From NCBI GenBank assembly GCA_022824395.1, contig JAJDZX010000008.1, positions 1-64,000 on the forward strand: a DNA stretch of 64,000 nucleotides, read 5' to 3'. Positions 1 to 64,000 of this stretch are shown in pieces (position 1 is the stretch's first letter; each line of letters begins with the position of its first letter). Source of the stretch: Alphaproteobacteria bacterium. Lineage in GTDB: Bacteria; Pseudomonadota; Alphaproteobacteria; TMED109. The notes below the pieces were generated by a model. That model ran no database searches, was not told the origin of the DNA, and saw only the letters and a program-made list of their open reading frames with translations. A program made the position numbers and the translations under genes.

Positions 1-2
1 CC

Positions 3-62
3 GTACCCACCGACCTGCAGCGCCGCGCCTTCGAACTGCTCGACGTCCGGATCACCGTGTAG
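3..62 (+). CDS. C-terminal end of an unidentified protein (partial)
   Basis: The window opens inside a reading frame that runs for 19 codons and stops at TAG 60-62. The visible tail contains RRAFELLDVRITV, the kind of ending seen in large serine recombinases with zinc-ribbon domains, but this is far too short to name. The frame is chosen because the other two forward frames read as low-complexity residues. The start lies outside the window. Confidence 0.35.
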   Translation, partial: VPTDLQRRAFELLDVRITV

Positions 63-677
63 TCAGAAACCGCACACTGACCCTTCCGTAATCCCTCGCG
101 GATACAACAACTTGCTGAACTTCAAACCCCAGAACTTCGGCTTAGAGGACGTCCGTCCGGGTAGAACCATGGCCGGCGTTGCCGATGTAGTTCTGGCAAT
201 CGCGGGATTCGGTGGTGGCGGGGAGCGCCCCACGTTGCCGCCGGATGGTTGCCACAGCGCGCTTCCGGGCGGCGCAGTTGCCGGGAACCCTTGACGAGCT
301 GGAGCCAGTCGTCGCCCGCGCCGAACGCGTGCAGTGCCTGACGGCGACGGCATGGCCGCTGCCCCCCCGTCGAACTCCCCGGCGCCAGATATCGGGTCGT
401 GGCCGCCGGCGTGATCCGCGTGCAGCCAATAATCGTCCTTCGGAATCGTGCCCGGCACGATGAGCGACGCCTCGATGCAGGCGATCCTGGCGATTGGCGC
501 GGGGCTCGCTGCCTTGGCGGCCCATGCGTCCACGTCATCGGCGGCACGCAGGCTCCCGGCCCGCCGCTTCCCTGTACGATCTCTCGGGCCGACTTCTGAT
601 GACAAGGCTGCGGCCCTGCGTGTCGTGACCTGACCGAACTGTTCTTGGAAGAATGAACGCCTTACAAAATCGCTTGT
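63..677. other. Spacer without a recognisable gene
   Basis: About 615 bases between the partial gene and the DUF4336 gene. A 274-codon minus-strand frame crosses it and runs into the antisense of the DUF4336 gene, but its translation is rich in Arg, Pro and Ala with no domain I recognise. I see no repeat, tRNA or clear pseudogene. Decayed sequence next to a mobile or recombinase gene is possible but unproven. Confidence 0.5.
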
Positions 678-1370
678 ATGCAGCCTTTTGGACCGAACAT
701 TTGGACAATGGATGGCGACGATGTCCGCATGTACGGAGTATTGCCGTTCACGACACGGATGACGGTCGTCCAGCTGGAATCGGGAGGGGTGTGGCTTCAC
801 TCTCCCGTACGGCCGACGCCGGCACGCCGCCGCGCGGTTGATCAGCTGGGCCGGGTCGAGCATCTCGTTGCGCCCAACAAGATCCATAGCCTCGGCATCG
901 AACCATGGAAGGCGTTGTACCCTTCAGCCAAGGTTTGGGCGTCGCCGGCGTTCAACGAGCGGCATTCCGATATCGCCGTCGATGCGGTGCTGACGAACGG
1001 CGTCGAAGCCCCCTGGAGCGGTGAAATTGATCATTGCGTGGTTGATGGACATGCCGTCCTGGATGAGGTCGAGTTCCTGCACAAACCATCCAGGACGCTG
1101 ATCATCACGGATTTCATCCAGAAGCATGAGGTCTCCAGCGCATCGTGGTTTTGGCGGGGCATCAAGCACATGGCGGGGATCTTGGGCAAGGACGGCGGCG
1201 TCGCCCTGGATATCCAGTTCAGCGTTCGGGACAAGACGGCAATGCGGCGGAGCGTCGACACGATTCTGGGTTGGGAATTCGACAATCTCATCCTGGCGCA
1301 CGGCCATTGCCTGCAAGGCGGCGCCAAGGAGGATGTCAGCCGCGCGTTCGACTGGATCACTGGCGCCTGA
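678..1370 (+). CDS. DUF4336 domain-containing protein
   Basis: A 230-residue protein that reads as DUF4336, a family related to the metallo-beta-lactamase fold and usually called hypothetical. Supporting segments are the start GPNIWTMDGDDVRMYG, the middle VAPNKIHSLGIEPWKALYP and the C-terminal NLILAHGHCLQGGAKEDV. The middle and end resemble metallo-beta-lactamase strand-loop positions, but the full HxHxDH metal motif is not present, so activity cannot be assumed. ATG 678 is the first good start in frame. The gene stands alone between two spacers. Family membership is fairly sure; function is unknown. Confidence 0.75.
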   Translation: MQPFGPNIWTMDGDDVRMYGVLPFTTRMTVVQLESGGVWLHSPVRPTPARRRAVDQLGRVEHLVAPNKIHSLGIEPWKALYPSAKVWASPAFNERHSDIAVDAVLTNGVEAPWSGEIDHCVVDGHAVLDEVEFLHKPSRTLIITDFIQKHEVSSASWFWRGIKHMAGILGKDGGVALDIQFSVRDKTAMRRSVDTILGWEFDNLILAHGHCLQGGAKEDVSRAFDWITGA

Positions 1371-1739
1371 CGCTTCAACGGACACGAGTGTGAACTGCGG
1401 CCGCATGCAGTGCATGCCCATCGGAGGAATCCGGGCTGACGGCTTGACCCGCGATATCCAGAAGCGCACCGTCGGCGACAGCCGGCGGCATCTCGGTTTG
1501 CTCCTCGCCGTCCTCGAACCCCGCGAGCGCCAGAACTACATCTGCGCGCCGGCTACGGTTCTGCCCGAGACGAGCGCGCTCCAGGTCCGGGCATCGGCCG
1601 GATTACGGACGACAGCCGTCGGCACGGAGCCCTCGCGTCCTCCCCTCCACGTGTATAAGTCGTGGCAATCCGCCGGCACGGGCCAGGATGACCTCCAGCC
1701 TGTCACCACCGCAGCTTTCTGTCGTCGAGACGCCTGCCG
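1371..1739. other. Spacer without a recognisable gene
   Basis: About 370 bases upstream of purB. No frame gives a protein I recognise on either strand. It holds a short perfect inverted repeat, GCATGC either side of AGT near 1404-1418, and a TATAAG element near 1655 that could serve as a -10 for purB, though no convincing -35 lies at the right distance. Confidence 0.4.
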
Positions 1740-3050
1740 ATGATCCCCCGCTACGCCCGCGCCGAGATGACCCGCCTCTGGGCGCCAGAAACAAAGTTTG
1801 AAATCTGGCTCGAAATAGAGGCCTTGGCCTGCGAGAAGCAGGAGCAACTGGGAACAATTCCGCGCGGCGTCGCCGAGAAACTGCGCCGCCACGGGCGCGT
1901 CGACATCCCGCGCATCGACGCCATCGAACAGGAGGTGCGCCATGACGTGGTCGCCTTCCTGACCAGCCTGGCCGAACAGGTCGGGGAAGAGGCCCGCTTC
2001 ATCCATCACGGGATGACGTCGTCCGACGTGCTCGATACCTGCCTTGCCGTCCAGCTGACCCGCGCGACGGATCTCCTCCTGAAAGACCTGGATGAACTCC
2101 TCATCGCGCTCCGGGACCGGGCGCACGAGGCCAAGGACATGATCTGCATCGGCCGCTCGCACGGCATTCATGCCGAGCCGACGACCATGGGCCTCAAGTT
2201 TGCCCAGGCCTACGCCGAGTTCGACCGGAGCCGGGACCGGCTGCGCGCAGCCCGCGCCGCCGTCGCCTCATGCAAGATCTCCGGTGCGGTGGGCACCTAC
2301 GCGTCGATCTCGCCCGAGGTCGAAGGGCACGTCGCGAATCAGCTCGGACTGGCGCCGGAGCCGATTTCGACCCAGGTGGTGCCGCGCGACCGGCACGCGA
2401 TGTTCTTTGCAACCCTCGCCGTCATCGCGAGTTCGGTGGAGCGGGTCGCCACCGAGATCCGGCACCTGCAGCGCACCGAGGTGCGCGAGGTCGAAGAGGC
2501 GTTCGCGGAAAGCCAGAAGGGGAGCTCGGCGATGCCGCACAAGCGGAACCCCGTGCTCTCCGAAAACCTGACCGGTCTTGCGCGTCTCGTCCGTTCGATG
2601 GCATTGCCCGCGCTCGAAAACGTGGCCCTCTGGCATGAGCGCGATATTTCGCATTCCTCGGTCGAGCGGATGATCGCCCCGGATGCCACGGTCACGCTGG
2701 ATTTCGCCCTGGCCCGCCTGACCAACGTGATCAAGCACCTCGTGTTGTACCCGGAAAACATGCAGGCCAACCTGGAGCAACTGGGCGGTTTGCATGCGAG
2801 CCAGGCCGTCCTGCTGGCGCTGACCGAAGCGGGCGCGGCGCGGGAGGATGCCTACCGAATCGTCCAGCGGAACGCGATGCGGGCCTGGGCCAAGGACGGG
2901 CGTTTCCGGGACCTGCTCGCCGCCGACCCCGACGTCATGGCGCACCTCGCCCCGGACGCGCTCGACGACGCCTTCGACGACGCCCGTCACCTCCGCAATG
3001 TCGATGTCGTGTTCGATCGGGTCTTTGGGGCCGCCGTCACTCCGTCATGA
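1740..3050 (+). CDS. purB: Adenylosuccinate lyase
   Basis: Cytoplasmic lyase acting twice in purine synthesis: it releases fumarate from SAICAR and from adenylosuccinate. The 436 residues match the usual length of the short bacterial PurB. The fumarase/aspartase superfamily signature SSAMPHKRNP sits near residue 263 on the flexible catalytic loop, and the conserved segments HHGMTSSDVLDT (near residue 89) and GRSHGIHAEPTT (near residue 140) carry substrate-binding and catalytic histidines. The start ATG 1740 keeps the conserved N-terminal RYAR. Its stop overlaps the convergent zeta-subunit gene by 14 bases. Confidence 0.96.
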   Translation: MIPRYARAEMTRLWAPETKFEIWLEIEALACEKQEQLGTIPRGVAEKLRRHGRVDIPRIDAIEQEVRHDVVAFLTSLAEQVGEEARFIHHGMTSSDVLDTCLAVQLTRATDLLLKDLDELLIALRDRAHEAKDMICIGRSHGIHAEPTTMGLKFAQAYAEFDRSRDRLRAARAAVASCKISGAVGTYASISPEVEGHVANQLGLAPEPISTQVVPRDRHAMFFATLAVIASSVERVATEIRHLQRTEVREVEEAFAESQKGSSAMPHKRNPVLSENLTGLARLVRSMALPALENVALWHERDISHSSVERMIAPDATVTLDFALARLTNVIKHLVLYPENMQANLEQLGGLHASQAVLLALTEAGAAREDAYRIVQRNAMRAWAKDGRFRDLLAADPDVMAHLAPDALDDAFDDARHLRNVDVVFDRVFGAAVTPS

Positions 3051-3357
3051 TCTGGGACTTGGCCTGATCGAGCAGACGCTCCATCTCGGCCCGGATCTCG
3101 CCCTCACCCTTCGGCATGCCGGCCGCGTCGAAATCGGCCATCAGCTTCCGCACGACATCAGCGTCGCCCGGCTCGTCAAAATCAGCCGCCACCACTTCCT
3201 GGGCGTAGCTGGCCCACTCTGATTCGGGGCGCCCCATGACCCCCGCCGCCCACAATCCCAGCAGCTTGTTCCGGCGTGCGATTACCCGAAATTGCAGCTG
3301 CTGGTCGTGCACGTACTTTTTCTCGGCCTCGTCCTTGCGATCGTCGAACGTGGTCAT
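3037..3357 (-). CDS. ATP synthase inhibitor, zeta subunit (DUF1476)
   Basis: A 106-residue protein of the DUF1476 family, characterised in Paracoccus as the zeta subunit that blocks ATP hydrolysis by the F1 motor. Diagnostic segments are the N-terminal MTTFDDRKDEAEKKYVHD, which is the inhibitory region, the core RRNKLLGLWAAGVMG and EVVAADFDEPGDADV. A strong ribosome site GAGGAGG lies upstream of ATG 3357. In alphaproteobacteria this gene commonly neighbours purine genes, which fits purB here, though purC is not next to it. The 3' end overlaps purB tail to tail. Confidence 0.93.
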   Translation of the reverse strand: MTTFDDRKDEAEKKYVHDQQLQFRVIARRNKLLGLWAAGVMGRPESEWASYAQEVVAADFDEPGDADVVRKLMADFDAAGMPKGEGEIRAEMERLLDQAKSQIMTE

Positions 3358-3515
3358 GATTGCTGTTTCCTCCTCGTAGATTGAAGCGTTACCGGAGACG
3401 GCTCCGTTCGTGCAGATCCATCACGACGGCGGTCCCTACGTGGCGCGACCACCGATAAACAGGGTTGGCCGCTACGCGCCACGGCCGGCACGCTCGTGGA
3501 TATCGCCACCCTCGG

Positions 3516-3923
3516 TTACGAGGCCGACGCGGGCGGGTCGCAGGCCACGGTCTCCATCTTCGCCGGTATCGAAAGCTCCAGGATCTTCAGGTCGTCCGAC
3601 GTGCCGATCTCGTTGTGCCGCATGCCGCCGGGAATGAACAGGGATTCCCCTTCTTCAAGCCGAATCGTGTCCCCCGTCTCGAATTCCAGTTCGACCCAGC
3701 CCTTCAGCGCATAAATGAACTGCCCCTCGCAGTCATGGTAGTGCCAGCCGGTGGGCTCCGTCATGCCGCGGATGGCCGTCATGGTTTGGGCGCGGAGTTT
3801 CCCGAGGCTGGCCTCGGTGACCCCGAGGTCCCGATAGGTGAAGAAATCGCGGCGGCCCTCAACGCCCGGCGCGTTTTCCGGCGTTGCGTGCGCCAGCTTC
3901 TGGAGGGGATGGACTGTGGACAT
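3516..3923 (-). CDS. Single-domain cupin protein
   Basis: A 135-residue single cupin. Motif 1 reads GWHYHDCEGQFIYALKGWVE around residues 66-83, supplying two His and one Glu as likely metal ligands; motif 2 reads LFIPGGMRHNEIGTSDD with the third histidine. ATG 3923 is preferred to an in-frame ATG 24 bases upstream because GAGGAG lies just before it. The substrate cannot be read from sequence; such proteins may be sensors, isomerases or dioxygenases. It is divergent from the NRDE gene. Confidence 0.8.
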   Translation of the reverse strand: MSTVHPLQKLAHATPENAPGVEGRRDFFTYRDLGVTEASLGKLRAQTMTAIRGMTEPTGWHYHDCEGQFIYALKGWVELEFETGDTIRLEEGESLFIPGGMRHNEIGTSDDLKILELSIPAKMETVACDPPASAS

Positions 3924-4117
3924 GGGCGGCTCCTCTCTGAGGCACAAATTCTAACGGCCGGCACTGTCGATGCCCAGAGAGAACGAGGTCGGAAGGCGCG
4001 GCCCGTCCCGCGGTCCGCAATGCCGGCACCGGTCGCCGGGACTGCCAAACCCCGCTCGTGAACCGGAAACTGGCATTGGCTACGATTTCCGCCGCTTGCC
4101 ACCCTGGATCGGCCCGG

Positions 4118-4864
4118 ATGTGCACACTTGTCCTGCTCCTGCGCCCCGGCCACCGTTGGCCCGTGATCATCGGCGCCAACCGTGACGAGCTGGTTGCGCG
4201 CACGTGGAAGCCGCCAGCGTGCCACTGGCCGGAACGCCCCGGTGTCCGCGGCGGGATTGATCTGGAGCGGGGCGGAACCTGGCTCGCCGTCAACGAGGCC
4301 GGCGTCGTGGCGATGCTTCTCAATCGCCCCACCCCCGATCCGCTGGCGCCGGGGTTCCGGACCCGGGGAGAACTTCCCCTGCTGGCGCTCGAACATGATT
4401 CCGCAATCGACGCCGCGGCGACCGTCATGCAGCTGGACGCGGCGCACTGGAAACCGTTCAACCTGGTGATTGCCGACCGGCATGCGGCCATCTGGCTTCG
4501 GGCCGACGGCAAACTGACCCGGCATCGTTTTCCGGCCGGACTGTCCTTGCTCGCCAACGGCGAGCTGAACGCAATGTCGCATGCGCGTATCGGTACTTAC
4601 CGCCCGTTGTTCCAACAAGCTTCAGCACCGGATCCCGATCATGATCGCTGGGAGGAGTGGACCCGGTTGTTGGGACGGGCTCCGCCCCCGGACGGTCCGC
4701 CGGAGGCCGGGATGGTGATCCCTGTCGATCATCGCGGCTTCGGCACGGTTTCGAGCGCCGTGCTCGCGCTGCCGGCCGACGCGGGCAGGCGACCTGCCTG
4801 GAAATTCGCCCCCGGGCCTCCGGACCGGACAAGCTTCGCGGCCGTGCCAACGGGAAAGGCCTGA
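4118..4864 (+). CDS. NRDE (TANGO2-type) family protein
   Basis: A 248-residue member of the NRDE family (DUF833), named from the motif seen here as GANRDELVAR at residues 19-28. The start at ATG 4118 gives the conserved Met-Cys-Thr N-terminus; Cys2 would become the nucleophile if the protein acts as an Ntn-type hydrolase, as the fold suggests. An upstream in-frame ATG at 4058 would bury Cys2 behind 20 poorly conserved residues. The eukaryotic TANGO2 relative is linked to heme and lipid handling, but the bacterial role is not settled. Confidence 0.82.
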   Translation: MCTLVLLLRPGHRWPVIIGANRDELVARTWKPPACHWPERPGVRGGIDLERGGTWLAVNEAGVVAMLLNRPTPDPLAPGFRTRGELPLLALEHDSAIDAAATVMQLDAAHWKPFNLVIADRHAAIWLRADGKLTRHRFPAGLSLLANGELNAMSHARIGTYRPLFQQASAPDPDHDRWEEWTRLLGRAPPPDGPPEAGMVIPVDHRGFGTVSSAVLALPADAGRRPAWKFAPGPPDRTSFAAVPTGKA

Positions 4865-4975
4865 CGGGCTCCCGGGAGCCGCGTTGACTCGACCCCCCTG
4901 ACGGCACATCTTCCCCACGTACGCCCTGCCAGAAGCCGTCGAGCTAGGGGCACTTCCACCCCAGGGGTCCAACCG

Positions 4976-5587
4976 ATGCGCTACCTTTGTTCCCTCGCAC
5001 TCGTGCTCACGTTCGCCGCAACGGTACCGGTAACCGCGACGGCCCAGGCCGCCGATCCCGGGGGCGAGGAAATCGATCTTCGCCGCGAGACCATGGCCGC
5101 CATGTGGCAGCGGCTCGACCGCCTGTCCGCATTGATCACGGAATCGACGGCAGACGTCAGCGCCACCGGGGAACAGATCATCGTCCAGCCAGAGCAGATG
5201 ACCCCGACGGAGGTCTACGCGCTGGTGCACGGCACCGAGCCGTCGACGGACGCCCGGGACATCTCCGACCTCCTGGAGCACGTGCGGACCCTCTGGTCGC
5301 CCGGTTCCAACCGCGGCTGGCACGGGTCGACCCGGGCGGAACCCGTCATCTGGGTCCTCCCGGCGGTCTTCCAGCGTTACTTTGACGACACGATCAGCGC
5401 TTCCGACGGGCTGGTGACGGCACTGTCCGGCGATGACGGCCCGGCAGCGCAGCGGGCAGTCTGCGAGCTGAGCAAGACCTGCGGCCGGTGCCATGCGATC
5501 TTCCGGCGGGTCACGCACGGCGATCTCAAGGTGGAAGGCAACGGATGGACCGGCAATTACGCCGCGTGCAGGGCGCTGCGCAACTGA
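4976..5587 (+). CDS. Cytochrome c' (class II c-type cytochrome)
   Basis: A 203-residue exported cytochrome. Residues 1-26 form a signal peptide ending in AQAA. The heme-attachment motif CGRCH lies near the C-terminus at residues 169-173, the hallmark of class II cytochromes c, and the N-terminal helix contains RRETMAAMWQRL, where the Met or open axial site lies. It is longer than typical cytochrome c' (about 130-150 residues). Family members bind NO or carry electrons in the periplasm. Maturation would use the ccm genes found elsewhere in this window. Confidence 0.8.
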   Translation: MRYLCSLALVLTFAATVPVTATAQAADPGGEEIDLRRETMAAMWQRLDRLSALITESTADVSATGEQIIVQPEQMTPTEVYALVHGTEPSTDARDISDLLEHVRTLWSPGSNRGWHGSTRAEPVIWVLPAVFQRYFDDTISASDGLVTALSGDDGPAAQRAVCELSKTCGRCHAIFRRVTHGDLKVEGNGWTGNYAACRALRN

Positions 5588-5757
5588 TCACGCCCGCCCG
5601 CACGGCGACCGACGTTCCCAGCGGGCACGGCCCATTGCGTTCGATCCCGGCCTGCCGCCGTCGGGGGATGGCGTCCGCGGCACTCGAAAAGGCGCCTCGA
5701 CTGCAATGGCAGGAACTGTCCCCTGCCTGAGCCGGCCCCCGTGGTCAGGCGTTCGGG

Positions 5758-6108
5758 CTAGCGGGCGCCGGTAGCCAGCGACGTCCGGCAGCCGCCGAGC
5801 GCGTCCTCAAGGCGCGTCTCCTGATGGTCCGCGGTGTAGGCGCGGGCCGCCTCTTGCCCGTCCTCGACGGCCGGCTCCACGAGGAGCGCATCGAGCCCAA
5901 GCTCGTCAATCCGCACCTGGAGCGCCGACGCCAGATCCGCGGCGTCCGTTGATTCGCTGACCTCGGACGCCGCCTCCGCCAGACCCAGACACCAGGCGAG
6001 ATGCGCCCCGTGGGCGGCGGTTTCCACGGCGCGGGATTCCCCCGGCGCGACCATCAGGACGGCCCCCAGCACGGCGAGCGCCAGCGGGCATCCGCCCCCT
6101 GCCCGCAT
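5758..6108 (-). CDS. Small secreted hypothetical protein
   Basis: About 116 residues from ATG 6108. An N-terminal hydrophobic stretch with LALAVLGAVLMVAPGESRA looks like a signal peptide, followed by a helical, acidic domain with two cysteines (AWCLGL and GGCRTSL) that could form a disulfide in the periplasm. A longer start at 6180 would overlap the dehalogenase gene and add arginine-rich sequence, so it is less likely. It follows the haloalkane dehalogenase gene by 37 bases on the same strand and may be the last gene of that operon. I do not recognise the family. Confidence 0.55.
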   Translation of the reverse strand: MRAGGGCPLALAVLGAVLMVAPGESRAVETAAHGAHLAWCLGLAEAASEVSESTDAADLASALQVRIDELGLDALLVEPAVEDGQEAARAYTADHQETRLEDALGGCRTSLATGAR

Positions 6109-6145
6109 CCGCCCGCCTGCACGGGGCCGCGCTCCCGCGCATCGC

Positions 6146-7039
6146 CTATGGGAGCGTGTCAAACCAGTCCTCCAGCGCACGGCCGATCTCGTGCGGTGAA
6201 TCCTCCTGGATGAAGTGACTCCCCTGTACGGTGACTTCGGTCTGGTTCTTCCAGGTACGGCAGAATTCCCGCTGCGGGCCGACGAGGATGGCCCCGGGGT
6301 CCGCGTTGACGAAGAGCTTGGGGAAGTCCGTCCCGGGCAGCCAGTCTGCGTACGCCTCGACGATCTCGCACACGTCGGCGGGCGTCCCGCCCACGGGGAT
6401 TTCCCGCGGCCAGGACAGCGTCGGGCGGCGCGCTTCGCCCGGCTCCACGAAGGGCCGCCGGTAGACGTCCATTTCCGCCTCGGTCATCGGCCGCAGGACC
6501 GAGCCCGGCAGCACCCGCTCCACGAACAGGTTCCGTTCCAGAATGAGCTCGTCGCCCTTCGGCGAGCGGAATCCCTGGAAGATTCCCCGCGACGCTTCCG
6601 GCCACTCGTCCCAGTCGACCGGGCGGACGATCGCTTCCATGTAGGCGATGCCGCGCACCGCTTCCGGATGCCGGGCCGCCCAGTGGAAACCGAGCGCGGA
6701 GCCCCAGTCGTGCACCACGAGCGTCAGGCGATCGCCGATCCCCATCGCCTCGATGAAGGCGTCCACGAAGTTCCGATGGTCCCGGAACCGATAGCTTCCG
6801 GGCCCGGTGTCCGGGAGCGGGTCGGAATCCCCCATCCCGACGAGATCCGGCGCCACGCACCGCGCCCCGCCCGCCAGATGCGGGATGATGTTTCTCCAAA
6901 GGTACGCGGACGTGGGATTCCCGTGCAGGAACAGGACCGGATCCCCCTCGCCCTGATCGACGTAGGCCATCTCGAGACCCGCCACCCGGATCCGCTTCTT
7001 GGGAAGTTCCTCGGCGGAGATCGTTTCAGGCGCATCCAT
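6146..7039 (-). CDS. Haloalkane dehalogenase (DhaA/LinB subfamily)
   Basis: A 297-residue alpha/beta-hydrolase that cleaves carbon-halogen bonds of haloalkanes to give the alcohol and halide. The full active site is visible: nucleophile Asp111 in VVHDWGSALGFHW, halide-binding Asn41 in LHGNPTSAYLW and Trp112, catalytic acid Glu135 in AYMEAIVRPVDWDEWPE, and base His275 in QGSHFIQEDSP. Glu after strand 6 places it in subfamily II with DhaA and LinB. The start ATG 7039 lies 7 bases after the enoyl-CoA hydratase stop with GGGAGG upstream, so the genes are co-transcribed. The natural substrate is unknown. Confidence 0.93.
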   Translation of the reverse strand: MDAPETISAEELPKKRIRVAGLEMAYVDQGEGDPVLFLHGNPTSAYLWRNIIPHLAGGARCVAPDLVGMGDSDPLPDTGPGSYRFRDHRNFVDAFIEAMGIGDRLTLVVHDWGSALGFHWAARHPEAVRGIAYMEAIVRPVDWDEWPEASRGIFQGFRSPKGDELILERNLFVERVLPGSVLRPMTEAEMDVYRRPFVEPGEARRPTLSWPREIPVGGTPADVCEIVEAYADWLPGTDFPKLFVNADPGAILVGPQREFCRTWKNQTEVTVQGSHFIQEDSPHEIGRALEDWFDTLP

Positions 7040-7046
7040 TGGTCCG

Positions 7047-7844
7047 CTAGCCTCCCACAAACACGGGCGTGCGCTTCTCGGCGAAAGCCGAGACGCCCTC
7101 GATGCCGTCCGGGCCTCGCGCCGTCCGCGCGATTTCCCGCGACTCGGCATCCATCTGGCTCTCCAGCGTCTCGCCGGCCGAGGTGAGCAGGAGTCGCTTG
7201 ACCGCTCCGTACGCCTGCGTGGGGCCGGCGGCAAAGTGCTCGACCTGGCGGGCCACCTCCGCATCGAGCTGATCGTCGTCGCACACGCGGTCAATCATGT
7301 TCATCGCCAGCGCCTCCTCGGCCATGAAGCGACGGTTCGTCAGCATCAGCTCCCGGGCGCGCCGCAGCCCCACCAGCCGGGGCAGGAAGAACGTCGAACT
7401 CCCATCGGGCGACAGGCCGGCAGCGGTATAGGCCACGGAGAACTTAACGGAGCGGGCGGCAAAGACGAGATCACAGCTCAACGCCAGCGACAGCCCGCCG
7501 CCGGCGGCCGTCCCCTGGACCTTGCAGACGACCGGCGCGGCCATGCGATTGAAGTGGGCGATCGCTCCGTGGAAGTACGTGGTGATGCGCAGGAGTTCCG
7601 CCTCCAGCTCATTGGGCCGGTCCCGAAAGCTGGTGAAGTGCTTGAGGTCGCCGCCGGCGCAGAACATGGGGCCCCGGGCCTCCAGCACCACCACCCTCAC
7701 CCCAGGGTCACTTGCGGCAGCCAGGGCCGCCTCGCACAACTCCCGGGCGGTATCGAGATCGATGGCGTTTGCCTCGTCGGGCCGGTTCAGCATGATGCGG
7801 CCGACCGGCCCCTCTCTCTCGTACAGAACCTTAGGAACGCTCAT
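7047..7844 (-). CDS. Enoyl-CoA hydratase/isomerase family protein
   Basis: A 265-residue crotonase-fold protein acting on a CoA ester. The oxyanion-hole segments are FCAGGDLKHF and VQGTAAGGGLSLALSCDLV. In the position where classical hydratases carry the second catalytic Glu, the sequence reads AGLSPDGSSTFFLPRLVG, with an Asp, as in PaaG-like isomerases; the first Glu is also not obvious. Isomerase or hydrolase chemistry is therefore as likely as hydration. ATG 7844 has AAGAGG upstream. It is the middle gene of a minus-strand operon with the SDR and the haloalkane dehalogenase. Confidence 0.88.
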   Translation of the reverse strand: MSVPKVLYEREGPVGRIMLNRPDEANAIDLDTARELCEAALAAASDPGVRVVVLEARGPMFCAGGDLKHFTSFRDRPNELEAELLRITTYFHGAIAHFNRMAAPVVCKVQGTAAGGGLSLALSCDLVFAARSVKFSVAYTAAGLSPDGSSTFFLPRLVGLRRARELMLTNRRFMAEEALAMNMIDRVCDDDQLDAEVARQVEHFAAGPTQAYGAVKRLLLTSAGETLESQMDAESREIARTARGPDGIEGVSAFAEKRTPVFVGG

Positions 7845-7902
7845 ATTCGTTGAATCCTCTTGCAGATGGATGCGGGATCGCAATGGACGGGCGAATGCCC
7901 GG

Positions 7903-8643
7903 TTACCAGGCCTCGGCCCAGGGCCGGAGGTCGAACTCGAAACTCCATGCGCTCCGCGGCTGCTTATGCACCGACCAGTAGACTTCCGCAATGTCCTCGG
8001 GGTCGAGCACGTTGGGCTTCAGCGGCCGGGTCTCCAGCAGGTCCTGCCGGTGCTCGCGGATAAACGCCGTGTCGATGGGTCCGTCGATGATCGCGTGCGC
8101 GACATGGATCCCCTGCGGACCGAGCTCGCGGGCCATGGACTGGGCGAGCGCCCGCAGGGCGAACTTGGCTCCGGCAAAAGCCGAAAACCCGCTGCCGCCG
8201 CGCACGGACGCCGTGGCTCCCGTGAAGAAGATGCTTCCGCGGCCGCGGGGCGCCATGTGCCGCGCGGCCTCGCGGCCCGTGAGGAAGCCCGCATACGCGG
8301 CCAGTTCCCAGATCTTCCGGTAGACCCGGCCCGTCGTCTCAACGATCGGGAACTGGACGTTGGGCCCGATGTTGAACACGACCACCCCGAGCGGTCCGAT
8401 CTCCCGCTCGACGCGGGAGAACAGCGAGACCACGTCGTCTTCGACCCGCGGGTCGAGCGCAAACGGATGGACCGGCAGCCCCTCCGCGTGGAGCCGCCCC
8501 GCCAGTCCGGCCAGACGCTCAAGCTTGCGCCGGGTCACGACGGCGGTGAAGCCGCCGCGCGCGAACCGGGTCGCGACCGCGCCGCCGGTCGCATCGCCGG
8601 CGCCCACGACCAGGATCACTTCGTTCGCATCGGCCTGAACCAT
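7903..8643 (-). CDS. Atypical short-chain dehydrogenase/reductase, catalytic Tyr replaced by Phe
   Basis: A 246-residue Rossmann protein. The nucleotide-binding loop reads VVGAGDATGGAVATRFA, and the middle has FNIGPN in place of NNAG. Where classical SDRs have YxxxK, this protein reads FAGAK within GFSAFAGAKFALRALAQ, so the proton-donating Tyr is missing while Lys remains. From memory of the family, Phe here recurs in a set of relatives, so it is probably not a sequencing error. The tail FEFDLRPWAEAW is also typical of that set. It is first in the operon with the hydratase and dehalogenase; GGAGG precedes ATG 8643. Confidence 0.85.
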   Translation of the reverse strand: MVQADANEVILVVGAGDATGGAVATRFARGGFTAVVTRRKLERLAGLAGRLHAEGLPVHPFALDPRVEDDVVSLFSRVEREIGPLGVVVFNIGPNVQFPIVETTGRVYRKIWELAAYAGFLTGREAARHMAPRGRGSIFFTGATASVRGGSGFSAFAGAKFALRALAQSMARELGPQGIHVAHAIIDGPIDTAFIREHRQDLLETRPLKPNVLDPEDIAEVYWSVHKQPRSAWSFEFDLRPWAEAW

Positions 8644-8735
8644 TCGCCCACCTCCGGATCGCCTGGCGGATGCCCGCTCCGCCAGCGTGCACGCACAACC
8701 TGCTTCCTGGCAACGGTCTATCCTGCCACTGGAAG

Positions 8736-9143
8736 ATGCCCGATCCGTTCAACCCGCGAACCCGCCGGCGGTGCATCGGCGGCGCGCTGGCCCTAGCTCT
8801 CGCGGGTTTCGGTTCCGGCGCCGGCGCCGTGGAAACCCGGCCGGTCGAGGCGGTCGAGGTCACGCCGCCGCTCTGCAACCGGTTCCAGCACAGCGGCGAG
8901 CTGGCCTGCACCAACATCGTGGAAGTCGAGGTGCGGATTCCTGCGGACGCGGTCAATCCCGGCCTGGTCCGCTGCGTGCTGTATTCCGAAGAACAGCAAG
9001 TGCTCGGCACCGGAGAGGCCATCCTGCGGCCGCCCGCCGGACGGCTCTGGGTGGTGCTGCGCAGGCGCGCCCGGTTCGGCGTGACGACCCTGCATACCCA
9101 CACGGCCTGCACGATCCAGGCGCCGTACTCGGTGCAGCAATGA
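8736..9143 (+). CDS. Secreted hypothetical protein
   Basis: A 135-residue protein from ATG 8736. After a basic start with RTRRR comes a hydrophobic stretch GGALALALAGFGSGAGA, which reads as a signal peptide. The mature part has five cysteines, in PPLCNRF, LACTNI, VRCVLY and TACTIQ among others, suggesting disulfides in the periplasm, and a beta-rich pattern. It is divergent from the SDR operon and stands alone. I do not recognise the family and give no function. Confidence 0.55.
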   Translation: MPDPFNPRTRRRCIGGALALALAGFGSGAGAVETRPVEAVEVTPPLCNRFQHSGELACTNIVEVEVRIPADAVNPGLVRCVLYSEEQQVLGTGEAILRPPAGRLWVVLRRRARFGVTTLHTHTACTIQAPYSVQQ

Positions 9144-9342
9144 CGACACCACCGCGCATTGCCCGGACCCGCGGCCGGGGCGCGGTCCCCGGGCGGCCGG
9201 GACCACCGGCCCATGCCCGAATGCACGCCCAGCCGAGCGATCCCGGCCGGTCGGTCGCCGCCGGCGCCGGTGCCGGCGGCCGACACCGCTCATCGGGCCT
9301 CACGCCCACGATCCAGCAGGGTTCCGCACGGTCAACACCGGT

Positions 9343-9370
9343 TTGACGTCGCGAACAAATGGTGGATACT
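9343..9370 (+). promoter_or_regulatory. Probable sigma70 promoter for rplU-rpmA
   Basis: A -35 element TTGACG at 9343-9348 is followed after 16 bases by GATACT at 9365-9370, which matches four of six consensus -10 positions. It points at rplU, whose start codon is 9458, giving a leader of roughly 80 bases that contains a strong stem-loop. Spacing and location support it; expression data would be needed to fix the start site. Confidence 0.55.
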
Positions 9371-9380
9371 GCGCTCGATG

Positions 9381-9419
9381 AAGCGAAACACCCGGTTACC
9401 GCCGGGTCCGCGTTCGCTT
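9381..9419 (+). promoter_or_regulatory. Structured leader RNA upstream of rplU
   Basis: A two-tier hairpin in the rplU leader. The outer stem pairs AAGCGAA (9381-9387) with TTCGCTT (9413-9419), seven perfect base pairs. The inner stem pairs ACCCGG (9390-9395) with CCGGGT (9402-9407) around a six-base loop. It sits between the promoter and the start codon with no U-run, so it looks like a regulatory structure rather than a terminator. L21 leaders that bind the ribosomal protein are known in other bacteria; equivalence here is inference. Confidence 0.5.
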
Positions 9420-9457
9420 ACAATCCCTTCCAGTCTCGGTGTAACGGATTGCTGGCC

Positions 9458-9847
9458 ATGCACGCGGTCATTCGTACAGGCGGAAAACAGTACAGGGTCA
9501 CTCCCGGTGACGTCGTTACCGTGGAACGCCTCGCGGACGACGCCGGTGCGACGGTCACGTTCGACGAGGTCCTGATGGTCTCGGACGGCGAGCAGTCGCT
9601 GGTCGGCACCCCCCTTCTGGAAAATGCCAGCGTGACCGCAACGGTGGCCGAGCAGATGCGCGCCCCGCGCGTGATCGTGTTCAAGAAGAAGCGCCGCAAG
9701 AATCACCGCAAGCGCAACGGGCACCGGCAGCAGCTGACGGTCGTTCGCATCACCGACATCAACATCCCTGGACACCCGGTTGCCGGGGGTTCCGACGCCG
9801 AACCTACGGCCACGGAAGCCGTCCCCGCCGCCGACAGCACGTCGTAA
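9458..9847 (+). CDS. rplU: 50S ribosomal protein L21
   Basis: A 129-residue large-subunit protein. The diagnostic N-terminus [18 protein letters not shown] fixes the start at ATG 9458, although the frame stays open 99 bases upstream. The basic signature [17 protein letters not shown] is at residues 71-87. The C-terminal tail from about residue 100 is an acidic, Ala/Thr/Glu-rich extension beyond the usual 103-residue core, as in many alphaproteobacteria. First gene of the rplU-rpmA pair, 12 bases before rpmA. Confidence 0.97.
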
Positions 9848-9859
9848 GGAGCGCAGAAC

Positions 9860-10120
9860 ATGGCCCACAAGAAAGCAGGCGGTTCATCGCGCAACGGCCG
9901 GGATTCGGCCGGGCGCCGGCTCGGGGTGAAGAAGTACGGTGGCGAACAGGTCCGTGCCGGAAACATCATCGTGCGCCAGCGCGGAACGAAGTTTCATCCG
10001 GGTAACGGTGTTGGCCTTGGCAAGGACCACACGCTGTTCGCCCTGGCCGACGGACACGTCGTGTTTCGGAAGAAGAGCGGCGGCCGTTCCTACGTCTCCG
10101 TCGACGCCGCGGGGCACTAG
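9860..10120 (+). CDS. rpmA: 50S ribosomal protein L27
   Basis: An 86-residue protein placed near the peptidyl-transferase centre. The N-terminus [20 protein letters not shown] and the core [20 protein letters not shown] are diagnostic and match the family over the full length. A clear AAGGAG lies 8 bases before the ATG. Follows rplU directly and is almost surely co-transcribed with it. Confidence 0.98.
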
Positions 10121-12443
<2,323 letters not shown>

Positions 12444-12447
<4 letters not shown>

Positions 12448-13742
12448 ATCCGACTGTTGCACCGGTGCGTACAGCGCCCGCCGGTGAGGACGCCGTGCGC
12501 ACCATGATGGCCACGCTGGCCGCGGCCGCCCGCACCGCTGCTGCCTCCCTCGCGCGGACCCCGACCGCGGCCAAGGACGAAGCCTTGCGGGCCGCGGCCA
12601 CCGCCATCCGCGAGCGCCGGCGCGACATCCTGGCCGCCAACGCGCGGGATCTCGACGAGGCCTCGGGGCTCACGGACGCTCTCCTCGACCGGCTGCGCCT
12701 CGACGATGACCGGGTCGAGGGGATCGCGGCCAGCCTCGAACAGGTCGCGGCCCTGCCCGACCCGGTGGGGAGCGAAGCCGCCCGCTGGTTCAACGACGCC
12801 AACCGGCTCGACATTGCCCGGGTGCGCGTGCCGCTCGGGGTGATCGGCATCATTTACGAATCGCGTCCCAACGTCACAGCCGACGCCGGCGCACTCTGCC
12901 TGAAATCCGGGAATGCCGTCATCCTGCGGGGCGGCTCCGAGAGCTTCCACTCCAGCCGCGCGCTGGTGGACGCGCTCGGCGTCGGGCTGCGCAGCGGCGG
13001 CCTCGACCCCGCGGCGGTCCAGATGGTGCCGACGACGGACCGGGCCGCGGCCGGCCTGCTCATCACCGAGGCCCAATGGATCGACGTGGTGGTGCCGCGG
13101 GGCGGCCCCTCGCTCATCGAGCGCGTGCAGCGCGAGAGCCGGGTGCCCGTGCTCGCCCACCTCGAGGGCCTCTGCCACACCTACATCGACCGCGCCGCGG
13201 ACCCCGCAATGGCGGCCGACATCGTGCACAACGGCAAGATGCGCCGGACCTCCGTGTGCGGCGCCACCGAAACGGTGCTCTGCCACCGTGACGCCGCCGG
13301 CACCCCCCTGTCCCAGGCGGTCGCCAGGCTGCTGGAGAGCGGCTGCGAGGTGCGTGGCGACGCCGACGTCCAGAAGCTAGACCCCCGGGTCGTTCCCGCC
13401 CTGCCGGCCGACTGGGACACCGAGTACCTGGACGCGATCGTCTCGATCCGCGTGGTCGAGGACCTCGGGGCCGCGATCGAGCACATCCGTCGCCACGGTT
13501 CCGACCACACCGACGCGATCGTCACCGCCGATCCGGATGCGGCCGAGCGGTTCCTGCAGGAAGTCGACAGCGCGATCGTCCTGCACAACGCGTCGACGCA
13601 ATTCGCCGACGGCGGCGAGTTCGGCATGGGCGCCGAGATCGGCATCTCGACCGGGCGGCTCCACGCCCGCGGCCCGGTGGGACTGGAACAGCTCACCACG
13701 TTCAAGTACGTGGTCCGCGGCCAGGGCGGGGTGCGCCCCTGA
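12444..13742 (+). CDS. proA: Gamma-glutamyl phosphate reductase
   Basis: A 432-residue NADPH-dependent enzyme that reduces gamma-glutamyl phosphate to the semialdehyde. It belongs to the aldehyde dehydrogenase superfamily. Diagnostic parts are [20 protein letters not shown] (around residues 132-151), [16 protein letters not shown], and the catalytic Cys in [14 protein letters not shown] near residue 272. The C-terminal [20 protein letters not shown] is conserved. It overlaps proB by 4 bases (ATGA), so ProB and ProA are translationally coupled, which fits handing over an unstable intermediate. Confidence 0.96.
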
Positions 13743-14362
13743 ACCGGAGCGTTTCGCTCGTCCGGCGGCGCGGCCAGCGCATCGGCCTCCTCGGCGGGTC
13801 GTTCAATCCCGCGCACGCCGGCCACCGCTGGATCAGCATGCAGGCCCTCGCCCGGCTGGCGCTCGACGAGGTGTGGTGGCTGGTCTCCCCGCAGAACCCG
13901 CACAAGAGTTCGGCGGGCATGCGGCCCCTCGCCCGCCGCATCGCCGCCGCCTCGGCTGTCGCCCGCCATCCGCGGATCGTGGTGAGCGATCTCGAGCAAC
14001 GGCTCGGCACGGTGCGGACCCACGCCACCCTCGCGCGTCTCCGCAGGCGCCTTCCCGGCACCCGCTGGGTGTGGCTCATGGGGGGTGACCTGCCAGCCTC
14101 GGTCCACCGCTGGGAGCACTGGGATCGCATCTTCGCAACCGCGGGCATTGCGGTACTCGCGCGCCCGCAATATGCTCGTCCTGCTTTGACGAGCATGGCG
14201 TTCAGACGGTACCGAAGGGCTCGCGTACGCTCGGCCTTGAGTGGCGCGCTCGCCTCGCGACGCCCCCCAGCCTGGACATATCTCGAGGGACGGCGGCATC
14301 CGGCCTCCGCCACCGCATTGCGGTCCCAGCGCCGCCCGTTCCCGCCGCCCGAGCATTCATGA
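13739..14362 (+). CDS. nadD: Nicotinate-nucleotide adenylyltransferase, non-AUG start
   Basis: A 207-residue enzyme that adenylates nicotinate mononucleotide for NAD synthesis. The nucleotidyltransferase motif [16 protein letters not shown] is encoded from about 13784, upstream of the first ATG in frame at 13838. No ATG, GTG or TTG keeps this motif; the only reasonable start is CTG 13739, which overlaps the proA stop (CTGA). Later parts match the family: [30 protein letters not shown] and the C-terminal ASATALR in the place of the ISSTxIR motif. Starting at 13838 would delete the catalytic motif. It overlaps rsfS by 4 bases. Confidence 0.88.
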
Positions 14363-14739
14363 ATCAACCGGCACCCTCGCCTGCCGCACCCGCCGGCGGC
14401 GCTGACCTGCAGGATCTCATCACCCGGACGCTCCAGGACGGTTCGGCCGAAGACATCGTGAGCATCGATCTGGCCGGCAAGTCTTCCATCGCCGACACCA
14501 TGATCATCGCCAGCGGCCGCTCGAGCCGCCATGTCGGCGCGCTCGCCGAACGGCTGATGCTCGTCCTGAAGCGTTCCGGCGCGCCGCGCCTGGCCGTCGA
14601 AGGCGAACGGCAGGCGGACTGGGTCCTGGTCGACGCCGGCGACGTGATCGTGCACCTGTTCCGTCAGGAAACCCGCCTCTTCTACAACCTGGAAAAAATG
14701 TGGAGCGCTCTCCCCGCCGAAGCCGGCGCGGGCGCCTGA
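14359..14739 (+). CDS. rsfS: Ribosome silencing factor
   Basis: A 126-residue RsfS/YbeB protein that binds L14 on free 50S subunits and blocks joining with 30S when nutrients fall. The conserved stretch runs from AEDIVSIDLAGKSSIADTM through ASGRSSRHVGALAERL to EGERQADWVLVDAGDVIVHLF and the YNLEKMW end. ATGA overlap with nadD. In most alphaproteobacteria rlmH comes next, but here gpmI begins 3 bases after the stop. Confidence 0.94.
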   Translation: MNQPAPSPAAPAGGADLQDLITRTLQDGSAEDIVSIDLAGKSSIADTMIIASGRSSRHVGALAERLMLVLKRSGAPRLAVEGERQADWVLVDAGDVIVHLFRQETRLFYNLEKMWSALPAEAGAGA

Positions 14740-14742
14740 TCC

Positions 14743-16296
14743 TTGCCGCCTGAGAGCGGCCGGCGGCCGGCTCCGCTGGTTCTCTGCATCCTCGATGGCT
14801 GGGGGCATCGCCCCGCCCTGGCCGGCAACGCCGTCCGGCAGGCCCGCACGCCCGTTCTTGACCGCCTCGTGGCCGAGGGCCGCACAGGACTGCTCCACGC
14901 CTCCGGGCCGGCCGTCGGGCTGCCCACCGGGCAAATGGGGAACTCGGAGGTCGGACACATGTCGATCGGCGCGGGCCGCACCATCCTGCAGGACCTGCCG
15001 CGGATCGACGCCGCCCTCGCGGACGGGACGCTAGACCGGCATCCGCTGCTCGCCCGGCTCGCCGACGCGACCCTCGAAACCGGCGGCGCCTGCCACATCC
15101 TGGGCCTGCTCTCGCCGGGCGGCGTCCATGCGCACCAAGACCACATCGCAGCCCTCTGCCGAATCATCGCCGGGCGCGGCGTGCCCGTCCGCGTGCACGC
15201 CTTCCTCGACGGCCGGGATGTGCCGCCCCACAGCGCCCGGGAGCACTTCGGCGCCTTCCGGGACCGGATCCGGGATCTCCCCGGGGTCACCGTCGCCACC
15301 CTGTCCGGGCGCTACTGGGCGATGGATCGGGACCGGCGCTGGGAGCGGACCGAGCGGGCGTGGCACGCAATCGCCCGCGCCAGCGGGCACGCGTTCCCCA
15401 CCGCCGAGGCCGCGCTCGCCGACGCGGCCGCGCAGCGGACCGGCGACGAATTCGTGCCGCCCGCCGTCATCGACGGCTACCCGGGAATCCGGGATGGGGA
15501 TTCACTGCTGTCGGCGAACTTCCGGGCTGACCGGATCCGCCAGATCCTCGCTGCCCTGATCGACCCCGCGTTCGACGCCTTCGCGACCGGTCGCGTCCGG
15601 TATGCGTCCTGCGTCACCCTGTCGCCGTGTTCCAGCCGGCTCGAACAACTGGCCCGGCCGCTTTTCCCGGCCGAGATCCCCGAGCACACGCTCGGCGAGA
15701 CCGTCGCCCGCGCCGGCCTTCGCCAGCTCCGCGTCGCGGAGACGGAGAAGTACCCGCACGTCACGTACTTCCTGAACGGCGGGCGGGAGGACCCGTTTGC
15801 CGGCGAGGAGCGAATCCTGGTCGAATCGCCCAAGGTCGCCACCTACGACGCCAAGCCGGAAATGTCGGCCGCCGAGGTCACGACCGCGTTGGTCCGGGCG
15901 CTCGAGGCCGACCGTTTCGACATTGCGGTCGTGAACTACGCCAACGCCGACATGGTGGGTCACACCGGCGACTTCGCGGCCGCGGTCGCCGCGGTCGAGG
16001 CGATCGATCGCGAGCTCGGGCGCCTGGCCGCCGCACTCGCCGGCGCCGGCGGGCGCCTCCTGCTCACCGCGGACCACGGCAATGCCGAGGACATGGGGAC
16101 AGCCCGCTCCCCGCACACCGCCCATACGACCAATCCCGTGCCGCTGCTCTTCCACAACGGCACCGGGGCGGGTCCGCCGCTGGGCGAGGGCACCCTGGCC
16201 GATCTCGCGCCCACCGCGCTCCGGCTGCTCGGGATCGACGTTCCGTCCTCGATGCAGGGTACCCCGCTGGTTGACGTGCCCCCGTCCTCCGAGTAA
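14743..16296 (+). CDS. gpmI: 2,3-bisphosphoglycerate-independent phosphoglycerate mutase
   Basis: A 517-residue Mn-dependent enzyme interconverting 3- and 2-phosphoglycerate. The alkaline-phosphatase-like half starts LVLCILDGWG with the first metal Asp; the catalytic Ser is in GQMGNSEVGHMSIGAGR. The inserted transferase domain includes GLLSPGGVHAHQDHI and FLDGRDVPPHSA. The C-terminal metal motifs are NYANADMVGHTGD and LTADHGNAEDM. The start is TTG 14743; the next Met in frame lies beyond the first metal-binding motif. It closes the compact obgE-to-gpmI run. Confidence 0.95.
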   Translation: MPPESGRRPAPLVLCILDGWGHRPALAGNAVRQARTPVLDRLVAEGRTGLLHASGPAVGLPTGQMGNSEVGHMSIGAGRTILQDLPRIDAALADGTLDRHPLLARLADATLETGGACHILGLLSPGGVHAHQDHIAALCRIIAGRGVPVRVHAFLDGRDVPPHSAREHFGAFRDRIRDLPGVTVATLSGRYWAMDRDRRWERTERAWHAIARASGHAFPTAEAALADAAAQRTGDEFVPPAVIDGYPGIRDGDSLLSANFRADRIRQILAALIDPAFDAFATGRVRYASCVTLSPCSSRLEQLARPLFPAEIPEHTLGETVARAGLRQLRVAETEKYPHVTYFLNGGREDPFAGEERILVESPKVATYDAKPEMSAAEVTTALVRALEADRFDIAVVNYANADMVGHTGDFAAAVAAVEAIDRELGRLAAALAGAGGRLLLTADHGNAEDMGTARSPHTAHTTNPVPLLFHNGTGAGPPLGEGTLADLAPTALRLLGIDVPSSMQGTPLVDVPPSSE

Positions 16297-16459
16297 GCCC
16301 CGTTCGCGGTTCCGGATAGTCTTCGGCCCGGGCTGCCGGGCCGGGGCCATCCGCTGGTAGCCTCTCCCCCGCTTGCGGGGCCGCCGTCACCCGGGGCCGC
16401 CGCCGCGACGGCCGTCACCTGACCTGCCCGACCGTCCCCCAAGGACCTGGAGAACCTTC

Positions 16460-17005
16460 GTGTCGTTGTTCGAACTCAACAAGATTGCCGGGGCGCTGCT
16501 CGCCGCGCTGCTCACCGCGGGCATCGCCACCACCATCAGCAACCTTGTCTACCCGGAGCCGCACGTACCCGAGATTCTCCTTGCCGTCCCCGCATCGGAC
16601 GAGGACCCGGCCCCGCCCGCCGAGGCGCCCACGGAACCGGAGATCGTCCCGATCGCCGCCCGGCTGGCGGCGGCTGACCCGGCCAAGGGCGAACGCGAGG
16701 TCAGGAAGTGCCTGGCCTGCCACTCCTTCGGCGCCGGGGAGCCCCACCGGGTCGGGCCCAACCTCTACGGTCTGGTCAACCGGACGAAGGCCGCAGGCGA
16801 CGACTTCCTGTACTCCCTGGCCATGGCCGACCGGGGCGGCACGTGGACCTACGATGACCTGGATGCGTTCCTCGCGGGTCCCCAGGCGTACGTACCCGGC
16901 ACCACCATGGCCTTTGCCGGTGTCCGGGACCCCGATGCGCGCGCCGCTATCATCGCGTGGCTACGGCTGCAAGCCGACACGCCGGCCCCGCTCCCGACCC
17001 ATTGA
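16460..17005 (+). CDS. Membrane-anchored c-type cytochrome (CycM/cytochrome c552-like)
   Basis: A 181-residue class I cytochrome c with an uncleaved anchor. Residues 10-30 form a hydrophobic helix, residues 45-65 a Pro/Glu-rich linker, and the heme domain follows. CLACH (84-88) binds heme and Met150 in GTTMAFAG is the likely sixth ligand. The GTG 16460 start is preferred since GGAG lies a few bases before it and the anchor begins at once. Homologues pass electrons from the bc1 complex to terminal oxidase in alphaproteobacteria. Confidence 0.88.
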   Translation: MSLFELNKIAGALLAALLTAGIATTISNLVYPEPHVPEILLAVPASDEDPAPPAEAPTEPEIVPIAARLAAADPAKGEREVRKCLACHSFGAGEPHRVGPNLYGLVNRTKAAGDDFLYSLAMADRGGTWTYDDLDAFLAGPQAYVPGTTMAFAGVRDPDARAAIIAWLRLQADTPAPLPTH

Positions 17006-17017
17006 TGATCCCCCTCC

Positions 17018-18850
17018 ATGCGCTCCACCCTGCCCCGCCTGTGCCTCGGCGCCCTGACCTGCCTGCTCCTCTGGACGTTCGCCGCCCGGGCCGACGACGC
17101 CGTCACCACGCACGCGCTGTCCCTCTTCGGTGAACCCAAGTACGACGCCGCATTCACGCATTTCGAGTACGCCAATCCGGCGGCCCCGAAGGGCGGGACG
17201 GTGCGCCTGTCCGCGGACCGAACCTTCGACACCCTCAATCCCTTCACCCTGAAGGGCATCGCCGGCGCCGGCGCCGCGCTCATCTACGACAGCCTGACGT
17301 ACGGCACCGAGGACGAACCCTTCACCCAGTACGGCCTGCTGGCGGAAACGATCACGGTGGGTCCCGACAACGGCTGGGTCGAGTACACGATCCGGGCCGA
17401 CGCCCGCTGGCACGACGGCGTCCCGATCACGCCGTCCGACGTCGTGTGGACCTTCAATACCCTGACAACCCGAGGGCATCCCTTCTACGCCAAGTACTAC
17501 AGCGACGTCACCGACGTGCAGGAGACGGGGCCGCGGCAGGTGCGATTCACGTTCTCCCCCGGCGTGAACCGCGAGCTCGCCCTCATTGTCGGCGAGTTCG
17601 ACGTCCTGCCGAAGCACTACTGGGAGGGGCGCGAGTTCGACGCCACGACGCTCGAACCGCCGCTCGGCAGCGGGCCCTACCGCTTCGGCACGGTCGACCC
17701 CGGCCGCTCGATCGAGTACGAGCGGGTGCCGGACTACTGGGGCCGGGACCTCGCCGTCAACGTCGGTCGCCACAACTTCGACCGCATCCGCTACGACTAC
17801 TACCGCGACGCGAACGTCATGATCGAAGCCCTCAAGGCGGGTGAGTACGATTTTCGGGCCGAGAACATCGCCAAGGAGTGGGCCACCGCCTACGGCATCG
17901 AGGCGGTCGACGAGGGACTGCTGGTCCGGCGCACGGTGGATCACGAGCTGCCGACCGGCATGCAGGGCTACGTGTTCAACGTCCGCCGGAAGGTGTTCCA
18001 GGACCGGACGCTCCGCCAGGCACTGGCGTTCGCCTTCGATTTCGAGTGGACGAACCGGACCCTCTTCTACGGGCAGTACGACCGGACGGAGAGCTATTTC
18101 TCGAACTCCGAGCTGGCGTCGCGCGGTGCGCCGTCGCCCGACGAGCTCGCCCTCCTCGAGCCGCACCGCGCCGACCTGCCGGCGGAGGTGTTCGAGGGCG
18201 CCTACCAGGCGCCCAGCACCGACGGGTCCGGCAGCAACCGGGCCAATCTCCGGATCGCCCAGAAGATGCTCAACGAGGCCGGGTACCGCGTGGACGGCCA
18301 GTCCCTCGTGGACCCCGACGGTGAGCCCGTCGCCTTCGAGATCCTCCTGGGCACGCCCGCGTTCGAGCGCATCACGTCCCCGTTCGTCAACAGCCTCGAG
18401 CGGCTGGGCATCCGCGCCACCATCCGCATCGTCGACCGGGCGCAGTACGAGAACCGGCTGCGCGAGTTCGACTACGACATGATGGTGATGGCGCGCGGCC
18501 AATCGTTCTCGCCCGGCAACGAGCAGCGGGACTTCTGGACGTCGGCTGCGGCCGACACCCCCGGGAGCGGCAACTACCCGGGAATCGCCGATCCCGTCGT
18601 CGATGAACTCGTGGACGCGGTCATCCGCGCGCCGGACCGCGAAGCACAGGTGGCGGCGACCCGGGCACTCGACCGGGTCCTGCTGCACGGCCACTACGTG
18701 ATCCCCCACTGGCACATCTCGAAGTTCCGGCTGGTCTACTGGAACCGGTTCGGGATTCCGCCGGTCGCGCCCCGCTACGGCCTCGGTTTCCCCTCGACCT
18801 GGTGGTACGACGCGGACCTCGCGTCACAAGACGGAATGCCGGCCGAATAG
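17018..18850 (+). CDS. yejA: ABC transporter periplasmic peptide-binding protein, YejA type
   Basis: A 610-residue family 5 solute-binding protein. A signal peptide ends near AARADDA, after which FGEPKYDAAFTHFEYANPAAPKGGTV is the start typical of YejA; further conserved parts are ARWHDGVPITPSDVVWTF and EPPLGSGPYRFG. It delivers peptides to the YejBEF membrane complex, the system known for uptake of microcin C-like peptides and for resistance to antimicrobial peptides. Only 6 bases separate it from yejB, so the four genes form an operon. Confidence 0.92.
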   Translation: MRSTLPRLCLGALTCLLLWTFAARADDAVTTHALSLFGEPKYDAAFTHFEYANPAAPKGGTVRLSADRTFDTLNPFTLKGIAGAGAALIYDSLTYGTEDEPFTQYGLLAETITVGPDNGWVEYTIRADARWHDGVPITPSDVVWTFNTLTTRGHPFYAKYYSDVTDVQETGPRQVRFTFSPGVNRELALIVGEFDVLPKHYWEGREFDATTLEPPLGSGPYRFGTVDPGRSIEYERVPDYWGRDLAVNVGRHNFDRIRYDYYRDANVMIEALKAGEYDFRAENIAKEWATAYGIEAVDEGLLVRRTVDHELPTGMQGYVFNVRRKVFQDRTLRQALAFAFDFEWTNRTLFYGQYDRTESYFSNSELASRGAPSPDELALLEPHRADLPAEVFEGAYQAPSTDGSGSNRANLRIAQKMLNEAGYRVDGQSLVDPDGEPVAFEILLGTPAFERITSPFVNSLERLGIRATIRIVDRAQYENRLREFDYDMMVMARGQSFSPGNEQRDFWTSAAADTPGSGNYPGIADPVVDELVDAVIRAPDREAQVAATRALDRVLLHGHYVIPHWHISKFRLVYWNRFGIPPVAPRYGLGFPSTWWYDADLASQDGMPAE

Positions 18851-18856
18851 CCCGCG

Positions 18857-19954
18857 ATGATCACCTATCTCGTTCGGCGTCTGGTGCTGATGGTCCCAAC
18901 GCTGTTTGGGATCATGGTGATCAATTTCGTCATCATCCAGTTCGCCCCCGGCGGCCCCGTCGAGAGCCTGATCGCCCAGATCCAGGGTCTCGGCACCGAC
19001 GCGACCGAGCGGTTTGCCGGCGGCGGCCAGGAGCAGCTCGCGCCGACCGAGGCCAGCCGCGATACCGGCCCGGGCTACCGGGGGGCGCAGGGGCTCGACC
19101 CCGAGCTGATCGAGCGGATCGAGCGGATGTACGGCTTCGACCAGCCAGCCCACGTGCGCTTCTTCGACATGATGGGGCGGTACCTCGTCTTCGACTTCGG
19201 CGAGAGTTTCTTCAGCGACCGGAAGGTCGTGGACCTGGTGCTCGACAAGCTGCCGGTCTCGGTGTCGCTCGGGTTGTGGACGACGCTGCTCGTCTACCTC
19301 ATCTCCATCCCGCTCGGCGTGGCGAAGGCCGTTCGCGACGGCTCCCCGTTCGATGTCTGGACCAGCGGCGTCGTGGTCATCGGCAACGCGATTCCCGGCT
19401 TCCTGTTCGCCATCCTGCTGATCATCCTCTTTGCCGGCGGCCGCTTCCTCGACTGGTTCCCGCTGCAGGGCATCACGTCGCCTGGCTGGCACGAGCTGGG
19501 CTGGGGCGCACGCATCCTCGACTATCTCTGGCACATGGTGCTGCCGGTCCTCTCGATGGTGATCGGCGGGTTCGCCGGCCTCGTGATGCTCACCAAGAAC
19601 TCCTTCCTCGACCAGATCAACCAGCAGTACGTCCTGACCGCGCGGGCCAAGGGCCTCGACCGGAAGCGGGTGCTCTACGGACACGTGTTCCGGAACGCGA
19701 TGCTGATCGTCATCGCCGGCTTTCCCGCGGCCTTCATCGGCATCCTGTTCACCGGCGCCCTCCTGACCGAGGTGATCTTCTCGCTGGACGGCCTCGGCCT
19801 GCTCGGCTTCGAGGCGGCGATCAACCGCGACTATCCGGTGATGTTCGCGACCCTCTACTTCTTCACGCTGCTCGGTCTCGTCATGAACATCGTCGGCGAC
19901 TTCACGATGACCGTGGTCGATCCCCGGATCGACTTCGAACACCGCAATGTCTGA
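18857..19954 (+). CDS. yejB: ABC transporter permease, YejB type
   Basis: A 365-residue inner-membrane permease of the OppB class. It begins MITYLVRRLVLMVPTLFGIM, and has a long periplasmic loop (about residues 35-100) with GPVESLIAQIQG and GFDQPAHVRFF that sets YejB apart from OppB. The permease signature is RAKGLDRKRVLYGHVFRNAM, which docks the ATPase. Overlaps yejE by 8 bases. Confidence 0.93.
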   Translation: MITYLVRRLVLMVPTLFGIMVINFVIIQFAPGGPVESLIAQIQGLGTDATERFAGGGQEQLAPTEASRDTGPGYRGAQGLDPELIERIERMYGFDQPAHVRFFDMMGRYLVFDFGESFFSDRKVVDLVLDKLPVSVSLGLWTTLLVYLISIPLGVAKAVRDGSPFDVWTSGVVVIGNAIPGFLFAILLIILFAGGRFLDWFPLQGITSPGWHELGWGARILDYLWHMVLPVLSMVIGGFAGLVMLTKNSFLDQINQQYVLTARAKGLDRKRVLYGHVFRNAMLIVIAGFPAAFIGILFTGALLTEVIFSLDGLGLLGFEAAINRDYPVMFATLYFFTLLGLVMNIVGDFTMTVVDPRIDFEHRNV

Positions 19955-20993
19955 GCCGGCCGCCGGGCGTCCCCGGACCGGCCTCGCCGGGCGCCGCTGG
20001 GCGAATTTCCGGCGCAACCGCCGCGGCTATTTCTCGACCTGGATCATGCTCGCGCTGCTGCTGGCCACCCTGCCGGCGGAGTTCATCGCCAACGACCGGC
20101 CGCTTCTGGTGGAGTTCCAGGAGCGTTACTACTTCCCGGTTCTCGCGGACTACCCGGAGACGATGTTCGGCGGCGACTTCGCGACCACCGCGGACTACCG
20201 CGATCCGTACGTGCGCGACCTGATCAGCACTGACGGCTGGATGCTCTGGCCGCTCGTTCCGTTCAGCTACCGCACCGTGGCACTCGACCTGGGCGAGCCC
20301 GCCCCCTCGGCCCCGTCAGCGGACCACTGGCTCGGCACCGACGACCAGGCCCGCGACGTCCTGGCCCGCCTCATCTACGGCCTCAGGATCTCGATCCTCT
20401 TCGGCGTGATCCTCACTGCGCTCTCGTCCACCATCGGCATTGCCGCGGGCCTCGTCCAGGGGTACTTCGGCGGCCTGACCGACCTGTTCGGGCAGCGCCT
20501 CATCGAGATCTGGAGCGGCCTCCCGGTCCTCTACCTCCTGATCATCCTCGCGAGCATCGTGACCCCGAGCTTCTGGCTGCTGCTGTTCCTGCTGCTGTTG
20601 TTCAGCTGGATGGGGCTGGTCGGAGTCGTCCGCGCGGAGGTTCTGCGCGCCCGCAACTTCGAGTACGTCAAGGCCGCACGGGCGCTCGGCATGAGCAATG
20701 CCCGCATCATGACGCGCCACGTCCTCCCCAACGCGATGGTCTCCACCCTTACCTTCCTGCCGTTCACGCTCGCCGGCTCCGTGACCGTGCTCACGTCTTT
20801 GGATTTCCTGGGGTTCGGGCTCCCGCCGGGATCGCCGTCGCTCGGCGAGCTCCTCAACCAGGGCAAGAACAACCTGCAGGCGCCCTGGCTCGGCTTCACG
20901 GGCTTTCTCGCCCTCGCGGTGCTCCTGTCGCTGCTGGTCTTCATCGGGGAGGCGGTCCGCGACGCCTTCGACCCGCGGAAGGTGTTCCAATGA
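19947..20993 (+). CDS. yejE: ABC transporter permease, YejE type
   Basis: A 348-residue permease of the OppC class. The N-terminal RRWANFRRNRRGYFSTWI is typical, followed by a periplasmic domain ending HWLGTDDQARDVLARLIYG, and the ATPase-docking loop AARALGMSNARIMTRHVLPN. The C-terminal end FIGEAVRDAFDPRKVF is conserved. Pairs with YejB to form the channel. Confidence 0.93.
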   Translation: MSEPAAGRPRTGLAGRRWANFRRNRRGYFSTWIMLALLLATLPAEFIANDRPLLVEFQERYYFPVLADYPETMFGGDFATTADYRDPYVRDLISTDGWMLWPLVPFSYRTVALDLGEPAPSAPSADHWLGTDDQARDVLARLIYGLRISILFGVILTALSSTIGIAAGLVQGYFGGLTDLFGQRLIEIWSGLPVLYLLIILASIVTPSFWLLLFLLLLFSWMGLVGVVRAEVLRARNFEYVKAARALGMSNARIMTRHVLPNAMVSTLTFLPFTLAGSVTVLTSLDFLGFGLPPGSPSLGELLNQGKNNLQAPWLGFTGFLALAVLLSLLVFIGEAVRDAFDPRKVFQ

Positions 20994-21012
20994 CACCTGG
21001 ACGGGCGCGCTG

Positions 21013-22626
21013 ATGCTCCGGATCCGGGACCTCGCCGTCCGGTTTCACACCGAAGACGGGCCGGTGGACGCGGTTCACGCGGTCGACCTGTCGCTGGCCC
21101 CCGGCGAAACGCTCGCGCTGGTGGGCGAATCGGGGTCGGGGAAGTCGGTCACGGCCCTCTCGGTGCTCGGCCTGCTGCCATACCCGCGCGCGAGTCACCC
21201 GCGCGGCTCGATTCAGCTGGACGGTGCGGAACTGCTCGGCGCCCCGGAAGAGACCCTGCGCCGGATCCGCGGCAACGAAATCTCGATGATCTTCCAGGAA
21301 CCGATGACCTCGCTCAACCCCCTGCACACGGTCGCGCGGCAGGTCGCGGAGCCCCTCATGCTGCACCAGCGCCTCTCGCGCGAGGCGGCCCGCGGCGAGG
21401 CGCGGCGGCTGCTCGAGCGGGTCGGCCTCGGTCAGGCGGACGGCCGCATCGATGCCCACCCGCACCAGCTCTCCGGCGGGCAACGCCAGCGCGTCATGAT
21501 CGCCTGCGCGCTCGCCAACCGGCCGAAGTTCCTGATTGCCGACGAGCCGACGAGCGCGCTCGATGTCACGGTCCAGGAGGACATCCTCGCCCTCATCTCC
21601 GAGCTTCAGCGCGAAACCGGCATGGGACTCCTGCTGATCACCCATGATCTCACGATCGTCCGGTCGGTGGCCGCCCGTACCGCCGTGATGCAGGCAGGAC
21701 GCATCGTGGAGACGGGTCCGACCGAAGCCATCTTCCAGCGCCCCGAACACGCCTACACCCGGAGCCTGCTGGCCAACCAGCCGGGCACGCGGGACCCCGA
21801 CACGACCGGGGAGCCGGCGGAGAAGCCGCTGCTGGAGGCCCGGAACCTGCAGGTCCACTACCCGATCCGCAAGGGCATCCTGCGCCGCACCGTCGGGCAC
21901 GTGAAGGCCGTCGACGGCATCGATCTCTCGCTCACCGCGGGCCGGACGCTCGGGGTGGTCGGGGAATCCGGCTGCGGGAAGACGACGCTGGGGCAGGCAC
22001 TCCTGCGGCTCATCGCGAGCACCGGCTCGATCCGCTTCGAGGGACAGGCGATCGACACGCTCGGCTGGAACGAATTGCGGCCGCTCCGCTCCAAGATGCA
22101 GTTCGTGTTCCAGGACCCGTACGGCGCGCTGTCGCCCAGGCTGTCGGTGTTCGGCATCGTGGCCGAGGGGCTGCTCCTCAACCGCCTGGTGACGACCACC
22201 GACGAGGCCCGGGAGCGGGCCGCCGCCGCGCTGGGCGAGGTCGGCCTGCCCGCCGACGTGATGGACCGTTATCCGCACGAGTTCTCCGGCGGCCAGCGCC
22301 AGCGCATCTCCATCGCCAGGGCGCTGGCACTCACCCCCAGCGTGCTGGTCCTCGACGAGCCGACCTCGGCACTCGACCTCTCAGTGCAGGCCCAGATCGT
22401 GAATCTCCTCAACGCCCTGCAGGCGCGCCATCGCCTCGCGTACCTCTTCATCAGCCACGATCTCCGGGTCGTGCGCGCCATGGCGGACGACCTCCTCGTC
22501 ATGCGCGCCGGCCTGGCCGTCGAGCGGGGCCGCGCCGAAGAGGTGTTCCGCCGCCCCGCCACCGACTACACGAAACGCCTGCTGCGGGCCGCGCAGCTGG
22601 CGCCGCCCGCGGAGAGCACCGCATGA
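21013..22626 (+). CDS. yejF: ABC transporter ATP-binding protein, YejF type (two ATPase domains)
   Basis: A 537-residue protein with two nucleotide-binding domains in tandem. Domain 1 has Walker [10 protein letters not shown], signature [15 protein letters not shown] and Walker [14 protein letters not shown]. Domain 2 has Walker [10 protein letters not shown], signature [15 protein letters not shown] and Walker [14 protein letters not shown]. Both look active. It powers the YejBE permease, and its stop overlaps the next gene by 4 bases. Confidence 0.94.
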
Positions 22627-23570
22627 CCAGCCCGATCCCCGTGGCCTATTTCAGCGTCGACGATCCGGTCGAACCGTGGCGGGACCTCTGCCGCGAGCTG
22701 GCTCTCCCCGTGCAGCTCCGGGAATGGCCCGCCGAGATCGAGGATCCTGCCGCGATCGAGGCCGCGTTCGTGTGGCACGCGCCGCCCGCCATGTGGACGG
22801 ATCTCCCGAACCTCCGGTTCGTGCAGACGATCGGCACCGGCGTCGACCACCTCCTCGCCCATCCCCCGCCGGACTCGGTCACGCTGGCGCGCACCGTCGA
22901 CCCCACGCTCACCGAACAGATGGTCGAGTACGCGGTCCTCGCCGTGCTCGCCTGCCACCGCAGCCTGCACCACCATCTCCGGAACCAGAGAAAGGGGGTC
23001 TGGGGACCTCAGCCGTATGCCGAGACCGCCGCCACGCCGGTTGGCGTCATGGGAACCGGCGAGATCGGCGCGGCCATCCTCCAGCGGCTCCGGGCCTTCC
23101 AGTTTCCGCTTCGCGCCTGGTCGCGCACCGGACGGACGGGCATCGAGGGCGTGAACGGGTTTCGAGGGCTCGACGGTCTCGCGGCGTTTCTGGCCGAGAC
23201 CCGCATCCTCCTGTCCGTGCTGCCGGCGACGTCCGCCACGGACGGGCTGCTCGACGGCGAGCGGCTGCGCCAGTTGCCGCGCGGCGCCCACGTCATCAAT
23301 CTCGGGCGCGGCAGCACCATCGTGGAGGCAGACCTCGAAGCGTGCCTTGCATCCGGACACCTGGAATCGTGTTTTCTCGACGTATTCGCGGAAGAACCCC
23401 TGTCGCCCGCCAGCCCGTTCTGGCAGCATCCGCAGGTCATCGTCACGCCGCACGCCGCCGGGGTGAACTTCGCGACTCCCTACGCCGCCCGGCTCCTGGC
23501 CGGTAACCTGGAGCGGGTACTGGCCGGCCAGCCGCCCCGGCACGGCATCTCGCCCGCGCGTGGCTACTAA
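22623..23570 (+). CDS. D-2-hydroxyacid dehydrogenase, glyoxylate/hydroxypyruvate reductase A-like
   Basis: A 315-residue NAD(P)-dependent dehydrogenase of the GhrA branch. The cofactor loop reads GVMGTGEIGAAI, followed by RAWSRTGR; a basic residue after the loop suggests NADPH. Catalytic elements are Arg/Gly in NLGRGSTIVEADL, Glu in DVFAEEPLSPASPFW and the His in VTPHAAGVN. ATGA overlap with yejF joins it to that operon, though the functional link to peptide uptake is unclear. Likely substrates are glyoxylate or hydroxypyruvate. Confidence 0.87.
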   Translation: MTSPIPVAYFSVDDPVEPWRDLCRELALPVQLREWPAEIEDPAAIEAAFVWHAPPAMWTDLPNLRFVQTIGTGVDHLLAHPPPDSVTLARTVDPTLTEQMVEYAVLAVLACHRSLHHHLRNQRKGVWGPQPYAETAATPVGVMGTGEIGAAILQRLRAFQFPLRAWSRTGRTGIEGVNGFRGLDGLAAFLAETRILLSVLPATSATDGLLDGERLRQLPRGAHVINLGRGSTIVEADLEACLASGHLESCFLDVFAEEPLSPASPFWQHPQVIVTPHAAGVNFATPYAARLLAGNLERVLAGQPPRHGISPARGY

Positions 23571-23587
23571 CCCCAGAAAGGCCCAGC

Positions 23588-24835
23588 ATGACGCACCCTG
23601 CGACGAGCGATTCCTACTACGACAGCCTGGAGACGCGGGACCCGGACGAGCGTGAGCGGGCGCAGTTCGAAACCCTGCGGGCCGTCCTGCGCAGGGCCAT
23701 GGACGATGCGCCGGCCTGGTCGGAGCGACTGGCCGGGGTCGACCCGGATGCCGTGACCAGCCGCGCAGCACTGGCGGCCCTGCCCGTGCTGCGGAAGTCG
23801 GACCTGCCCCCGCTCCAGCGGACCGCGCCCCCGTTTGGCGGGCTGGCCACCCGCGCGGCAGGGAGCTTCCGGCACGTCTTCGCCTCACCCGGGCCCATCT
23901 ACGAACCCGGGCACACGGGCGACTTCTGGCGGATGGCCCGGCTCATGCACGCGGCCGGATTCCGGCCCGGCGACCTCGTCTACAACACGTTCTCGTACCA
24001 CTTCACGCCAGCCGGCTTCATGATGGAGCAGGGCGCGCACGCTATCGGCTGTGCCGTCTTTCCGGCCGGGATCGGGAACACCGACCTCCAGCTGGAGACC
24101 GTCGCCTCCCTGCGCCCGAACCGGTACGCGGGGACGCCGTCATTCCTCGGCATTCTGCTCAAGGAGGGCGATGCGCGCGGCCTCGACCTCTCTGCGTTCA
24201 AAAGCGGGATCGTGGGCGGCGAGGCGCTCACCGCGAGCCTCCGCGAACAGTTCGATGCCCGGGGCATCCGGGTCCTGCAGGGCTACGGCACCGCCGACGT
24301 CGGCCAGATCGCCTACGAGACGACGCCGGGCGCCGGACTGGTGCTCGACGAGGACGTGATCGTCGAGCTGGTCGAGCCCGGCGGGACCGAGCCGGTCGCC
24401 TCCGGGGAAATCGGGGAAGTGGTGGTCACCCTGCTCAACCCCGACTACCCGATGATCCGCTTCGGGACAGGCGATCTCTCGAAGTTCCTCGACGGCCCCA
24501 GTCCATGCGGGCGCACCGCGCCCAGAATTGCCGGGTGGCTGGGTCGCGCCGACCAGACCGCCAAGATCCGCGGCATGTTCGTCCACCCCGGGCAGGTCCA
24601 GGAAATCGCGAAACGTCATCCCGGCATCGCCCGCCTGCGCCTGGTGATCGGCCGCGAGGACGATCGGGACACCGCCGTCCTCTCCGTGTCCACGGCGGAC
24701 GATTCCGTCTCGGCCGACGAGATTGCGGAAACCGCGCGCGCCGTGCTCCGGGTCCGGGCTGACGTCCGGATCGTGCCGGAGGACGCGCTGCCGGACGACG
24801 GACGACACATCGAAGACACCCGCTCGCATGCCTGA
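23588..24835 (+). CDS. Phenylacetate-CoA ligase-like AMP-binding enzyme
   Basis: A 415-residue adenylate-forming enzyme resembling PaaK. N-terminal ETRDPDERERAQFETL and VLRKSDLPPLQ match the family; the core includes SPGPIYEPGHTGDFWRM, LQGYGTADVGQIAYET for substrate and AMP contacts, and TGDLSKFLDG. The C-terminal AKIRGMFVHPGQ carries a hinge region. Family members make CoA thioesters from aromatic acids; no other phenylacetate gene is nearby, so the acid is unknown. Its last 8 bases overlap ccmA. Confidence 0.85.
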   Translation: MTHPATSDSYYDSLETRDPDERERAQFETLRAVLRRAMDDAPAWSERLAGVDPDAVTSRAALAALPVLRKSDLPPLQRTAPPFGGLATRAAGSFRHVFASPGPIYEPGHTGDFWRMARLMHAAGFRPGDLVYNTFSYHFTPAGFMMEQGAHAIGCAVFPAGIGNTDLQLETVASLRPNRYAGTPSFLGILLKEGDARGLDLSAFKSGIVGGEALTASLREQFDARGIRVLQGYGTADVGQIAYETTPGAGLVLDEDVIVELVEPGGTEPVASGEIGEVVVTLLNPDYPMIRFGTGDLSKFLDGPSPCGRTAPRIAGWLGRADQTAKIRGMFVHPGQVQEIAKRHPGIARLRLVIGREDDRDTAVLSVSTADDSVSADEIAETARAVLRVRADVRIVPEDALPDDGRHIEDTRSHA

Positions 24836-25445
24836 GGCCCCCGGGGGGCGCGACGACGCCCTCGTGGTCCGCGGCCTTTCCTGTGAACGTGGCGAGAGGG
24901 AACTCTTTTCCGAGGTTTCGTTCGTGGTCGCGGACGGCCAGCTGCTGCTCGTGACCGGGCCGAACGGTTCCGGCAAGTCCTCGCTGCTCCGCATCCTGGC
25001 CGGCCTGCTGGAGCCATCGGCGGGAAGCTGCCGGCCGCCGGGACGCGGACCCTTCGCCCGTTCTGTCGAATACCTCGGGCACGCGAACGCGGTCAAGATT
25101 CGGCTCAGCGTGCGCGAGAACCTCACCTTCTGGGCGCAGCTCGCTGGAGCGGGAAACGCCGTTGAGCCAATTCTCCAGCGGGTCGGACTGGGAGCGTTCG
25201 TGGACATGCCGGCGGGCTGGCTTTCCGCCGGGCAGCTCCGCCGCCTGGCGCTGTCCCGGATCCTGATCGGGGATGCGCGACTCTGGCTCCTGGACGAGCC
25301 GGCAGCCAACCTGGATTCTGCGGGAGAGGCCGTGCTCAAGGCGGAACTCGCCCGCCACCGTGCCGCCGGCGGCAGCGCCATCGTGACGGCGCCGGCCGAC
25401 ATCGAGATGGCGGACGCCGAGCGGTTGGAACTGGCGGGCCGGTGA
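24828..25445 (+). CDS. ccmA: Heme exporter ATP-binding protein CcmA
   Basis: A 205-residue ATPase of the CcmABCD complex, which uses ATP hydrolysis to free holo-CcmE from CcmC. Walker A reads GPNGSGKSS near residue 46; the signature loop is SAGQLRRLALSRI and Walker B is LWLLDEPAANLD. The signature has SAGQ rather than LSGGQ, as usual for CcmA. ATG 24828 overlaps the previous stop; a longer in-frame start would run deep into the ligase gene. Confidence 0.93.
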   Translation: MPEAPGGRDDALVVRGLSCERGERELFSEVSFVVADGQLLLVTGPNGSGKSSLLRILAGLLEPSAGSCRPPGRGPFARSVEYLGHANAVKIRLSVRENLTFWAQLAGAGNAVEPILQRVGLGAFVDMPAGWLSAGQLRRLALSRILIGDARLWLLDEPAANLDSAGEAVLKAELARHRAAGGSAIVTAPADIEMADAERLELAGR

Positions 25446-26107
25446 CGTTTCTTCGCGCCGTCGTGGAACGCGAGCTCAGGCTCTACCTGCGCGGAGTCGT
25501 GGACCTCATCGGAGTGTGGATGTTCTTTGGAATCGCGATCGCCATGCTCCCGCTCAGCATCGGCCCCGACCCGGAGATCCTGCGCCGCATCGCCCCCGGC
25601 GCGGCATGGGCCATCGCGTTGCTTGCCTCCATGCTGTCGCTGGAGCGAGTCTTTGCGCCGGACCAGCGGGACGGGTCGCTGGACCTCCTGCTGCTCCATG
25701 CCCCGAGCGCCCCACTCCTGATCCTGGCCAAGAGCCTCGCACACTGGCTGGTCACCGGCCTCCCCTTCGTGGTCCTAGCCCCCCTCGCCGCCATCGCTCT
25801 CGGCATGGATGTTCAGGGTGTCTGGCCCCTTGCGGGCGCTCTTCTGATCGGAACCCCGGCGCTGTCGCTGATCGGCACAGTGGGCTCGGCGCTGACCGCC
25901 CCGGTCCGGCGCGGCGGCATTCTTGCCGCGCTCATCGTTCTGCCCCAAACCATTCCCGTGCTAATTTTCGGGACCGCGGCCGTCAGCGAAACCCTCAAGG
26001 GACGCGACTCCGGACCGTACTTCTCGGTGCTCGGGGCCTTCACGCTTGCCGCGGTGGCGCTCGCGCCGTATGCAGGCAGCGCCGCCCTGCGGGCCGTCCG
26101 CAACTGA
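25442..26107 (+). CDS. ccmB: Heme exporter membrane protein CcmB
   Basis: A 221-residue protein with six predicted membrane helices. The start GTG 25442 overlaps the ccmA stop. Typical segments are the N-terminal VVERELRLYLRGVVDLIG, the cytoplasmic ERVFAPDQRDGSLDLLLL, and PVRRGGILAALIVLPQTIPVLIFG. It forms the membrane part of the CcmAB ATPase. Confidence 0.93.
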   Translation: MTFLRAVVERELRLYLRGVVDLIGVWMFFGIAIAMLPLSIGPDPEILRRIAPGAAWAIALLASMLSLERVFAPDQRDGSLDLLLLHAPSAPLLILAKSLAHWLVTGLPFVVLAPLAAIALGMDVQGVWPLAGALLIGTPALSLIGTVGSALTAPVRRGGILAALIVLPQTIPVLIFGTAAVSETLKGRDSGPYFSVLGAFTLAAVALAPYAGSAALRAVRN

Positions 26108-26147
26108 GAACGCCTTGATCACGCATGCTGCTACCCGGACCGAAGTG

Positions 26148-26897
26148 ATGGCCAAGGCATTGCACCGGCTGGCGAACCCCGCCCGGTTTCTCCGCATCGC
26201 CGCCCCGCTGCTGCCCTGGACTGCAGCCGGTGCGGCCGCCTGCATCGGTGCCGGGCTCTGGTTCGGATTGGTCGATTCCCCGCCCGACTATCAGCAGGGG
26301 GATGCCGCCCGCATCATGTACGTGCATGTGCCGGCTGCATGGAACGCGCTCGCCGGCTATGCCGGTCTCGCACTTGCCAGTGCGGTCGCGCTGGTGTGGC
26401 GGCACCCGCTGGCCCTGGTCGCCGCGCGCTGCATCGCGCCGATCGGCGCCTGCTTTACGGTGATCGCCCTCGCGACCGGTTCGCTGTGGGGGCATCCCAT
26501 GTGGGGAACCTGGTGGGTGTGGGATGCGCGGCTGACCTCGGTCGTGATCCTGCTGTTCCTGTACCTGGGTTACATGGCGCTGATCCACGCGTTCGACGAG
26601 CAGGAAACCGGGGAACGGGCCGCCACGGTGCTGGCACTGATCGGGGCGGTGAACCTGCCGGTCATCAAGTTCTCCGTCGATTGGTGGAACACCCTGCACC
26701 AACCGGCCAGCATCCTCCGCATGGACGGACCCTCGATCGACCCGGCGATGCTGCTGCCCCTCTTCCTGATGGCCGGCGGGTTCACGCTGCTCTTCGTCTG
26801 CCTGATCATCATCCGGATGCAGACGGAACTCGCGCGACGCCGCGTGCTGGCGCTGCGCCGGGCCGCCCTTGCCATGCCCCAGGCCAGCGATGCCTGA
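26148..26897 (+). CDS. ccmC: Heme exporter protein CcmC
   Basis: A 249-residue six-helix protein that presents heme to CcmE. The tryptophan-rich periplasmic signature WGTWWVWDARLTSV lies around residue 120, with flanking heme-ligand histidines in YVHVPAAWN and WWNTLHQPAS. ATG 26148 is chosen; TTG 26115 and GTG 26145 are also in frame. About 40 bases after ccmB; overlaps ccmD by 8 bases. Confidence 0.93.
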   Translation: MAKALHRLANPARFLRIAAPLLPWTAAGAAACIGAGLWFGLVDSPPDYQQGDAARIMYVHVPAAWNALAGYAGLALASAVALVWRHPLALVAARCIAPIGACFTVIALATGSLWGHPMWGTWWVWDARLTSVVILLFLYLGYMALIHAFDEQETGERAATVLALIGAVNLPVIKFSVDWWNTLHQPASILRMDGPSIDPAMLLPLFLMAGGFTLLFVCLIIIRMQTELARRRVLALRRAALAMPQASDA

Positions 26898-27069
26898 ACT
26901 GAACGCATTCCTGGCGATGGGCGGCTACGGCGTCTACGTCTGGTCCGCGTACGCGGTGACCGGGCTAGTCCTCGGTCTCCTGGTGCTGGCAAGCCTGCGG
27001 GCCCGGCAGTCCATGCGGGCCAGCCTTGAGGAAGCCGAACTGACCTCGCCCCGGAGGCGCGCCCGGTGA
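26890..27069 (+). CDS. ccmD: Heme exporter protein CcmD
   Basis: A 59-residue single-helix protein that stabilises the CcmABC-CcmE complex. It begins MPELNAFLAMGGYGVYVWSA, the family pattern, followed by one membrane helix (about residues 16-36) and a basic cytoplasmic tail. ATG 26890 overlaps the ccmC end and its stop overlaps ccmE. Confidence 0.9.
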   Translation: MPELNAFLAMGGYGVYVWSAYAVTGLVLGLLVLASLRARQSMRASLEEAELTSPRRRAR

Positions 27070-27521
27070 CCCGCAAGCACCAACGGTTGGTCGGCCTCCT
27101 CCTGGCAGGAGCCACGCTCGGGGTTGCCGCCGTCCTGGTATTCCAGGCGCTCGACGACACGCTGGTGTTCTTCTACAGCCCCAGCCAGGCAGCCGAGCGC
27201 GAGTTCCACCCCGGAGAAGCCATTCGGCTCGGCGGCCTGGTCAAGGCCGAGAGCGTGGAGCATTCGGCCGACAGCCTGAACGTCCGTTTCGTCGTGACGG
27301 ACGGCGCCAACGAGATCTTCGTGACCTTCAATGGCATCCTGCCGGACCTGTTCCGCGACGGGCAGGGCGTCGTCGCCGAGGGGAGCTTCCTTCCGAATGG
27401 CACCTTCGCCGCGACCGAGGTGCTCGCGCGGCACGACGAGAACTACATGCCCAAGGAGGTGATGGACGCGCTTCGTGAACAGGGCATGCTCGTTGAGGAC
27501 AACGGCGAGAAAAATTACTGA
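27066..27521 (+). CDS. ccmE: Heme chaperone CcmE
   Basis: A 151-residue periplasmic heme chaperone anchored by a helix at residues 7-28. The heme-attachment histidine is His123 in LARHDENYMP, with Tyr127 nearby as the usual axial ligand. The beta-barrel part includes LGGLVKAESVEH and VVAEGSF. The GTG 27066 start overlaps ccmD. This ends the first ccm cluster; ccmFGHI lie 17 kb further on. Confidence 0.95.
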   Translation: MTRKHQRLVGLLLAGATLGVAAVLVFQALDDTLVFFYSPSQAAEREFHPGEAIRLGGLVKAESVEHSADSLNVRFVVTDGANEIFVTFNGILPDLFRDGQGVVAEGSFLPNGTFAATEVLARHDENYMPKEVMDALREQGMLVEDNGEKNY

Positions 27522-27647
27522 CAATCGTCACGAGTCGCCCAGGCTTTCACAGTGCACACGAATTGCTGGCGAGATCATCGGGCAGACTGTCCGCGGCCGC
27601 ACTTCCGGGACCGGGTTGGTGTGGACCGCATTGACCGAACGTGAGTA

Positions 27648-28481
27648 TCAAGCCGGCTCTGATTGTCGCAACCACCGGGCCAGACCGTGCCCCATGGTGA
27701 CCATGCGCGCTACGCCGCGCGGACCGGCCACGTAGGCAGTGACCATTTCGATCGCAGGGTCGGGAATCGCGCTCGTATCGCCGCGGAAATGGGCCAGGCG
27801 CGCGCCTTCAGCCTGTGATCGCTCGAAAACCTCCTGAATGGCGCGGTCGATCGCGCCATCCGATTGCGATGGCGCGAAGGCCTGGTCGATCAAATGGAGC
27901 AGGCCCGGGTAGTGCGCGAGGTGACGCCACAGGGTTGCCACCTGGCCGGGGTTCGCACCTGCGCCAAAGCGATTGACCCGCTCCAGTCCTAGCCAGACAT
28001 CGGGAGCGATCTCGGATTTTTCAAGCAAACCCGGCAGATCGGGCAGGATCGGTGCCGCCGGCCGGACCGGATCGGCTGGGCGCCGGCCGACCGGCGACAG
28101 CACCAGGCCACTCAGCGCCATCATGTTGAGGCTGTTGGACCGGGTGTAGGCATCGACAATGCCGAGCACGGCACGCATTTCCTCGGCGCCAACGCCGGCG
28201 TCGGCCAATTGATCGGCCGCCAGGGGTGCCGGCACCGGGAAGATGTCGGCACGCGATAGACGGCCGAGCGCCACGTCCGGCTGACCCGACAAGTAAATCG
28301 GCTTGGTGGCCGCCCAGACCGCCGGCAATCCCCTGTCGATGCTCACCAGCGTGCGCCAGATCGACGTGAGCAGCGGGATCTGCATGACATCGCGTATCTC
28401 GGCGAAGATGGCCGCAGTCGCGCCGGTCGCCATCTTCTCGGCGAGCGCCGTGACGGGGCCCGTGCCGCGGACTTCAGTCAT
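27648..28481 (-). CDS. DehI-type 2-haloacid dehalogenase family protein
   Basis: A 277-residue all-helical protein that I align by eye with group I haloacid dehalogenases. The first repeat reads AIFAEIRDVMQIPLLTSIW and GLPAVWAATKPIY, and the segment AGVGAEEMRAVLGIVDAYTR resembles the DehI stretch before its catalytic-site Asn; SN in YTRSNSLNM is the likely counterpart. The second repeat starts at LLEKSEIAPDVWLGLERV; the position of the catalytic Asp appears to be Glu here, so activity is uncertain. It is downstream of a HipB-like regulator. Alternative: a related non-dehalogenating helical protein. Confidence 0.6.
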   Translation of the reverse strand: MTEVRGTGPVTALAEKMATGATAAIFAEIRDVMQIPLLTSIWRTLVSIDRGLPAVWAATKPIYLSGQPDVALGRLSRADIFPVPAPLAADQLADAGVGAEEMRAVLGIVDAYTRSNSLNMMALSGLVLSPVGRRPADPVRPAAPILPDLPGLLEKSEIAPDVWLGLERVNRFGAGANPGQVATLWRHLAHYPGLLHLIDQAFAPSQSDGAIDRAIQEVFERSQAEGARLAHFRGDTSAIPDPAIEMVTAYVAGPRGVARMVTMGHGLARWLRQSEPA

Positions 28482-28577
28482 GCGTGGAACGGCGGAAGTT
28501 GTCGTCGGCCATCACTCTCGAAACGCAGCCGATCAACCATGCGCTTCGCCTGCGAAGTGCGGTCAGTGCTTGGGGCA

Positions 28578-28976
28578 TCAGAGGCCGACGCCTTCATCAT
28601 CCGATAGGCCGCCTGTCGAAATCTCTTGACCTGCCGATGCGGGCCGATTGCTCGCCCGGTTCCGTCTTCGCACGATGCGCTTTGGCAGCGAGTCGCGCTC
28701 AAGCAGCAACCCGGTACCGTCCGAAGCGGGATCGAACAGATCGTTGAGCCGATCAATCCCTCCCAGAACGAGACACGTCATTGCGAGTGTTCCGATGCTG
28801 ACGCCGTCATCGCCCTCCTCGAGACGCATGATCGTGCGATCCGACACACCCACCCGGCTCGCGAAATCCCTGATGGCCATTCGGCGCTTCAAACGTGCGG
28901 TCTTCAGGTTCTCGCCGACCTGGCGCAGCGCTCTTTGGGCACGCAGGGATTTCAGTTTCTCTGCCATATTTGTCAT
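28578..28976 (-). CDS. HipB-like XRE-family regulator without a HipA partner
   Basis: A 132-residue protein with a helix-turn-helix at about residues 20-75, reading QVGENLKTARLKRRMAIRDF then SRVGVSDRTIMRLEEGD. The following LNDLFDPASDGTGLLLERD and KRIVRRRNR match HipB-type antitoxins that normally sit just before hipA. No HipA frame follows; the next gene is the DehI-like one. The start may be ATG 28976 or ATG 28967. An inverted repeat overlaps the start and could be its own operator. Confidence 0.75.
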   Translation of the reverse strand: MTNMAEKLKSLRAQRALRQVGENLKTARLKRRMAIRDFASRVGVSDRTIMRLEEGDDGVSIGTLAMTCLVLGGIDRLNDLFDPASDGTGLLLERDSLPKRIVRRRNRASNRPASAGQEISTGGLSDDEGVGL

Positions 28977-29000
28977 CTATCACGACTGTAAACGACAAAT
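28968..29000 (-). promoter_or_regulatory. Inverted repeat at the HipB-like gene start, possible operator
   Basis: ATTTGTC at 28968-28974 and GACAAAT at 28994-29000 form a perfect seven-base inverted repeat with 19 bases between. It covers the start codon region and likely promoter of the regulator, where an autorepressor would bind. Length and spacing fit a dimeric HTH protein; binding is inferred. Confidence 0.4.
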
Positions 29001-29181
29001 ACGGCGTATTACAAGCGATGGTGCACTGGACCTCCCGCCGAGAAGTCGACAGGGGAAGCTTCTGCTCTTTTCGCACCAGCTCCCGGTCCTGCATGCCGGG
29101 GAAAATGCTCTCCCAGGAGAGCGGTCTTGAGCAAGGCCTGGGAACCGGCAAACCTTCCACGACCCGGGAACCAGACCGCCC

Positions 29182-30096
29182 CTAGCGCATCAGGTCGTAG
29201 GCAAGCTTGGCGGCAGCAGCGTCCATGACGGCCACTCCGACCGAATCGTAGATGACCGTCGCGTCAGACGGCACCTGCCGCACACCGAGATAGACCTCCC
29301 CGACTTCGGCAAAGATCTCGCAACCTGAACCCCGAACATTGCCGGACTGATCCAGGGCCGCTTCACGCGATTCCACGACGACGGTGTGACCCATGGCCGC
29401 GTCGTCAAGCTCTCGGCCATCGCGGGTGTTCCACCCAACCGCAGCGACGAACGCGCCCGGCTTCAGCCAGTCCCCCATCAAGATGGGCTCCTTGGCCGCC
29501 GTGGTGCAGGCCACGATGTCGGCTCCCCGCACGGCCTGCTCTGCATCGTCCACGAAGACCGCCCCGACTGCCTCCGCGGCGGCGCGTCCGGAAGCTCCGT
29601 TCCGCGCCCAAAGCCGGAGTTCCCCGCAAGGGCGCACGATGGCAAGCGCGCGGGCATGGGCACGGGCCTGGACACCGCTCCCCATGATCGTCACCACTTC
29701 TGGCGTCGGACTCGAAAACGCACGGGCTGCCGCGGCTGACGCCGCCGCTGTCCGCATCTCGGTGATCAATCGCCCATCAAGTGCCGCGACAGGCGCTCCG
29801 TTGTCCTTGTCAAACAGCAGGATGACCGCCTGATGCGTCGGAATGTCCGTGCCGGCATTGCCGTGGTAGAACGTCACGACCTTGACCGCGATCGCACTCC
29901 CGGCGGCAGGCATGGTGCCGAAAAAGGCGTCGCGCCCCGGAACGGGCACCATCTGGCGGAGCGGCTGCGCCACCTGGCCGGACGACAGCGCGCACATCGC
30001 CTTCTCGATTTCATCGATCAGGGGTTTCCATTCCAGGACGCGTGCGACTGCGGCCTCACTGAAGAACGGCAATTCTTCCAGATCTTGATGGGTCAT
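29182..30096 (-). CDS. Ornithine cyclodeaminase/mu-crystallin family protein
   Basis: A 304-residue NAD(P)-binding protein. Family features are FYHGNAGTDIPTHQAVILLF, the Arg/Thr segment LITEMRTAAASAAAARAF, the Rossmann loop IMGSGVQARAHARAL and the C-terminal YDSVGVAVMDAAAA. Members include ornithine cyclodeaminase, alanine dehydrogenase and imine reductases; the substrate cannot be told. GAAGGA lies upstream of ATG 30096. It stands alone in the accessory stretch. Confidence 0.88.
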   Translation of the reverse strand: MTHQDLEELPFFSEAAVARVLEWKPLIDEIEKAMCALSSGQVAQPLRQMVPVPGRDAFFGTMPAAGSAIAVKVVTFYHGNAGTDIPTHQAVILLFDKDNGAPVAALDGRLITEMRTAAASAAAARAFSSPTPEVVTIMGSGVQARAHARALAIVRPCGELRLWARNGASGRAAAEAVGAVFVDDAEQAVRGADIVACTTAAKEPILMGDWLKPGAFVAAVGWNTRDGRELDDAAMGHTVVVESREAALDQSGNVRGSGCEIFAEVGEVYLGVRQVPSDATVIYDSVGVAVMDAAAAKLAYDLMR

Positions 30097-30222
30097 CGCG
30101 TTTTCCTTCTCGGTCGGCCGTCGCCAGCATGAATGGGCGCAGCGAGCCGATTTGTCCGAGTTTTCAGCGCCCTGCCTTCCCGACTCCGTTGCGCTACCGC
30201 CAACAGCGTGTTGCGCGGCAAC

Positions 30223-30678
30223 TCATTCCGCTTCGACAGAAGGTGTCACGCCGCAGCAACCATCCTTCGTGTCATCCGACCGGGCATGGAGCGGATTGGT
30301 GTCGGCGCCGTACCAGGCGATGTCGTCATGCGTATGGAACACTTCCCACCGCACGCCCACGGGATCCAACGACCAGGTCTTGTCCGACTTGCTGTAGCAG
30401 CATTCCGCCGACGGCTGCTCGATCAGCGGTGCCTCTGCCTGAGCCAATTGCCTCGTCACCCCCTCCAGTTCCGCGTCGTCATCGACCTGGATTCCGAGGT
30501 GGTCCACGCCTTCCTTGCATCCCCGCGAATCCAGGACGAAATTCACTCGCGGATCCTCCAGCATCCATTTCGCGTAACCGGGTTTCCTGACAGTGGGTTT
30601 CGCATCAAACAGCGTCGTGTAGAACTCGACCGAATGCTCAAGGTCCGTGACCCCGACGGATACGTGAAGGCGTTTCAT
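30223..30678 (-). CDS. ArsI/CadI-type vicinal-oxygen-chelate protein (putative C-As lyase)
   Basis: A 151-residue protein very close to ArsI, which cleaves the carbon-arsenic bond of trivalent organoarsenicals with Fe(II) and oxygen. Metal ligands are visible: His5 in MKRLHVSVGV, His60 in GVDHLGIQV and Glu112 in VRWEVFHTH. The substrate-binding cysteine pair Cys93-Cys94 is in AECCYSKSDK, and a second pair CC sits near the end (KDGCCG). AAAGGT precedes ATG 30678; the frame stays open far upstream but without family similarity. No arsR, arsC, arsM or efflux gene lies in the window. Confidence 0.88.
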   Translation of the reverse strand: MKRLHVSVGVTDLEHSVEFYTTLFDAKPTVRKPGYAKWMLEDPRVNFVLDSRGCKEGVDHLGIQVDDDAELEGVTRQLAQAEAPLIEQPSAECCYSKSDKTWSLDPVGVRWEVFHTHDDIAWYGADTNPLHARSDDTKDGCCGVTPSVEAE

Positions 30679-31076
30679 GGGTTGACCTTTCCGGTCCACC
30701 GACTTGCGGTGAATGCCTTTGTTGCCAGGCAACATGATGTGGTGTCCGCAGCGGATGCTGTCAATCGCCAAAGTCTCATCCGGCCCAACCCTGCACTGTT
30801 CCTGCTTGGCGCACAGCGCGGTGACGCCAAGTGCCCGAATCGGATAGGTGATCGCAACCTCCGGATCATCATACCGCCGACGCCGGGCCATACACGCTTT
30901 GGCCCTCGCTCTGACCAACGTTCCATCACGTTCGGACGGATCTGTGCACTCATGCCGCCACGCAGGGTTGCCCTTGCTTCTCTCCTGAAGAAGTTTCGCC
31001 TGTAGCGACACAGATCCGACTGGCCTGCCGTGCGAACACCAGAGGACTGCGGCAACGCCCACCGAGGGCTCGCGGG
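30679..31076. other. Spacer without a recognisable gene
   Basis: About 400 bases between the ArsI gene and the outer-membrane gene. The minus-strand frame of arsI remains open through it, and its translation includes ARRRRYDDPEVAITYPIRAL, vaguely like an IS5-type transposase start, but the rest does not hold up. I see no repeat or RNA gene. Confidence 0.4.
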
Positions 31077-32075
31077 TTACAGGGGGACCTTGAAGCCTAT
31101 TGAAACCGCCCAAAAGCTTGGACCTGGCACCGATACGCCGTAGGAGACGGGTGCACCGCCTGGCGCGACCGTGGATTCGTGCCCGCGCAATGGCCGCCAC
31201 GCGAGCCCGTCATCGAGGAAATCGTCCAGCGCCCGCCCGTAACGCAGTTTCCCGGTCACGATCCGTCCACTCTGCAGAACGTAATCCGCCCCCAGGATCA
31301 GCTGATATCCCCATAGCCAGTCCGACACCCTGGCGGCAGCACGGGACTCCTTGTTCGCTGCTTCGGGATGTCGAGGTGGATCCAGCGCGAGCAGGGCGGC
31401 TACACCGCGCCGAATCGAGGTGGCCGAATAGTCGATCTCAACTCGCGACCTCCCCACGCCAACACCGACAAACGGCCTTAGCGCAAATTCGCGCAGACCC
31501 GGAAAATCGTAGTAAAGGTTGGCGAAGAGGCTATGGGTGTGGAATTCCCCTACTTCCTCTTCACGAACGGAGAACTCTTTCTGCTTGGGATCGCCGGGCA
31601 CCACGAGGTCCACCTTGTCGCCATCACGACGATGATGGACGTACTCGACCTCAAAACGATACGGCCCGGAACCGGAATACCCGACCTGGACGCCGGCCAG
31701 TATCCCGCCGCTCAGCTTGAATTCGTTCGCGTTCGACGGAAGCTCTCTTGGTTGACACTGATCCGCAGGCAACGGGAACTGCAGTCCGTCGATGACCACT
31801 GGTTCGAACCACTGGTCGCAATTTGTCGGAATGCCATGGTGGGTGCGTGTGGACCGGAGCGTGGTCGCTGCAGAGATACCTACGTCAATGCCGGCGTAAT
31901 ATCCCGGGGGGCGCTCATCTCCCAACGCCGAAGGCACCCATGCAAGGGCTGACAACAGAACTCCCAGACCGAACGGGAGTATCGCAAGGCCCCCGTGTCG
32001 CAATGCCCGGCATTGCCAGGGAGCCCTTCCGCTGATCGAAAATCCTGCAAGTTCTGCAATTCTCGAGGGTGCCAA
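31077..32075 (-). CDS. Outer-membrane beta-barrel protein
   Basis: A 332-residue protein with an extended N-terminus and a hydrophobic export segment AILPFGLGVLLSALAW, then the mature start DERPPGYYAGIDVG, the first strand of a small barrel. Alternating strands recur (LSGGILAGVQVGYSG, FEVEYVHHRRD, HSLFANLYYDFPG, LRPFVGVGVGRS) and it ends in SIGFKVPL with a terminal hydrophobic residue expected for outer-membrane insertion. The start is TTG 32075, set by GGGAGG six bases upstream. It resembles the OmpA-like porin family seen in alphaproteobacterial surface antigens; ligand unknown. Confidence 0.75.
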   Translation of the reverse strand: MAPSRIAELAGFSISGRAPWQCRALRHGGLAILPFGLGVLLSALAWVPSALGDERPPGYYAGIDVGISAATTLRSTRTHHGIPTNCDQWFEPVVIDGLQFPLPADQCQPRELPSNANEFKLSGGILAGVQVGYSGSGPYRFEVEYVHHRRDGDKVDLVVPGDPKQKEFSVREEEVGEFHTHSLFANLYYDFPGLREFALRPFVGVGVGRSRVEIDYSATSIRRGVAALLALDPPRHPEAANKESRAAARVSDWLWGYQLILGADYVLQSGRIVTGKLRYGRALDDFLDDGLAWRPLRGHESTVAPGGAPVSYGVSVPGPSFWAVSIGFKVPL

Positions 32076-32088
32076 GTACAGCCTCCCA

Positions 32089-32113
32089 ATACCGGTGGCA
32101 TCATCATACCGGT
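32089..32113 (-). repeat. Direct repeat ATACCGGT upstream of the outer-membrane gene
   Basis: ATACCGGT occurs at 32089-32096 and again at 32106-32113, 17 bases apart start to start, just beyond the ribosome site of the TTG-started barrel gene. Each copy contains the palindrome ACCGGT. Spacing near two helical turns would suit a regulator, but chance cannot be excluded. Confidence 0.3.
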
Positions 32114-32155
32114 CGTATCGTCCGCCCTATCACCCGCTGCCGTCCCGACCGGCCG

Positions 32156-32230
32156 TTACTCCGGCCGGCCGGCGTGGATCAACCGGGCCGTTCCCGGCGC
32201 GGGCATCGGGCCTGCCACCGCGCCGATATC
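32156..32230 (-). pseudogene. C-terminal relic of a second O-methyltransferase gene
   Basis: Read on the minus strand, the last 24 codons plus stop give DIGAVAGPMPAPGTARLI then HAGRPE, which matches the end of the intact methyltransferase (EIGFTMPR...PGMTRLIRASRPD) at 33103-33177. An in-frame stop lies just upstream, so only the tail survives. The two ends share about 80 percent of bases over 44 positions, with changes mostly at silent sites, so this is an old paralogous copy rather than a recent repeat. Confidence 0.65.
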
Positions 32231-32291
32231 GCTGGCGGCTTATTTCAGCAGTACGTCGAGCCCTGACCCTCTAGGTTGACGTCCACCATTG

Positions 32292-32690
32292 TCAGCCTGT
32301 TCCCGTTCCTGCCAACCGGCGCCGGACCGTCGCGAGTAACGCCTCCACCTGTTTGATAGCCCCTGCCCGATCGACCAGACCGGCACCGGGATCGGTGGCT
32401 GCGTAACGCAGACGAACGGCGTACACGGTGTAGTCCACCAGCCCGTCGAAACGGGCAACATCCGCTCCGCCGACGCTCAACATGTCCAACAGAGCCGCCA
32501 AATCGTGCGACAGTGGGTAGGTTTCGCCCTGCAAGGCAAGCCAGGCCTTTAACAGCTTCTCCGCAGCCTGCTGGACATGGAATCCGAAAATCTCGTCCGC
32601 GAAGATGGCTGCATCGCCCATACCGCGAAGTGCCGAGATGTCTCTCTCCGCCGCGCCCGCCAGCTCCCGCGCTTGCTCAAGGTCGTTCAT
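32292..32690 (-). CDS. HEPN-domain protein (putative toxin of a HEPN/MNT pair)
   Basis: A 132-residue helical protein with a HEPN domain: FGFHVQQAAEKLLKAWLALQ and YPLSHDLAALLDML are the family's core. The RNase motif RX4-6H found in active HEPN toxins is not present, so it may have lost activity or act in another way. ATG 32690 overlaps the nucleotidyltransferase gene by 14 bases, and the pair forms a two-gene operon. Confidence 0.82.
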   Translation of the reverse strand: MNDLEQARELAGAAERDISALRGMGDAAIFADEIFGFHVQQAAEKLLKAWLALQGETYPLSHDLAALLDMLSVGGADVARFDGLVDYTVYAVRLRYAATDPGAGLVDRAGAIKQVEALLATVRRRLAGTGTG

Positions 32691-33012
32691 AGAGCACTCT
32701 GCCTTCGCGCAGTGCGCGTGCGAGCACATGATTGAGAGAGCCGCGCCAGCGGTCGGCCTCATCCAAGCTGTAGACTAGGACATCTTTCGGAACGTGGAAT
32801 TTCGCAAGCGCGCGCCAGAGGCGTGTCTCTTCCGCACTGCGGTCACGGCCCGGACCGAACGGTTCCGCCTCAACGACCACCAGATCCACGTCCGAATCCG
32901 GCTCGGCGTCGCCACGGGCGCGAGAGCCAAAAAGGATCACCTGCTCGGGATCAGCAGCATCGACGATGGCCGCCGTCATCAGCCGCAGAAGTGCGTCGTC
33001 GACTCGCTGCAT
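32677..33012 (-). CDS. Minimal nucleotidyltransferase (MNT; putative antitoxin)
   Basis: A 111-residue protein of the MNT/DUF4111-like nucleotidyltransferase fold. The motif GSRARGDAEPDSDVDLVVVE gives the Gly-Ser and the two metal-binding Asp residues. In studied pairs this enzyme adds AMP to the HEPN partner and silences it. A strong AAGGAGG lies before ATG 33012. It is transcribed first, the HEPN gene second. Confidence 0.88.
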   Translation of the reverse strand: MQRVDDALLRLMTAAIVDAADPEQVILFGSRARGDAEPDSDVDLVVVEAEPFGPGRDRSAEETRLWRALAKFHVPKDVLVYSLDEADRWRGSLNHVLARALREGRVLYERP

Positions 33013-33102
33013 ATTCGTTCCTCCTTGTTTGAATGATCTTTCCGAGAATTACACCCAACCCAACTATGCATCCGATTCTCCCACGGCAATGCTGGCCGGC
33101 CG

Positions 33103-34122
33103 CTAGTCCGGGCGGCTGGCGCGGATCAATCGGGTCATTCCCGGCACCATCTCCGCGTCGCGGGGCATTGTGAAGCCGATTTCAACCATTTTGCCCTTCA
33201 ACCAGCCGGGGGTGACCGAACGAGCATCCGGCGTAAAGGCCATGTGCTGCAATTGCCACAGCGCCGCCATCGGTGGGCCGGTGCGGTCGTCCTCCACCAT
33301 GAAATCGTGGACGATGAATTGGCCGCCCGGAGCAAGGCAGTCGTAGGCCTGCTGCACCAGCCGGGGCACTTCACTCCCGGGAACGCCGCTGAAGAGATAG
33401 GACATGAGGATCGCGTCCTGTCCCGTCGGCCACTCGGTCGTCAGCGCATTGGCGGGGATGTAGCGCACCCGGTCCACCATCCCGGCTTCCGTCACGAACC
33501 GCCAGCCGATCTCGGCGACATTCGGAAAGTCGATGATGGTCGAGACCAGTTCGGGAAACGTTTCCAGCAGCTGGATGGTCATGCTGCCGGTGCCGCCGCC
33601 GACATCCAGCAGGTTGCGGCAGCCCGACAGGTCGATCATCCGTGCCAGCGTGCGACCGGGTCCGAGGGAGCCGGCATGCTGCGCCTCGCTGTAGAGCGTG
33701 GCCTGATCCGGATCCGACATCCAGTGCTGGTAGCTGTCCACCGCTTCCGGGTCGAGGGATCCATCGAGCACTTCGTTCAATTGCGTGAGGAACGGATACA
33801 TCTGCTGGTCGATCTGGTAGCGCAGGTAATCCCCGAAATCATGCCGGGCCCCACGCACCAGGAAGTCCGTCGCGCCCGGCGCGTTGAAATAACCGTCCTC
33901 CTCGCGGTCCACGAGGCCGATCGCGGTCAGGGCCGTCATCAGCGTCGTCATCCGGTTCACCGGGACAGTTGTCTTCTTGGCGAGCGCCTGCGCCGTCTTC
34001 GGGCCGTCGGCGAGCTGGCTGAAGATATCGACATGCAGCGCCGCGAAGAGCGCCTTGGAAGCCATGAAACCGAAAGCCAGTCGTGATACATCCTCGGCCG
34101 TTTCGGCCAATCGTTCCGCCAT
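33103..34122 (-). CDS. SAM-dependent O-methyltransferase (COMT/hydroxyneurosporene type)
   Basis: A 339-residue class I methyltransferase. Residues 1-90 form a winged-helix dimerisation domain with AFGFMASKALFAALHVDIFS. The SAM-binding loop is LLDVGGGTGSMTIQLL, followed by IDFPNVAEIG and the conserved LAPGGQFIVHDFMVEDD. Start ATG 34122; GTG 34125 in frame is also possible with AGAGG upstream. The family acts on phenols, carotenoid or pigment intermediates; the substrate is unknown. Its 3' end is duplicated as a relic beyond the HEPN/MNT pair. Confidence 0.87.
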   Translation of the reverse strand: MAERLAETAEDVSRLAFGFMASKALFAALHVDIFSQLADGPKTAQALAKKTTVPVNRMTTLMTALTAIGLVDREEDGYFNAPGATDFLVRGARHDFGDYLRYQIDQQMYPFLTQLNEVLDGSLDPEAVDSYQHWMSDPDQATLYSEAQHAGSLGPGRTLARMIDLSGCRNLLDVGGGTGSMTIQLLETFPELVSTIIDFPNVAEIGWRFVTEAGMVDRVRYIPANALTTEWPTGQDAILMSYLFSGVPGSEVPRLVQQAYDCLAPGGQFIVHDFMVEDDRTGPPMAALWQLQHMAFTPDARSVTPGWLKGKMVEIGFTMPRDAEMVPGMTRLIRASRPD

Positions 34123-34182
34123 CACCAGGAACCTCTCGAATCCAGATCATTTCTGAGATCAATAACTTGGCACGTCGCCGGT

Positions 34183-34205
34183 GAATTTTCAAACGCGAAA
34201 AATTC
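34183..34205. repeat. AT-rich inverted repeat upstream of the methyltransferase gene
   Basis: GAATTTTC (34183-34190) and GAAAAATTC (34197-34205) are inverted copies around a six-base spacer, with one extra base in one arm. It lies about 60 bases upstream of the methyltransferase start, where a repressor or activator could bind. No cognate regulator is identified. Confidence 0.35.
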
Positions 34206-34376
34206 CTGATTTGGATTAGAATGTTTATCTTTTATTCATCTGCGAGAGCGTCTCTATTAGGCTCGTCAGTCTAATCTTCAAATTACTTCCCTCCCTATAG
34301 AAAGCAGCTGTCAGGGACGAAACATCGTGCACCAGAAAACTTGCGGCATTTGACAAACAACAAGAACTATCGGCGT

Positions 34377-34520
34377 ATGACCTCATCTATAGACTTCCAG
34401 GCAATTGCGCAGTTACTCAACGTTCCCACAGCTTGGCTAAGCGCCGCGGCCTTGTGGAGGAAATCCCGAATGCCAAGGCGGAGTTCCAGTCATCACACGG
34501 AACAGCTGACGCGGCAGTGA
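34377..34520 (+). CDS. Small ORF with excisionase-like helix-turn-helix start
   Basis: A 47-codon frame whose start, IDFQAIAQLLNVPTAWLSAA, has the look of the HTH_17/excisionase-type helix-turn-helix (a residue pattern of xxIAQLLNVPxxWL). The rest turns into serine- and arginine-rich sequence, so it may be a truncated or frameshifted remnant. It lies directly after TTGACA. Not tied to a neighbour. It could be chance. Confidence 0.3.
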   Translation: MTSSIDFQAIAQLLNVPTAWLSAAALWRKSRMPRRSSSHHTEQLTRQ

Positions 34521-34730
34521 TTGCCTGTTCTCGGGGCCACGGGCGCACTGGTAGCGTGCATCTCCAAGACGAGAACGAAGGCGAACGTCTCTGGATTTGC
34601 GCGGTGGACTTGCCCGGCACGGTCGCAGTCGCCCTCCAACGTTCCGTGAGGGATTCTGGTATGTTTGCGGCCACGGAATGCGCCAGCAGCAACGAATTCG
34701 CCGTCTTCCCGCGCGCCGTCAAGAGGACTT

Positions 34731-35609
34731 ATGAGCATGGTCAGTGTGGCACCGCTGCACCCTGAATTCGGTGCACGAATTTCCGGGATGGACCTGCACG
34801 TTCCGCTGACGACGGACCAGGTCAAGACGGTCCACGACCTGATCGACCGCTATTCATTTCTCTGCTTTCCGGATCAATCGTTCAATGACGCTCGCCAGCT
34901 TGCGCTGACCTGCAGCCTGGGCGAGCCGGAAGAGAATCACGTCGCCTTGGGGCAGCGTGGCGTGATCAGTTATTTCGGGATCATCGGGAACGTCCAGGAG
35001 GACGGCAGCAAGCTGGGCAACCGTGACAGGCATGTCGTCTTCTCGACCGGCAACAACATGTGGCACACGGATTCCTCGTTTCGCCCGGTGCCCTCCTACG
35101 TCTCCATCATGTGCGTCTACGAGGTGCCCGGCGAGGGAGGCCACACCCAGTTCGTGAGCACCCGAAGCGCGTACGAGCGCCTTCCGGACGCCCTCAAGAC
35201 CGAGATCGAGCCGTTGACCGTGATCCACGACTATGTGTTCTCCCGCAGCAAGGTGAGCCCTGACGCCGTCACCCCGTCCCACGCGGCCTCCCTGCCCCCG
35301 GTCCGGCAACGGCTCGTGCGGACCAATCCTCGCACCGGTGCCCGGAACTACTACGTGGGATCGCACGCGAAGACCGTCGAGGGCTGGGAGGAACCGGACA
35401 GCCGTCGCCTGCTGGATGACCTGCTTGCCCGTGCAGTCGAAGAGGAACACGTCTACACCCACCCTTGGCAGCCCGGAGAGCTCGTGATCTGGGACAATCG
35501 CACCCTTCTGCACCGCGGGACCGGCTATGACGCCGACCGCTATCGCCGGTACATGCGTCAGACCCGTGTGCGGGGCGTTTCGACGCTGGAAGAAGCGCAG
35601 GCGCAGTGA
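34731..35609 (+). CDS. TauD/TfdA-family Fe(II)/2-oxoglutarate dioxygenase
   Basis: A 292-residue oxygenase. The iron triad is His112 and Asp114 in NMWHTDSSF and a distal His near 261 in LLHRGTGYD; Arg in MRQTRVRG binds 2-oxoglutarate. These proteins hydroxylate sulfonates, phenoxyacetates or related acids; overall pattern is closer to TfdA-type 2,4-D dioxygenases than to taurine dioxygenase, but substrate is not readable. ATG 34731 follows AAGAGG. Single gene, followed by parE 64 bases on. Confidence 0.88.
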   Translation: MSMVSVAPLHPEFGARISGMDLHVPLTTDQVKTVHDLIDRYSFLCFPDQSFNDARQLALTCSLGEPEENHVALGQRGVISYFGIIGNVQEDGSKLGNRDRHVVFSTGNNMWHTDSSFRPVPSYVSIMCVYEVPGEGGHTQFVSTRSAYERLPDALKTEIEPLTVIHDYVFSRSKVSPDAVTPSHAASLPPVRQRLVRTNPRTGARNYYVGSHAKTVEGWEEPDSRRLLDDLLARAVEEEHVYTHPWQPGELVIWDNRTLLHRGTGYDADRYRRYMRQTRVRGVSTLEEAQAQ

Positions 35610-35673
35610 GGGGCAGCCCAGGACGCCGGGGGGCTCACGCGTCCTCGACACGTCATCGCCGGAACGAAGGTCC

Positions 35674-37611
35674 GTGAAGAACGCCGGTTACACAGCCTCC
35701 AGCATCGAAATCCTCAAGGGCCTCGAGGCCGTCCGAAAACATCCCGGCATGTACGTGGGCGGGACCGGCGAGACGGCCATGCACCACCTCGCCGCCGAGA
35801 TCCTCGACAATGCGATCGACGAGGCCCTCGCAGGGCACGCCAGCCAGATCAGCGTCACGCTCGAGACCGGCAACGTCCTGACCATCAGCGATGACGGTCG
35901 GGGAATTCCCGTGGAACCGCATCCGGAAATGCCCGAGATGACGGGGGTCGAGGTCGCGAGCACGCTCCTGCACGCCGGCGGCAAGTTCGGGGAAACAGCG
36001 TACCGGACGTCGGGCGGGCTCCATGGAGTGGGCCTCTCCGTAGTCAACGCCCTCTCCTCGGAACTGATGGTCGAGGTGGCGCGGAACGGCGCGCGCTGGA
36101 GCCAGTCCTACCGCCGCGGGGTCCCCCAGGGGCCGCTGGCGGAAATCGGGAAGGTAAGCCGGCGCACCGGCACCCGGGTCCGCTTCACGCCCGACCGCGA
36201 CATTTTCGAGGCTGGCACCGTGCTGCAGCCGTCCCTGCTCTTCGCCATGGCCCGGGACAAGGCGCGCCTCGTGTCGTCGGTCACGATCATGTGGCGGTGC
36301 GATCCCCTGCTGATCGAGGCGGACACCGACGTGCCGGCCTCCACGCTGCTCCACTTTCCGGGCGGGTTGCGCGAGGCGATCGAGGAAGGCACCGGCGGCG
36401 CTCCGACCATCACGGCCGAACTTTTCGCAGGGAACACGGACCTGTCGGCGGGCGGTCGCGTCGAATGGGCGGTCGCCTGGCCGGAGCGCGGGGACGGGGC
36501 TGTCCAGAGCTGGTGCAACACCATCCCGACCCCGCAGGGCGGCACGCACGAGGCGGGGCTGCGCGCGGCGCTCACCCGCGGCACCCGCTCGTACGGTGAT
36601 CTCGTCAAGCACAAGCGCGCCGGCGACATCACGGCGGAGGACGTCTGCGGGGCCGCCCGCATGGCGCTGTCCGTCTTCATCAGCGCGCCGCAGTTTCAGG
36701 GCCAGACCAAGGAGAAGCTCACCACGACGGCCACCCGCCAGCACGTGGAAAGCGCGGTGCGGAATGCCTTCGAGCACTGGCTCGCAAACGATCCGAAGAC
36801 CGCAAACACGCTCCTGGAGCACTGCGTCGAGCGATTGGAGGAGCGTCTGCGGCGCAAGCAGGACAAGCACCTCCCGCGCGCGACCCCGGCGCGGCGGCTG
36901 CGACTGCCGGGCAAGCTCGCCGACTGCACCCGCACGTCGGCCGAAGGCACCGAACTCTTCATCGTCGAGGGCGATTCCGCCGGGGGTTCCGCCAAGCAGG
37001 CCCGCTCGCGCGAGACCCAGGCGGTGCTCGCGCTCAGGGGCAAGATCCTCAACGTCGCGAGCGCCAGCGCCGACAAGCTCCGCAACAACCAGGAGCTCAG
37101 CAACTTGGTCCGGGCCCTGGGCTGCGGCACCGGCGAATCGTGCGATCTTGGACAACTCCGGTACGACCGCGTTATCATCATGACGGACGCCGATGTGGAC
37201 GGCGCCCATATCGCCTCCCTGCTTCTCACGTTCTTTTTTTCCGAAATGCGCCCGCTCGTGGAAGAGGGTCGCCTGTATCTCGCCCAGCCGCCGCTCTACC
37301 GCATCGCGCAGGCAGGCAACACGCGATACGCACGTGACGATGATCACCGAAACGAATTGCTCAAGGACGTCTTTAATGCATCAAAGAAAGTCGACATCAG
37401 CCGCTTCAAGGGCCTCGGCGAAATGCCCGCCGCCCAGTTGCGGAGCACCACCATGGATCCGGAAGTGCGAACGTTGATCCAGGTGAAGCTCCCCAGCGAC
37501 GAGTGGGAAAGCGCCGGTGTACTGGTCCGGGACGTCATGGGACGGAACCCGGAGAAGCGCCTTGCCTACATCCGCGCCCGGGCTCCGCAAGCCGTGGGCC
37601 TCGACCTTTGA
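35674..37611 (+). CDS. parE: DNA topoisomerase IV subunit B
   Basis: A 645-residue ATPase subunit of topoisomerase IV, which unlinks daughter chromosomes. The GHKL ATPase site shows EILDN (42-46) and DDGRGIP (73-79), with GGLHGVG downstream. The TOPRIM domain carries EGDSAGG (430-436), KQARSRETQAVLALRGK and DADVDGAHI (about 504). The pattern AKQARSRETQ with no insertion, and the length, favour ParE over GyrB. The GTG 35674 start has GAAGG upstream. Its stop overlaps the helicase gene. Confidence 0.95.
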   Translation: MKNAGYTASSIEILKGLEAVRKHPGMYVGGTGETAMHHLAAEILDNAIDEALAGHASQISVTLETGNVLTISDDGRGIPVEPHPEMPEMTGVEVASTLLHAGGKFGETAYRTSGGLHGVGLSVVNALSSELMVEVARNGARWSQSYRRGVPQGPLAEIGKVSRRTGTRVRFTPDRDIFEAGTVLQPSLLFAMARDKARLVSSVTIMWRCDPLLIEADTDVPASTLLHFPGGLREAIEEGTGGAPTITAELFAGNTDLSAGGRVEWAVAWPERGDGAVQSWCNTIPTPQGGTHEAGLRAALTRGTRSYGDLVKHKRAGDITAEDVCGAARMALSVFISAPQFQGQTKEKLTTTATRQHVESAVRNAFEHWLANDPKTANTLLEHCVERLEERLRRKQDKHLPRATPARRLRLPGKLADCTRTSAEGTELFIVEGDSAGGSAKQARSRETQAVLALRGKILNVASASADKLRNNQELSNLVRALGCGTGESCDLGQLRYDRVIIMTDADVDGAHIASLLLTFFFSEMRPLVEEGRLYLAQPPLYRIAQAGNTRYARDDDHRNELLKDVFNASKKVDISRFKGLGEMPAAQLRSTTMDPEVRTLIQVKLPSDEWESAGVLVRDVMGRNPEKRLAYIRARAPQAVGLDL

Positions 37612-39188
37612 GTAGCGAGCCCGGCGCGATCACCTCGTTTGATCAATTCCGGCTCGCCGAGCCGGTCCAGCGGGCGGTTCGCGACGCCCGTTTCACGATC
37701 CCGACACCGGTCCAGCAGGCGGCGATCCCGCTGGCGCTGGAGCGCCGGGACATCCTGGCCACGGCGCAGACCGGCACCGGCAAGACCGCGGCGTTCACGC
37801 TCCCGATGATCGACCGGTTGGCGGGCGGGCGCGCCCGGGCGCGGATGCCCCGCGCGCTGATCCTCGAACCCGTGCGGGAATTGGCCCTCCAGGTCCAGGA
37901 ACAGGTGAACCTCTTCTCCGCGCACGTGAACCTGTCGTCGGAGCTCTTCATCGGCGGCGTCAACATCGGCCCCCAGATCCGGCGTGCAGCGCAGCCGGTC
38001 GACATCATGATCGCGACCCCCGGCCGCCTGCTGGACCTGTTCGACCGCGGCGCGCTGCTGCTGATCGGCGTGGAAATCCTGGTCATCGACGAAGCCGACC
38101 GCATGCTCGACATGGGCTTCATCCCCGACATCGAGAGCATCGTCGCCAAGCTGCCCGTGCGGCGGCAGACCATGATGTTGTCGGCGACCATGCCGCCCGA
38201 GATCGGGCGGATCGCCAAGCGCTTCCTGCAGCGGCCTGCCCGCGTCTCCGTGGCGCCCCCGGCGGCGACGACCGAGTTGGTGGACCAGTCCGTCATCCAC
38301 TGCCGGGCCAGCGACAAGGATCGGACCCTCCGGACCCTGCTGGGGAGCCCGGCGGTCGAATCGGCGCTGGTGTTCTGCAACCGCAAGCGGACGGTCGACG
38401 AGCTGGTGGCGACCCTGCGCCGGGAACGGGTGGCCGTCGAACCGCTCCACGGCGACATGCCGCAGCCGGTCCGTCTCAAGACCATGGAGGCATTCCGGGC
38501 CGGCGGCATCCGCATCCTGGTGGCCACGGACGTGGCCGGGCGCGGGCTCGACGTGCAGGGGATCAGCCACGTCTTCAACTACGACGTGCCGACCCAGCCG
38601 GAAGACTACGTGCACCACATCGGGCGCACCGGGCGCGCCGGCAATCCCGGCACCTCCATCACGCTGGCGGCGGCGGGCGAGCGTGAACATCTCGAGGCCA
38701 TCGAGAAACTGATCAACCTGAAGATCCGGGTGCGGTCCGTGAATGACGATGCGGTTCCCGCGACCGCGCCGGCGGCCGACGCCAGGCCACCCGCGAAGGT
38801 CGCCCGCCGTCCCGAGCGTGCGGTCGCCGCGCCCGACGCAGGCGGCACCGACCACCCGCTTGCGCACATCCTCGCGCCCGCTCCCACCCGCCGCCGGACC
38901 CCGGTTCCGCGACGGCACCGCAACGGCGTCGCCGCCCCCCCGAAGCGCACGGCGACGTGGAGCGAGACCCTAGGCCACGCCCGCCGGCAGCATGAGGAAG
39001 CCGACGACGCGCCGGCCAAGCGTCGGCCGGCCGCGAAAAACCACCGCCGGGGGAAGGCGCCATCGGCCGCTGACGAACGCCCGGACGCGCGGCCGCGTGG
39101 CCCGCGATCCTCCCGGAGTCCCAAGTTCTTCACGGATTCCGACGACGTCCCGGCGTTTCTCCGGCCCCCCGCCCCCCAGAGCGAATAG
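37608..39188 (+). CDS. DEAD-box RNA helicase, RhlE-like
   Basis: A 526-residue helicase. Motifs in order: Q motif IPTPVQ, I AQTGTGKT (53-60), Ib TPGRLLD, II DEAD (161-164), III SAT, V ATDVAGRGLD and VI HIGRTGRAG. Motif Ia reads PVREL where PTREL is normal. From about residue 380 the tail is long, basic and low in order, with an Arg/Ala/Pro-rich RNA-binding character. The start TTG 37608 overlaps the parE stop (TTGA); an earlier frame is open within parE. Likely role: ribosome assembly or mRNA turnover. Confidence 0.92.
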   Translation: MSSEPGAITSFDQFRLAEPVQRAVRDARFTIPTPVQQAAIPLALERRDILATAQTGTGKTAAFTLPMIDRLAGGRARARMPRALILEPVRELALQVQEQVNLFSAHVNLSSELFIGGVNIGPQIRRAAQPVDIMIATPGRLLDLFDRGALLLIGVEILVIDEADRMLDMGFIPDIESIVAKLPVRRQTMMLSATMPPEIGRIAKRFLQRPARVSVAPPAATTELVDQSVIHCRASDKDRTLRTLLGSPAVESALVFCNRKRTVDELVATLRRERVAVEPLHGDMPQPVRLKTMEAFRAGGIRILVATDVAGRGLDVQGISHVFNYDVPTQPEDYVHHIGRTGRAGNPGTSITLAAAGEREHLEAIEKLINLKIRVRSVNDDAVPATAPAADARPPAKVARRPERAVAAPDAGGTDHPLAHILAPAPTRRRTPVPRRHRNGVAAPPKRTATWSETLGHARRQHEEADDAPAKRRPAAKNHRRGKAPSAADERPDARPRGPRSSRSPKFFTDSDDVPAFLRPPAPQSE

Positions 39189-39193
39189 CCGTC

Positions 39194-40528
39194 ATGCCCG
39201 GAGCACCCGAGACGATCCTGACCGGGGGCACCGTCGTCACCCCGGACGGTCTGCACCGGGCCGACATCGCCATCCGGGACGGCCTGATCACCGCCGTCGG
39301 GCGCGAAGCGCGCGGCGGGCAGGAGATCGACGTCACCGGGCTCACCGTGCTGCCGGGCGTCATCGACAGCCAGGTGCACTTCCGGGAGCCCGGGTTCGAA
39401 CACAAGGAAAATCTCGAATCGGGCACCCGGGCCGCCGTGCTGGGCGGCGTGTGCTCCGTGTTCGAAATGCCCAACACGTTGCCTCCCACGACCAGCGCGG
39501 CCGCGTTCGACGACAAGCTGCGCCGTGCCCGGGGACGCGCGTGGGCCGATCACGCCTTCTTCGTCGGCGCAAGCCACGACAACATCGACGACCTCGCCGA
39601 GCTCGAGCGCCTGCCCGGATGCTCAGGCGTGAAGATCTTCATGGGAAGCTCGACCGGGACCCTGCTGGTGCCGGACGATCCGTCGCTCGCCCGCGTCCTG
39701 GCCTCGGGCACCCGCCGCTGCGCCATCCACGCGGAGGACCAGGACCGCCTGGACGAGCTGAAGGCGCTGGTGCGCGACGGCGCCAGCGTCGAGATGCATC
39801 CGCAGGTGCGGGATCCGGCTGCAGCCCTCATGGCCACCCGGCGCATCCTGGATCTCGCCCGGGCAGCCGGCCGCCCGGTCCACGTTCTCCACATCTCGAC
39901 GGCGGACGAACTCCCGCTGCTGGCCGCCGCGAAAGACATCTCGACCGCCGAGACCACGCCCAATCACCTGACCCTGACGGCCCCGCAGTGCTACGTGGAA
40001 CTCGGCACCCGCGCCCAAATGAACCCGCCGGTCCGGGACAAGTCCCACCAGGACGCCTTGTGGGAACAGGGGATCCGCGGGGGCGTGATCGACGTGATCG
40101 GCTCCGATCATGCGCCGCACACGCTCGAGGAAAAGGCCCTGCCCTACCCTGAGAGTCCGGCGGGCATGCCCGGGACGCAGACCCTGCTGCCCGTCATGCT
40201 GGATCATGTGCACCACGGGCGCCTGACCCTCGAGCGGCTGGCCGACCTGGCTTCCGCGACGCCCGCGCGCATCTACGGCGCGCGCAGGAAGGGTGCCGTG
40301 GCGGTCGGCCACGACGCGGACCTCACCATTGTTGATCTCCATGCCGAACGGACGATCCGCAACGACTGGATCGCCTCGCCGGCAGGCTGGACCCCGTTCG
40401 ACGGCAAGACCGTGCGGGGCTGGCCGATCATGACCATGATCCGCGGGCGCCTCGCGATGCGCGAGGACGAGGTGCTGGGAACGCCCATGGGTCGACCCGT
40501 GACCTTTGCAACGGATATCGATGGTTAG
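39194..40528 (+). CDS. pyrC: Dihydroorotase
   Basis: A 444-residue zinc amidohydrolase of pyrimidine synthesis. The metal motif is DSQVHFREPGFEHKEN; the carbamylated Lys lies in GVKIFMGSSTGTLL; further His ligands are in CAIHAEDQDR and HVLHISTADE; the last Asp is in VIGSDHAPHT. The length suits class I dihydroorotase. No aspartate carbamoyltransferase gene is adjacent. Six bases after the helicase. Confidence 0.94.
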   Translation: MPGAPETILTGGTVVTPDGLHRADIAIRDGLITAVGREARGGQEIDVTGLTVLPGVIDSQVHFREPGFEHKENLESGTRAAVLGGVCSVFEMPNTLPPTTSAAAFDDKLRRARGRAWADHAFFVGASHDNIDDLAELERLPGCSGVKIFMGSSTGTLLVPDDPSLARVLASGTRRCAIHAEDQDRLDELKALVRDGASVEMHPQVRDPAAALMATRRILDLARAAGRPVHVLHISTADELPLLAAAKDISTAETTPNHLTLTAPQCYVELGTRAQMNPPVRDKSHQDALWEQGIRGGVIDVIGSDHAPHTLEEKALPYPESPAGMPGTQTLLPVMLDHVHHGRLTLERLADLASATPARIYGARRKGAVAVGHDADLTIVDLHAERTIRNDWIASPAGWTPFDGKTVRGWPIMTMIRGRLAMREDEVLGTPMGRPVTFATDIDG

Positions 40529-41120
40529 CTGCCGGCGGCTGATCGCGGCCGCCGCCGTGGCACTGGCCCCGATCGCCGCCGCCGACACCCCGAACCTTCC
40601 CGACGACCTGATCCGGCGTTCCCTGGTCCTCGACATCGATTCCGGCGAACTCGGCCTCTTCCGGATCGAGCCCCGCCACCCGGGTCCGTTTCAGGCGTTC
40701 ACCCGCATCGACGTGGCGGCGCTCGAGAATTCGGTCGCGGATCCGGGGCAGTGGGTCCTCGACCGGGTCGCTGCCGAGACCGCCGCCATCGCCGAGGCCG
40801 CGCTCGTCATGTTCGATCCGGACAACCCGTATGCAGGGGCGCGAATCAACGACATCGATCCCACGCCGGAATCCGTGCATGCCACGCTGGAGCTGGTCGC
40901 CGAACAACCCCATCACTTTTGCGACGGCCCCACCGAGTCGTACAATGACACCGGCCTGATCGTGGAGGTCGACTGCTCCTTCTGGCTCGGGGGCACCAGC
41001 AGTCATCTCCTCGTCCGTCTGCAGCAGGCCGGCACGTCCTGGTACGTCGTCATGGCCCGGGCGCAGAACAGCCGCCGGTACCGCCAGCTCCACACGATCG
41101 CGGATTCACTTCACTTCTAG
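40521..41120 (+). CDS. Secreted hypothetical protein
   Basis: A 199-residue protein from ATG 40521, overlapping the pyrC stop by 8 bases. Residues 1-21 form a signal peptide, [17 protein letters not shown]. The mature part is rich in acidic residues and Ala, has two cysteines (HFCDGP and VDCSFW), and ends [14 protein letters not shown] do not recognise a family. Likely periplasmic. Confidence 0.65.
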
Positions 41121-41134
41121 GAGACTCTCGACCG

Positions 41135-42358
41135 ATGACCGCCACCGCCTCCGCCGCCTCGATGACCGTTCCGGCCGCCCCCAAACCCGCGTTCGACTGG
41201 GCCGATCCGCTGCTGCTGGACGATCAGCTCACGTCCGAAGAACGGATGATGCGCGATTCGGTGCGCGAATACGCCCAGGACAAGCTGATGGCGCGCGTGC
41301 AGCAGAGCTTCCGCGACGAGAGTTTTGACCGCGAGATCTACCAGGAATACGCCCGTCTCGGCCTCCTGGGCGCGACCCTCGAGGGGTACGGGTGCGCCGG
41401 GGTCGGCTGGGTGACGTACGGGCTGGTCGCCCGGGAGATCGAACGCGTCGATTCCGGTTACCGCTCCGCTCTCAGCGTGCAGTCAAGCCTCGTCATGCCG
41501 GCGATTCACCGGTTCGGATCCGAGGAACTCAAGCGCAAGTACCTCCCCAAGCTGCGGGACGCCGAGCTGATCGCGTGTTTCGGGCTGACCGAGCCCGACC
41601 ACGGATCGGATCCGGGAAGTATGTTGACGCGGGCCCGCAAGGTCGAGGGCGGCTGGCTGCTCTCCGGCGCCAAGAACTGGATCACGAACGCCCCGATCGC
41701 CGACCTGTTCCTGATCTGGGCCAAGGACGACGAAGGCGTCATCGGCGGGTTCGTCTTCGAGCGCGACGCCAAGGGCAACCTGGCGACGCCCAAGATCGAG
41801 GGGAAGGTCGCGTTCCGCACCTCCAGCACCGGGATGGTGCAGATGGACGAGGTGTTCGTGCCGGACGCGAACCGCCTGCCCCACGCCCGGGGCCTGAAGG
41901 GGCCATTCTCGTCGCTCAACAGCGCCCGCTACGGAATCTCCTGGGGCTGCCTCGGCGCCGCGGAGACGTGCTGGCACGCGGCAAGGACCTACGCGCTCGA
42001 ACGCCAGCAGTTCGGGCGGCCCATCGGCTCCTACCAGCTGGTCCAGAAGAAGCTGGCCGACATGCAGACCGAAATCGCCATCGGCCTGCAGGCGGCGTTG
42101 CGGGTCGGGCGGCTGAAGGAGGCTGGCCGGTTCACGCCCGAAATGCTGTCGCTGATCAAGCGCAACAATGCCGGCAAGGCGCTCGACATCGCCCGGCAGG
42201 CGCGCGACATCCACGGCGGGAACGGCATCGTCGACGAGTACCACGTCATCCGCCACGTCGTGAACCTCGAGGCGGTCAACACCTACGAAGGCACCCACGA
42301 CATCCACGCGCTGGTGCTCGGCCGCACGCAGACGGGGATTCAGGCCTTCAGTCACTAG
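41135..42358 (+). CDS. gcdH: Glutaryl-CoA dehydrogenase
   Basis: A 407-residue acyl-CoA dehydrogenase that oxidises and decarboxylates glutaryl-CoA to crotonyl-CoA in lysine, tryptophan and aromatic catabolism. The flavin-binding region includes [16 protein letters not shown] and [16 protein letters not shown]. The catalytic Glu is 385 in [16 protein letters not shown], the ending typical of this enzyme. AGGAG lies upstream. Electrons would go to EtfAB, encoded 17 kb on. Converges with the next gene, overlapping by 4 bases. Confidence 0.93.
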
Positions 42359-43257
42359 GCCCGGCCGGGCCCGCTGCGCGCCTCGATGAGGCGGATCACG
42401 GCGGCGTAGTCGAGCCCGCCGCCGCCGCCCTCGACGAATTCCCCGTAGAGCCCCTGCGCCAGCGACCCGAGCGGCGTCGCGGTGCCCGTCTCCGCCGCCG
42501 CTTCCTGCGCCAGCGTGAGATCCTTCAGCATCATGGCGGCCGCGAAGCCGGGCTTGAAGTCGCGGTTGGCCGAGGACGTCTCGACGATGCCCGGGACCGG
42601 CAGGTGGTGCAGCATCGCCCAGCTGCAGCCCGAAGCGGCCGACGAGATCGCGAACAGCGTCTCCGGCTTGAGCCCGAGGCGCTCGCCGAGCGTGAACGCC
42701 TCGGCGAGTCCGATCATGGAAATCCCGAGCAGCATGTTGTTGCAGGCCTTCGCCGCCTGCCCCGCCCCGGGGCCGCCGGCCAGCACGGCCTTGTTTCCCA
42801 TGGCGTCGAACAGCGGCCGGGCCGCCTCGAAGCCGTCCGCGTCCCCGCCCACCATGAACGTCAGCGTCGCGTTCTCGGCGCCCGTCACCCCGCCGGATAC
42901 GGGAGCATCAAGCATCTGATGGCCATCGACCCCGGCCCGGGCCGCAAGCTCGCGGGCAGTGGCCACGTCGATGGTGGAGGCGTCGATCAGCAAGGTCGCC
43001 CCTGGCAGCGCCGCCAGCACGCCGTCGGGCCCCGTGTAGACATCGTCCACGTGCTGCCCGGCCGGCAGCATCGTGATCACGGCTTCGGCCCCGCGACAGG
43101 CCGCGGCCGCGGTTGGCGCGGACTGCACGCCAAGCGCGGTGGCCCGTTCCACGGCCGGCGCCGCCAGATCGAAGCCACGCACCTGGTGACCCGCCGATAC
43201 CAGGTTGGCAGCCATCGGCCCACCCATGTTGCCGAGCCCGATGAACGCAATCCGCAT
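42355..43257 (-). CDS. 3-hydroxyisobutyrate dehydrogenase-like (beta-hydroxyacid dehydrogenase)
   Basis: A 300-residue protein with the beta-hydroxyacid dehydrogenase signature: [20 protein letters not shown] at the N-terminus, [20 protein letters not shown] around residue 120 and catalytic Lys in [13 protein letters not shown]. The family takes in 3-hydroxyisobutyrate and tartronate-semialdehyde reductases; the closest fit is MmsB. GGAGG precedes ATG 43257. Alone on its strand; the link to the convergent glutaryl-CoA dehydrogenase is not shown. Confidence 0.88.
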
Positions 43258-43348
43258 ACGTATCCTCCGCAGTACCCGTGCTGACCTCATCCCAAGCGCG
43301 AGTGTCGGCCCGATTGTACGGAAGGCGCCCGCCCGGTGGAGACCGTCT

Positions 43349-44329
43349 CTACCGGCGGCGCAGGATTCGCCGGACGACAGCCGGCGGTGCAGTCATGGTT
43401 TCGCGGTAGAACACATAGAGCCCGCTTCCCGCGATCAGCGACATCCCGACCGCCGCCGTGGCGTCGGGCCAGTCGCCCCACACCAGTAGCCCCCACAGCA
43501 GCGAGAGGGGCAGCGCCGAGTACTCGAACGGCGCCACTACGGCGGGCTGGGCCACCCGGTACGCCTGCGACAGGAAGTAGGTGCCCGCCCCGATCAGCAC
43601 GCCGCACGCGAACAGCAGGGCCAGCTCCGTGGGCCCTGGCCAGCTCCACGCCCTCAGCAGGAATTGCAGGCTCGGGTGATCCGAGTGGGCGAACCGGCCG
43701 TCGCCGATTCCCAGCCCGACGCCCAAGCTCGCGACGGCAAAGGCGAGATGCACGTAGAGCGCCATCGACGACGCCCGGTCGGTCGTCCCCAGCCGGCGCG
43801 TGACGATCTGCAGCAGGGCGTACGCCATGGCCGCGCCCACGGGAAACAGCGCGGCAAGCTCCAGCGTCTCGCGGCCGGGCCGCAGCATGATGACCATCCC
43901 CACCATCCCGGTCAGGACCGCGACCCAGCGCCGCGTCCCCACCCGGTCCCCCAGCAGGACGACCGAAAACACCGTGATGAACAGGGGCGCGACGAAGAAC
44001 ACGGCCGTGGCCTCGGCCAGCGGCAAGCTGGCCACGCCCATGAAGAAGCACATGTTGGCCGCGATGAACAGGAGGCCCCGGATCAAGTGGAGGGCCGGAC
44101 GGCGGGTCCGGAGCAGGCGCAGCCCGCCCTCGAGCTGCACGATCACGAGCGTGATGACGATGGCGGTAACCGACCGGGCGAAGGTGATCTCGTGGAGCGC
44201 GAACGTGGGACTCAGCCACTTGACCACGGCATCCTGGAGTGTGAGCGCCACGACACCGCCGAAGATGCAGAGAATCCCGATTTGGACCTGGCGGGCCGAC
44301 GACGATGCGGGACGCGGTTCAGCTGGCAA
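43349..44329 (-). CDS. EamA/DMT-family transporter
   Basis: A 326-residue inner-membrane protein with about ten helices arranged as two EamA repeats. The first repeat begins GILCIFGGVVALTLQDAVVK and the second at VGAAMAYALLQIVTRRLG. The C-terminal end is basic, as usual. TTG 44329 starts the frame, just before MPAEPRP. Family members export amino acids or other metabolites. Substrate unknown. It is divergent from ccmF across a 527-base spacer. Confidence 0.85.
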   Translation of the reverse strand: MPAEPRPASSSARQVQIGILCIFGGVVALTLQDAVVKWLSPTFALHEITFARSVTAIVITLVIVQLEGGLRLLRTRRPALHLIRGLLFIAANMCFFMGVASLPLAEATAVFFVAPLFITVFSVVLLGDRVGTRRWVAVLTGMVGMVIMLRPGRETLELAALFPVGAAMAYALLQIVTRRLGTTDRASSMALYVHLAFAVASLGVGLGIGDGRFAHSDHPSLQFLLRAWSWPGPTELALLFACGVLIGAGTYFLSQAYRVAQPAVVAPFEYSALPLSLLWGLLVWGDWPDATAAVGMSLIAGSGLYVFYRETMTAPPAVVRRILRRR

Positions 44330-44856
44330 CTTGCTACTCCAGTCAACATCGGCTCATGCCGCGGGCGACATCCTTGCCGTCATCACGCGGTGCGGCATCC
44401 CGACATCGGCTCCCGCCGTCTACACGAACGGGCAGGCGATTGCGAACGACGCCACCTCGGCACGCCGTCGGAGCCCGAAGCGTGAGCGTCCCGCCAGCTA
44501 CCGCCTTCCGGCCCCCTGCCGCCGGGACCGGCCCGCCGCTCGTTCCCGCCGGCCATCCTCGTGGGGGGTCCCGTGACGCCCTATCTCGCACAGACGTCTG
44601 TCCGCCACGGCCGGAACGGTTTAAGGTGCGGCACGCGATCCACGGTTGTCGGCCGATCCCGGCCTTCACGCCTCCCGTGCATGCCACAACCGGGCATGCC
44701 GTACCTGTGAGTCCTGCGGGTGTTCCTCATGACGGCACGAACTCGCGACATCGTGAGCCACGCGATACCCGGCATGCTGCCGCCGCCAACCGCACGGCCG
44801 GTCCACGCCGGAACTGCCGATCTCGCCGGCAGGCCTGATCCGGGACCGGACCACCG
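44330..44856. other. Spacer between divergent genes
   Basis: About 527 bases. No reading frame gives a recognisable product, though the sense frame of 177 codons exists and is rich in Arg, Pro and Thr. Promoters for the transporter and for ccmFGHI should lie here; I see no clear -35/-10 pair. Confidence 0.45.
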
Positions 44857-46824
44857 ATGACCGGTGAAATCGGGCTGTTCGCCCTCATCCTCGCCTTTGC
44901 GGTCGCACTCTTTCAGGGCACGGTGCCGCTGGTCGGCGCCGCCCGGAACGACGCCGCTCTCATGGCCGTGAGCGACGTCTCCTCGGTCGTGCTCTGCGCA
45001 CTGGTCACGGTCGCGATCGTGATGCTGGGGCACGGCTACGTCACGTCGGACTTCTCGCTCCTGAACGTCTGGCAGAACTCGCACACCCTCAAGCCGCTGC
45101 TCTACAAGGTGAGCGGGGTCTGGGGAAACCACGAGGGGTCCCTGGTGCTCTGGGTGCTGATCCTCGCGATCTACGGCGCGGCGCTCGCGGTCTTCGGCCG
45201 CCAGGTGCCGCCCGCCCTCCGGGCGCGCGCCCTTGCCATCCAGGGGCTGATCGCGGCCGGTTTTCTGGCGTTTTCGCTGTTCACCTCGAACCCGTTCGCC
45301 CGCATCGTCCCGATTCCCGCGGAGGGCATGGGCCTCAATCCGATCCTCCAGGACCCCGGCCTCGCCTTCCACCCGCCCTGCCTCTACATGGGCTACGTGG
45401 GTCTCTCCGTGGCGTTCTCGTTCGGCATCGCCGGGCTCCTGGGCAAGGAGGTCGACGCCACCTGGGCGCGGCTGGCCCGCCCCTGGGTGCTGCTCGCGTG
45501 GTGCTTCCTCACCGCCGGGATCGCCCTGGGAAGCTGGTGGGCCTACTACGAGCTGGGGTGGGGCGGCTGGTGGTTCTGGGATCCGGTGGAAAACGCCTCG
45601 TTCATTCCGTGGCTGATCGCCACCGCACTGCTTCACTCGCTCCGGGTCGCGGAGAAGCGCGACACGCTGAAGGCCTGGACGCTGCTGCTCTGCATCACCG
45701 GGTTCTCGCTGTCCCTGCTGGGAACCTTCCTGGTGCGCTCGGGCGCGATCACCTCGGTGCACACGTTCGCCAGCGACCCGGCCCGCGGAATCTTCATCCT
45801 CGCGTTCCTCGCCGTGGTGACCGGGGGCGCGTTCGCCCTGTTTGCCGTGCGCGCGCCGCGGATCCGGGCCGAGGGCCTGTTCGAACCGGTGAGCCGCGAA
45901 GGGGCCCTCCTCCTGAACAACGTGTTCTTCGGAGCGGCCGCGGCGACGGTGCTCCTCGGCACCCTGTACCCCATCTTCATGGAGGTCGCGGGGAGCCCGC
46001 CGGTGAGCGTCGGGCCCCCCTACTACAACTCGGTCTTCCTGCCGCTGGCGATGCCGGCCCTCGTGCTCGCAGCGCTGGGCCCCGCCATCCCGTGGCGGCG
46101 GGCCGACCTGCCGGGCGTGCTGCACCGGATGCGCTTCGCCGCGGCCTGTGCGCTCGGCGTCGTGGTGCTGACCGCCTTCCTGCACCGTGACCCGGGCCCG
46201 CTGGCGCTGGCCGGCTACGGCCTTGCGGCGTTTCTCGCAGCCGGCACACTTCGAAACTGGCTGACCCGCCTCCGCCCCGGCCTCGACCTCGCCCGCGTGC
46301 TCCGGCGCGCGCGGGGCCTGCCGGCATCCGCCCACGGCATGGCGCTCGCGCATCTGGGGGTTGCGGTCATGGTCGTTGGCGTCACCGCGTCGAGCACTGG
46401 CCGGGTGGACCTCGAGCAGGTGATGCATCCGGGCGATACCCTGTCCCTGGCCGGCCGCACGATCGAGTTCCTGGGGGTGGAGAACATCGAAGGTCCCAAC
46501 TACACCGCGCTCCAGGGCCGCTTCCTGGTCACGGGCCCGGGCGCCCACACGAGCATGCTGTGGCCGGAGCGCCGGGCCTACCTCGCCAGCGGGACGGCCA
46601 CGACCGAGGCGGCGATCCTCGAGACCTTTGCCGGCGACATCTACGTGGTGCTGGGCGATCCCGTGGCGGACGGCGGCTGGGGCACCCGTCTCACGTTCAA
46701 CCCCCTGATCTGGTGGATCTGGGGCGGGGCCTTTCTCGGGGTCCTCGGCGGGGCGGTCTCCATCGCCGAGCGGGCAAGGCCGCGCCGGGCCCGCCTCCGG
46801 AGCCCGGCGGCGCAACCCGCATGA
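44857..46824 (+). CDS. ccmF: Cytochrome c heme lyase subunit CcmF
   Basis: A 655-residue membrane protein that attaches heme to apocytochrome. The WWD domain reads ELGWGGWWFWDPVENASFIP around residues 229-248, and heme-ligand histidines lie in KVSGVWGNHEGSLVLW and TALLHSLRVAEKR. The C-terminal periplasmic domain ends INPLIWW-like NPLIWWIWGG. It heads the second ccm cluster, coupled to ccmG by ATGA. Confidence 0.95.
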   Translation: MTGEIGLFALILAFAVALFQGTVPLVGAARNDAALMAVSDVSSVVLCALVTVAIVMLGHGYVTSDFSLLNVWQNSHTLKPLLYKVSGVWGNHEGSLVLWVLILAIYGAALAVFGRQVPPALRARALAIQGLIAAGFLAFSLFTSNPFARIVPIPAEGMGLNPILQDPGLAFHPPCLYMGYVGLSVAFSFGIAGLLGKEVDATWARLARPWVLLAWCFLTAGIALGSWWAYYELGWGGWWFWDPVENASFIPWLIATALLHSLRVAEKRDTLKAWTLLLCITGFSLSLLGTFLVRSGAITSVHTFASDPARGIFILAFLAVVTGGAFALFAVRAPRIRAEGLFEPVSREGALLLNNVFFGAAAATVLLGTLYPIFMEVAGSPPVSVGPPYYNSVFLPLAMPALVLAALGPAIPWRRADLPGVLHRMRFAAACALGVVVLTAFLHRDPGPLALAGYGLAAFLAAGTLRNWLTRLRPGLDLARVLRRARGLPASAHGMALAHLGVAVMVVGVTASSTGRVDLEQVMHPGDTLSLAGRTIEFLGVENIEGPNYTALQGRFLVTGPGAHTSMLWPERRAYLASGTATTEAAILETFAGDIYVVLGDPVADGGWGTRLTFNPLIWWIWGGAFLGVLGGAVSIAERARPRRARLRSPAAQPA

Positions 46825-47375
46825 CTCCCCGCCGCCTCCTGCTCTACGCGCTGCCGGCCGTCGCCGTGGTCGCGCTCGCTGCGCTGTTCGCCGGACGGCT
46901 CGCCACGCTGGAGGACGGCACCGACGTGCCGCCGTCCGCGCGCCTCGACCAGGCGATGCCGGTGATCCAGCTGGAATCGCTCCACCCGGGCGAACCCGGC
47001 CTTGACACCGAGGCCCTGCGCGGCGCCCCTTACGTCCTCAACGTCTGGGCGGAATGGTGCGGTCCGTGCAAGATCGAGCACCCCCAGCTGCTCGCCCTGT
47101 CCCGCCGGGGGATTGCGGTCTACGGGATCAACTACAAGGATCGCGAGGAGCGTGCCCGGTCGTTTCTCGCCGAGCGGGGCGATCCGTTCCGTGCCGTCGG
47201 CACTGACCAGGACGGCAAGGCGGGGATCGAACTCGGGATCTTCGGCGTCCCGGAGACCTTCGTCGTGGACCGGGACGGGATCATCCGTCATCGGCATGCC
47301 GGCCCGTTGAGCGAGGGCGATCTCGAGCGCGTGTTCCTGCCCATGCTGGCCCACCTGCAGGACCCCGAGCGTTGA
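46821..47375 (+). CDS. ccmG: Thiol:disulfide interchange protein CcmG (DsbE)
   Basis: A 184-residue anchored thioredoxin. A single membrane helix covers residues 5-25; the active site is WAEWCGPCKIEHP with Cys80 and Cys83. The cis-proline is in FGVPETFVVDRDG. It keeps the apocytochrome CXXCH cysteines reduced. ATG 46821 overlaps the ccmF stop. Overlaps ccmH by 4 bases. Confidence 0.94.
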   Translation: MTPRRLLLYALPAVAVVALAALFAGRLATLEDGTDVPPSARLDQAMPVIQLESLHPGEPGLDTEALRGAPYVLNVWAEWCGPCKIEHPQLLALSRRGIAVYGINYKDREERARSFLAERGDPFRAVGTDQDGKAGIELGIFGVPETFVVDRDGIIRHRHAGPLSEGDLERVFLPMLAHLQDPER

Positions 47376-47782
47376 AAGCGGTGCCGGGCGTGATCGGCAT
47401 CCTCCTGCTGCTGCCCGCCCTCGCCAGTCATGCCAGAGCGGCGGAGGATTCCGACGCCCGGGTCCGGGCCCTCGCCGAAGAGCTCCGCTGCGTGGTCTGC
47501 CAGAACCAGTCCCTCCTCGATTCGGACGCCGATCTGGCGAAGGACATGCGCGCGCTGATCCGGGAACGCGTCGACGCCGGCGACACCGACGAGGCGATCG
47601 TCGCCTTCCTGGTCGAGCGCTACGGGGACTTCATCCTCCTCCAGCCCCCCTTCAAGCCGGCGACCTGGATCCTGTGGCTCGGGCCGCTGGCATTTCTCGT
47701 CCTGGCCCTCGCTCTCGCCCGCACCCGGCTTCGCCGCGCCCGTGTTTCCCGCGCCCGTACCGACGACCCGGACGCCCCGTGA
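47372..47782 (+). CDS. ccmH: Cytochrome c maturation protein CcmH
   Basis: A 136-residue protein with signal or anchor helix at 7-23, redox motif LRCVVCQNQS (Cys40, Cys43), and a second membrane helix (about residues 99-117), PATWILWLGPLAFLVLALAL. It works with CcmF and CcmI as the lyase. The start TTG 47372 overlaps the ccmG stop. Confidence 0.93.
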   Translation: MKAVPGVIGILLLLPALASHARAAEDSDARVRALAEELRCVVCQNQSLLDSDADLAKDMRALIRERVDAGDTDEAIVAFLVERYGDFILLQPPFKPATWILWLGPLAFLVLALALARTRLRRARVSRARTDDPDAP

Positions 47783-48885
47783 TGTTTCTCGCCGTTGCCG
47801 CCGGTCTCGCGGCGGCTGTCACGGCGGCGCTCCTCCTCGGCCTCCGCGCCAGGTTGGGTAACCGCCTGCGCGGCCCGGCCGGCATTGCAGCCGTCGCCAT
47901 CCCGGTCATCGCCGCGGCCGTGTATCTCGGCATCGGCAATCCCGAATTCATCGACCCGCAGGTATCGCTGAATCGGGGCGATACGCTGATCCGCCTGCTG
48001 GAAGAGCAGGCAGAAGCGCAACCTGACTCTCCCGTTGCCCTGATGAATCTGGCGCAAGCGCTTGATGAAGCTGGACGCCCCGCGGACGCTGCTCCCCTCT
48101 GGCAGCGCGCGGCCGCACTGGACGGCGACGGCCGGGCGGATGCCCTGGCGCATGCCGCGCAGTCGCTGATCCTGGCCGCTGACGGCACCGTCACGGCGGA
48201 CGCCGCCGCCCTGATCGCCGGCGTTCTCGGCATCGAACCCGGCCACATGCCGGCGCGCTTCTACGCCGGCCTCGAGGAGCTCCAGGGAGGACGGCCCGAC
48301 GATGCGCTCGAGACCTGGACGGCCCTGCTCCCGGACCTCCCGCCCGACGCCGAGTTCCGCCCGATGGTCGAGAGCGGAATCCGGGAGGCGGCCGCCCGGG
48401 CGAATGTCCCGTCTCCGCTTCCCGACGTCGCGCAGCAGGCGCCGGACGACGCGCAGATCCGGGCCATGGTCGACGGACTTGCCGCCCGGCTCGCCGACAA
48501 CCCCGACGATCTCGAGGGCTGGAAACGGCTGGGCCGATCGCGCCGGGTCCTGGATCAGTACGACCTCAGCCACGAGGCTTACATGCGCGCGGTCGCGCTG
48601 GCGCCGGAGGATGCGGAGGCCCTGGCGGGCGCCGCGGAGGCGCTCACCCTCGCCGCCGAAGATCCTGCTGAACCGCCGGCCGAGGCGATCGCCCTGTTTC
48701 GCCGGGTGCTGGACATCGACCAGGATCACGCGCTCGCCCTCTACGTCATGGGCGAGGAGGCAGTGCGGCGGGACGACCTGGAAACGGCGCGCGCGCTGCT
48801 CGGCCGGCTCCTGCAGCGGCTGCCTCCCGGCGAGCCGATGCACGCGACGATCGCCGAGCGCCTGGAGGCGATCAGCCCGGAGTGA
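47782..48885 (+). CDS. ccmI: Cytochrome c maturation protein CcmI
   Basis: A 367-residue apocytochrome chaperone. Two membrane helices occupy residues 1-20 and 36-52, with the loop LRARLGNRLRG between. The periplasmic part holds tetratricopeptide repeats, such as SPVALMNLAQALDEAGRP and EGWKRLGRSRRVLDQYD, that bind the cytochrome C-terminus. ATG 47782 overlaps the ccmH stop by one base. Confidence 0.9.
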   Translation: MFLAVAAGLAAAVTAALLLGLRARLGNRLRGPAGIAAVAIPVIAAAVYLGIGNPEFIDPQVSLNRGDTLIRLLEEQAEAQPDSPVALMNLAQALDEAGRPADAAPLWQRAAALDGDGRADALAHAAQSLILAADGTVTADAAALIAGVLGIEPGHMPARFYAGLEELQGGRPDDALETWTALLPDLPPDAEFRPMVESGIREAAARANVPSPLPDVAQQAPDDAQIRAMVDGLAARLADNPDDLEGWKRLGRSRRVLDQYDLSHEAYMRAVALAPEDAEALAGAAEALTLAAEDPAEPPAEAIALFRRVLDIDQDHALALYVMGEEAVRRDDLETARALLGRLLQRLPPGEPMHATIAERLEAISPE

Positions 48886-48921
48886 CCGGTCCGCCCGGGG
48901 CCGGTCCGCGGACGGTCGGGG

Positions 48922-49788
48922 TCAGGCCGCCTGCCTGGCCGGGGAACGCTGGTAGATGACGTCCTCCTGGTCATCGGGGACGTAGAAGTAGTCGCCCGGC
49001 CGCGGGTCGTGCCCGAGATCACCCAGAAGCCGCCGCTGGCGCGGCGTGCAGGAATCCATCACCCCGGTCATGGTCGGGAAGTCGTACGTCTTGAGGAACA
49101 TCTGCGCGTAGTTGTAGAGCAGCGTCTTCCGGCCCTTGCCGGCGTGATTGGGGGCCGGGCCGTGCCACAGCGCGTGGCTGAACAGGTAGCAGTCGCCCGC
49201 CCGGCCGCCGAGCTGCACGGCTCCCGGCGTGTGCGGGGTCGGCGCGGCGTCGCAGTCAAACGGGATCTGGCGAAGATGGCTGCCCGGGAACACCGTGAAG
49301 TTGCCGCAATCGGTGCCTTCGACGTCGGTGAGGAGGTACAGGGCCTTCATCGCCAGCGGCCGGCTGGTCTCGGTCACGCGGATTCTCCGGAGCGCCTCGC
49401 CTCCGTCGGTGTGCGTGAAGCCGGGAAATTCCGTCGTCGGGGCCCGGACGATGGCCTGCGTCATGCTGATGACGATGTAAGGCCCCATCAGCTCCAGGAT
49501 CCGATCGAACACGTTGGGCCGGTCCATCAGGTCCAGGAAGGGTTGCGCGTACCCCATGATGTCCCGTCGGTCCATGAAGGAGTTGGGGTCGTCTGCGGTC
49601 GGGTTGCGCTCCACCCAGGCGTAATGGCCGCGCGGCACGTCCGGCGTGGGCTCCCATCCCGGCTCGTGCCGGATCGAGTCGATCAGGCCGCCGTACAGCG
49701 CGACTTCCTCCGGATCCAGCGCTCCCTGCAAGTGGATGTAGCCGTCCACCGCCCATTGGCGGCGCTGCTCAGCGCTCAAGGTCGCCAT
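48922..49788 (-). CDS. Phytanoyl-CoA dioxygenase (PhyH) family protein
   Basis: A 288-residue Fe(II)/2-oxoglutarate oxygenase. Iron ligands are His126 and Asp128 in GFTHTDGGE and His209 in HALWHGPAPN; an Arg further on would bind 2-oxoglutarate. AAGGAGG precedes ATG 49788. PhyH proteins hydroxylate fatty acyl-CoA, ectoine and many natural products; the substrate is unknown. It is the second 2-oxoglutarate oxygenase in the window. Confidence 0.87.
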   Translation of the reverse strand: MATLSAEQRRQWAVDGYIHLQGALDPEEVALYGGLIDSIRHEPGWEPTPDVPRGHYAWVERNPTADDPNSFMDRRDIMGYAQPFLDLMDRPNVFDRILELMGPYIVISMTQAIVRAPTTEFPGFTHTDGGEALRRIRVTETSRPLAMKALYLLTDVEGTDCGNFTVFPGSHLRQIPFDCDAAPTPHTPGAVQLGGRAGDCYLFSHALWHGPAPNHAGKGRKTLLYNYAQMFLKTYDFPTMTGVMDSCTPRQRRLLGDLGHDPRPGDYFYVPDDQEDVIYQRSPARQAA

Positions 49789-49899
49789 GAGAGGATCCTC
49801 CTTCGGTTCCGCGCCCCGGGCGCGGTGCGTGGATTATTCCATCCCGCGGCCGGCAATGCATGTGCGCCCGGCACTGGCGGGCACAAACCCGCGCTCGCA

Positions 49900-50445
49900 T
49901 CAGTCGGATTCGAGCTCTGTGTCCCAGTACAGGTAGTCGCGCCAGCTCTCGTGCAGGTAGTTCGGCGGGAAGCCCGGCGCGCGCGCATGCAGTTCGCGCT
50001 CGGTCGGAGCCCGCGGGCTCCGGATGAGCCGCATGCCGATCTCGTGGATCAGATGATTGCCCTTCACGAAGTTGCAGGGCGCGCAGGCGGCGACCACGTT
50101 GTCCCACGAGGTGCGCCCGCCCCTCGAGCGCGGCAGCACGTGGTCGAACGTCAGGTCCGACACCGGCTCGCGGGCACCGCAGTACTGGCACGTGAAGCGG
50201 TCGCGCAGAAACAGGTTGAACCGCGTGAACGCGGGCGTCCGGTCCCCGTTTATGTACCGCTTCAACGCGACTACGCTGGGCAGCCGCATCGAGAACGTGG
50301 CCGACCGGACGACCTGATCGTACTCGGCCACGATGCTGACGCGCTCCAGGAACACGGCCCGCACCGTGTCCTGCCAGGGCAGCAACGACAGCGGAAAGTA
50401 CCGCAGTGGCCGGTAGTCGGCGTTCAACACCAGCGCCGGGTTCAT
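49900..50445 (-). CDS. HNH endonuclease
   Basis: A 181-residue protein with the start MNPALVLNADYRPLRYFPLS, the common N-terminus of a chromosomal HNH family. The nuclease core has zinc cysteines in CQYCGA and CAPCNFVKG, with the catalytic stretch FDHVLPRSRGGRTSWDNVV. Start ATG 50445 is chosen by that N-terminus although the frame is open 264 bases further. Role in the cell unknown; family members are widely kept in alphaproteobacteria. Divergent from the CoA-transferase. Confidence 0.9.
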   Translation of the reverse strand: MNPALVLNADYRPLRYFPLSLLPWQDTVRAVFLERVSIVAEYDQVVRSATFSMRLPSVVALKRYINGDRTPAFTRFNLFLRDRFTCQYCGAREPVSDLTFDHVLPRSRGGRTSWDNVVAACAPCNFVKGNHLIHEIGMRLIRSPRAPTERELHARAPGFPPNYLHESWRDYLYWDTELESD

Positions 50446-50575
50446 GTGAAGCTCGAGCGCCACTGCGAGGTTCCCGATCCGGTGCCGGCGATCACCGCCG
50501 ACGAGTGTATAGAAGAGTGTCCGCAATTGGGACACCATGCAAACGGGCCCGACGGGGCGCCGCAGGGAGGTATCT

Positions 50576-51799
50576 GTGCCGGAAACGCTTGAAGGCATAC
50601 GCGTTCTCGACCTCAGTCGAGTGCTCGCCGGCCCCTGGTGCGCCCAGTGCCTGGGCGACCTCGGCGCCGAGGTCATCAAGGTCGAACGGCCGGGGTCCGG
50701 TGACGACACGCGGCACTGGGGGCCACCGTTCCTGCAGGAGGAGTCGGGGAGCGGGCCCGGCGAGAGCGCCTATTTCCTGTCGGCGAACCGCGGCAAGCGG
50801 TCCGTCACCGTCAACCTCGCCGATCCCGACGGGCAGCAGATCGTCCGGGAACTGGCCGCCCGGTCCGACGTCCTGATCGAGAACTACCGCGTCGGCGGAC
50901 TGGCCAGGTACGGCCTCGACTACGACTCGCTGCACGGGTTCAATCCGCGCCTGGTCTACTGCTCGATCACCGGCTTCGGGCAGACGGGGCCGGCGCGTAC
51001 GCGGCCCGGGTATGACTTCATGATCCAGGCCGAGGGCGGGATCATGAGCCTCACGGGGGAGGCTGACGATCGTCCCGGGGGCGGCCCCACCAAGGCCGGG
51101 ATCGCGGTGAGCGACCTGTTCGCCGGCATGTACGCGGTGCAGGCCGTGCTGGCCGCGCTCCTGGAGCGCGAACGCAGCGGACAAGGGCAGTACATCGACC
51201 TGGCCCTGCTGGACTCCACGGTCGCCACCCTTTCGATGATGGCGGTGTCGAGCCTGATCACCGGCGCCTCGCCTCCACGCGTCGGCAACGCGCACCCGCA
51301 CGTGGTGCCGTACCGGCTCTACCCAACCACCGATCGCCCCATGGTGGTGGCCGTCGGCAACAATGCCCAGTTCGCCCGCCTGGCTGCCGCGATCGGACTC
51401 CCGGACCTTGCCTCGGACCCCCGCTTCGCCACCAACCGCGATCGACTGGAACATCGCGACGCTCTCGATCGCCTGATCGAGGGCCAGATGCGCACGCGCC
51501 CGTTCAGCCACTGGCAAACGGCGCTGCAGGCCGCGAAGATTCCGTTCGCGCCGGTGAACTCGGTGCTGGACGCTCTCGATCTCGAGCAGATACGGGCGCG
51601 CGGGATGCGGATCGACCTTCCGCACGTGAACGGCGGCACCGTGCCCGGTCCCGGAAACCCCATCCGGCTGTCACGGACGCCTGTCCGTTACCGGAACGCC
51701 GGGCCCGTGCTGGGCGGCGACACCGATTCCGTTCTTCGTGACATGCTGGGAAAGACGCCCGAGGAGGTCGAGCGCCTGCGCGCCGCCGGCAGCATCTAG
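50576..51799 (+). CDS. CaiB/BaiF family III CoA-transferase
   Basis: A 407-residue enzyme that moves CoA between acids. The N-terminus reads LEGIRVLDLSRVLAGPWCAQ, and the middle GYDFMIQAEGGIMSLTGE. The catalytic Asp lies in AVSDLFAGMYAVQAVL. GGGAGG stands five bases before GTG 50576, so that start is preferred to ATG 50537. Relatives often act with glutaryl-CoA dehydrogenase to activate glutarate, and gcdH is in this window 8 kb away, so a succinyl-CoA:glutarate role is possible. Confidence 0.9.
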   Translation: MPETLEGIRVLDLSRVLAGPWCAQCLGDLGAEVIKVERPGSGDDTRHWGPPFLQEESGSGPGESAYFLSANRGKRSVTVNLADPDGQQIVRELAARSDVLIENYRVGGLARYGLDYDSLHGFNPRLVYCSITGFGQTGPARTRPGYDFMIQAEGGIMSLTGEADDRPGGGPTKAGIAVSDLFAGMYAVQAVLAALLERERSGQGQYIDLALLDSTVATLSMMAVSSLITGASPPRVGNAHPHVVPYRLYPTTDRPMVVAVGNNAQFARLAAAIGLPDLASDPRFATNRDRLEHRDALDRLIEGQMRTRPFSHWQTALQAAKIPFAPVNSVLDALDLEQIRARGMRIDLPHVNGGTVPGPGNPIRLSRTPVRYRNAGPVLGGDTDSVLRDMLGKTPEEVERLRAAGSI

Positions 51800-51993
51800 C
51801 CGCCGCCCGGGGGCACCGGCGCAAATGGCCGTGCCCGACTGCCCGCCCCCACCGGCCGTCGACGCTGCCGCTGGAGCCGCCGTCGATCCCTCATTACCAT
51901 TGCGATCGGATCACGGAATGGCGGCCGGTCAGCATCACGGTCAGCCCGTCTGCTTCCGTGGAGACCAACCATCCGTTTCCCCGGCGAGGTCAA

Positions 51994-52659
51994 GTGTCCG
52001 CGTCCTCCTCCACCCTCCATCGGTTTCGTTGCGCCCTTCCGGTCATGGGGCTGCTCGTGATCATGGCCACCGCCGGTCAGCCGGTGCAGGCCGCCGGCGA
52101 AGACGACACGAGATTCAAGCAGATTCGTCCGCAGTTCATCGCGGCGTTGGGCGATCCGGGCGCCAACTCCGGGAGCGGCGCGCAATCGTGGGGCGTGTGG
52201 CGCCTGGACCCGGGCCCGCGGGGCGTGTGGCTGAAGCACTACGAGCGACTGCAGGCCGCAGGCGGGGTCGCACCGGCCCGGTGGCAGTTCGACGAAGCGG
52301 ACTGGTGGGTGGAGGAAAACGGCTTGATCATGGAAAAGCCGGAATTCCCGCTCCCTCCCGGCAAGTACGTGGTCACGGGTGGTCGCGAGGTCACGACCGT
52401 GCTGACCATTCACCCCACGGACCAGGACGGCGACCGGCGGTGGGAACTCCGCGGCGACGCCACGATCCATGACGTGACGCACCTGCGGTGCCGCTCGGCA
52501 CGCTACACCCCGGCGACGCCCGACCGCCCCTGTTCACCGGCCAAGGCGCAAATGAGCGAGTTTCCGGTGGCCCCGGGGGGCGTGATGCCGCCGGTCGAGG
52601 GCTGCCACAAGCAGGACTATTCGGTGCTCTTCATCGTCGGTGTGGCCGTGGAAGGCTGA
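51994..52659 (+). CDS. Secreted hypothetical protein
   Basis: A 221-residue protein from GTG 51994. A signal peptide covers about residues 14-33 (MGLLVIMATAGQPVQAA). The mature part has WGVWRLDPGPRGVWL, PEFPLPPGKYVVTGGREV and four cysteines toward the end in pairs (LRCRSARYTPA, RPCSPA, EGCHKQDYSV). I recall homologues in other proteobacteria labelled hypothetical. It stands alone after the CoA-transferase. Confidence 0.7.
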   Translation: MSASSSTLHRFRCALPVMGLLVIMATAGQPVQAAGEDDTRFKQIRPQFIAALGDPGANSGSGAQSWGVWRLDPGPRGVWLKHYERLQAAGGVAPARWQFDEADWWVEENGLIMEKPEFPLPPGKYVVTGGREVTTVLTIHPTDQDGDRRWELRGDATIHDVTHLRCRSARYTPATPDRPCSPAKAQMSEFPVAPGGVMPPVEGCHKQDYSVLFIVGVAVEG

Positions 52660-52689
52660 CTGGAAGCAGCGCCGGGCCGGCAGCGCAGC

Positions 52690-53193
52690 TCACGCGTCCA
52701 ACAGGCCGGCGAGTTCGGACATCCGCAGGACCAGCATCAGCGGCTCGCGCTCCGAGAACGGACGGAAGCCGAAGCGTTTGTAGAAGGCCTTCGCGCGTTC
52801 GTCGATGGCCTGCACGATGACGGCGCGGGCGCCCACCGTGCCGGCGGCGGCGAGCGAGCGCCGTGCCGCGTTGATCAGAAGGTCCGAGCCGAGACGCCGA
52901 CCCCGGTAGGCCTCGTCAACCGCGAGCTGTCCCAGAAGGATGACCGGGATCGGGTCGGGCATGTTCCGGCCGACCCGGGACGACACCCGGCGCCGTTCCA
53001 CGGAACTGGCGGCGAGGCTGTAGAACCCGGCCACCCGGTCGCCGTCGCAAGCCACGTAGGTGCGCGCGCCGCCCCTGGCCTCGTTCAGCCTTGCCTTGCC
53101 CCGGAGCCAGGCGTCGAGAGTGGGGACGCCCGAAGAGAACTGCGAGATGTCGTGGCGGGAAGCGAGCGGCTCGGGCGGTTCTAGCGGTCCCAC
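52690..53193 (-). CDS. GNAT acetyltransferase, putative toxin
   Basis: A 167-residue acetyltransferase of the TacT/AtaT class. The start PEPLASRHDISQFSSGVPTL followed by DAWLRGKARLNEARG is typical, the acetyl-CoA site is QLAVDEAYRGRRLGSDLL, and the C-terminal AFYKRFGF carries the catalytic Tyr. These toxins acetylate charged tRNAs. The start is GTG 53193, overlapping the antitoxin by 13 bases. Confidence 0.88.
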   Translation of the reverse strand: MGPLEPPEPLASRHDISQFSSGVPTLDAWLRGKARLNEARGGARTYVACDGDRVAGFYSLAASSVERRRVSSRVGRNMPDPIPVILLGQLAVDEAYRGRRLGSDLLINAARRSLAAAGTVGARAVIVQAIDERAKAFYKRFGFRPFSEREPLMLVLRMSELAGLLDA

Positions 53194-53438
53194 TGAGGCC
53201 GGCGCGCGTAGCGCGCCTTCACTGCGGGGTCGATCTCCACCGGCGCGTCGAGCGCGGCGACGAAGTCGTCCCAGGCCTCGTCGTCGAGGGCGATCACGGG
53301 GCGCTCGTTCAGGATCTCGATCGCCGCCGCCTCGCTGGACCGGAGCAAGAACTCGGTCCGGCTGACGCCCCGAATCGTTGCCGCACGGTCGATGATCGCC
53401 AAGCGTTCGCTGGAGGTGCGGAAATTCACCTGGGGCAT
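53181..53438 (-). CDS. DUF1778 antitoxin
   Basis: An 85-residue protein with an N-terminal ribbon-helix-helix, MPQVNFRTSSERLAIIDRAA then SRTEFLLRSSEAAA, and a C-terminal toxin-binding tail from EAWDDFVAALDAPVEI. GGGAGGAG precedes ATG 53438. Paired with the downstream GNAT gene as a type II toxin-antitoxin operon that should repress itself. Confidence 0.9.
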   Translation of the reverse strand: MPQVNFRTSSERLAIIDRAATIRGVSRTEFLLRSSEAAAIEILNERPVIALDDEAWDDFVAALDAPVEIDPAVKARYARRPQWDR

Positions 53439-53643
53439 ACCGGTCTCCTCCCTGCAAGCTGCGTCAGCATGGTGGCTGGTTTCAGGATATAGCAATTGTG
53501 TAGATAAGCGGCAAGCTGCACCCGGGCAGCTCCCGTGTCGATGGGCAGGAGGGCACCGGGGCAGGCGGCTCAGCTGCGGCCCTTCAGGTGACTCCGTGCC
53601 AACCGCGCGCACGACGCCGGAAACCGGGCTGTTCAGAGGTCCA

Positions 53644-54024
53644 TTAGAAGGGTATGTCGTCGTCCTGAATATCGTCGGCCGGCGCCGCATGCGTCATCGG
53701 GTTGCGCTGGGCCGAGTCACCGCTCGAGAAATCGTCCTGCGGCTTCGCCCCGCCCTTGAAGCGGTCGAACCTGCCCTTCGGCGACGGTGCCGCCCGCGGC
53801 CCGTCATCGCGCGGCGGCGAGAACAACAGGCGAAATGCCGGTGCGCGGGGATTGTCGCTGTCGTTCGGAAACACCATCACGAAGGAACCCGCGGGGATCG
53901 TGATGTCCTCGTCGTCCGAGGTGCGTCCGCCGATGTACTCGCGGCCGTTGGCACTCGTGCGCTCCCAGAGACCGGCAATCTCCTGCAGGCTGTCGTCGCC
54001 CCGGCGATAGCGTTCGTCGCTCAT
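53644..54024 (-). CDS. Small protein with an SSB-type C-terminal tip (DUF736-like core)
   Basis: A 126-residue protein. The first 70 residues, with IAGLWERTSANGREYIGG and AFRLLFSP, look like a small beta domain akin to DUF736. A Gly/Pro/Asp-rich linker follows, and the protein ends DIQDDDIPF, the same acidic tip that single-stranded-DNA-binding protein uses to recruit RecO, PriA, RecQ and others. There is no OB-fold signature of SSB. ATG 54024 follows GAGGAT; the frame stays open above it. It lies 63 bases after an esterase gene. A true SSB fragment is the main alternative. Confidence 0.72.
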   Translation of the reverse strand: MSDERYRRGDDSLQEIAGLWERTSANGREYIGGRTSDDEDITIPAGSFVMVFPNDSDNPRAPAFRLLFSPPRDDGPRAAPSPKGRFDRFKGGAKPQDDFSSGDSAQRNPMTHAAPADDIQDDDIPF

Positions 54025-54087
54025 GGTCTGATCCTCGTTTTCTGCGTCACCACTTTTTACCACACAGCGGCGGGGGCCATCCAAGCC

Positions 54088-54747
54088 TCATCCAAGGAGC
54101 CGGCACCGCAGAAAATCCGCTCCTAGCGCGATCCCCTCATGGTCAATCGAATGGCCCAGTCCCGGTCGGACGTGGTAGCGCACCCGGGCTCCCAGCGGCG
54201 CCAGTTCGGTGACCGCCGCGAACATGCCCGCAACCGGCAACACGTCATCGGCCGCCCCATGCACCAGCAGGACGTCGGCGCCACTGGTGGTTCGCGCCGA
54301 CGGCAGCAACGCTCCCGAATACCCGAGGATCCCGGCGAAGCGCCTTGGCAGACCCAGCTCCAGAGCCACCATGGTGCCCTGACTGAAGCCCACCAGCGCC
54401 ACGCGTCCCTCCGAGAGGCCGAGCCTTTCCTGTTCAGCCTTGAGGAAGGCCTCCAGGTCGGCAACCGCGCGCGCGGCGGCGGCTGTACGGTCCTGCTCGG
54501 CGCTCGCAAGACTGAACCACTGAAAGCCAGCCGGGTTCTGGTCGCATCGCTCCGGTCCGTGGGGGGAGACGAACTCTGCATCGGGTAGCGCTTTGGCGAA
54601 CAGGGGGGCCAGCTGAATCAGGTCGTCACCGCTCGATCCCCAGCCGTGCAGGAACACGACCAGCTGCCGGGCGGCCGCGCGCGACTGCGGTCCTACACGC
54701 GGCCCCGACAGAGGGCGCGTTCGCGAGCCGCTGACCGAATCATCCAT
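54088..54747 (-). CDS. Alpha/beta-hydrolase, phospholipase/carboxylesterase type
   Basis: A 219-residue hydrolase. The Ser nucleophile is in GFSQGTMVALEL, the oxyanion strand is LVVFLHGWGSSGDDL, the Asp is in VHGAADDVLPV, and the His is in GLGHSIDHEG. Length and motifs match the carboxylesterase/lysophospholipase family. GGAGAGCAGG precedes ATG 54747. Substrate unknown; short-chain acyl esters are typical. Confidence 0.9.
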   Translation of the reverse strand: MDDSVSGSRTRPLSGPRVGPQSRAAARQLVVFLHGWGSSGDDLIQLAPLFAKALPDAEFVSPHGPERCDQNPAGFQWFSLASAEQDRTAAAARAVADLEAFLKAEQERLGLSEGRVALVGFSQGTMVALELGLPRRFAGILGYSGALLPSARTTSGADVLLVHGAADDVLPVAGMFAAVTELAPLGARVRYHVRPGLGHSIDHEGIALGADFLRCRLLG

Positions 54748-55097
54748 TACCTGCTCTCCACCATTCGCCGGGTGGCCAGTGACTACCCGCCCGAAGCCGT
54801 TCAGGCAACGGTCAAATGGCCAGAACCGCTGTCCTGTCGGCGATGGCGACCTGGAAACGGACAGCCATGCAGATCTGCTCGCATTCCCTTGCCATTGAGA
54901 TCACTGTTGCAATACCGCACAGTCTGAAACACGAATGTACAAACGCCACGGATGACGGGAGTGGTCCCCTTCTTGCGAGATGATGCCGCCTGCCGGCATG
55001 ACCAACATGTTCGAAGCGCTCTCGGCAGGTACTCGCCCGTCCCACCGCCGTTCAAGTGGCGGCCGGGACCTGGAGTACGGACCCGTCGGAATGCAGC
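54748..55097. other. Spacer without a recognisable gene
   Basis: About 350 bases between the divergent esterase and antitoxin genes. A 93-codon frame crosses it, with no recognised domain. The promoter of the ParS-type gene should lie here; I could not pick out a convincing one. Confidence 0.45.
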
Positions 55098-55448
55098 ATG
55101 AGTGAAGCGGCAGCAAGACCGGTCGTGCAGCTCATTGCCCGGCTACAGAAGGATGGCGGCCTGAAGGGAACCGACATCGCGAACCTTACGGGTGTTTCCA
55201 GGGCCACAGTCTCCAGCTGGGGTACCGACCGGAAATCGCCGCATCCGAAGACGCAGTTGATCATCTCCGACCTGGCCTGCGTGGTCATGCGACTGAGCGC
55301 GTACTACAGTCGCGAACAAGTACGCCCATGGCTCTACGCGCGTCATCCCCAGTTGGAAGGCCTGAGAGCCGTCGACCTCATCCAGGATGAGCGAACCGAA
55401 GATGTGATCGCGATTCTCGACCGCCTCGAGGCCGACACATACCTTTGA
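55098..55448 (+). CDS. ParS/MbcA (DUF2384)-type antitoxin without a RES toxin
   Basis: A 116-residue protein. The Xre-like helix-turn-helix is LKGTDIANLTGVSRATVSSW; the C-terminal domain contains LEGLRAVDLIQDERTEDVI, typical of MbcA/ParS, the partner of RES NAD+-degrading toxins. Only 97 bases separate its stop from the next gene, and no RES frame is seen on either side, so it is an orphan. ATG 55098 is chosen over an in-frame ATG 42 bases before. Confidence 0.82.
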   Translation: MSEAAARPVVQLIARLQKDGGLKGTDIANLTGVSRATVSSWGTDRKSPHPKTQLIISDLACVVMRLSAYYSREQVRPWLYARHPQLEGLRAVDLIQDERTEDVIAILDRLEADTYL

Positions 55449-55545
55449 GCCTCTCCTCAACCGTCAGTAGCCGACAGGGACAGCGGCGAAAACACGTCGG
55501 CGGCTATCATGCAGAAGCTCGCAGTTCGACGTCGGGGATCCAGCC

Positions 55546-56424
55546 GTGGACGGCAAAGTCGTCATCGTGACCGGCGCCACCGACGGGATCGGGCGGGCGA
55601 CCGCGGCGGCCCTTGCCGCCCGCGGTGCGCGCATTGTCGCCGTGGGACGGAACCCGGACAAAGGCGAGGCGGCGGTCGCCGAGTTCCGCGCCAGCACCGG
55701 CAACGAGGCCGTGAGTTTCCTCCCGGCGGATCTCTCCCGTCAGGGTGACGTCCGCTCGCTGGCCGCGACGATCGCGGAACGGCATGACCGCCTCGATGTA
55801 CTCGTGAACAACGCGGGCGGCCTGTTCGCCACGCGGAAGGTCAGCGCCGACGGGATCGAGATGACCCTCGCCCTCAATCATCTCGCCTATTTCCTGCTGA
55901 CCAACCTCCTGCTGGAGCAGCTGCGGGCGACGCCCGGTGCGCGCATCGTGAACGTTGCGTCCGCGGCGCATGCGGGGGAAACGCTGGACTTCGACGACCT
56001 GCAGCTGACCCGCCGCTACAACGGCTGGACTGCCTACAAGCGCTCGAAACTCTGCAACCTCCTCTTCACCTACGAGCTGGCCCGGAGGCTCGGCGATGCC
56101 GGCCCGACCGTGAACGCCTGCCATCCCGGGTTCGTGAGCTCGCACCTCGGACAGGGCAGCTCGGACAATTCCGCGCTGTGGCGGAGCGTCGCCACCCTGG
56201 TATTCCGTTTCACCGGCGCCGTGACACCCGAGAAAGGTGCCAGGACCTCGACCCTGCTGGCGACTTCACCGGAACTTGCCGGTGTCACCGGCCAGTACTT
56301 CGTGCCCGACGCGGCCGGCAAGGACAACCCGAGGGGGCGGCCCGCATCCTCGTCGGCAGTCTCGCGGGACCCGGAAGCCGCCGCGCGCCTGTGGGACCTG
56401 TCGGCGGCTCTGACATCGCTTTGA
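55546..56424 (+). CDS. Short-chain dehydrogenase/reductase, retinol dehydrogenase-like
   Basis: A 292-residue classical SDR. The cofactor loop is VTGATDGIGRATA, followed by VLVNNAGGLFA; catalytic Ser is in NVASAAHAG and Tyr/Lys in WTAYKRSKLCNLLF. The arrangement resembles retinol dehydrogenases and protochlorophyllide-reductase-like SDRs. Start GTG 55546. Substrate unknown; next to a P450 gene. Confidence 0.88.
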   Translation: MDGKVVIVTGATDGIGRATAAALAARGARIVAVGRNPDKGEAAVAEFRASTGNEAVSFLPADLSRQGDVRSLAATIAERHDRLDVLVNNAGGLFATRKVSADGIEMTLALNHLAYFLLTNLLLEQLRATPGARIVNVASAAHAGETLDFDDLQLTRRYNGWTAYKRSKLCNLLFTYELARRLGDAGPTVNACHPGFVSSHLGQGSSDNSALWRSVATLVFRFTGAVTPEKGARTSTLLATSPELAGVTGQYFVPDAAGKDNPRGRPASSSAVSRDPEAAARLWDLSAALTSL

Positions 56425-56599
56425 GGCCATCCGGGCGACATGCTGCGCAACTGCCCTAATTCACCAGCCCGACACGGCGAACTCGCGAAGCACGATAGGC
56501 TCGACGCGGTCCGCGCCGCGGGGCCCAGGCCCGCGGTACCGGTTGCGCGAGTCCGGCGGTCCGGTCACTGCCGAGTCCCCTGAGGAGCACGAGGTGCCT

Positions 56600-57838
56600 A
56601 TGCCTTCCCTGTCCCGTCTGGCAACCCGGCTCATCACCCCGGCGGCCAAGCAGGTGCTGCTGGCGAGGGAGCGGCTGGAATCCGGCGTCGCGTACGATCC
56701 CACCTCGCCGTCCACCCGGCACGATCCCTACGGCGTCTACGAACGGCTCCGGCGCAAGGATCCGGTGCACCGGATGCGGCTGATGAAGGCGTGGGTCCTG
56801 ACCCGGTATGACGACGTCGACCGCCTCCTCCGGGATCACAAGCACTTCACGTCGGAGGGGCGGAACTACGGCTACACCTCCTACCTGACGATGCTCGACT
56901 TCGATCCGCCCAAGCACACCCGTCTGCGTAGTCTCGTGTCGAAGGCGTTCACGCCGCGCGCCGTCGAAAAGCTCGAACCCCGGATCCACGCTGTCGTCCA
57001 CGAGCTCCTGGACGACGTGGCCGGGCGCGACCGCTTCGACCTCATCGACGCCGTCGCATTTCCACTGCCCGTCATCGTGATCGCCGAGATGCTCGGTGTT
57101 CCGCCGGAAGACCGTGACCGGTTCCGGGGCTGGTCCGACGACATTGCCATGGCGGTCGAGCCGCTGCTCGAGGAAGCCAACATCCAGAAGGTCCGAAAGG
57201 CGACCGGTGCGCTGTTCGAGTATTTCGAGGGACAGATCGAGAAACGCCGGACAGACCCGCAGGATGATCTGCTGAGCGCCCTCATGGCCGCCGAGGAAAA
57301 AGGTGATCGCCTGGACCGCGAGGAGCTCCTCTCCACCCTGATGCTGCTGCTCGTCGCCGGCAACGAGACCACCCGCAACCTGATCGGGAACGGCATGCTG
57401 GCCCTACTTCGCCACCCCGACCAGCTCGAGCGCCTGCGCCAGAACCCGGACATGCTCGACGCGGCCGTCGGCGAGCTGCTCCGCTTCGACCCGCCGGTCC
57501 AGTTTGACGGCCGGATTGCCCGCGAGGACGTGGAGGTGGGCAACAAGACCATCCGCTCCGGCGACCGGGTGATCTCCCTGCTCGGGGCGGCGAACCGGGA
57601 CCCCGACGCATTCGCCGAACCTGACCGGCTCGATATCGGCCGGTCCGAGAAAAGCCACATATCCTTCGGACGCGGAATCCATTACTGCCTTGGGGCATCG
57701 CTCGCGGTGCTGGAGGGCAAGGTCGTGTTCGCGGCCCTGCTGGAACGCTTCCCGACGATCCGCCTGGCGGAGCCGCCGGTACGGCGCAACCAGATGGTCC
57801 TCCGCGGGCTCTCCGAACTGTGGATCGACGTCACGTGA
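56600..57838 (+). CDS. Cytochrome P450
   Basis: A 412-residue class I-type P450. The I-helix oxygen motif is LLLVAGNETTRN, the ExxR motif is ELLR, and the heme loop is FGRGIHYCLGASLA with Cys363. ATG 56600 is chosen; GTG 56594 is also possible. No ferredoxin or ferredoxin reductase is nearby, so its electron donors are encoded elsewhere. The substrate cannot be read. Follows the SDR by 175 bases on the same strand. Confidence 0.92.
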   Translation: MPSLSRLATRLITPAAKQVLLARERLESGVAYDPTSPSTRHDPYGVYERLRRKDPVHRMRLMKAWVLTRYDDVDRLLRDHKHFTSEGRNYGYTSYLTMLDFDPPKHTRLRSLVSKAFTPRAVEKLEPRIHAVVHELLDDVAGRDRFDLIDAVAFPLPVIVIAEMLGVPPEDRDRFRGWSDDIAMAVEPLLEEANIQKVRKATGALFEYFEGQIEKRRTDPQDDLLSALMAAEEKGDRLDREELLSTLMLLLVAGNETTRNLIGNGMLALLRHPDQLERLRQNPDMLDAAVGELLRFDPPVQFDGRIAREDVEVGNKTIRSGDRVISLLGAANRDPDAFAEPDRLDIGRSEKSHISFGRGIHYCLGASLAVLEGKVVFAALLERFPTIRLAEPPVRRNQMVLRGLSELWIDVT

Positions 57839-58036
57839 TCCCGGTGACCCCGCGGTGCCAGACCGGACGGGTCGCTTGCGAGGGCACCCCCCGGGCGGTA
57901 ACGCCCCGCTACTTCGGCACTGCCGCCTTCCGGCGCCCGGGCGGCCCTTCGCTCGACGCGGGCGTGCCGCCCGCACCACCCGCCGCCCCGGCCAATTGAA
58001 CTATCCTGTTGATCTGCCGTCCTGCCGGAGCCGCCC

Positions 58037-58249
58037 GTGACCCTGCTGCAGTCCGTCTTTCCCTACATCCTGGGGATCAGCCTTGCGGCGGTCGTCATCG
58101 TCCTTGCGGTGGGCGTCATCTCGATGTTTCGCGGCGGCGAGTTCAACGCCCGCTGGGGTAACCGACTGATGCGCGCCCGGGTCGCGCTGCAGGCACTCGC
58201 CGTCCTGCTGATCCTTGCGTTCGCCGCGCTGATGCAGAACTCTCCCTGA
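58037..58249 (+). CDS. HIG1-domain (twin transmembrane) protein
   Basis: A 70-residue membrane protein: two helices (about residues 5-27 and 48-65) around a loop FRGGEFNARWGNRLMRARV, the HIG_1_N pattern. GTG 58037 has GGAG six bases upstream. Homologues in alphaproteobacteria lie near etfBA, as here. Mitochondrial HIG1 proteins tune respiratory complexes; the bacterial role is inferred. Confidence 0.82.
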   Translation: MTLLQSVFPYILGISLAAVVIVLAVGVISMFRGGEFNARWGNRLMRARVALQALAVLLILAFAALMQNSP

Positions 58250-58345
58250 GCGAAATCCCGCCGCTTTCGTCTAGGATGCCCGCTGGCCCCGCAGCCGATG
58301 CGGGCCCTCCCCTCACTGCCACTCTCCCTCCGGAGCCGGTCGCTC

Positions 58346-59095
58346 ATGAAAATCCTTGTCGCAGTCAAGCGGGTCATCGACTTCAACGTACGCGTCCGGG
58401 TGCTCCCCGACGGTTCGGGCGTCGAGACCGACAACGTCAAGATGTCCATGAACCCGTTCGATGAAATTGCCGTGGAAGAGGCGATTCGGCTGAAGGAGGC
58501 GGGCACCGCGTCCGAGGTGGTCGCCGTCTCGATCGGCCCGGCGCGCTGCCAGGAAACCATCCGCACCGCCCTCGCCTTCGGCTGTGACCGCGGGATCCAC
58601 GTGGAGACCGACCAGCCCCCGGAACCGCTTGCAGTCGCGAAACTGCTGGCCGGCGTCGTCGCGGCGGAGGACCCGGCGCTCGTGATCCTCGGCAAGCAGG
58701 CCATCGACGACGACAGCAACCAGACCGGCCAGATGCTCGCTGCGCTGCTCGGCTGGCCGCAAGGCACGTTTGCCTCCAAGCTCGAGATCGGTGACGGTGC
58801 GTTCGACGTCACCCGCGAGATCGACGGCGGGCTCGAGACCATCTCGATCAACGCGCCGGCGGTGGTCACCACCGACCTCCGGCTGAACGAGCCCCGCTAT
58901 CCCTCGCTGCCCGGCATCATGAAGGCGAAGCGCAAGCCCATCGAGGCGCGGACTCCCGCCGATTACGGCATCGATGTCGCACCGCGACTGGAGACGGTCA
59001 GCGTGGCCGAGCCGCCACCCCGCCCGCCGGGACGGATGCTCGATTCCGCAGCAGAGCTCGTGCACATCCTCCGAGAAGAAAAGGGCGTTCTCTGA
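58346..59095 (+). CDS. etfB: Electron transfer flavoprotein beta subunit
   Basis: A 249-residue subunit that binds AMP and takes electrons from acyl-CoA dehydrogenases. It starts [19 protein letters not shown], with [18 protein letters not shown] and [18 protein letters not shown] downstream. The recognition loop for partners is near the C-terminus ([12 protein letters not shown]). ATG 58346 gives the conserved start. Its last base overlaps etfA. Confidence 0.96.
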
Positions 59096-60024
59096 TGGCT
59101 GTCCTGGTCATTGCCGAAACCGACGGCGCCAACCTTCCCCGCGGCACGCTCGCCACGGTCACCGCCGCCCTCGCCCTCGAAGCCGAGGTCGACGTGCTGG
59201 TCCTCGACGAGAACGCCGACGCAGCGGCGGCGGCGGCGAGCGGGATCGTCGGCGTCCGCTCCGTCCTGAAGGCGGGGGGTCCCGGCCTCGCCGGCGGCCT
59301 CGCCGAGAACCTCGCACCGGCCGTGATCGAAGCGGCAGCCGGTTACGGCCACTTGCTGGCGCCCGCGGGAACCTGGGGCAAGAACCTGATGCCCCGCGTC
59401 GCCGCCAGCATGGACATCCAGCAGATCTCCGACATCACCGAGGTGATCGACGCCGACACGTTCGTGAGGCCCATCTATGCGGGCAACGCGCTGGCCACGG
59501 TCCGCTCCCGCGATCCCGTGAAGATCATCACCGTGCGCGGCACGGCGTTCGCAGTGGCGGAGGCGCCGGGCGGATCGGCCACCGTGACCGACGGCCCCGA
59601 GGTCGGGGCCCACGACAGCGCCCGGTTCGTTGGCCGTGAGCTCAGCCAGTCGGACCGTCCGGAGCTTGCGGGCGCGCGCATCGTCATCTCGGGCGGCCGC
59701 GGGATGGGGAGCGGCGAGAACTTCGAGCTCCTCGACCGCCTGGCCGACAAGCTCGGCGCCGCGGTGGGTGCGAGCCGCGCCGCCGTCGACGCCGGCTACG
59801 TCCCGAACGACTTCCAGGTCGGCCAGACCGGCAAGGTGGTGGCGCCCGAGCTCTACATCGCCGTGGGGATTTCCGGCGCGATCCAGCACCTGGCCGGCAT
59901 GAAGGACAGCAAGGTGATCGTCGCGATCAACAAGGACCAGGAGGCCCCCATCTTCCAGGTGGCGGACTACGGGCTGGTCGGTGACCTGTTCAAGATCGTG
60001 CCGGAGATCGTCGACGCGCTCTGA
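59095..60024 (+). CDS. etfA: Electron transfer flavoprotein alpha subunit
   Basis: A 309-residue FAD-binding subunit. The C-terminal FAD domain includes [21 protein letters not shown] [22 protein letters not shown] and [19 protein letters not shown], ending IVPEIVDAL. With EtfB it carries electrons from glutaryl-CoA dehydrogenase and others to the quinone pool. Starts at TGATG overlap. Confidence 0.96.
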
Positions 60025-60057
60025 TCACCTCGGTCAGACGCGTCCGTGAGCCGTCCC

Positions 60058-60666
60058 ATGCAAATGATCTGCCTGGACCTCGAGGGGGTGCTGGTGCCGG
60101 AGATCTGGCAGGCCGTGGCCGCTGAGACCGGCATCGAGGAACTCCGGAAGACCACGCGCGAGGTCGCCGACTACGATGCCCTGATGCGCCACCGGGTCGA
60201 GGTCATGGCGGCCAACGCGATCGACCTCCCCCGGCTGCGCGCCGTCGCCGCCTCCCTCCAGCCGTTCCCGGGCGCCCGCGCCTTTCTCGACCGCCTCCGC
60301 GAGTCCTGCCAGGTCACCATCCTGTCCGACACATTCTACGAACTCTCGGGCCCGCTGTTCGCCGCGCTGGGCCGGCCCGCGGCCTTCTGCCACCACCTCG
60401 AGACGACCGCCGATCAGCGGATCGTCGGCTGGCGGAAGCGAATCGACGACCACAAGCGCCGCGCGGTCGAGGGCTTCACCGCCCTCGGCTTCGACGTGGT
60501 CGCCGCCGGCGACTCCTACAACGACATCGCGATGCTCGATGCCGCCCGGCGGGGCTTCCTGTTCCGCGCGCCGCCGCAGATCCGGGCGGAGCGCGCCGAC
60601 CTCCCTGCCCTTTCCGAGTACTCTGAGCTCCTGGCCGCCACCGCCGCCGGAAGGAGCGCCGCCTGA
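60058..60666 (+). CDS. thrH: Phosphoserine phosphatase/homoserine phosphotransferase ThrH
   Basis: A 202-residue HAD-family enzyme. The nucleophile Asp is in CLDLEGVLVPEIW; the second motif is TILSDTFYELS and the last AAGDSYNDIAML. The signature LEGVLVPE with the short length marks ThrH rather than SerB. ATG 60058 is chosen; GTG 60046 and ATG 60064 are in frame. It lies between etfA and pncA. Confidence 0.92.
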   Translation: MQMICLDLEGVLVPEIWQAVAAETGIEELRKTTREVADYDALMRHRVEVMAANAIDLPRLRAVAASLQPFPGARAFLDRLRESCQVTILSDTFYELSGPLFAALGRPAAFCHHLETTADQRIVGWRKRIDDHKRRAVEGFTALGFDVVAAGDSYNDIAMLDAARRGFLFRAPPQIRAERADLPALSEYSELLAATAAGRSAA

Positions 60667-60668
60667 CC

Positions 60669-61325
60669 ATGGAGCCGCACGATCTCCTGCTCGTCGTCGA
60701 CGTCCAGAACGACTTCTGTCCGGGCGGCAACCTGCCGGTCGCCGACGGCGACCGGGTGGTGCCGGTCATCAATCGCCTGCTGCCCCGGTTCCGGCACGTC
60801 GTCCTCACCCAGGACTGGCATCCGGCGGACCACGCGTCGTTCGCGAGCCGGCATCCCGGCAAGGCGCCGTACGAGGCCGTCCAGATGCCCTACGGCGAGC
60901 AGACGCTGTGGCCCGACCACTGCGTCCAGGGCAGCGACGGGGCGGCCTTCCACCCCGACCTGGACACGGACGGGGCGCTGGCGGTCATCCGGAAGGGCAT
61001 GAACCCCGGCATCGATTCGTATTCCGCCTTCACCGAGAACGACCGCAGCACACCCACCGGCCTCGGCGGCCTGCTCCGGGCGCTGGACATTAGGCGCGTC
61101 TTCCTGGCGGGCCTCGCCTTCGATTTCTGCGTCGGGTGGTCGGCGAGCGATGCCCGCGCCCACGGATTCGAGGCCGTCGTGCTCGAGGACGCAACCCGGC
61201 CGGTCGACCTGCCCGGCACCGTGGCGGCCGCCCGGACCGCGATGCGCGACGCCGGCGTGGTCGTGACCACGAGCCGCGAGATTGCCGGTGGCGGATCCGG
61301 CCCGACGGGACAGCCGGCCGGGTAA
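60669..61325 (+). CDS. pncA: Nicotinamidase
   Basis: A 218-residue enzyme that converts nicotinamide to nicotinate for NAD salvage. The catalytic triad is Asp11 (VVDVQNDFCPGG), Lys109 (VIRKGMNP) and Cys154 (AFDFCVGWSA); metal ligands Asp49, His51 and His55 are in TQDWHPADHASF. Two bases separate it from thrH. Nicotinate adenylyltransferase, the later step, is nadD at 13739. Confidence 0.95.
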   Translation: MEPHDLLLVVDVQNDFCPGGNLPVADGDRVVPVINRLLPRFRHVVLTQDWHPADHASFASRHPGKAPYEAVQMPYGEQTLWPDHCVQGSDGAAFHPDLDTDGALAVIRKGMNPGIDSYSAFTENDRSTPTGLGGLLRALDIRRVFLAGLAFDFCVGWSASDARAHGFEAVVLEDATRPVDLPGTVAAARTAMRDAGVVVTTSREIAGGGSGPTGQPAG

Positions 61326-61392
61326 CGGGCCCGCCGCCCGCCCACCACGGCGCCGCCGACGGTGCGCCACCCTGACACGGAGGAACCCCACG

Positions 61393-62691
61393 ATGCACAG
61401 ATGCCTGAAGCTGCCGGTCGCACTGGCGCTGATCCTGTCCGCCGGGACCGCGGCTGCCGCGGACAAGCCGGAGACGCTCACGATCGGCATCACGGGCTTC
61501 CTGTCGGGCCCGGCCTCGGTGTTCGGCGAGCCCGCCCGGGCCGCCTCCGAGATCCTGCTGGACGACCTCAACCGCGCCGGCGGCATCGGCGGTGTGCCGG
61601 TCACCGCGATCTGGGTGGACGAGGGGGCCGGCGGCGAGCACGTCCTGTCCGAGTACCGCCGGCTCGTGCAGGACGTCGGCGTCGACGCCATGTTCGCCTC
61701 GATCTCGAGCGGCAACTGCAAGAAGGTGGCGCCGTTGGCCGAGGACCTCCGGATTCTCAACATCATGTGGGACTGCGGCACACAGAAGATCTTCGAGGAG
61801 AACTCGTACCGCTACGTCTTCCGGACCCAGGCCAACGCCACGCCGGAGATGCTGTCGACCCTGCTGTATCTCCTGAAGACCAGGCCCGACTTCGAGACCA
61901 TCGCGGTGGTCAATCAGGACTACGCGTGGGGGCGCGACAGCTGGCACATCTTCTCGACGGCGCTGCGGCGGCTGAAGCCCGGTGTCCGGGTCGTCGCCGA
62001 GCTGTTTCCGAAATTCGGGGCTCCGGATTTCTCGACCGAGATCAGCCGCCTGCTGGCCCTGCGGCCGGACGTGATCCTGTCGACCTCCTGGGGCGGCGAC
62101 CTCGACAACTTCGTCCGGCAGTCGGTCCAGCGCGGCCTCACCGAGCGCAGCACGTTCGTCCTGCCCCTGATGGAGAGCTCGCTCCAGCGCATCGGCCCCG
62201 ACATGCCCGAAGGCGTGATCGTCGGCGGCCGCGGGGACCACTACTTCCTGCACCCGGAATTCCGCGACGACGACGCCTTCGCGGCCTTCGTCGAGCGCTA
62301 CCACGCGGCGACCGGCGAATACCCGATCTATCCGGTCTTCCACATCGCCCAGGCGCTGGCCGCGCTGCAGGGCGCCTACGAGCGGGCCATCGCCGGCAAC
62401 GACGGGGCATGGCCCGACCGGGAACAGGTCGTCGACGCCATGGAGGGCCTCGAGTTCCGAGGGCTCGGCCGGACCGTCCGCATCCGCGACGACCACCAGG
62501 GCGTGGAGGACCAGATGATCGGCGTCACGCGGCGGGATCCGGCGTACGGCTTCGCCGTCATGGACCACATGATGATCTTCCCCGGCGCCGAGATCACGAC
62601 GCCGGCCGGCATGGATTCGACGGCGTGGCTCGAAAACCTGCCGGAGAGCATCCTGGAGATCCCGGTCGAGACCTACCGGCACGCCGAGTGA
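61393..62691 (+). CDS. Branched-chain amino acid-type ABC transporter substrate-binding protein
   Basis: A 432-residue periplasmic binding protein of the Leu/Ile/Val (family 6) type. A signal peptide ends near AGTAAAADK; then TIGITGFLSGPASVFGEPAR and LLDDLNRAGGIGGVPVTAI follow the family plan. GGAGG precedes ATG 61393. The true ligand is unknown, since this family now covers amides, urea and aromatic acids as well. Confidence 0.9.
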   Translation: MHRCLKLPVALALILSAGTAAAADKPETLTIGITGFLSGPASVFGEPARAASEILLDDLNRAGGIGGVPVTAIWVDEGAGGEHVLSEYRRLVQDVGVDAMFASISSGNCKKVAPLAEDLRILNIMWDCGTQKIFEENSYRYVFRTQANATPEMLSTLLYLLKTRPDFETIAVVNQDYAWGRDSWHIFSTALRRLKPGVRVVAELFPKFGAPDFSTEISRLLALRPDVILSTSWGGDLDNFVRQSVQRGLTERSTFVLPLMESSLQRIGPDMPEGVIVGGRGDHYFLHPEFRDDDAFAAFVERYHAATGEYPIYPVFHIAQALAALQGAYERAIAGNDGAWPDREQVVDAMEGLEFRGLGRTVRIRDDHQGVEDQMIGVTRRDPAYGFAVMDHMMIFPGAEITTPAGMDSTAWLENLPESILEIPVETYRHAE

Positions 62692-62732
62692 TCCGCTCCG
62701 ACGGCTGACCATCCCCACGGGGCGACGTCCAG

Positions 62733-63638
62733 ATGGATCCGATCCTGCTCGTCCTCGCGACACTCGACGGCATCGCGTACGCGGCGCTGGTGTTCCTGGT
62801 CGCCGTCGGACTGACGCTGATCTTCGGCGTGATGCGCATCCTGAACGTCGCCCACGGCGGGTTCTACGCCATCGGCGCCTACGCCGCGGCGAGCCTGGTG
62901 CTCTCGGTGAGCGGCGCCGACCTCAACCCCTGGCTCACCTTCCCGGCGCTGCTGGTCGCAGCGGGAGCGGTGGGCGCGGTGCTCGGCCTCGTCATCGAGC
63001 GCGGCCTGCTGCGCCACATCTACGCCAAGGAGGAGGTCCTCCAGCTCCTCGTGACGTTCGCCGCGTTCATGATCCTGGAAGACGTGCAACGGCTGGTCTG
63101 GGGGGTGCAGCCGTATGCGGCGACGGACCCGGTCCGGCTCCTCGGCACTGTCGAGGTGATGGGCATTCCCTACAACGCGTACCAGATCATCCTGCTGCCG
63201 GCGATCGCGCTGCTGGTGCTGGTCGGGCTGCGCTGGTTCCTGCGCCACACGCTCAGCGGCAAGGTCATCACCGCCGTCACGGAGGACCGGGAGACCGCGA
63301 TCACCGTGGGCATCGATGCACGCCGGGTGTTCACGATCACGTTCGTGATCGGCGCCGTCCTGGCCTCGCTCGGGGGCGCCCTGGCGTCGCCCACCACGGC
63401 CATCCAGCTCGGACTCGGCGCCGAGATGATCGTCCTGTCGTTCGCGGTCGTCGCCACCGCGGGCCTCGGCCAGGTCGAGGGCGCGGCCCTGGCCGCGCTG
63501 CTGATCGGGCTCGGGCGCTCCTTCGCCGTGTACCTCGTGCCCGAGCTCGACGTCCTGATCCCCTACATGATCATGGTCCTGGTGCTCCTCGTCCGCCCGC
63601 AGGGCCTGTTCGCGGTCGCCGAGAAACGCAGGATCTGA
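62733..63638 (+). CDS. Branched-chain amino acid-type ABC transporter permease (LivH)
   Basis: A 301-residue permease with about eight helices. It starts with helices and IFGVMRILNVAHGGFYAIGAY, the LivH signature; the ATPase loop GIDARRVFTITFVIGAVLA is present. It ends LLVRPQGLFA. It follows the binding-protein gene by 41 bases. Confidence 0.93.
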   Translation: MDPILLVLATLDGIAYAALVFLVAVGLTLIFGVMRILNVAHGGFYAIGAYAAASLVLSVSGADLNPWLTFPALLVAAGAVGAVLGLVIERGLLRHIYAKEEVLQLLVTFAAFMILEDVQRLVWGVQPYAATDPVRLLGTVEVMGIPYNAYQIILLPAIALLVLVGLRWFLRHTLSGKVITAVTEDRETAITVGIDARRVFTITFVIGAVLASLGGALASPTTAIQLGLGAEMIVLSFAVVATAGLGQVEGAALAALLIGLGRSFAVYLVPELDVLIPYMIMVLVLLVRPQGLFAVAEKRRI

Positions 63639-63639
63639 C

Positions 63640-64000
63640 GTGCGGTTCGTGCGGTTCCTGCCGGCCGTTCTGGTGCTGGCGGTGGCGCTGCTGCCGCTGG
63701 CGGTGCCGTGGCTGAAGATCATCCTGACGGTGGCGCTCGCGAAGGGGCTCGCGGTGCTCGGGGTCGTGGTCCTGCTGCGCGCCGGCCAGGTCTCGTTCGG
63801 ACACGCGATGTTCTTCGCAGCGAGCGCATACAGCGCAGCGTTCCTCATGCAGGGCTTCGGCGGCATGGATCTCGCCGTCCTGCTGCTGGCCGGCATGCTC
63901 TGCTCGGGCGCGATGGGCGCCGTCATCGGCCTATTCGTGGTGCGCTACCGCTACATCTTCTTCGGGATGCTCAACCTCGCCTTCTCCATGGTGCTCTACG
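63640..64000 (+). CDS. Branched-chain amino acid-type ABC transporter permease (LivM), partial
   Basis: The first 120 residues of a permease cut by the window end. From GTG 63640, one base after the LivH stop region, the frame gives a run of membrane helices and then VVVLLRAGQVSFGHAMFFA, the LivM signature, and RYRYIFFGMLNLAFSM. Very likely followed by livG and livF outside the window. Confidence 0.88.
   Translation, partial: MRFVRFLPAVLVLAVALLPLAVPWLKIILTVALAKGLAVLGVVVLLRAGQVSFGHAMFFAASAYSAAFLMQGFGGMDLAVLLLAGMLCSGAMGAVIGLFVVRYRYIFFGMLNLAFSMVLY

Follow-up and report, generated by a model that had tools for sequence, protein, structure and literature searches.

The 64,000-nucleotide stretch of alphaproteobacterial DNA analysed here (the window) carries on its minus strand a gene of 126 codons that runs from an ATG at 54024 to a TAA at 53644 (53644–54024). 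Its product ends in ...PADDIQDDDIPF*, and translation bears out the initial annotation, which had described a 126-residue protein with the ending QDDDIPF and left the strand unstated. The ATG is supported by a GAGG motif resembling a ribosome-binding site, read directly from the sequence 8 bases before it (54033–54036, minus strand), and by the orthologues, which share the same methionine; in two of these (L004 and L010), a stop codon lies immediately 5' of the shared Met, so that an earlier start is impossible there. The protein consists of a predicted four-stranded beta mini-domain, distantly related to half of DUF736 (residues 9–75; 53800–54000), a linker rich in Gly, Pro, Asp and Gln that is modelled with low confidence (residues 76–119; 53668–53799), and the sequence QDDDIPF, which is the canonical C-terminal tip of SSB (residues 120–126; 53647–53667), all encoded on the minus strand.

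With SSB the protein has in common an N-terminal folded domain, a low-complexity linker and a DD[ILV]PF tip, but its domain is about half the size, is predicted to have four strands and no helix, and has no detectable homology to SSB. In Pfam, NCBIfam and PHROGs, no SSB, DUF736 or other profile matched the 126-residue protein above threshold, and the sub-threshold matches to SSB profiles (phrog_44, NF006445) are confined to the C-terminal end. The SSB OB-fold domain (PF00436) is absent from the Pfam matches, hhalign comparison of the N-terminal domain with the SSBs of these genomes yields probabilities of 0.3–1.4%, and the predicted model shows no OB-fold, all of which agrees with the earlier claim that the N-terminal part has no SSB OB-fold. 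The main SSB in each genome of the genus ends in DEEVPF, and the tip of the small protein is the more canonical of the two; in other genera of the family, two relatives have SSBs with the endings IDDDIPF and LEDDIPF. The SSB tip docks RecO, PriA, ExoI and other proteins, and each of the seven genomes of the genus encodes RecO. Docking of DnaG has been described as well (PMC5872125). Extra SSB paralogues in the genus (L026, L027, L029, L031) have DWA or DWV ends and no acidic PF tip.

The gene is present in 7/7 genomes of the genus, with an identity of 89–100%, and all seven orthologues keep QDDDIPF, the retention of the tip being a point that the initial annotation had proposed to follow in homologues. 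It is under strong purifying selection in the genus (dN/dS of 0.093 for the whole gene), which is most pronounced in the domain (0.029) and more relaxed in the faster-evolving linker (0.205), while the last seven residues are constant and their codons vary synonymously (pS 0.51, pN 0). The gene was not found in 21 genomes of the other genera of the family, many of them small and incomplete, nor in 33 sampled genomes of the class, and a full-length profile gave real matches in the genus only among 385 genomes of the class. The sole match of that profile outside the genus (G297, L015) lies near rsmH in a different reading frame and is attributed to chance. A homologue with 61% identity and the ending GEDVPF is found on a 6.4-kb contig that was binned as Chloroflexi, an uncertain taxonomic assignment. 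On that contig (L008:653-4663), it lies 207 bases upstream of a gene for a 1,141-residue nuclease-helicase (RNase_H_2, AAA_11/AAA_12).

The upstream neighbour, 63 bp away, is an Abhydrolase_2 carboxylesterase-like gene (54088–54747, minus strand), which has to our knowledge no tie to DNA metabolism. It stays beside the 126-codon gene within the genus, one genome being cut by a contig end, and the same flanking genes surround it in every comparable genome of the genus, with G001 and G004 limited on one side by contig ends. On the other side, a TacA1-like antitoxin gene and a GNAT toxin-like gene (52690–53438, minus strand) are missing at this place in five other genomes of the genus; the relatives that were compared join the sequence from 52662 to that at 53645 across only about 100–130 bases. 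The pair is a lineage-specific insertion and a bystander to the 126-codon gene, and it therefore offers no argument for a mobile origin, a possibility that the initial annotation had raised along with the closeness of the pair. The gene itself belongs to the syntenic backbone of the chromosome across the genus and varies in neither presence nor position (7/7 genomes, same neighbours). Its neighbours are metabolic, unlike the replication-module settings of its relatives described below, and a remote phage or mobile-element origin is plausible, since the family as a whole is borne by phages and mobile elements. The segment 54851–55486, with an Xre/MbcA/ParS-like regulator gene at 55098–55448, is also missing at this position in the compared genomes of the genus and is an insertion in the window genome.

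Relatives beyond the genus were reached mainly with the domain alone. The profile A2, built from the domain of the genus without the rest of the protein, led to a protein of a different class (L090; 109 residues, ending SDDIPF), and from there to a phage protein (L105; 98 residues, ending GDDDLPF). Further relatives are found in the Rhodobacteraceae phage LS06-2018-MD06 (85 residues, ending EDDLPF) and in the podovirus MW202697.1 (70 residues, ending NDDIPF). A search with a degenerate DNA pattern limited to the domain brought up nine viral contigs that encode it, and domain-only HMM scans of 398 genomes of the phylum and 385 of the class yielded additional members. Several weak domain-profile matches (in L091–L103) were discarded on translation, and four matches to the DNA pattern (L115, L118, L121, L160) proved to encode unrelated proteins. 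The domain of the genus aligns with this phage mini-domain family in hhalign at 97.7% (E 1.3e-12), domain-only HMMs of the family recover the window gene, and the window protein carries the family motif L[WY]xxxSxxGxxYxxG ... PN ... P[DA][YF]. The members are proteins of 70–130 residues built on a non-SSB domain, and the family is undescribed: PHROGs and NCBIfam hold no family named for the mini-domain, and the open-licence literature gave no account of it or of SSB-tipped non-SSB phage proteins. BLAST of the 126-residue protein found no relative in phage records, and in plasmids DUF736 alone at E 0.1.

The relatives lie in modules for replication and recombination that belong to phages, prophages or plasmids. 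The gene of L090 lies between a primase-helicase gene (phrog_239) and an SF2 helicase gene, that of LS06-2018-MD06 precedes genes for an Erf-like annealing protein and an exonuclease by three genes, and that of MW202697.1 lies directly before an exodeoxyribonuclease; DNA polymerase and exonuclease are likewise named among the neighbours of relatives. Pfam domains encoded near other members include a ResIII-type SF2 helicase (L125), a VapE-like domain (L128), Pox_D5/DUF5906 (L132), Prim-Pol and D5 (L120), DnaB and RusA (L113), and AAA_25 and PDDEXK_15 (L143). In the phage of L111, another small protein could be its SSB.

Among 26 complete family proteins, non-redundant at 90% domain identity, 13 end in [DE][DE]xPF, five end in PF or PY without the two acidic residues, and eight have no tip; without the window family and L008, the count is 11/24. 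These proteins were collected mainly by domain-only searches, four members having first been reached by full-length queries, of which L105 was found again with the domain pattern, and the matches to phage records cover the domain region only. By comparison, among 2,101 unrelated frames from other loci, each 60 codons or longer, one has a [DE][DE]xPF end. The initial annotation had named two refuting outcomes, homologues without the tip and an OB-fold model: the close homologues all keep the tip, about half of the distant phage homologues have it, and the model shows no OB-fold. The linkers of the family are rich in Gly, Gln and Pro, as in SSB, and the length of the tail is highly variable. The eight proteins without a tip indicate that the domain has a function independent of it. 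Some tip-less phage members (L117, L119, L120, L112) end in long tails that are acidic or rich in Gly, such as ...GMPWED.

With no more than the genus alignment as input, AlphaFold produced a poor model (pLDDT 61); with 13 diverse sequences it predicted beta strands at residues 14–23, 29–32, 48–53 and 64–69, with block-mean confidences of 84–96 from residue 21 to 70 and a core pLDDT >90. The mini-domain is predicted to have about 55 residues and four beta strands. Searches of PDB structures with this model gave no credible match, the best values being an E of 1.5 in Foldseek and a Z of 2.8 in VIA, and PC4 was not among the matches listed by either program, an absence that says little. In BFVD, the matches are uncharacterised phage proteins only, the best being A0A6J5M2W4 (E 0.008).

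The resemblance to DUF736 proposed by the initial annotation holds as a distant kinship to about half of that domain, and not as membership of it. The window protein has no match to the DUF736 Pfam model (PF05284) at E<=1, and thus falls short of the gathering score; its relatives score 12–16 bits, below the cut-off of 22.1. The mini-domain family aligns with DUF736 at a probability of about 92% (E 7e-7, 33 columns), and the window subfamily alone at 9%, so that the link between the window protein and DUF736 runs through the phage relatives. The two have the motifs G..W...S..G..Y and ..PDYRV in common, and they differ in that DUF736 has roughly double the length and hardly ever carries the tip. 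Since the family aligns with about the first half of DUF736, and single members weakly match a motif of its second half, DUF736 may be a doubled mini-domain. DUF736 is carried by conjugative elements of alphaproteobacteria and is found on all Mesorhizobium ICEs (PMC8627217). In another alphaproteobacterium, a true DUF736 protein (L088:1459-1905, plus strand; Pfam E 1e-8) ends in LDDDIPF, which suggests that the tip has been joined to the DUF736/mini-domain superfamily more than once. The next two genes downstream of this DUF736 gene have no Pfam match.

The architecture, the module contexts of the relatives and the pattern of conservation are best read together as those of an SSB-like accessory factor that recruits SSB partners, a reading to which we assign a probability of about 55%. 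The beta mini-domain would make contact either with DNA, probably in single-stranded form, or with part of the replication complex. The disordered linker would present a canonical SSB C-terminal peptide, which in turn would dock RecO and other enzymes that bind the SSB C-terminus. As the initial annotation proposed, the protein could recruit SSB partners or compete for them. Against the accessory factor weigh the acidity of the window member's domain, its metabolic neighbours, the eight relatives without a tip, and the small protein in the phage of L111 that could be the SSB of that phage. Within the genus, the chromosomal copy would now be a stable gene that provides a second docking tail, of the DDDIPF type, besides the DEEVPF of SSB. 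The recurrence of the tip in replication clusters of phages and mobile elements suggests a compact alternative route into the host repair machinery.

For the phage members, direct binding of ssDNA is plausible. It is doubtful in the window member because of its acidic domain (net charge −7, vs −1 to +5 in six relatives). This acidity argues for an adaptor role in the window member and favours the main rival explanation, in which the beta domain holds a specific partner without binding DNA and the tip brings in the enzymes that bind the SSB C-terminus. Such an adaptor would also fit the family members without a tip, as well as the metabolic neighbours in the genus, with which the partner could be anything. 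Nevertheless, the relatives lie in replication modules, where contact with DNA is natural, and five of the six tip-bearing phage- or prophage-type relatives checked have slightly basic domains (+3 to +5); we regard an adaptor of this kind as improbable.

Ranked below the adaptor, and rather unlikely, is a decoy whose free tip competes with SSB and inhibits ExoI, RecO, PriA, RecJ or similar enzymes, either as a phage counter-defence or as a host regulator. The existence of small monovalent proteins that end in exactly this tip, and their frequency in phages, would suit this role, but the same domain also occurs in members without a tip, it is the most constrained part of the protein, the gene of the genus is chromosomal rather than phage-borne, and high expression would be needed against the abundant tetrameric SSB. 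Acidic C-terminal tails are known to regulate ssDNA binding in SSB and phage SSBs. SSBc moreover has effects on PriB (PMC8509808), and it is conceivable, though very improbable, that the tail, being acidic and aromatic, acts intramolecularly or mimics DNA over the DNA-binding face of the domain, as the acidic tails of phage SSBs are able to do, with host docking being secondary; the great variation in tail length speaks for this explanation, and against it speaks that the exact D-D-[ILV]-P-F end is conserved, not mere acidity. Lastly, the motif is short, and an unrelated small protein might end in it by chance; this explanation is refuted by the recurrence of the tip, seen in 13 of 26 family proteins and in 1 of 2,101 background frames, and by the absence of amino-acid change in the tip despite its synonymous variation.

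For the accessory factor, a partial precedent is DdrB of Deinococcus radiodurans, an ssDNA-binding protein that lacks an OB-fold; its C-terminus is disordered and purportedly resembles that of SSB, and the SSB-like motif is reported to be dispensable for radioresistance (PMC3834827). By its published description, DdrB differs in fold and size, and there was no PDB sequence match. The PC4-like ssDNA-binding protein of phage T5 and AcrIIA22 are likewise tiny phage proteins with a four-stranded beta-sheet that act on DNA (PMC8545432), and neither gave a sequence or fold match to the mini-domain. The SSB tip is usually treated as a signature of SSB itself; if the proposed function is true, phages and some bacteria would enter the SSB interaction network without an SSB. 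It would also be the first testable function offered for the DUF736 superfamily, which many conjugative elements carry, and it would provide a minimal natural SSB-tip protein for the study of tip binders.

More tentatively, and with the odds somewhat against it, the mini-domain family and DUF736 could together form an unrecognised class of ssDNA-binding proteins in phages and conjugative elements, not built on the SSB OB-fold, that has repeatedly gained the SSB tip, the window gene being a domesticated chromosomal member and a second SSB-like hub. As a separate observation, in one alphaproteobacterial family there are proteins of about 270 residues (L137–L141, L147) with several DUF736-like repeats (..ENSYKSEETHPDYRIEV..GSAWM..NDYLSL..).
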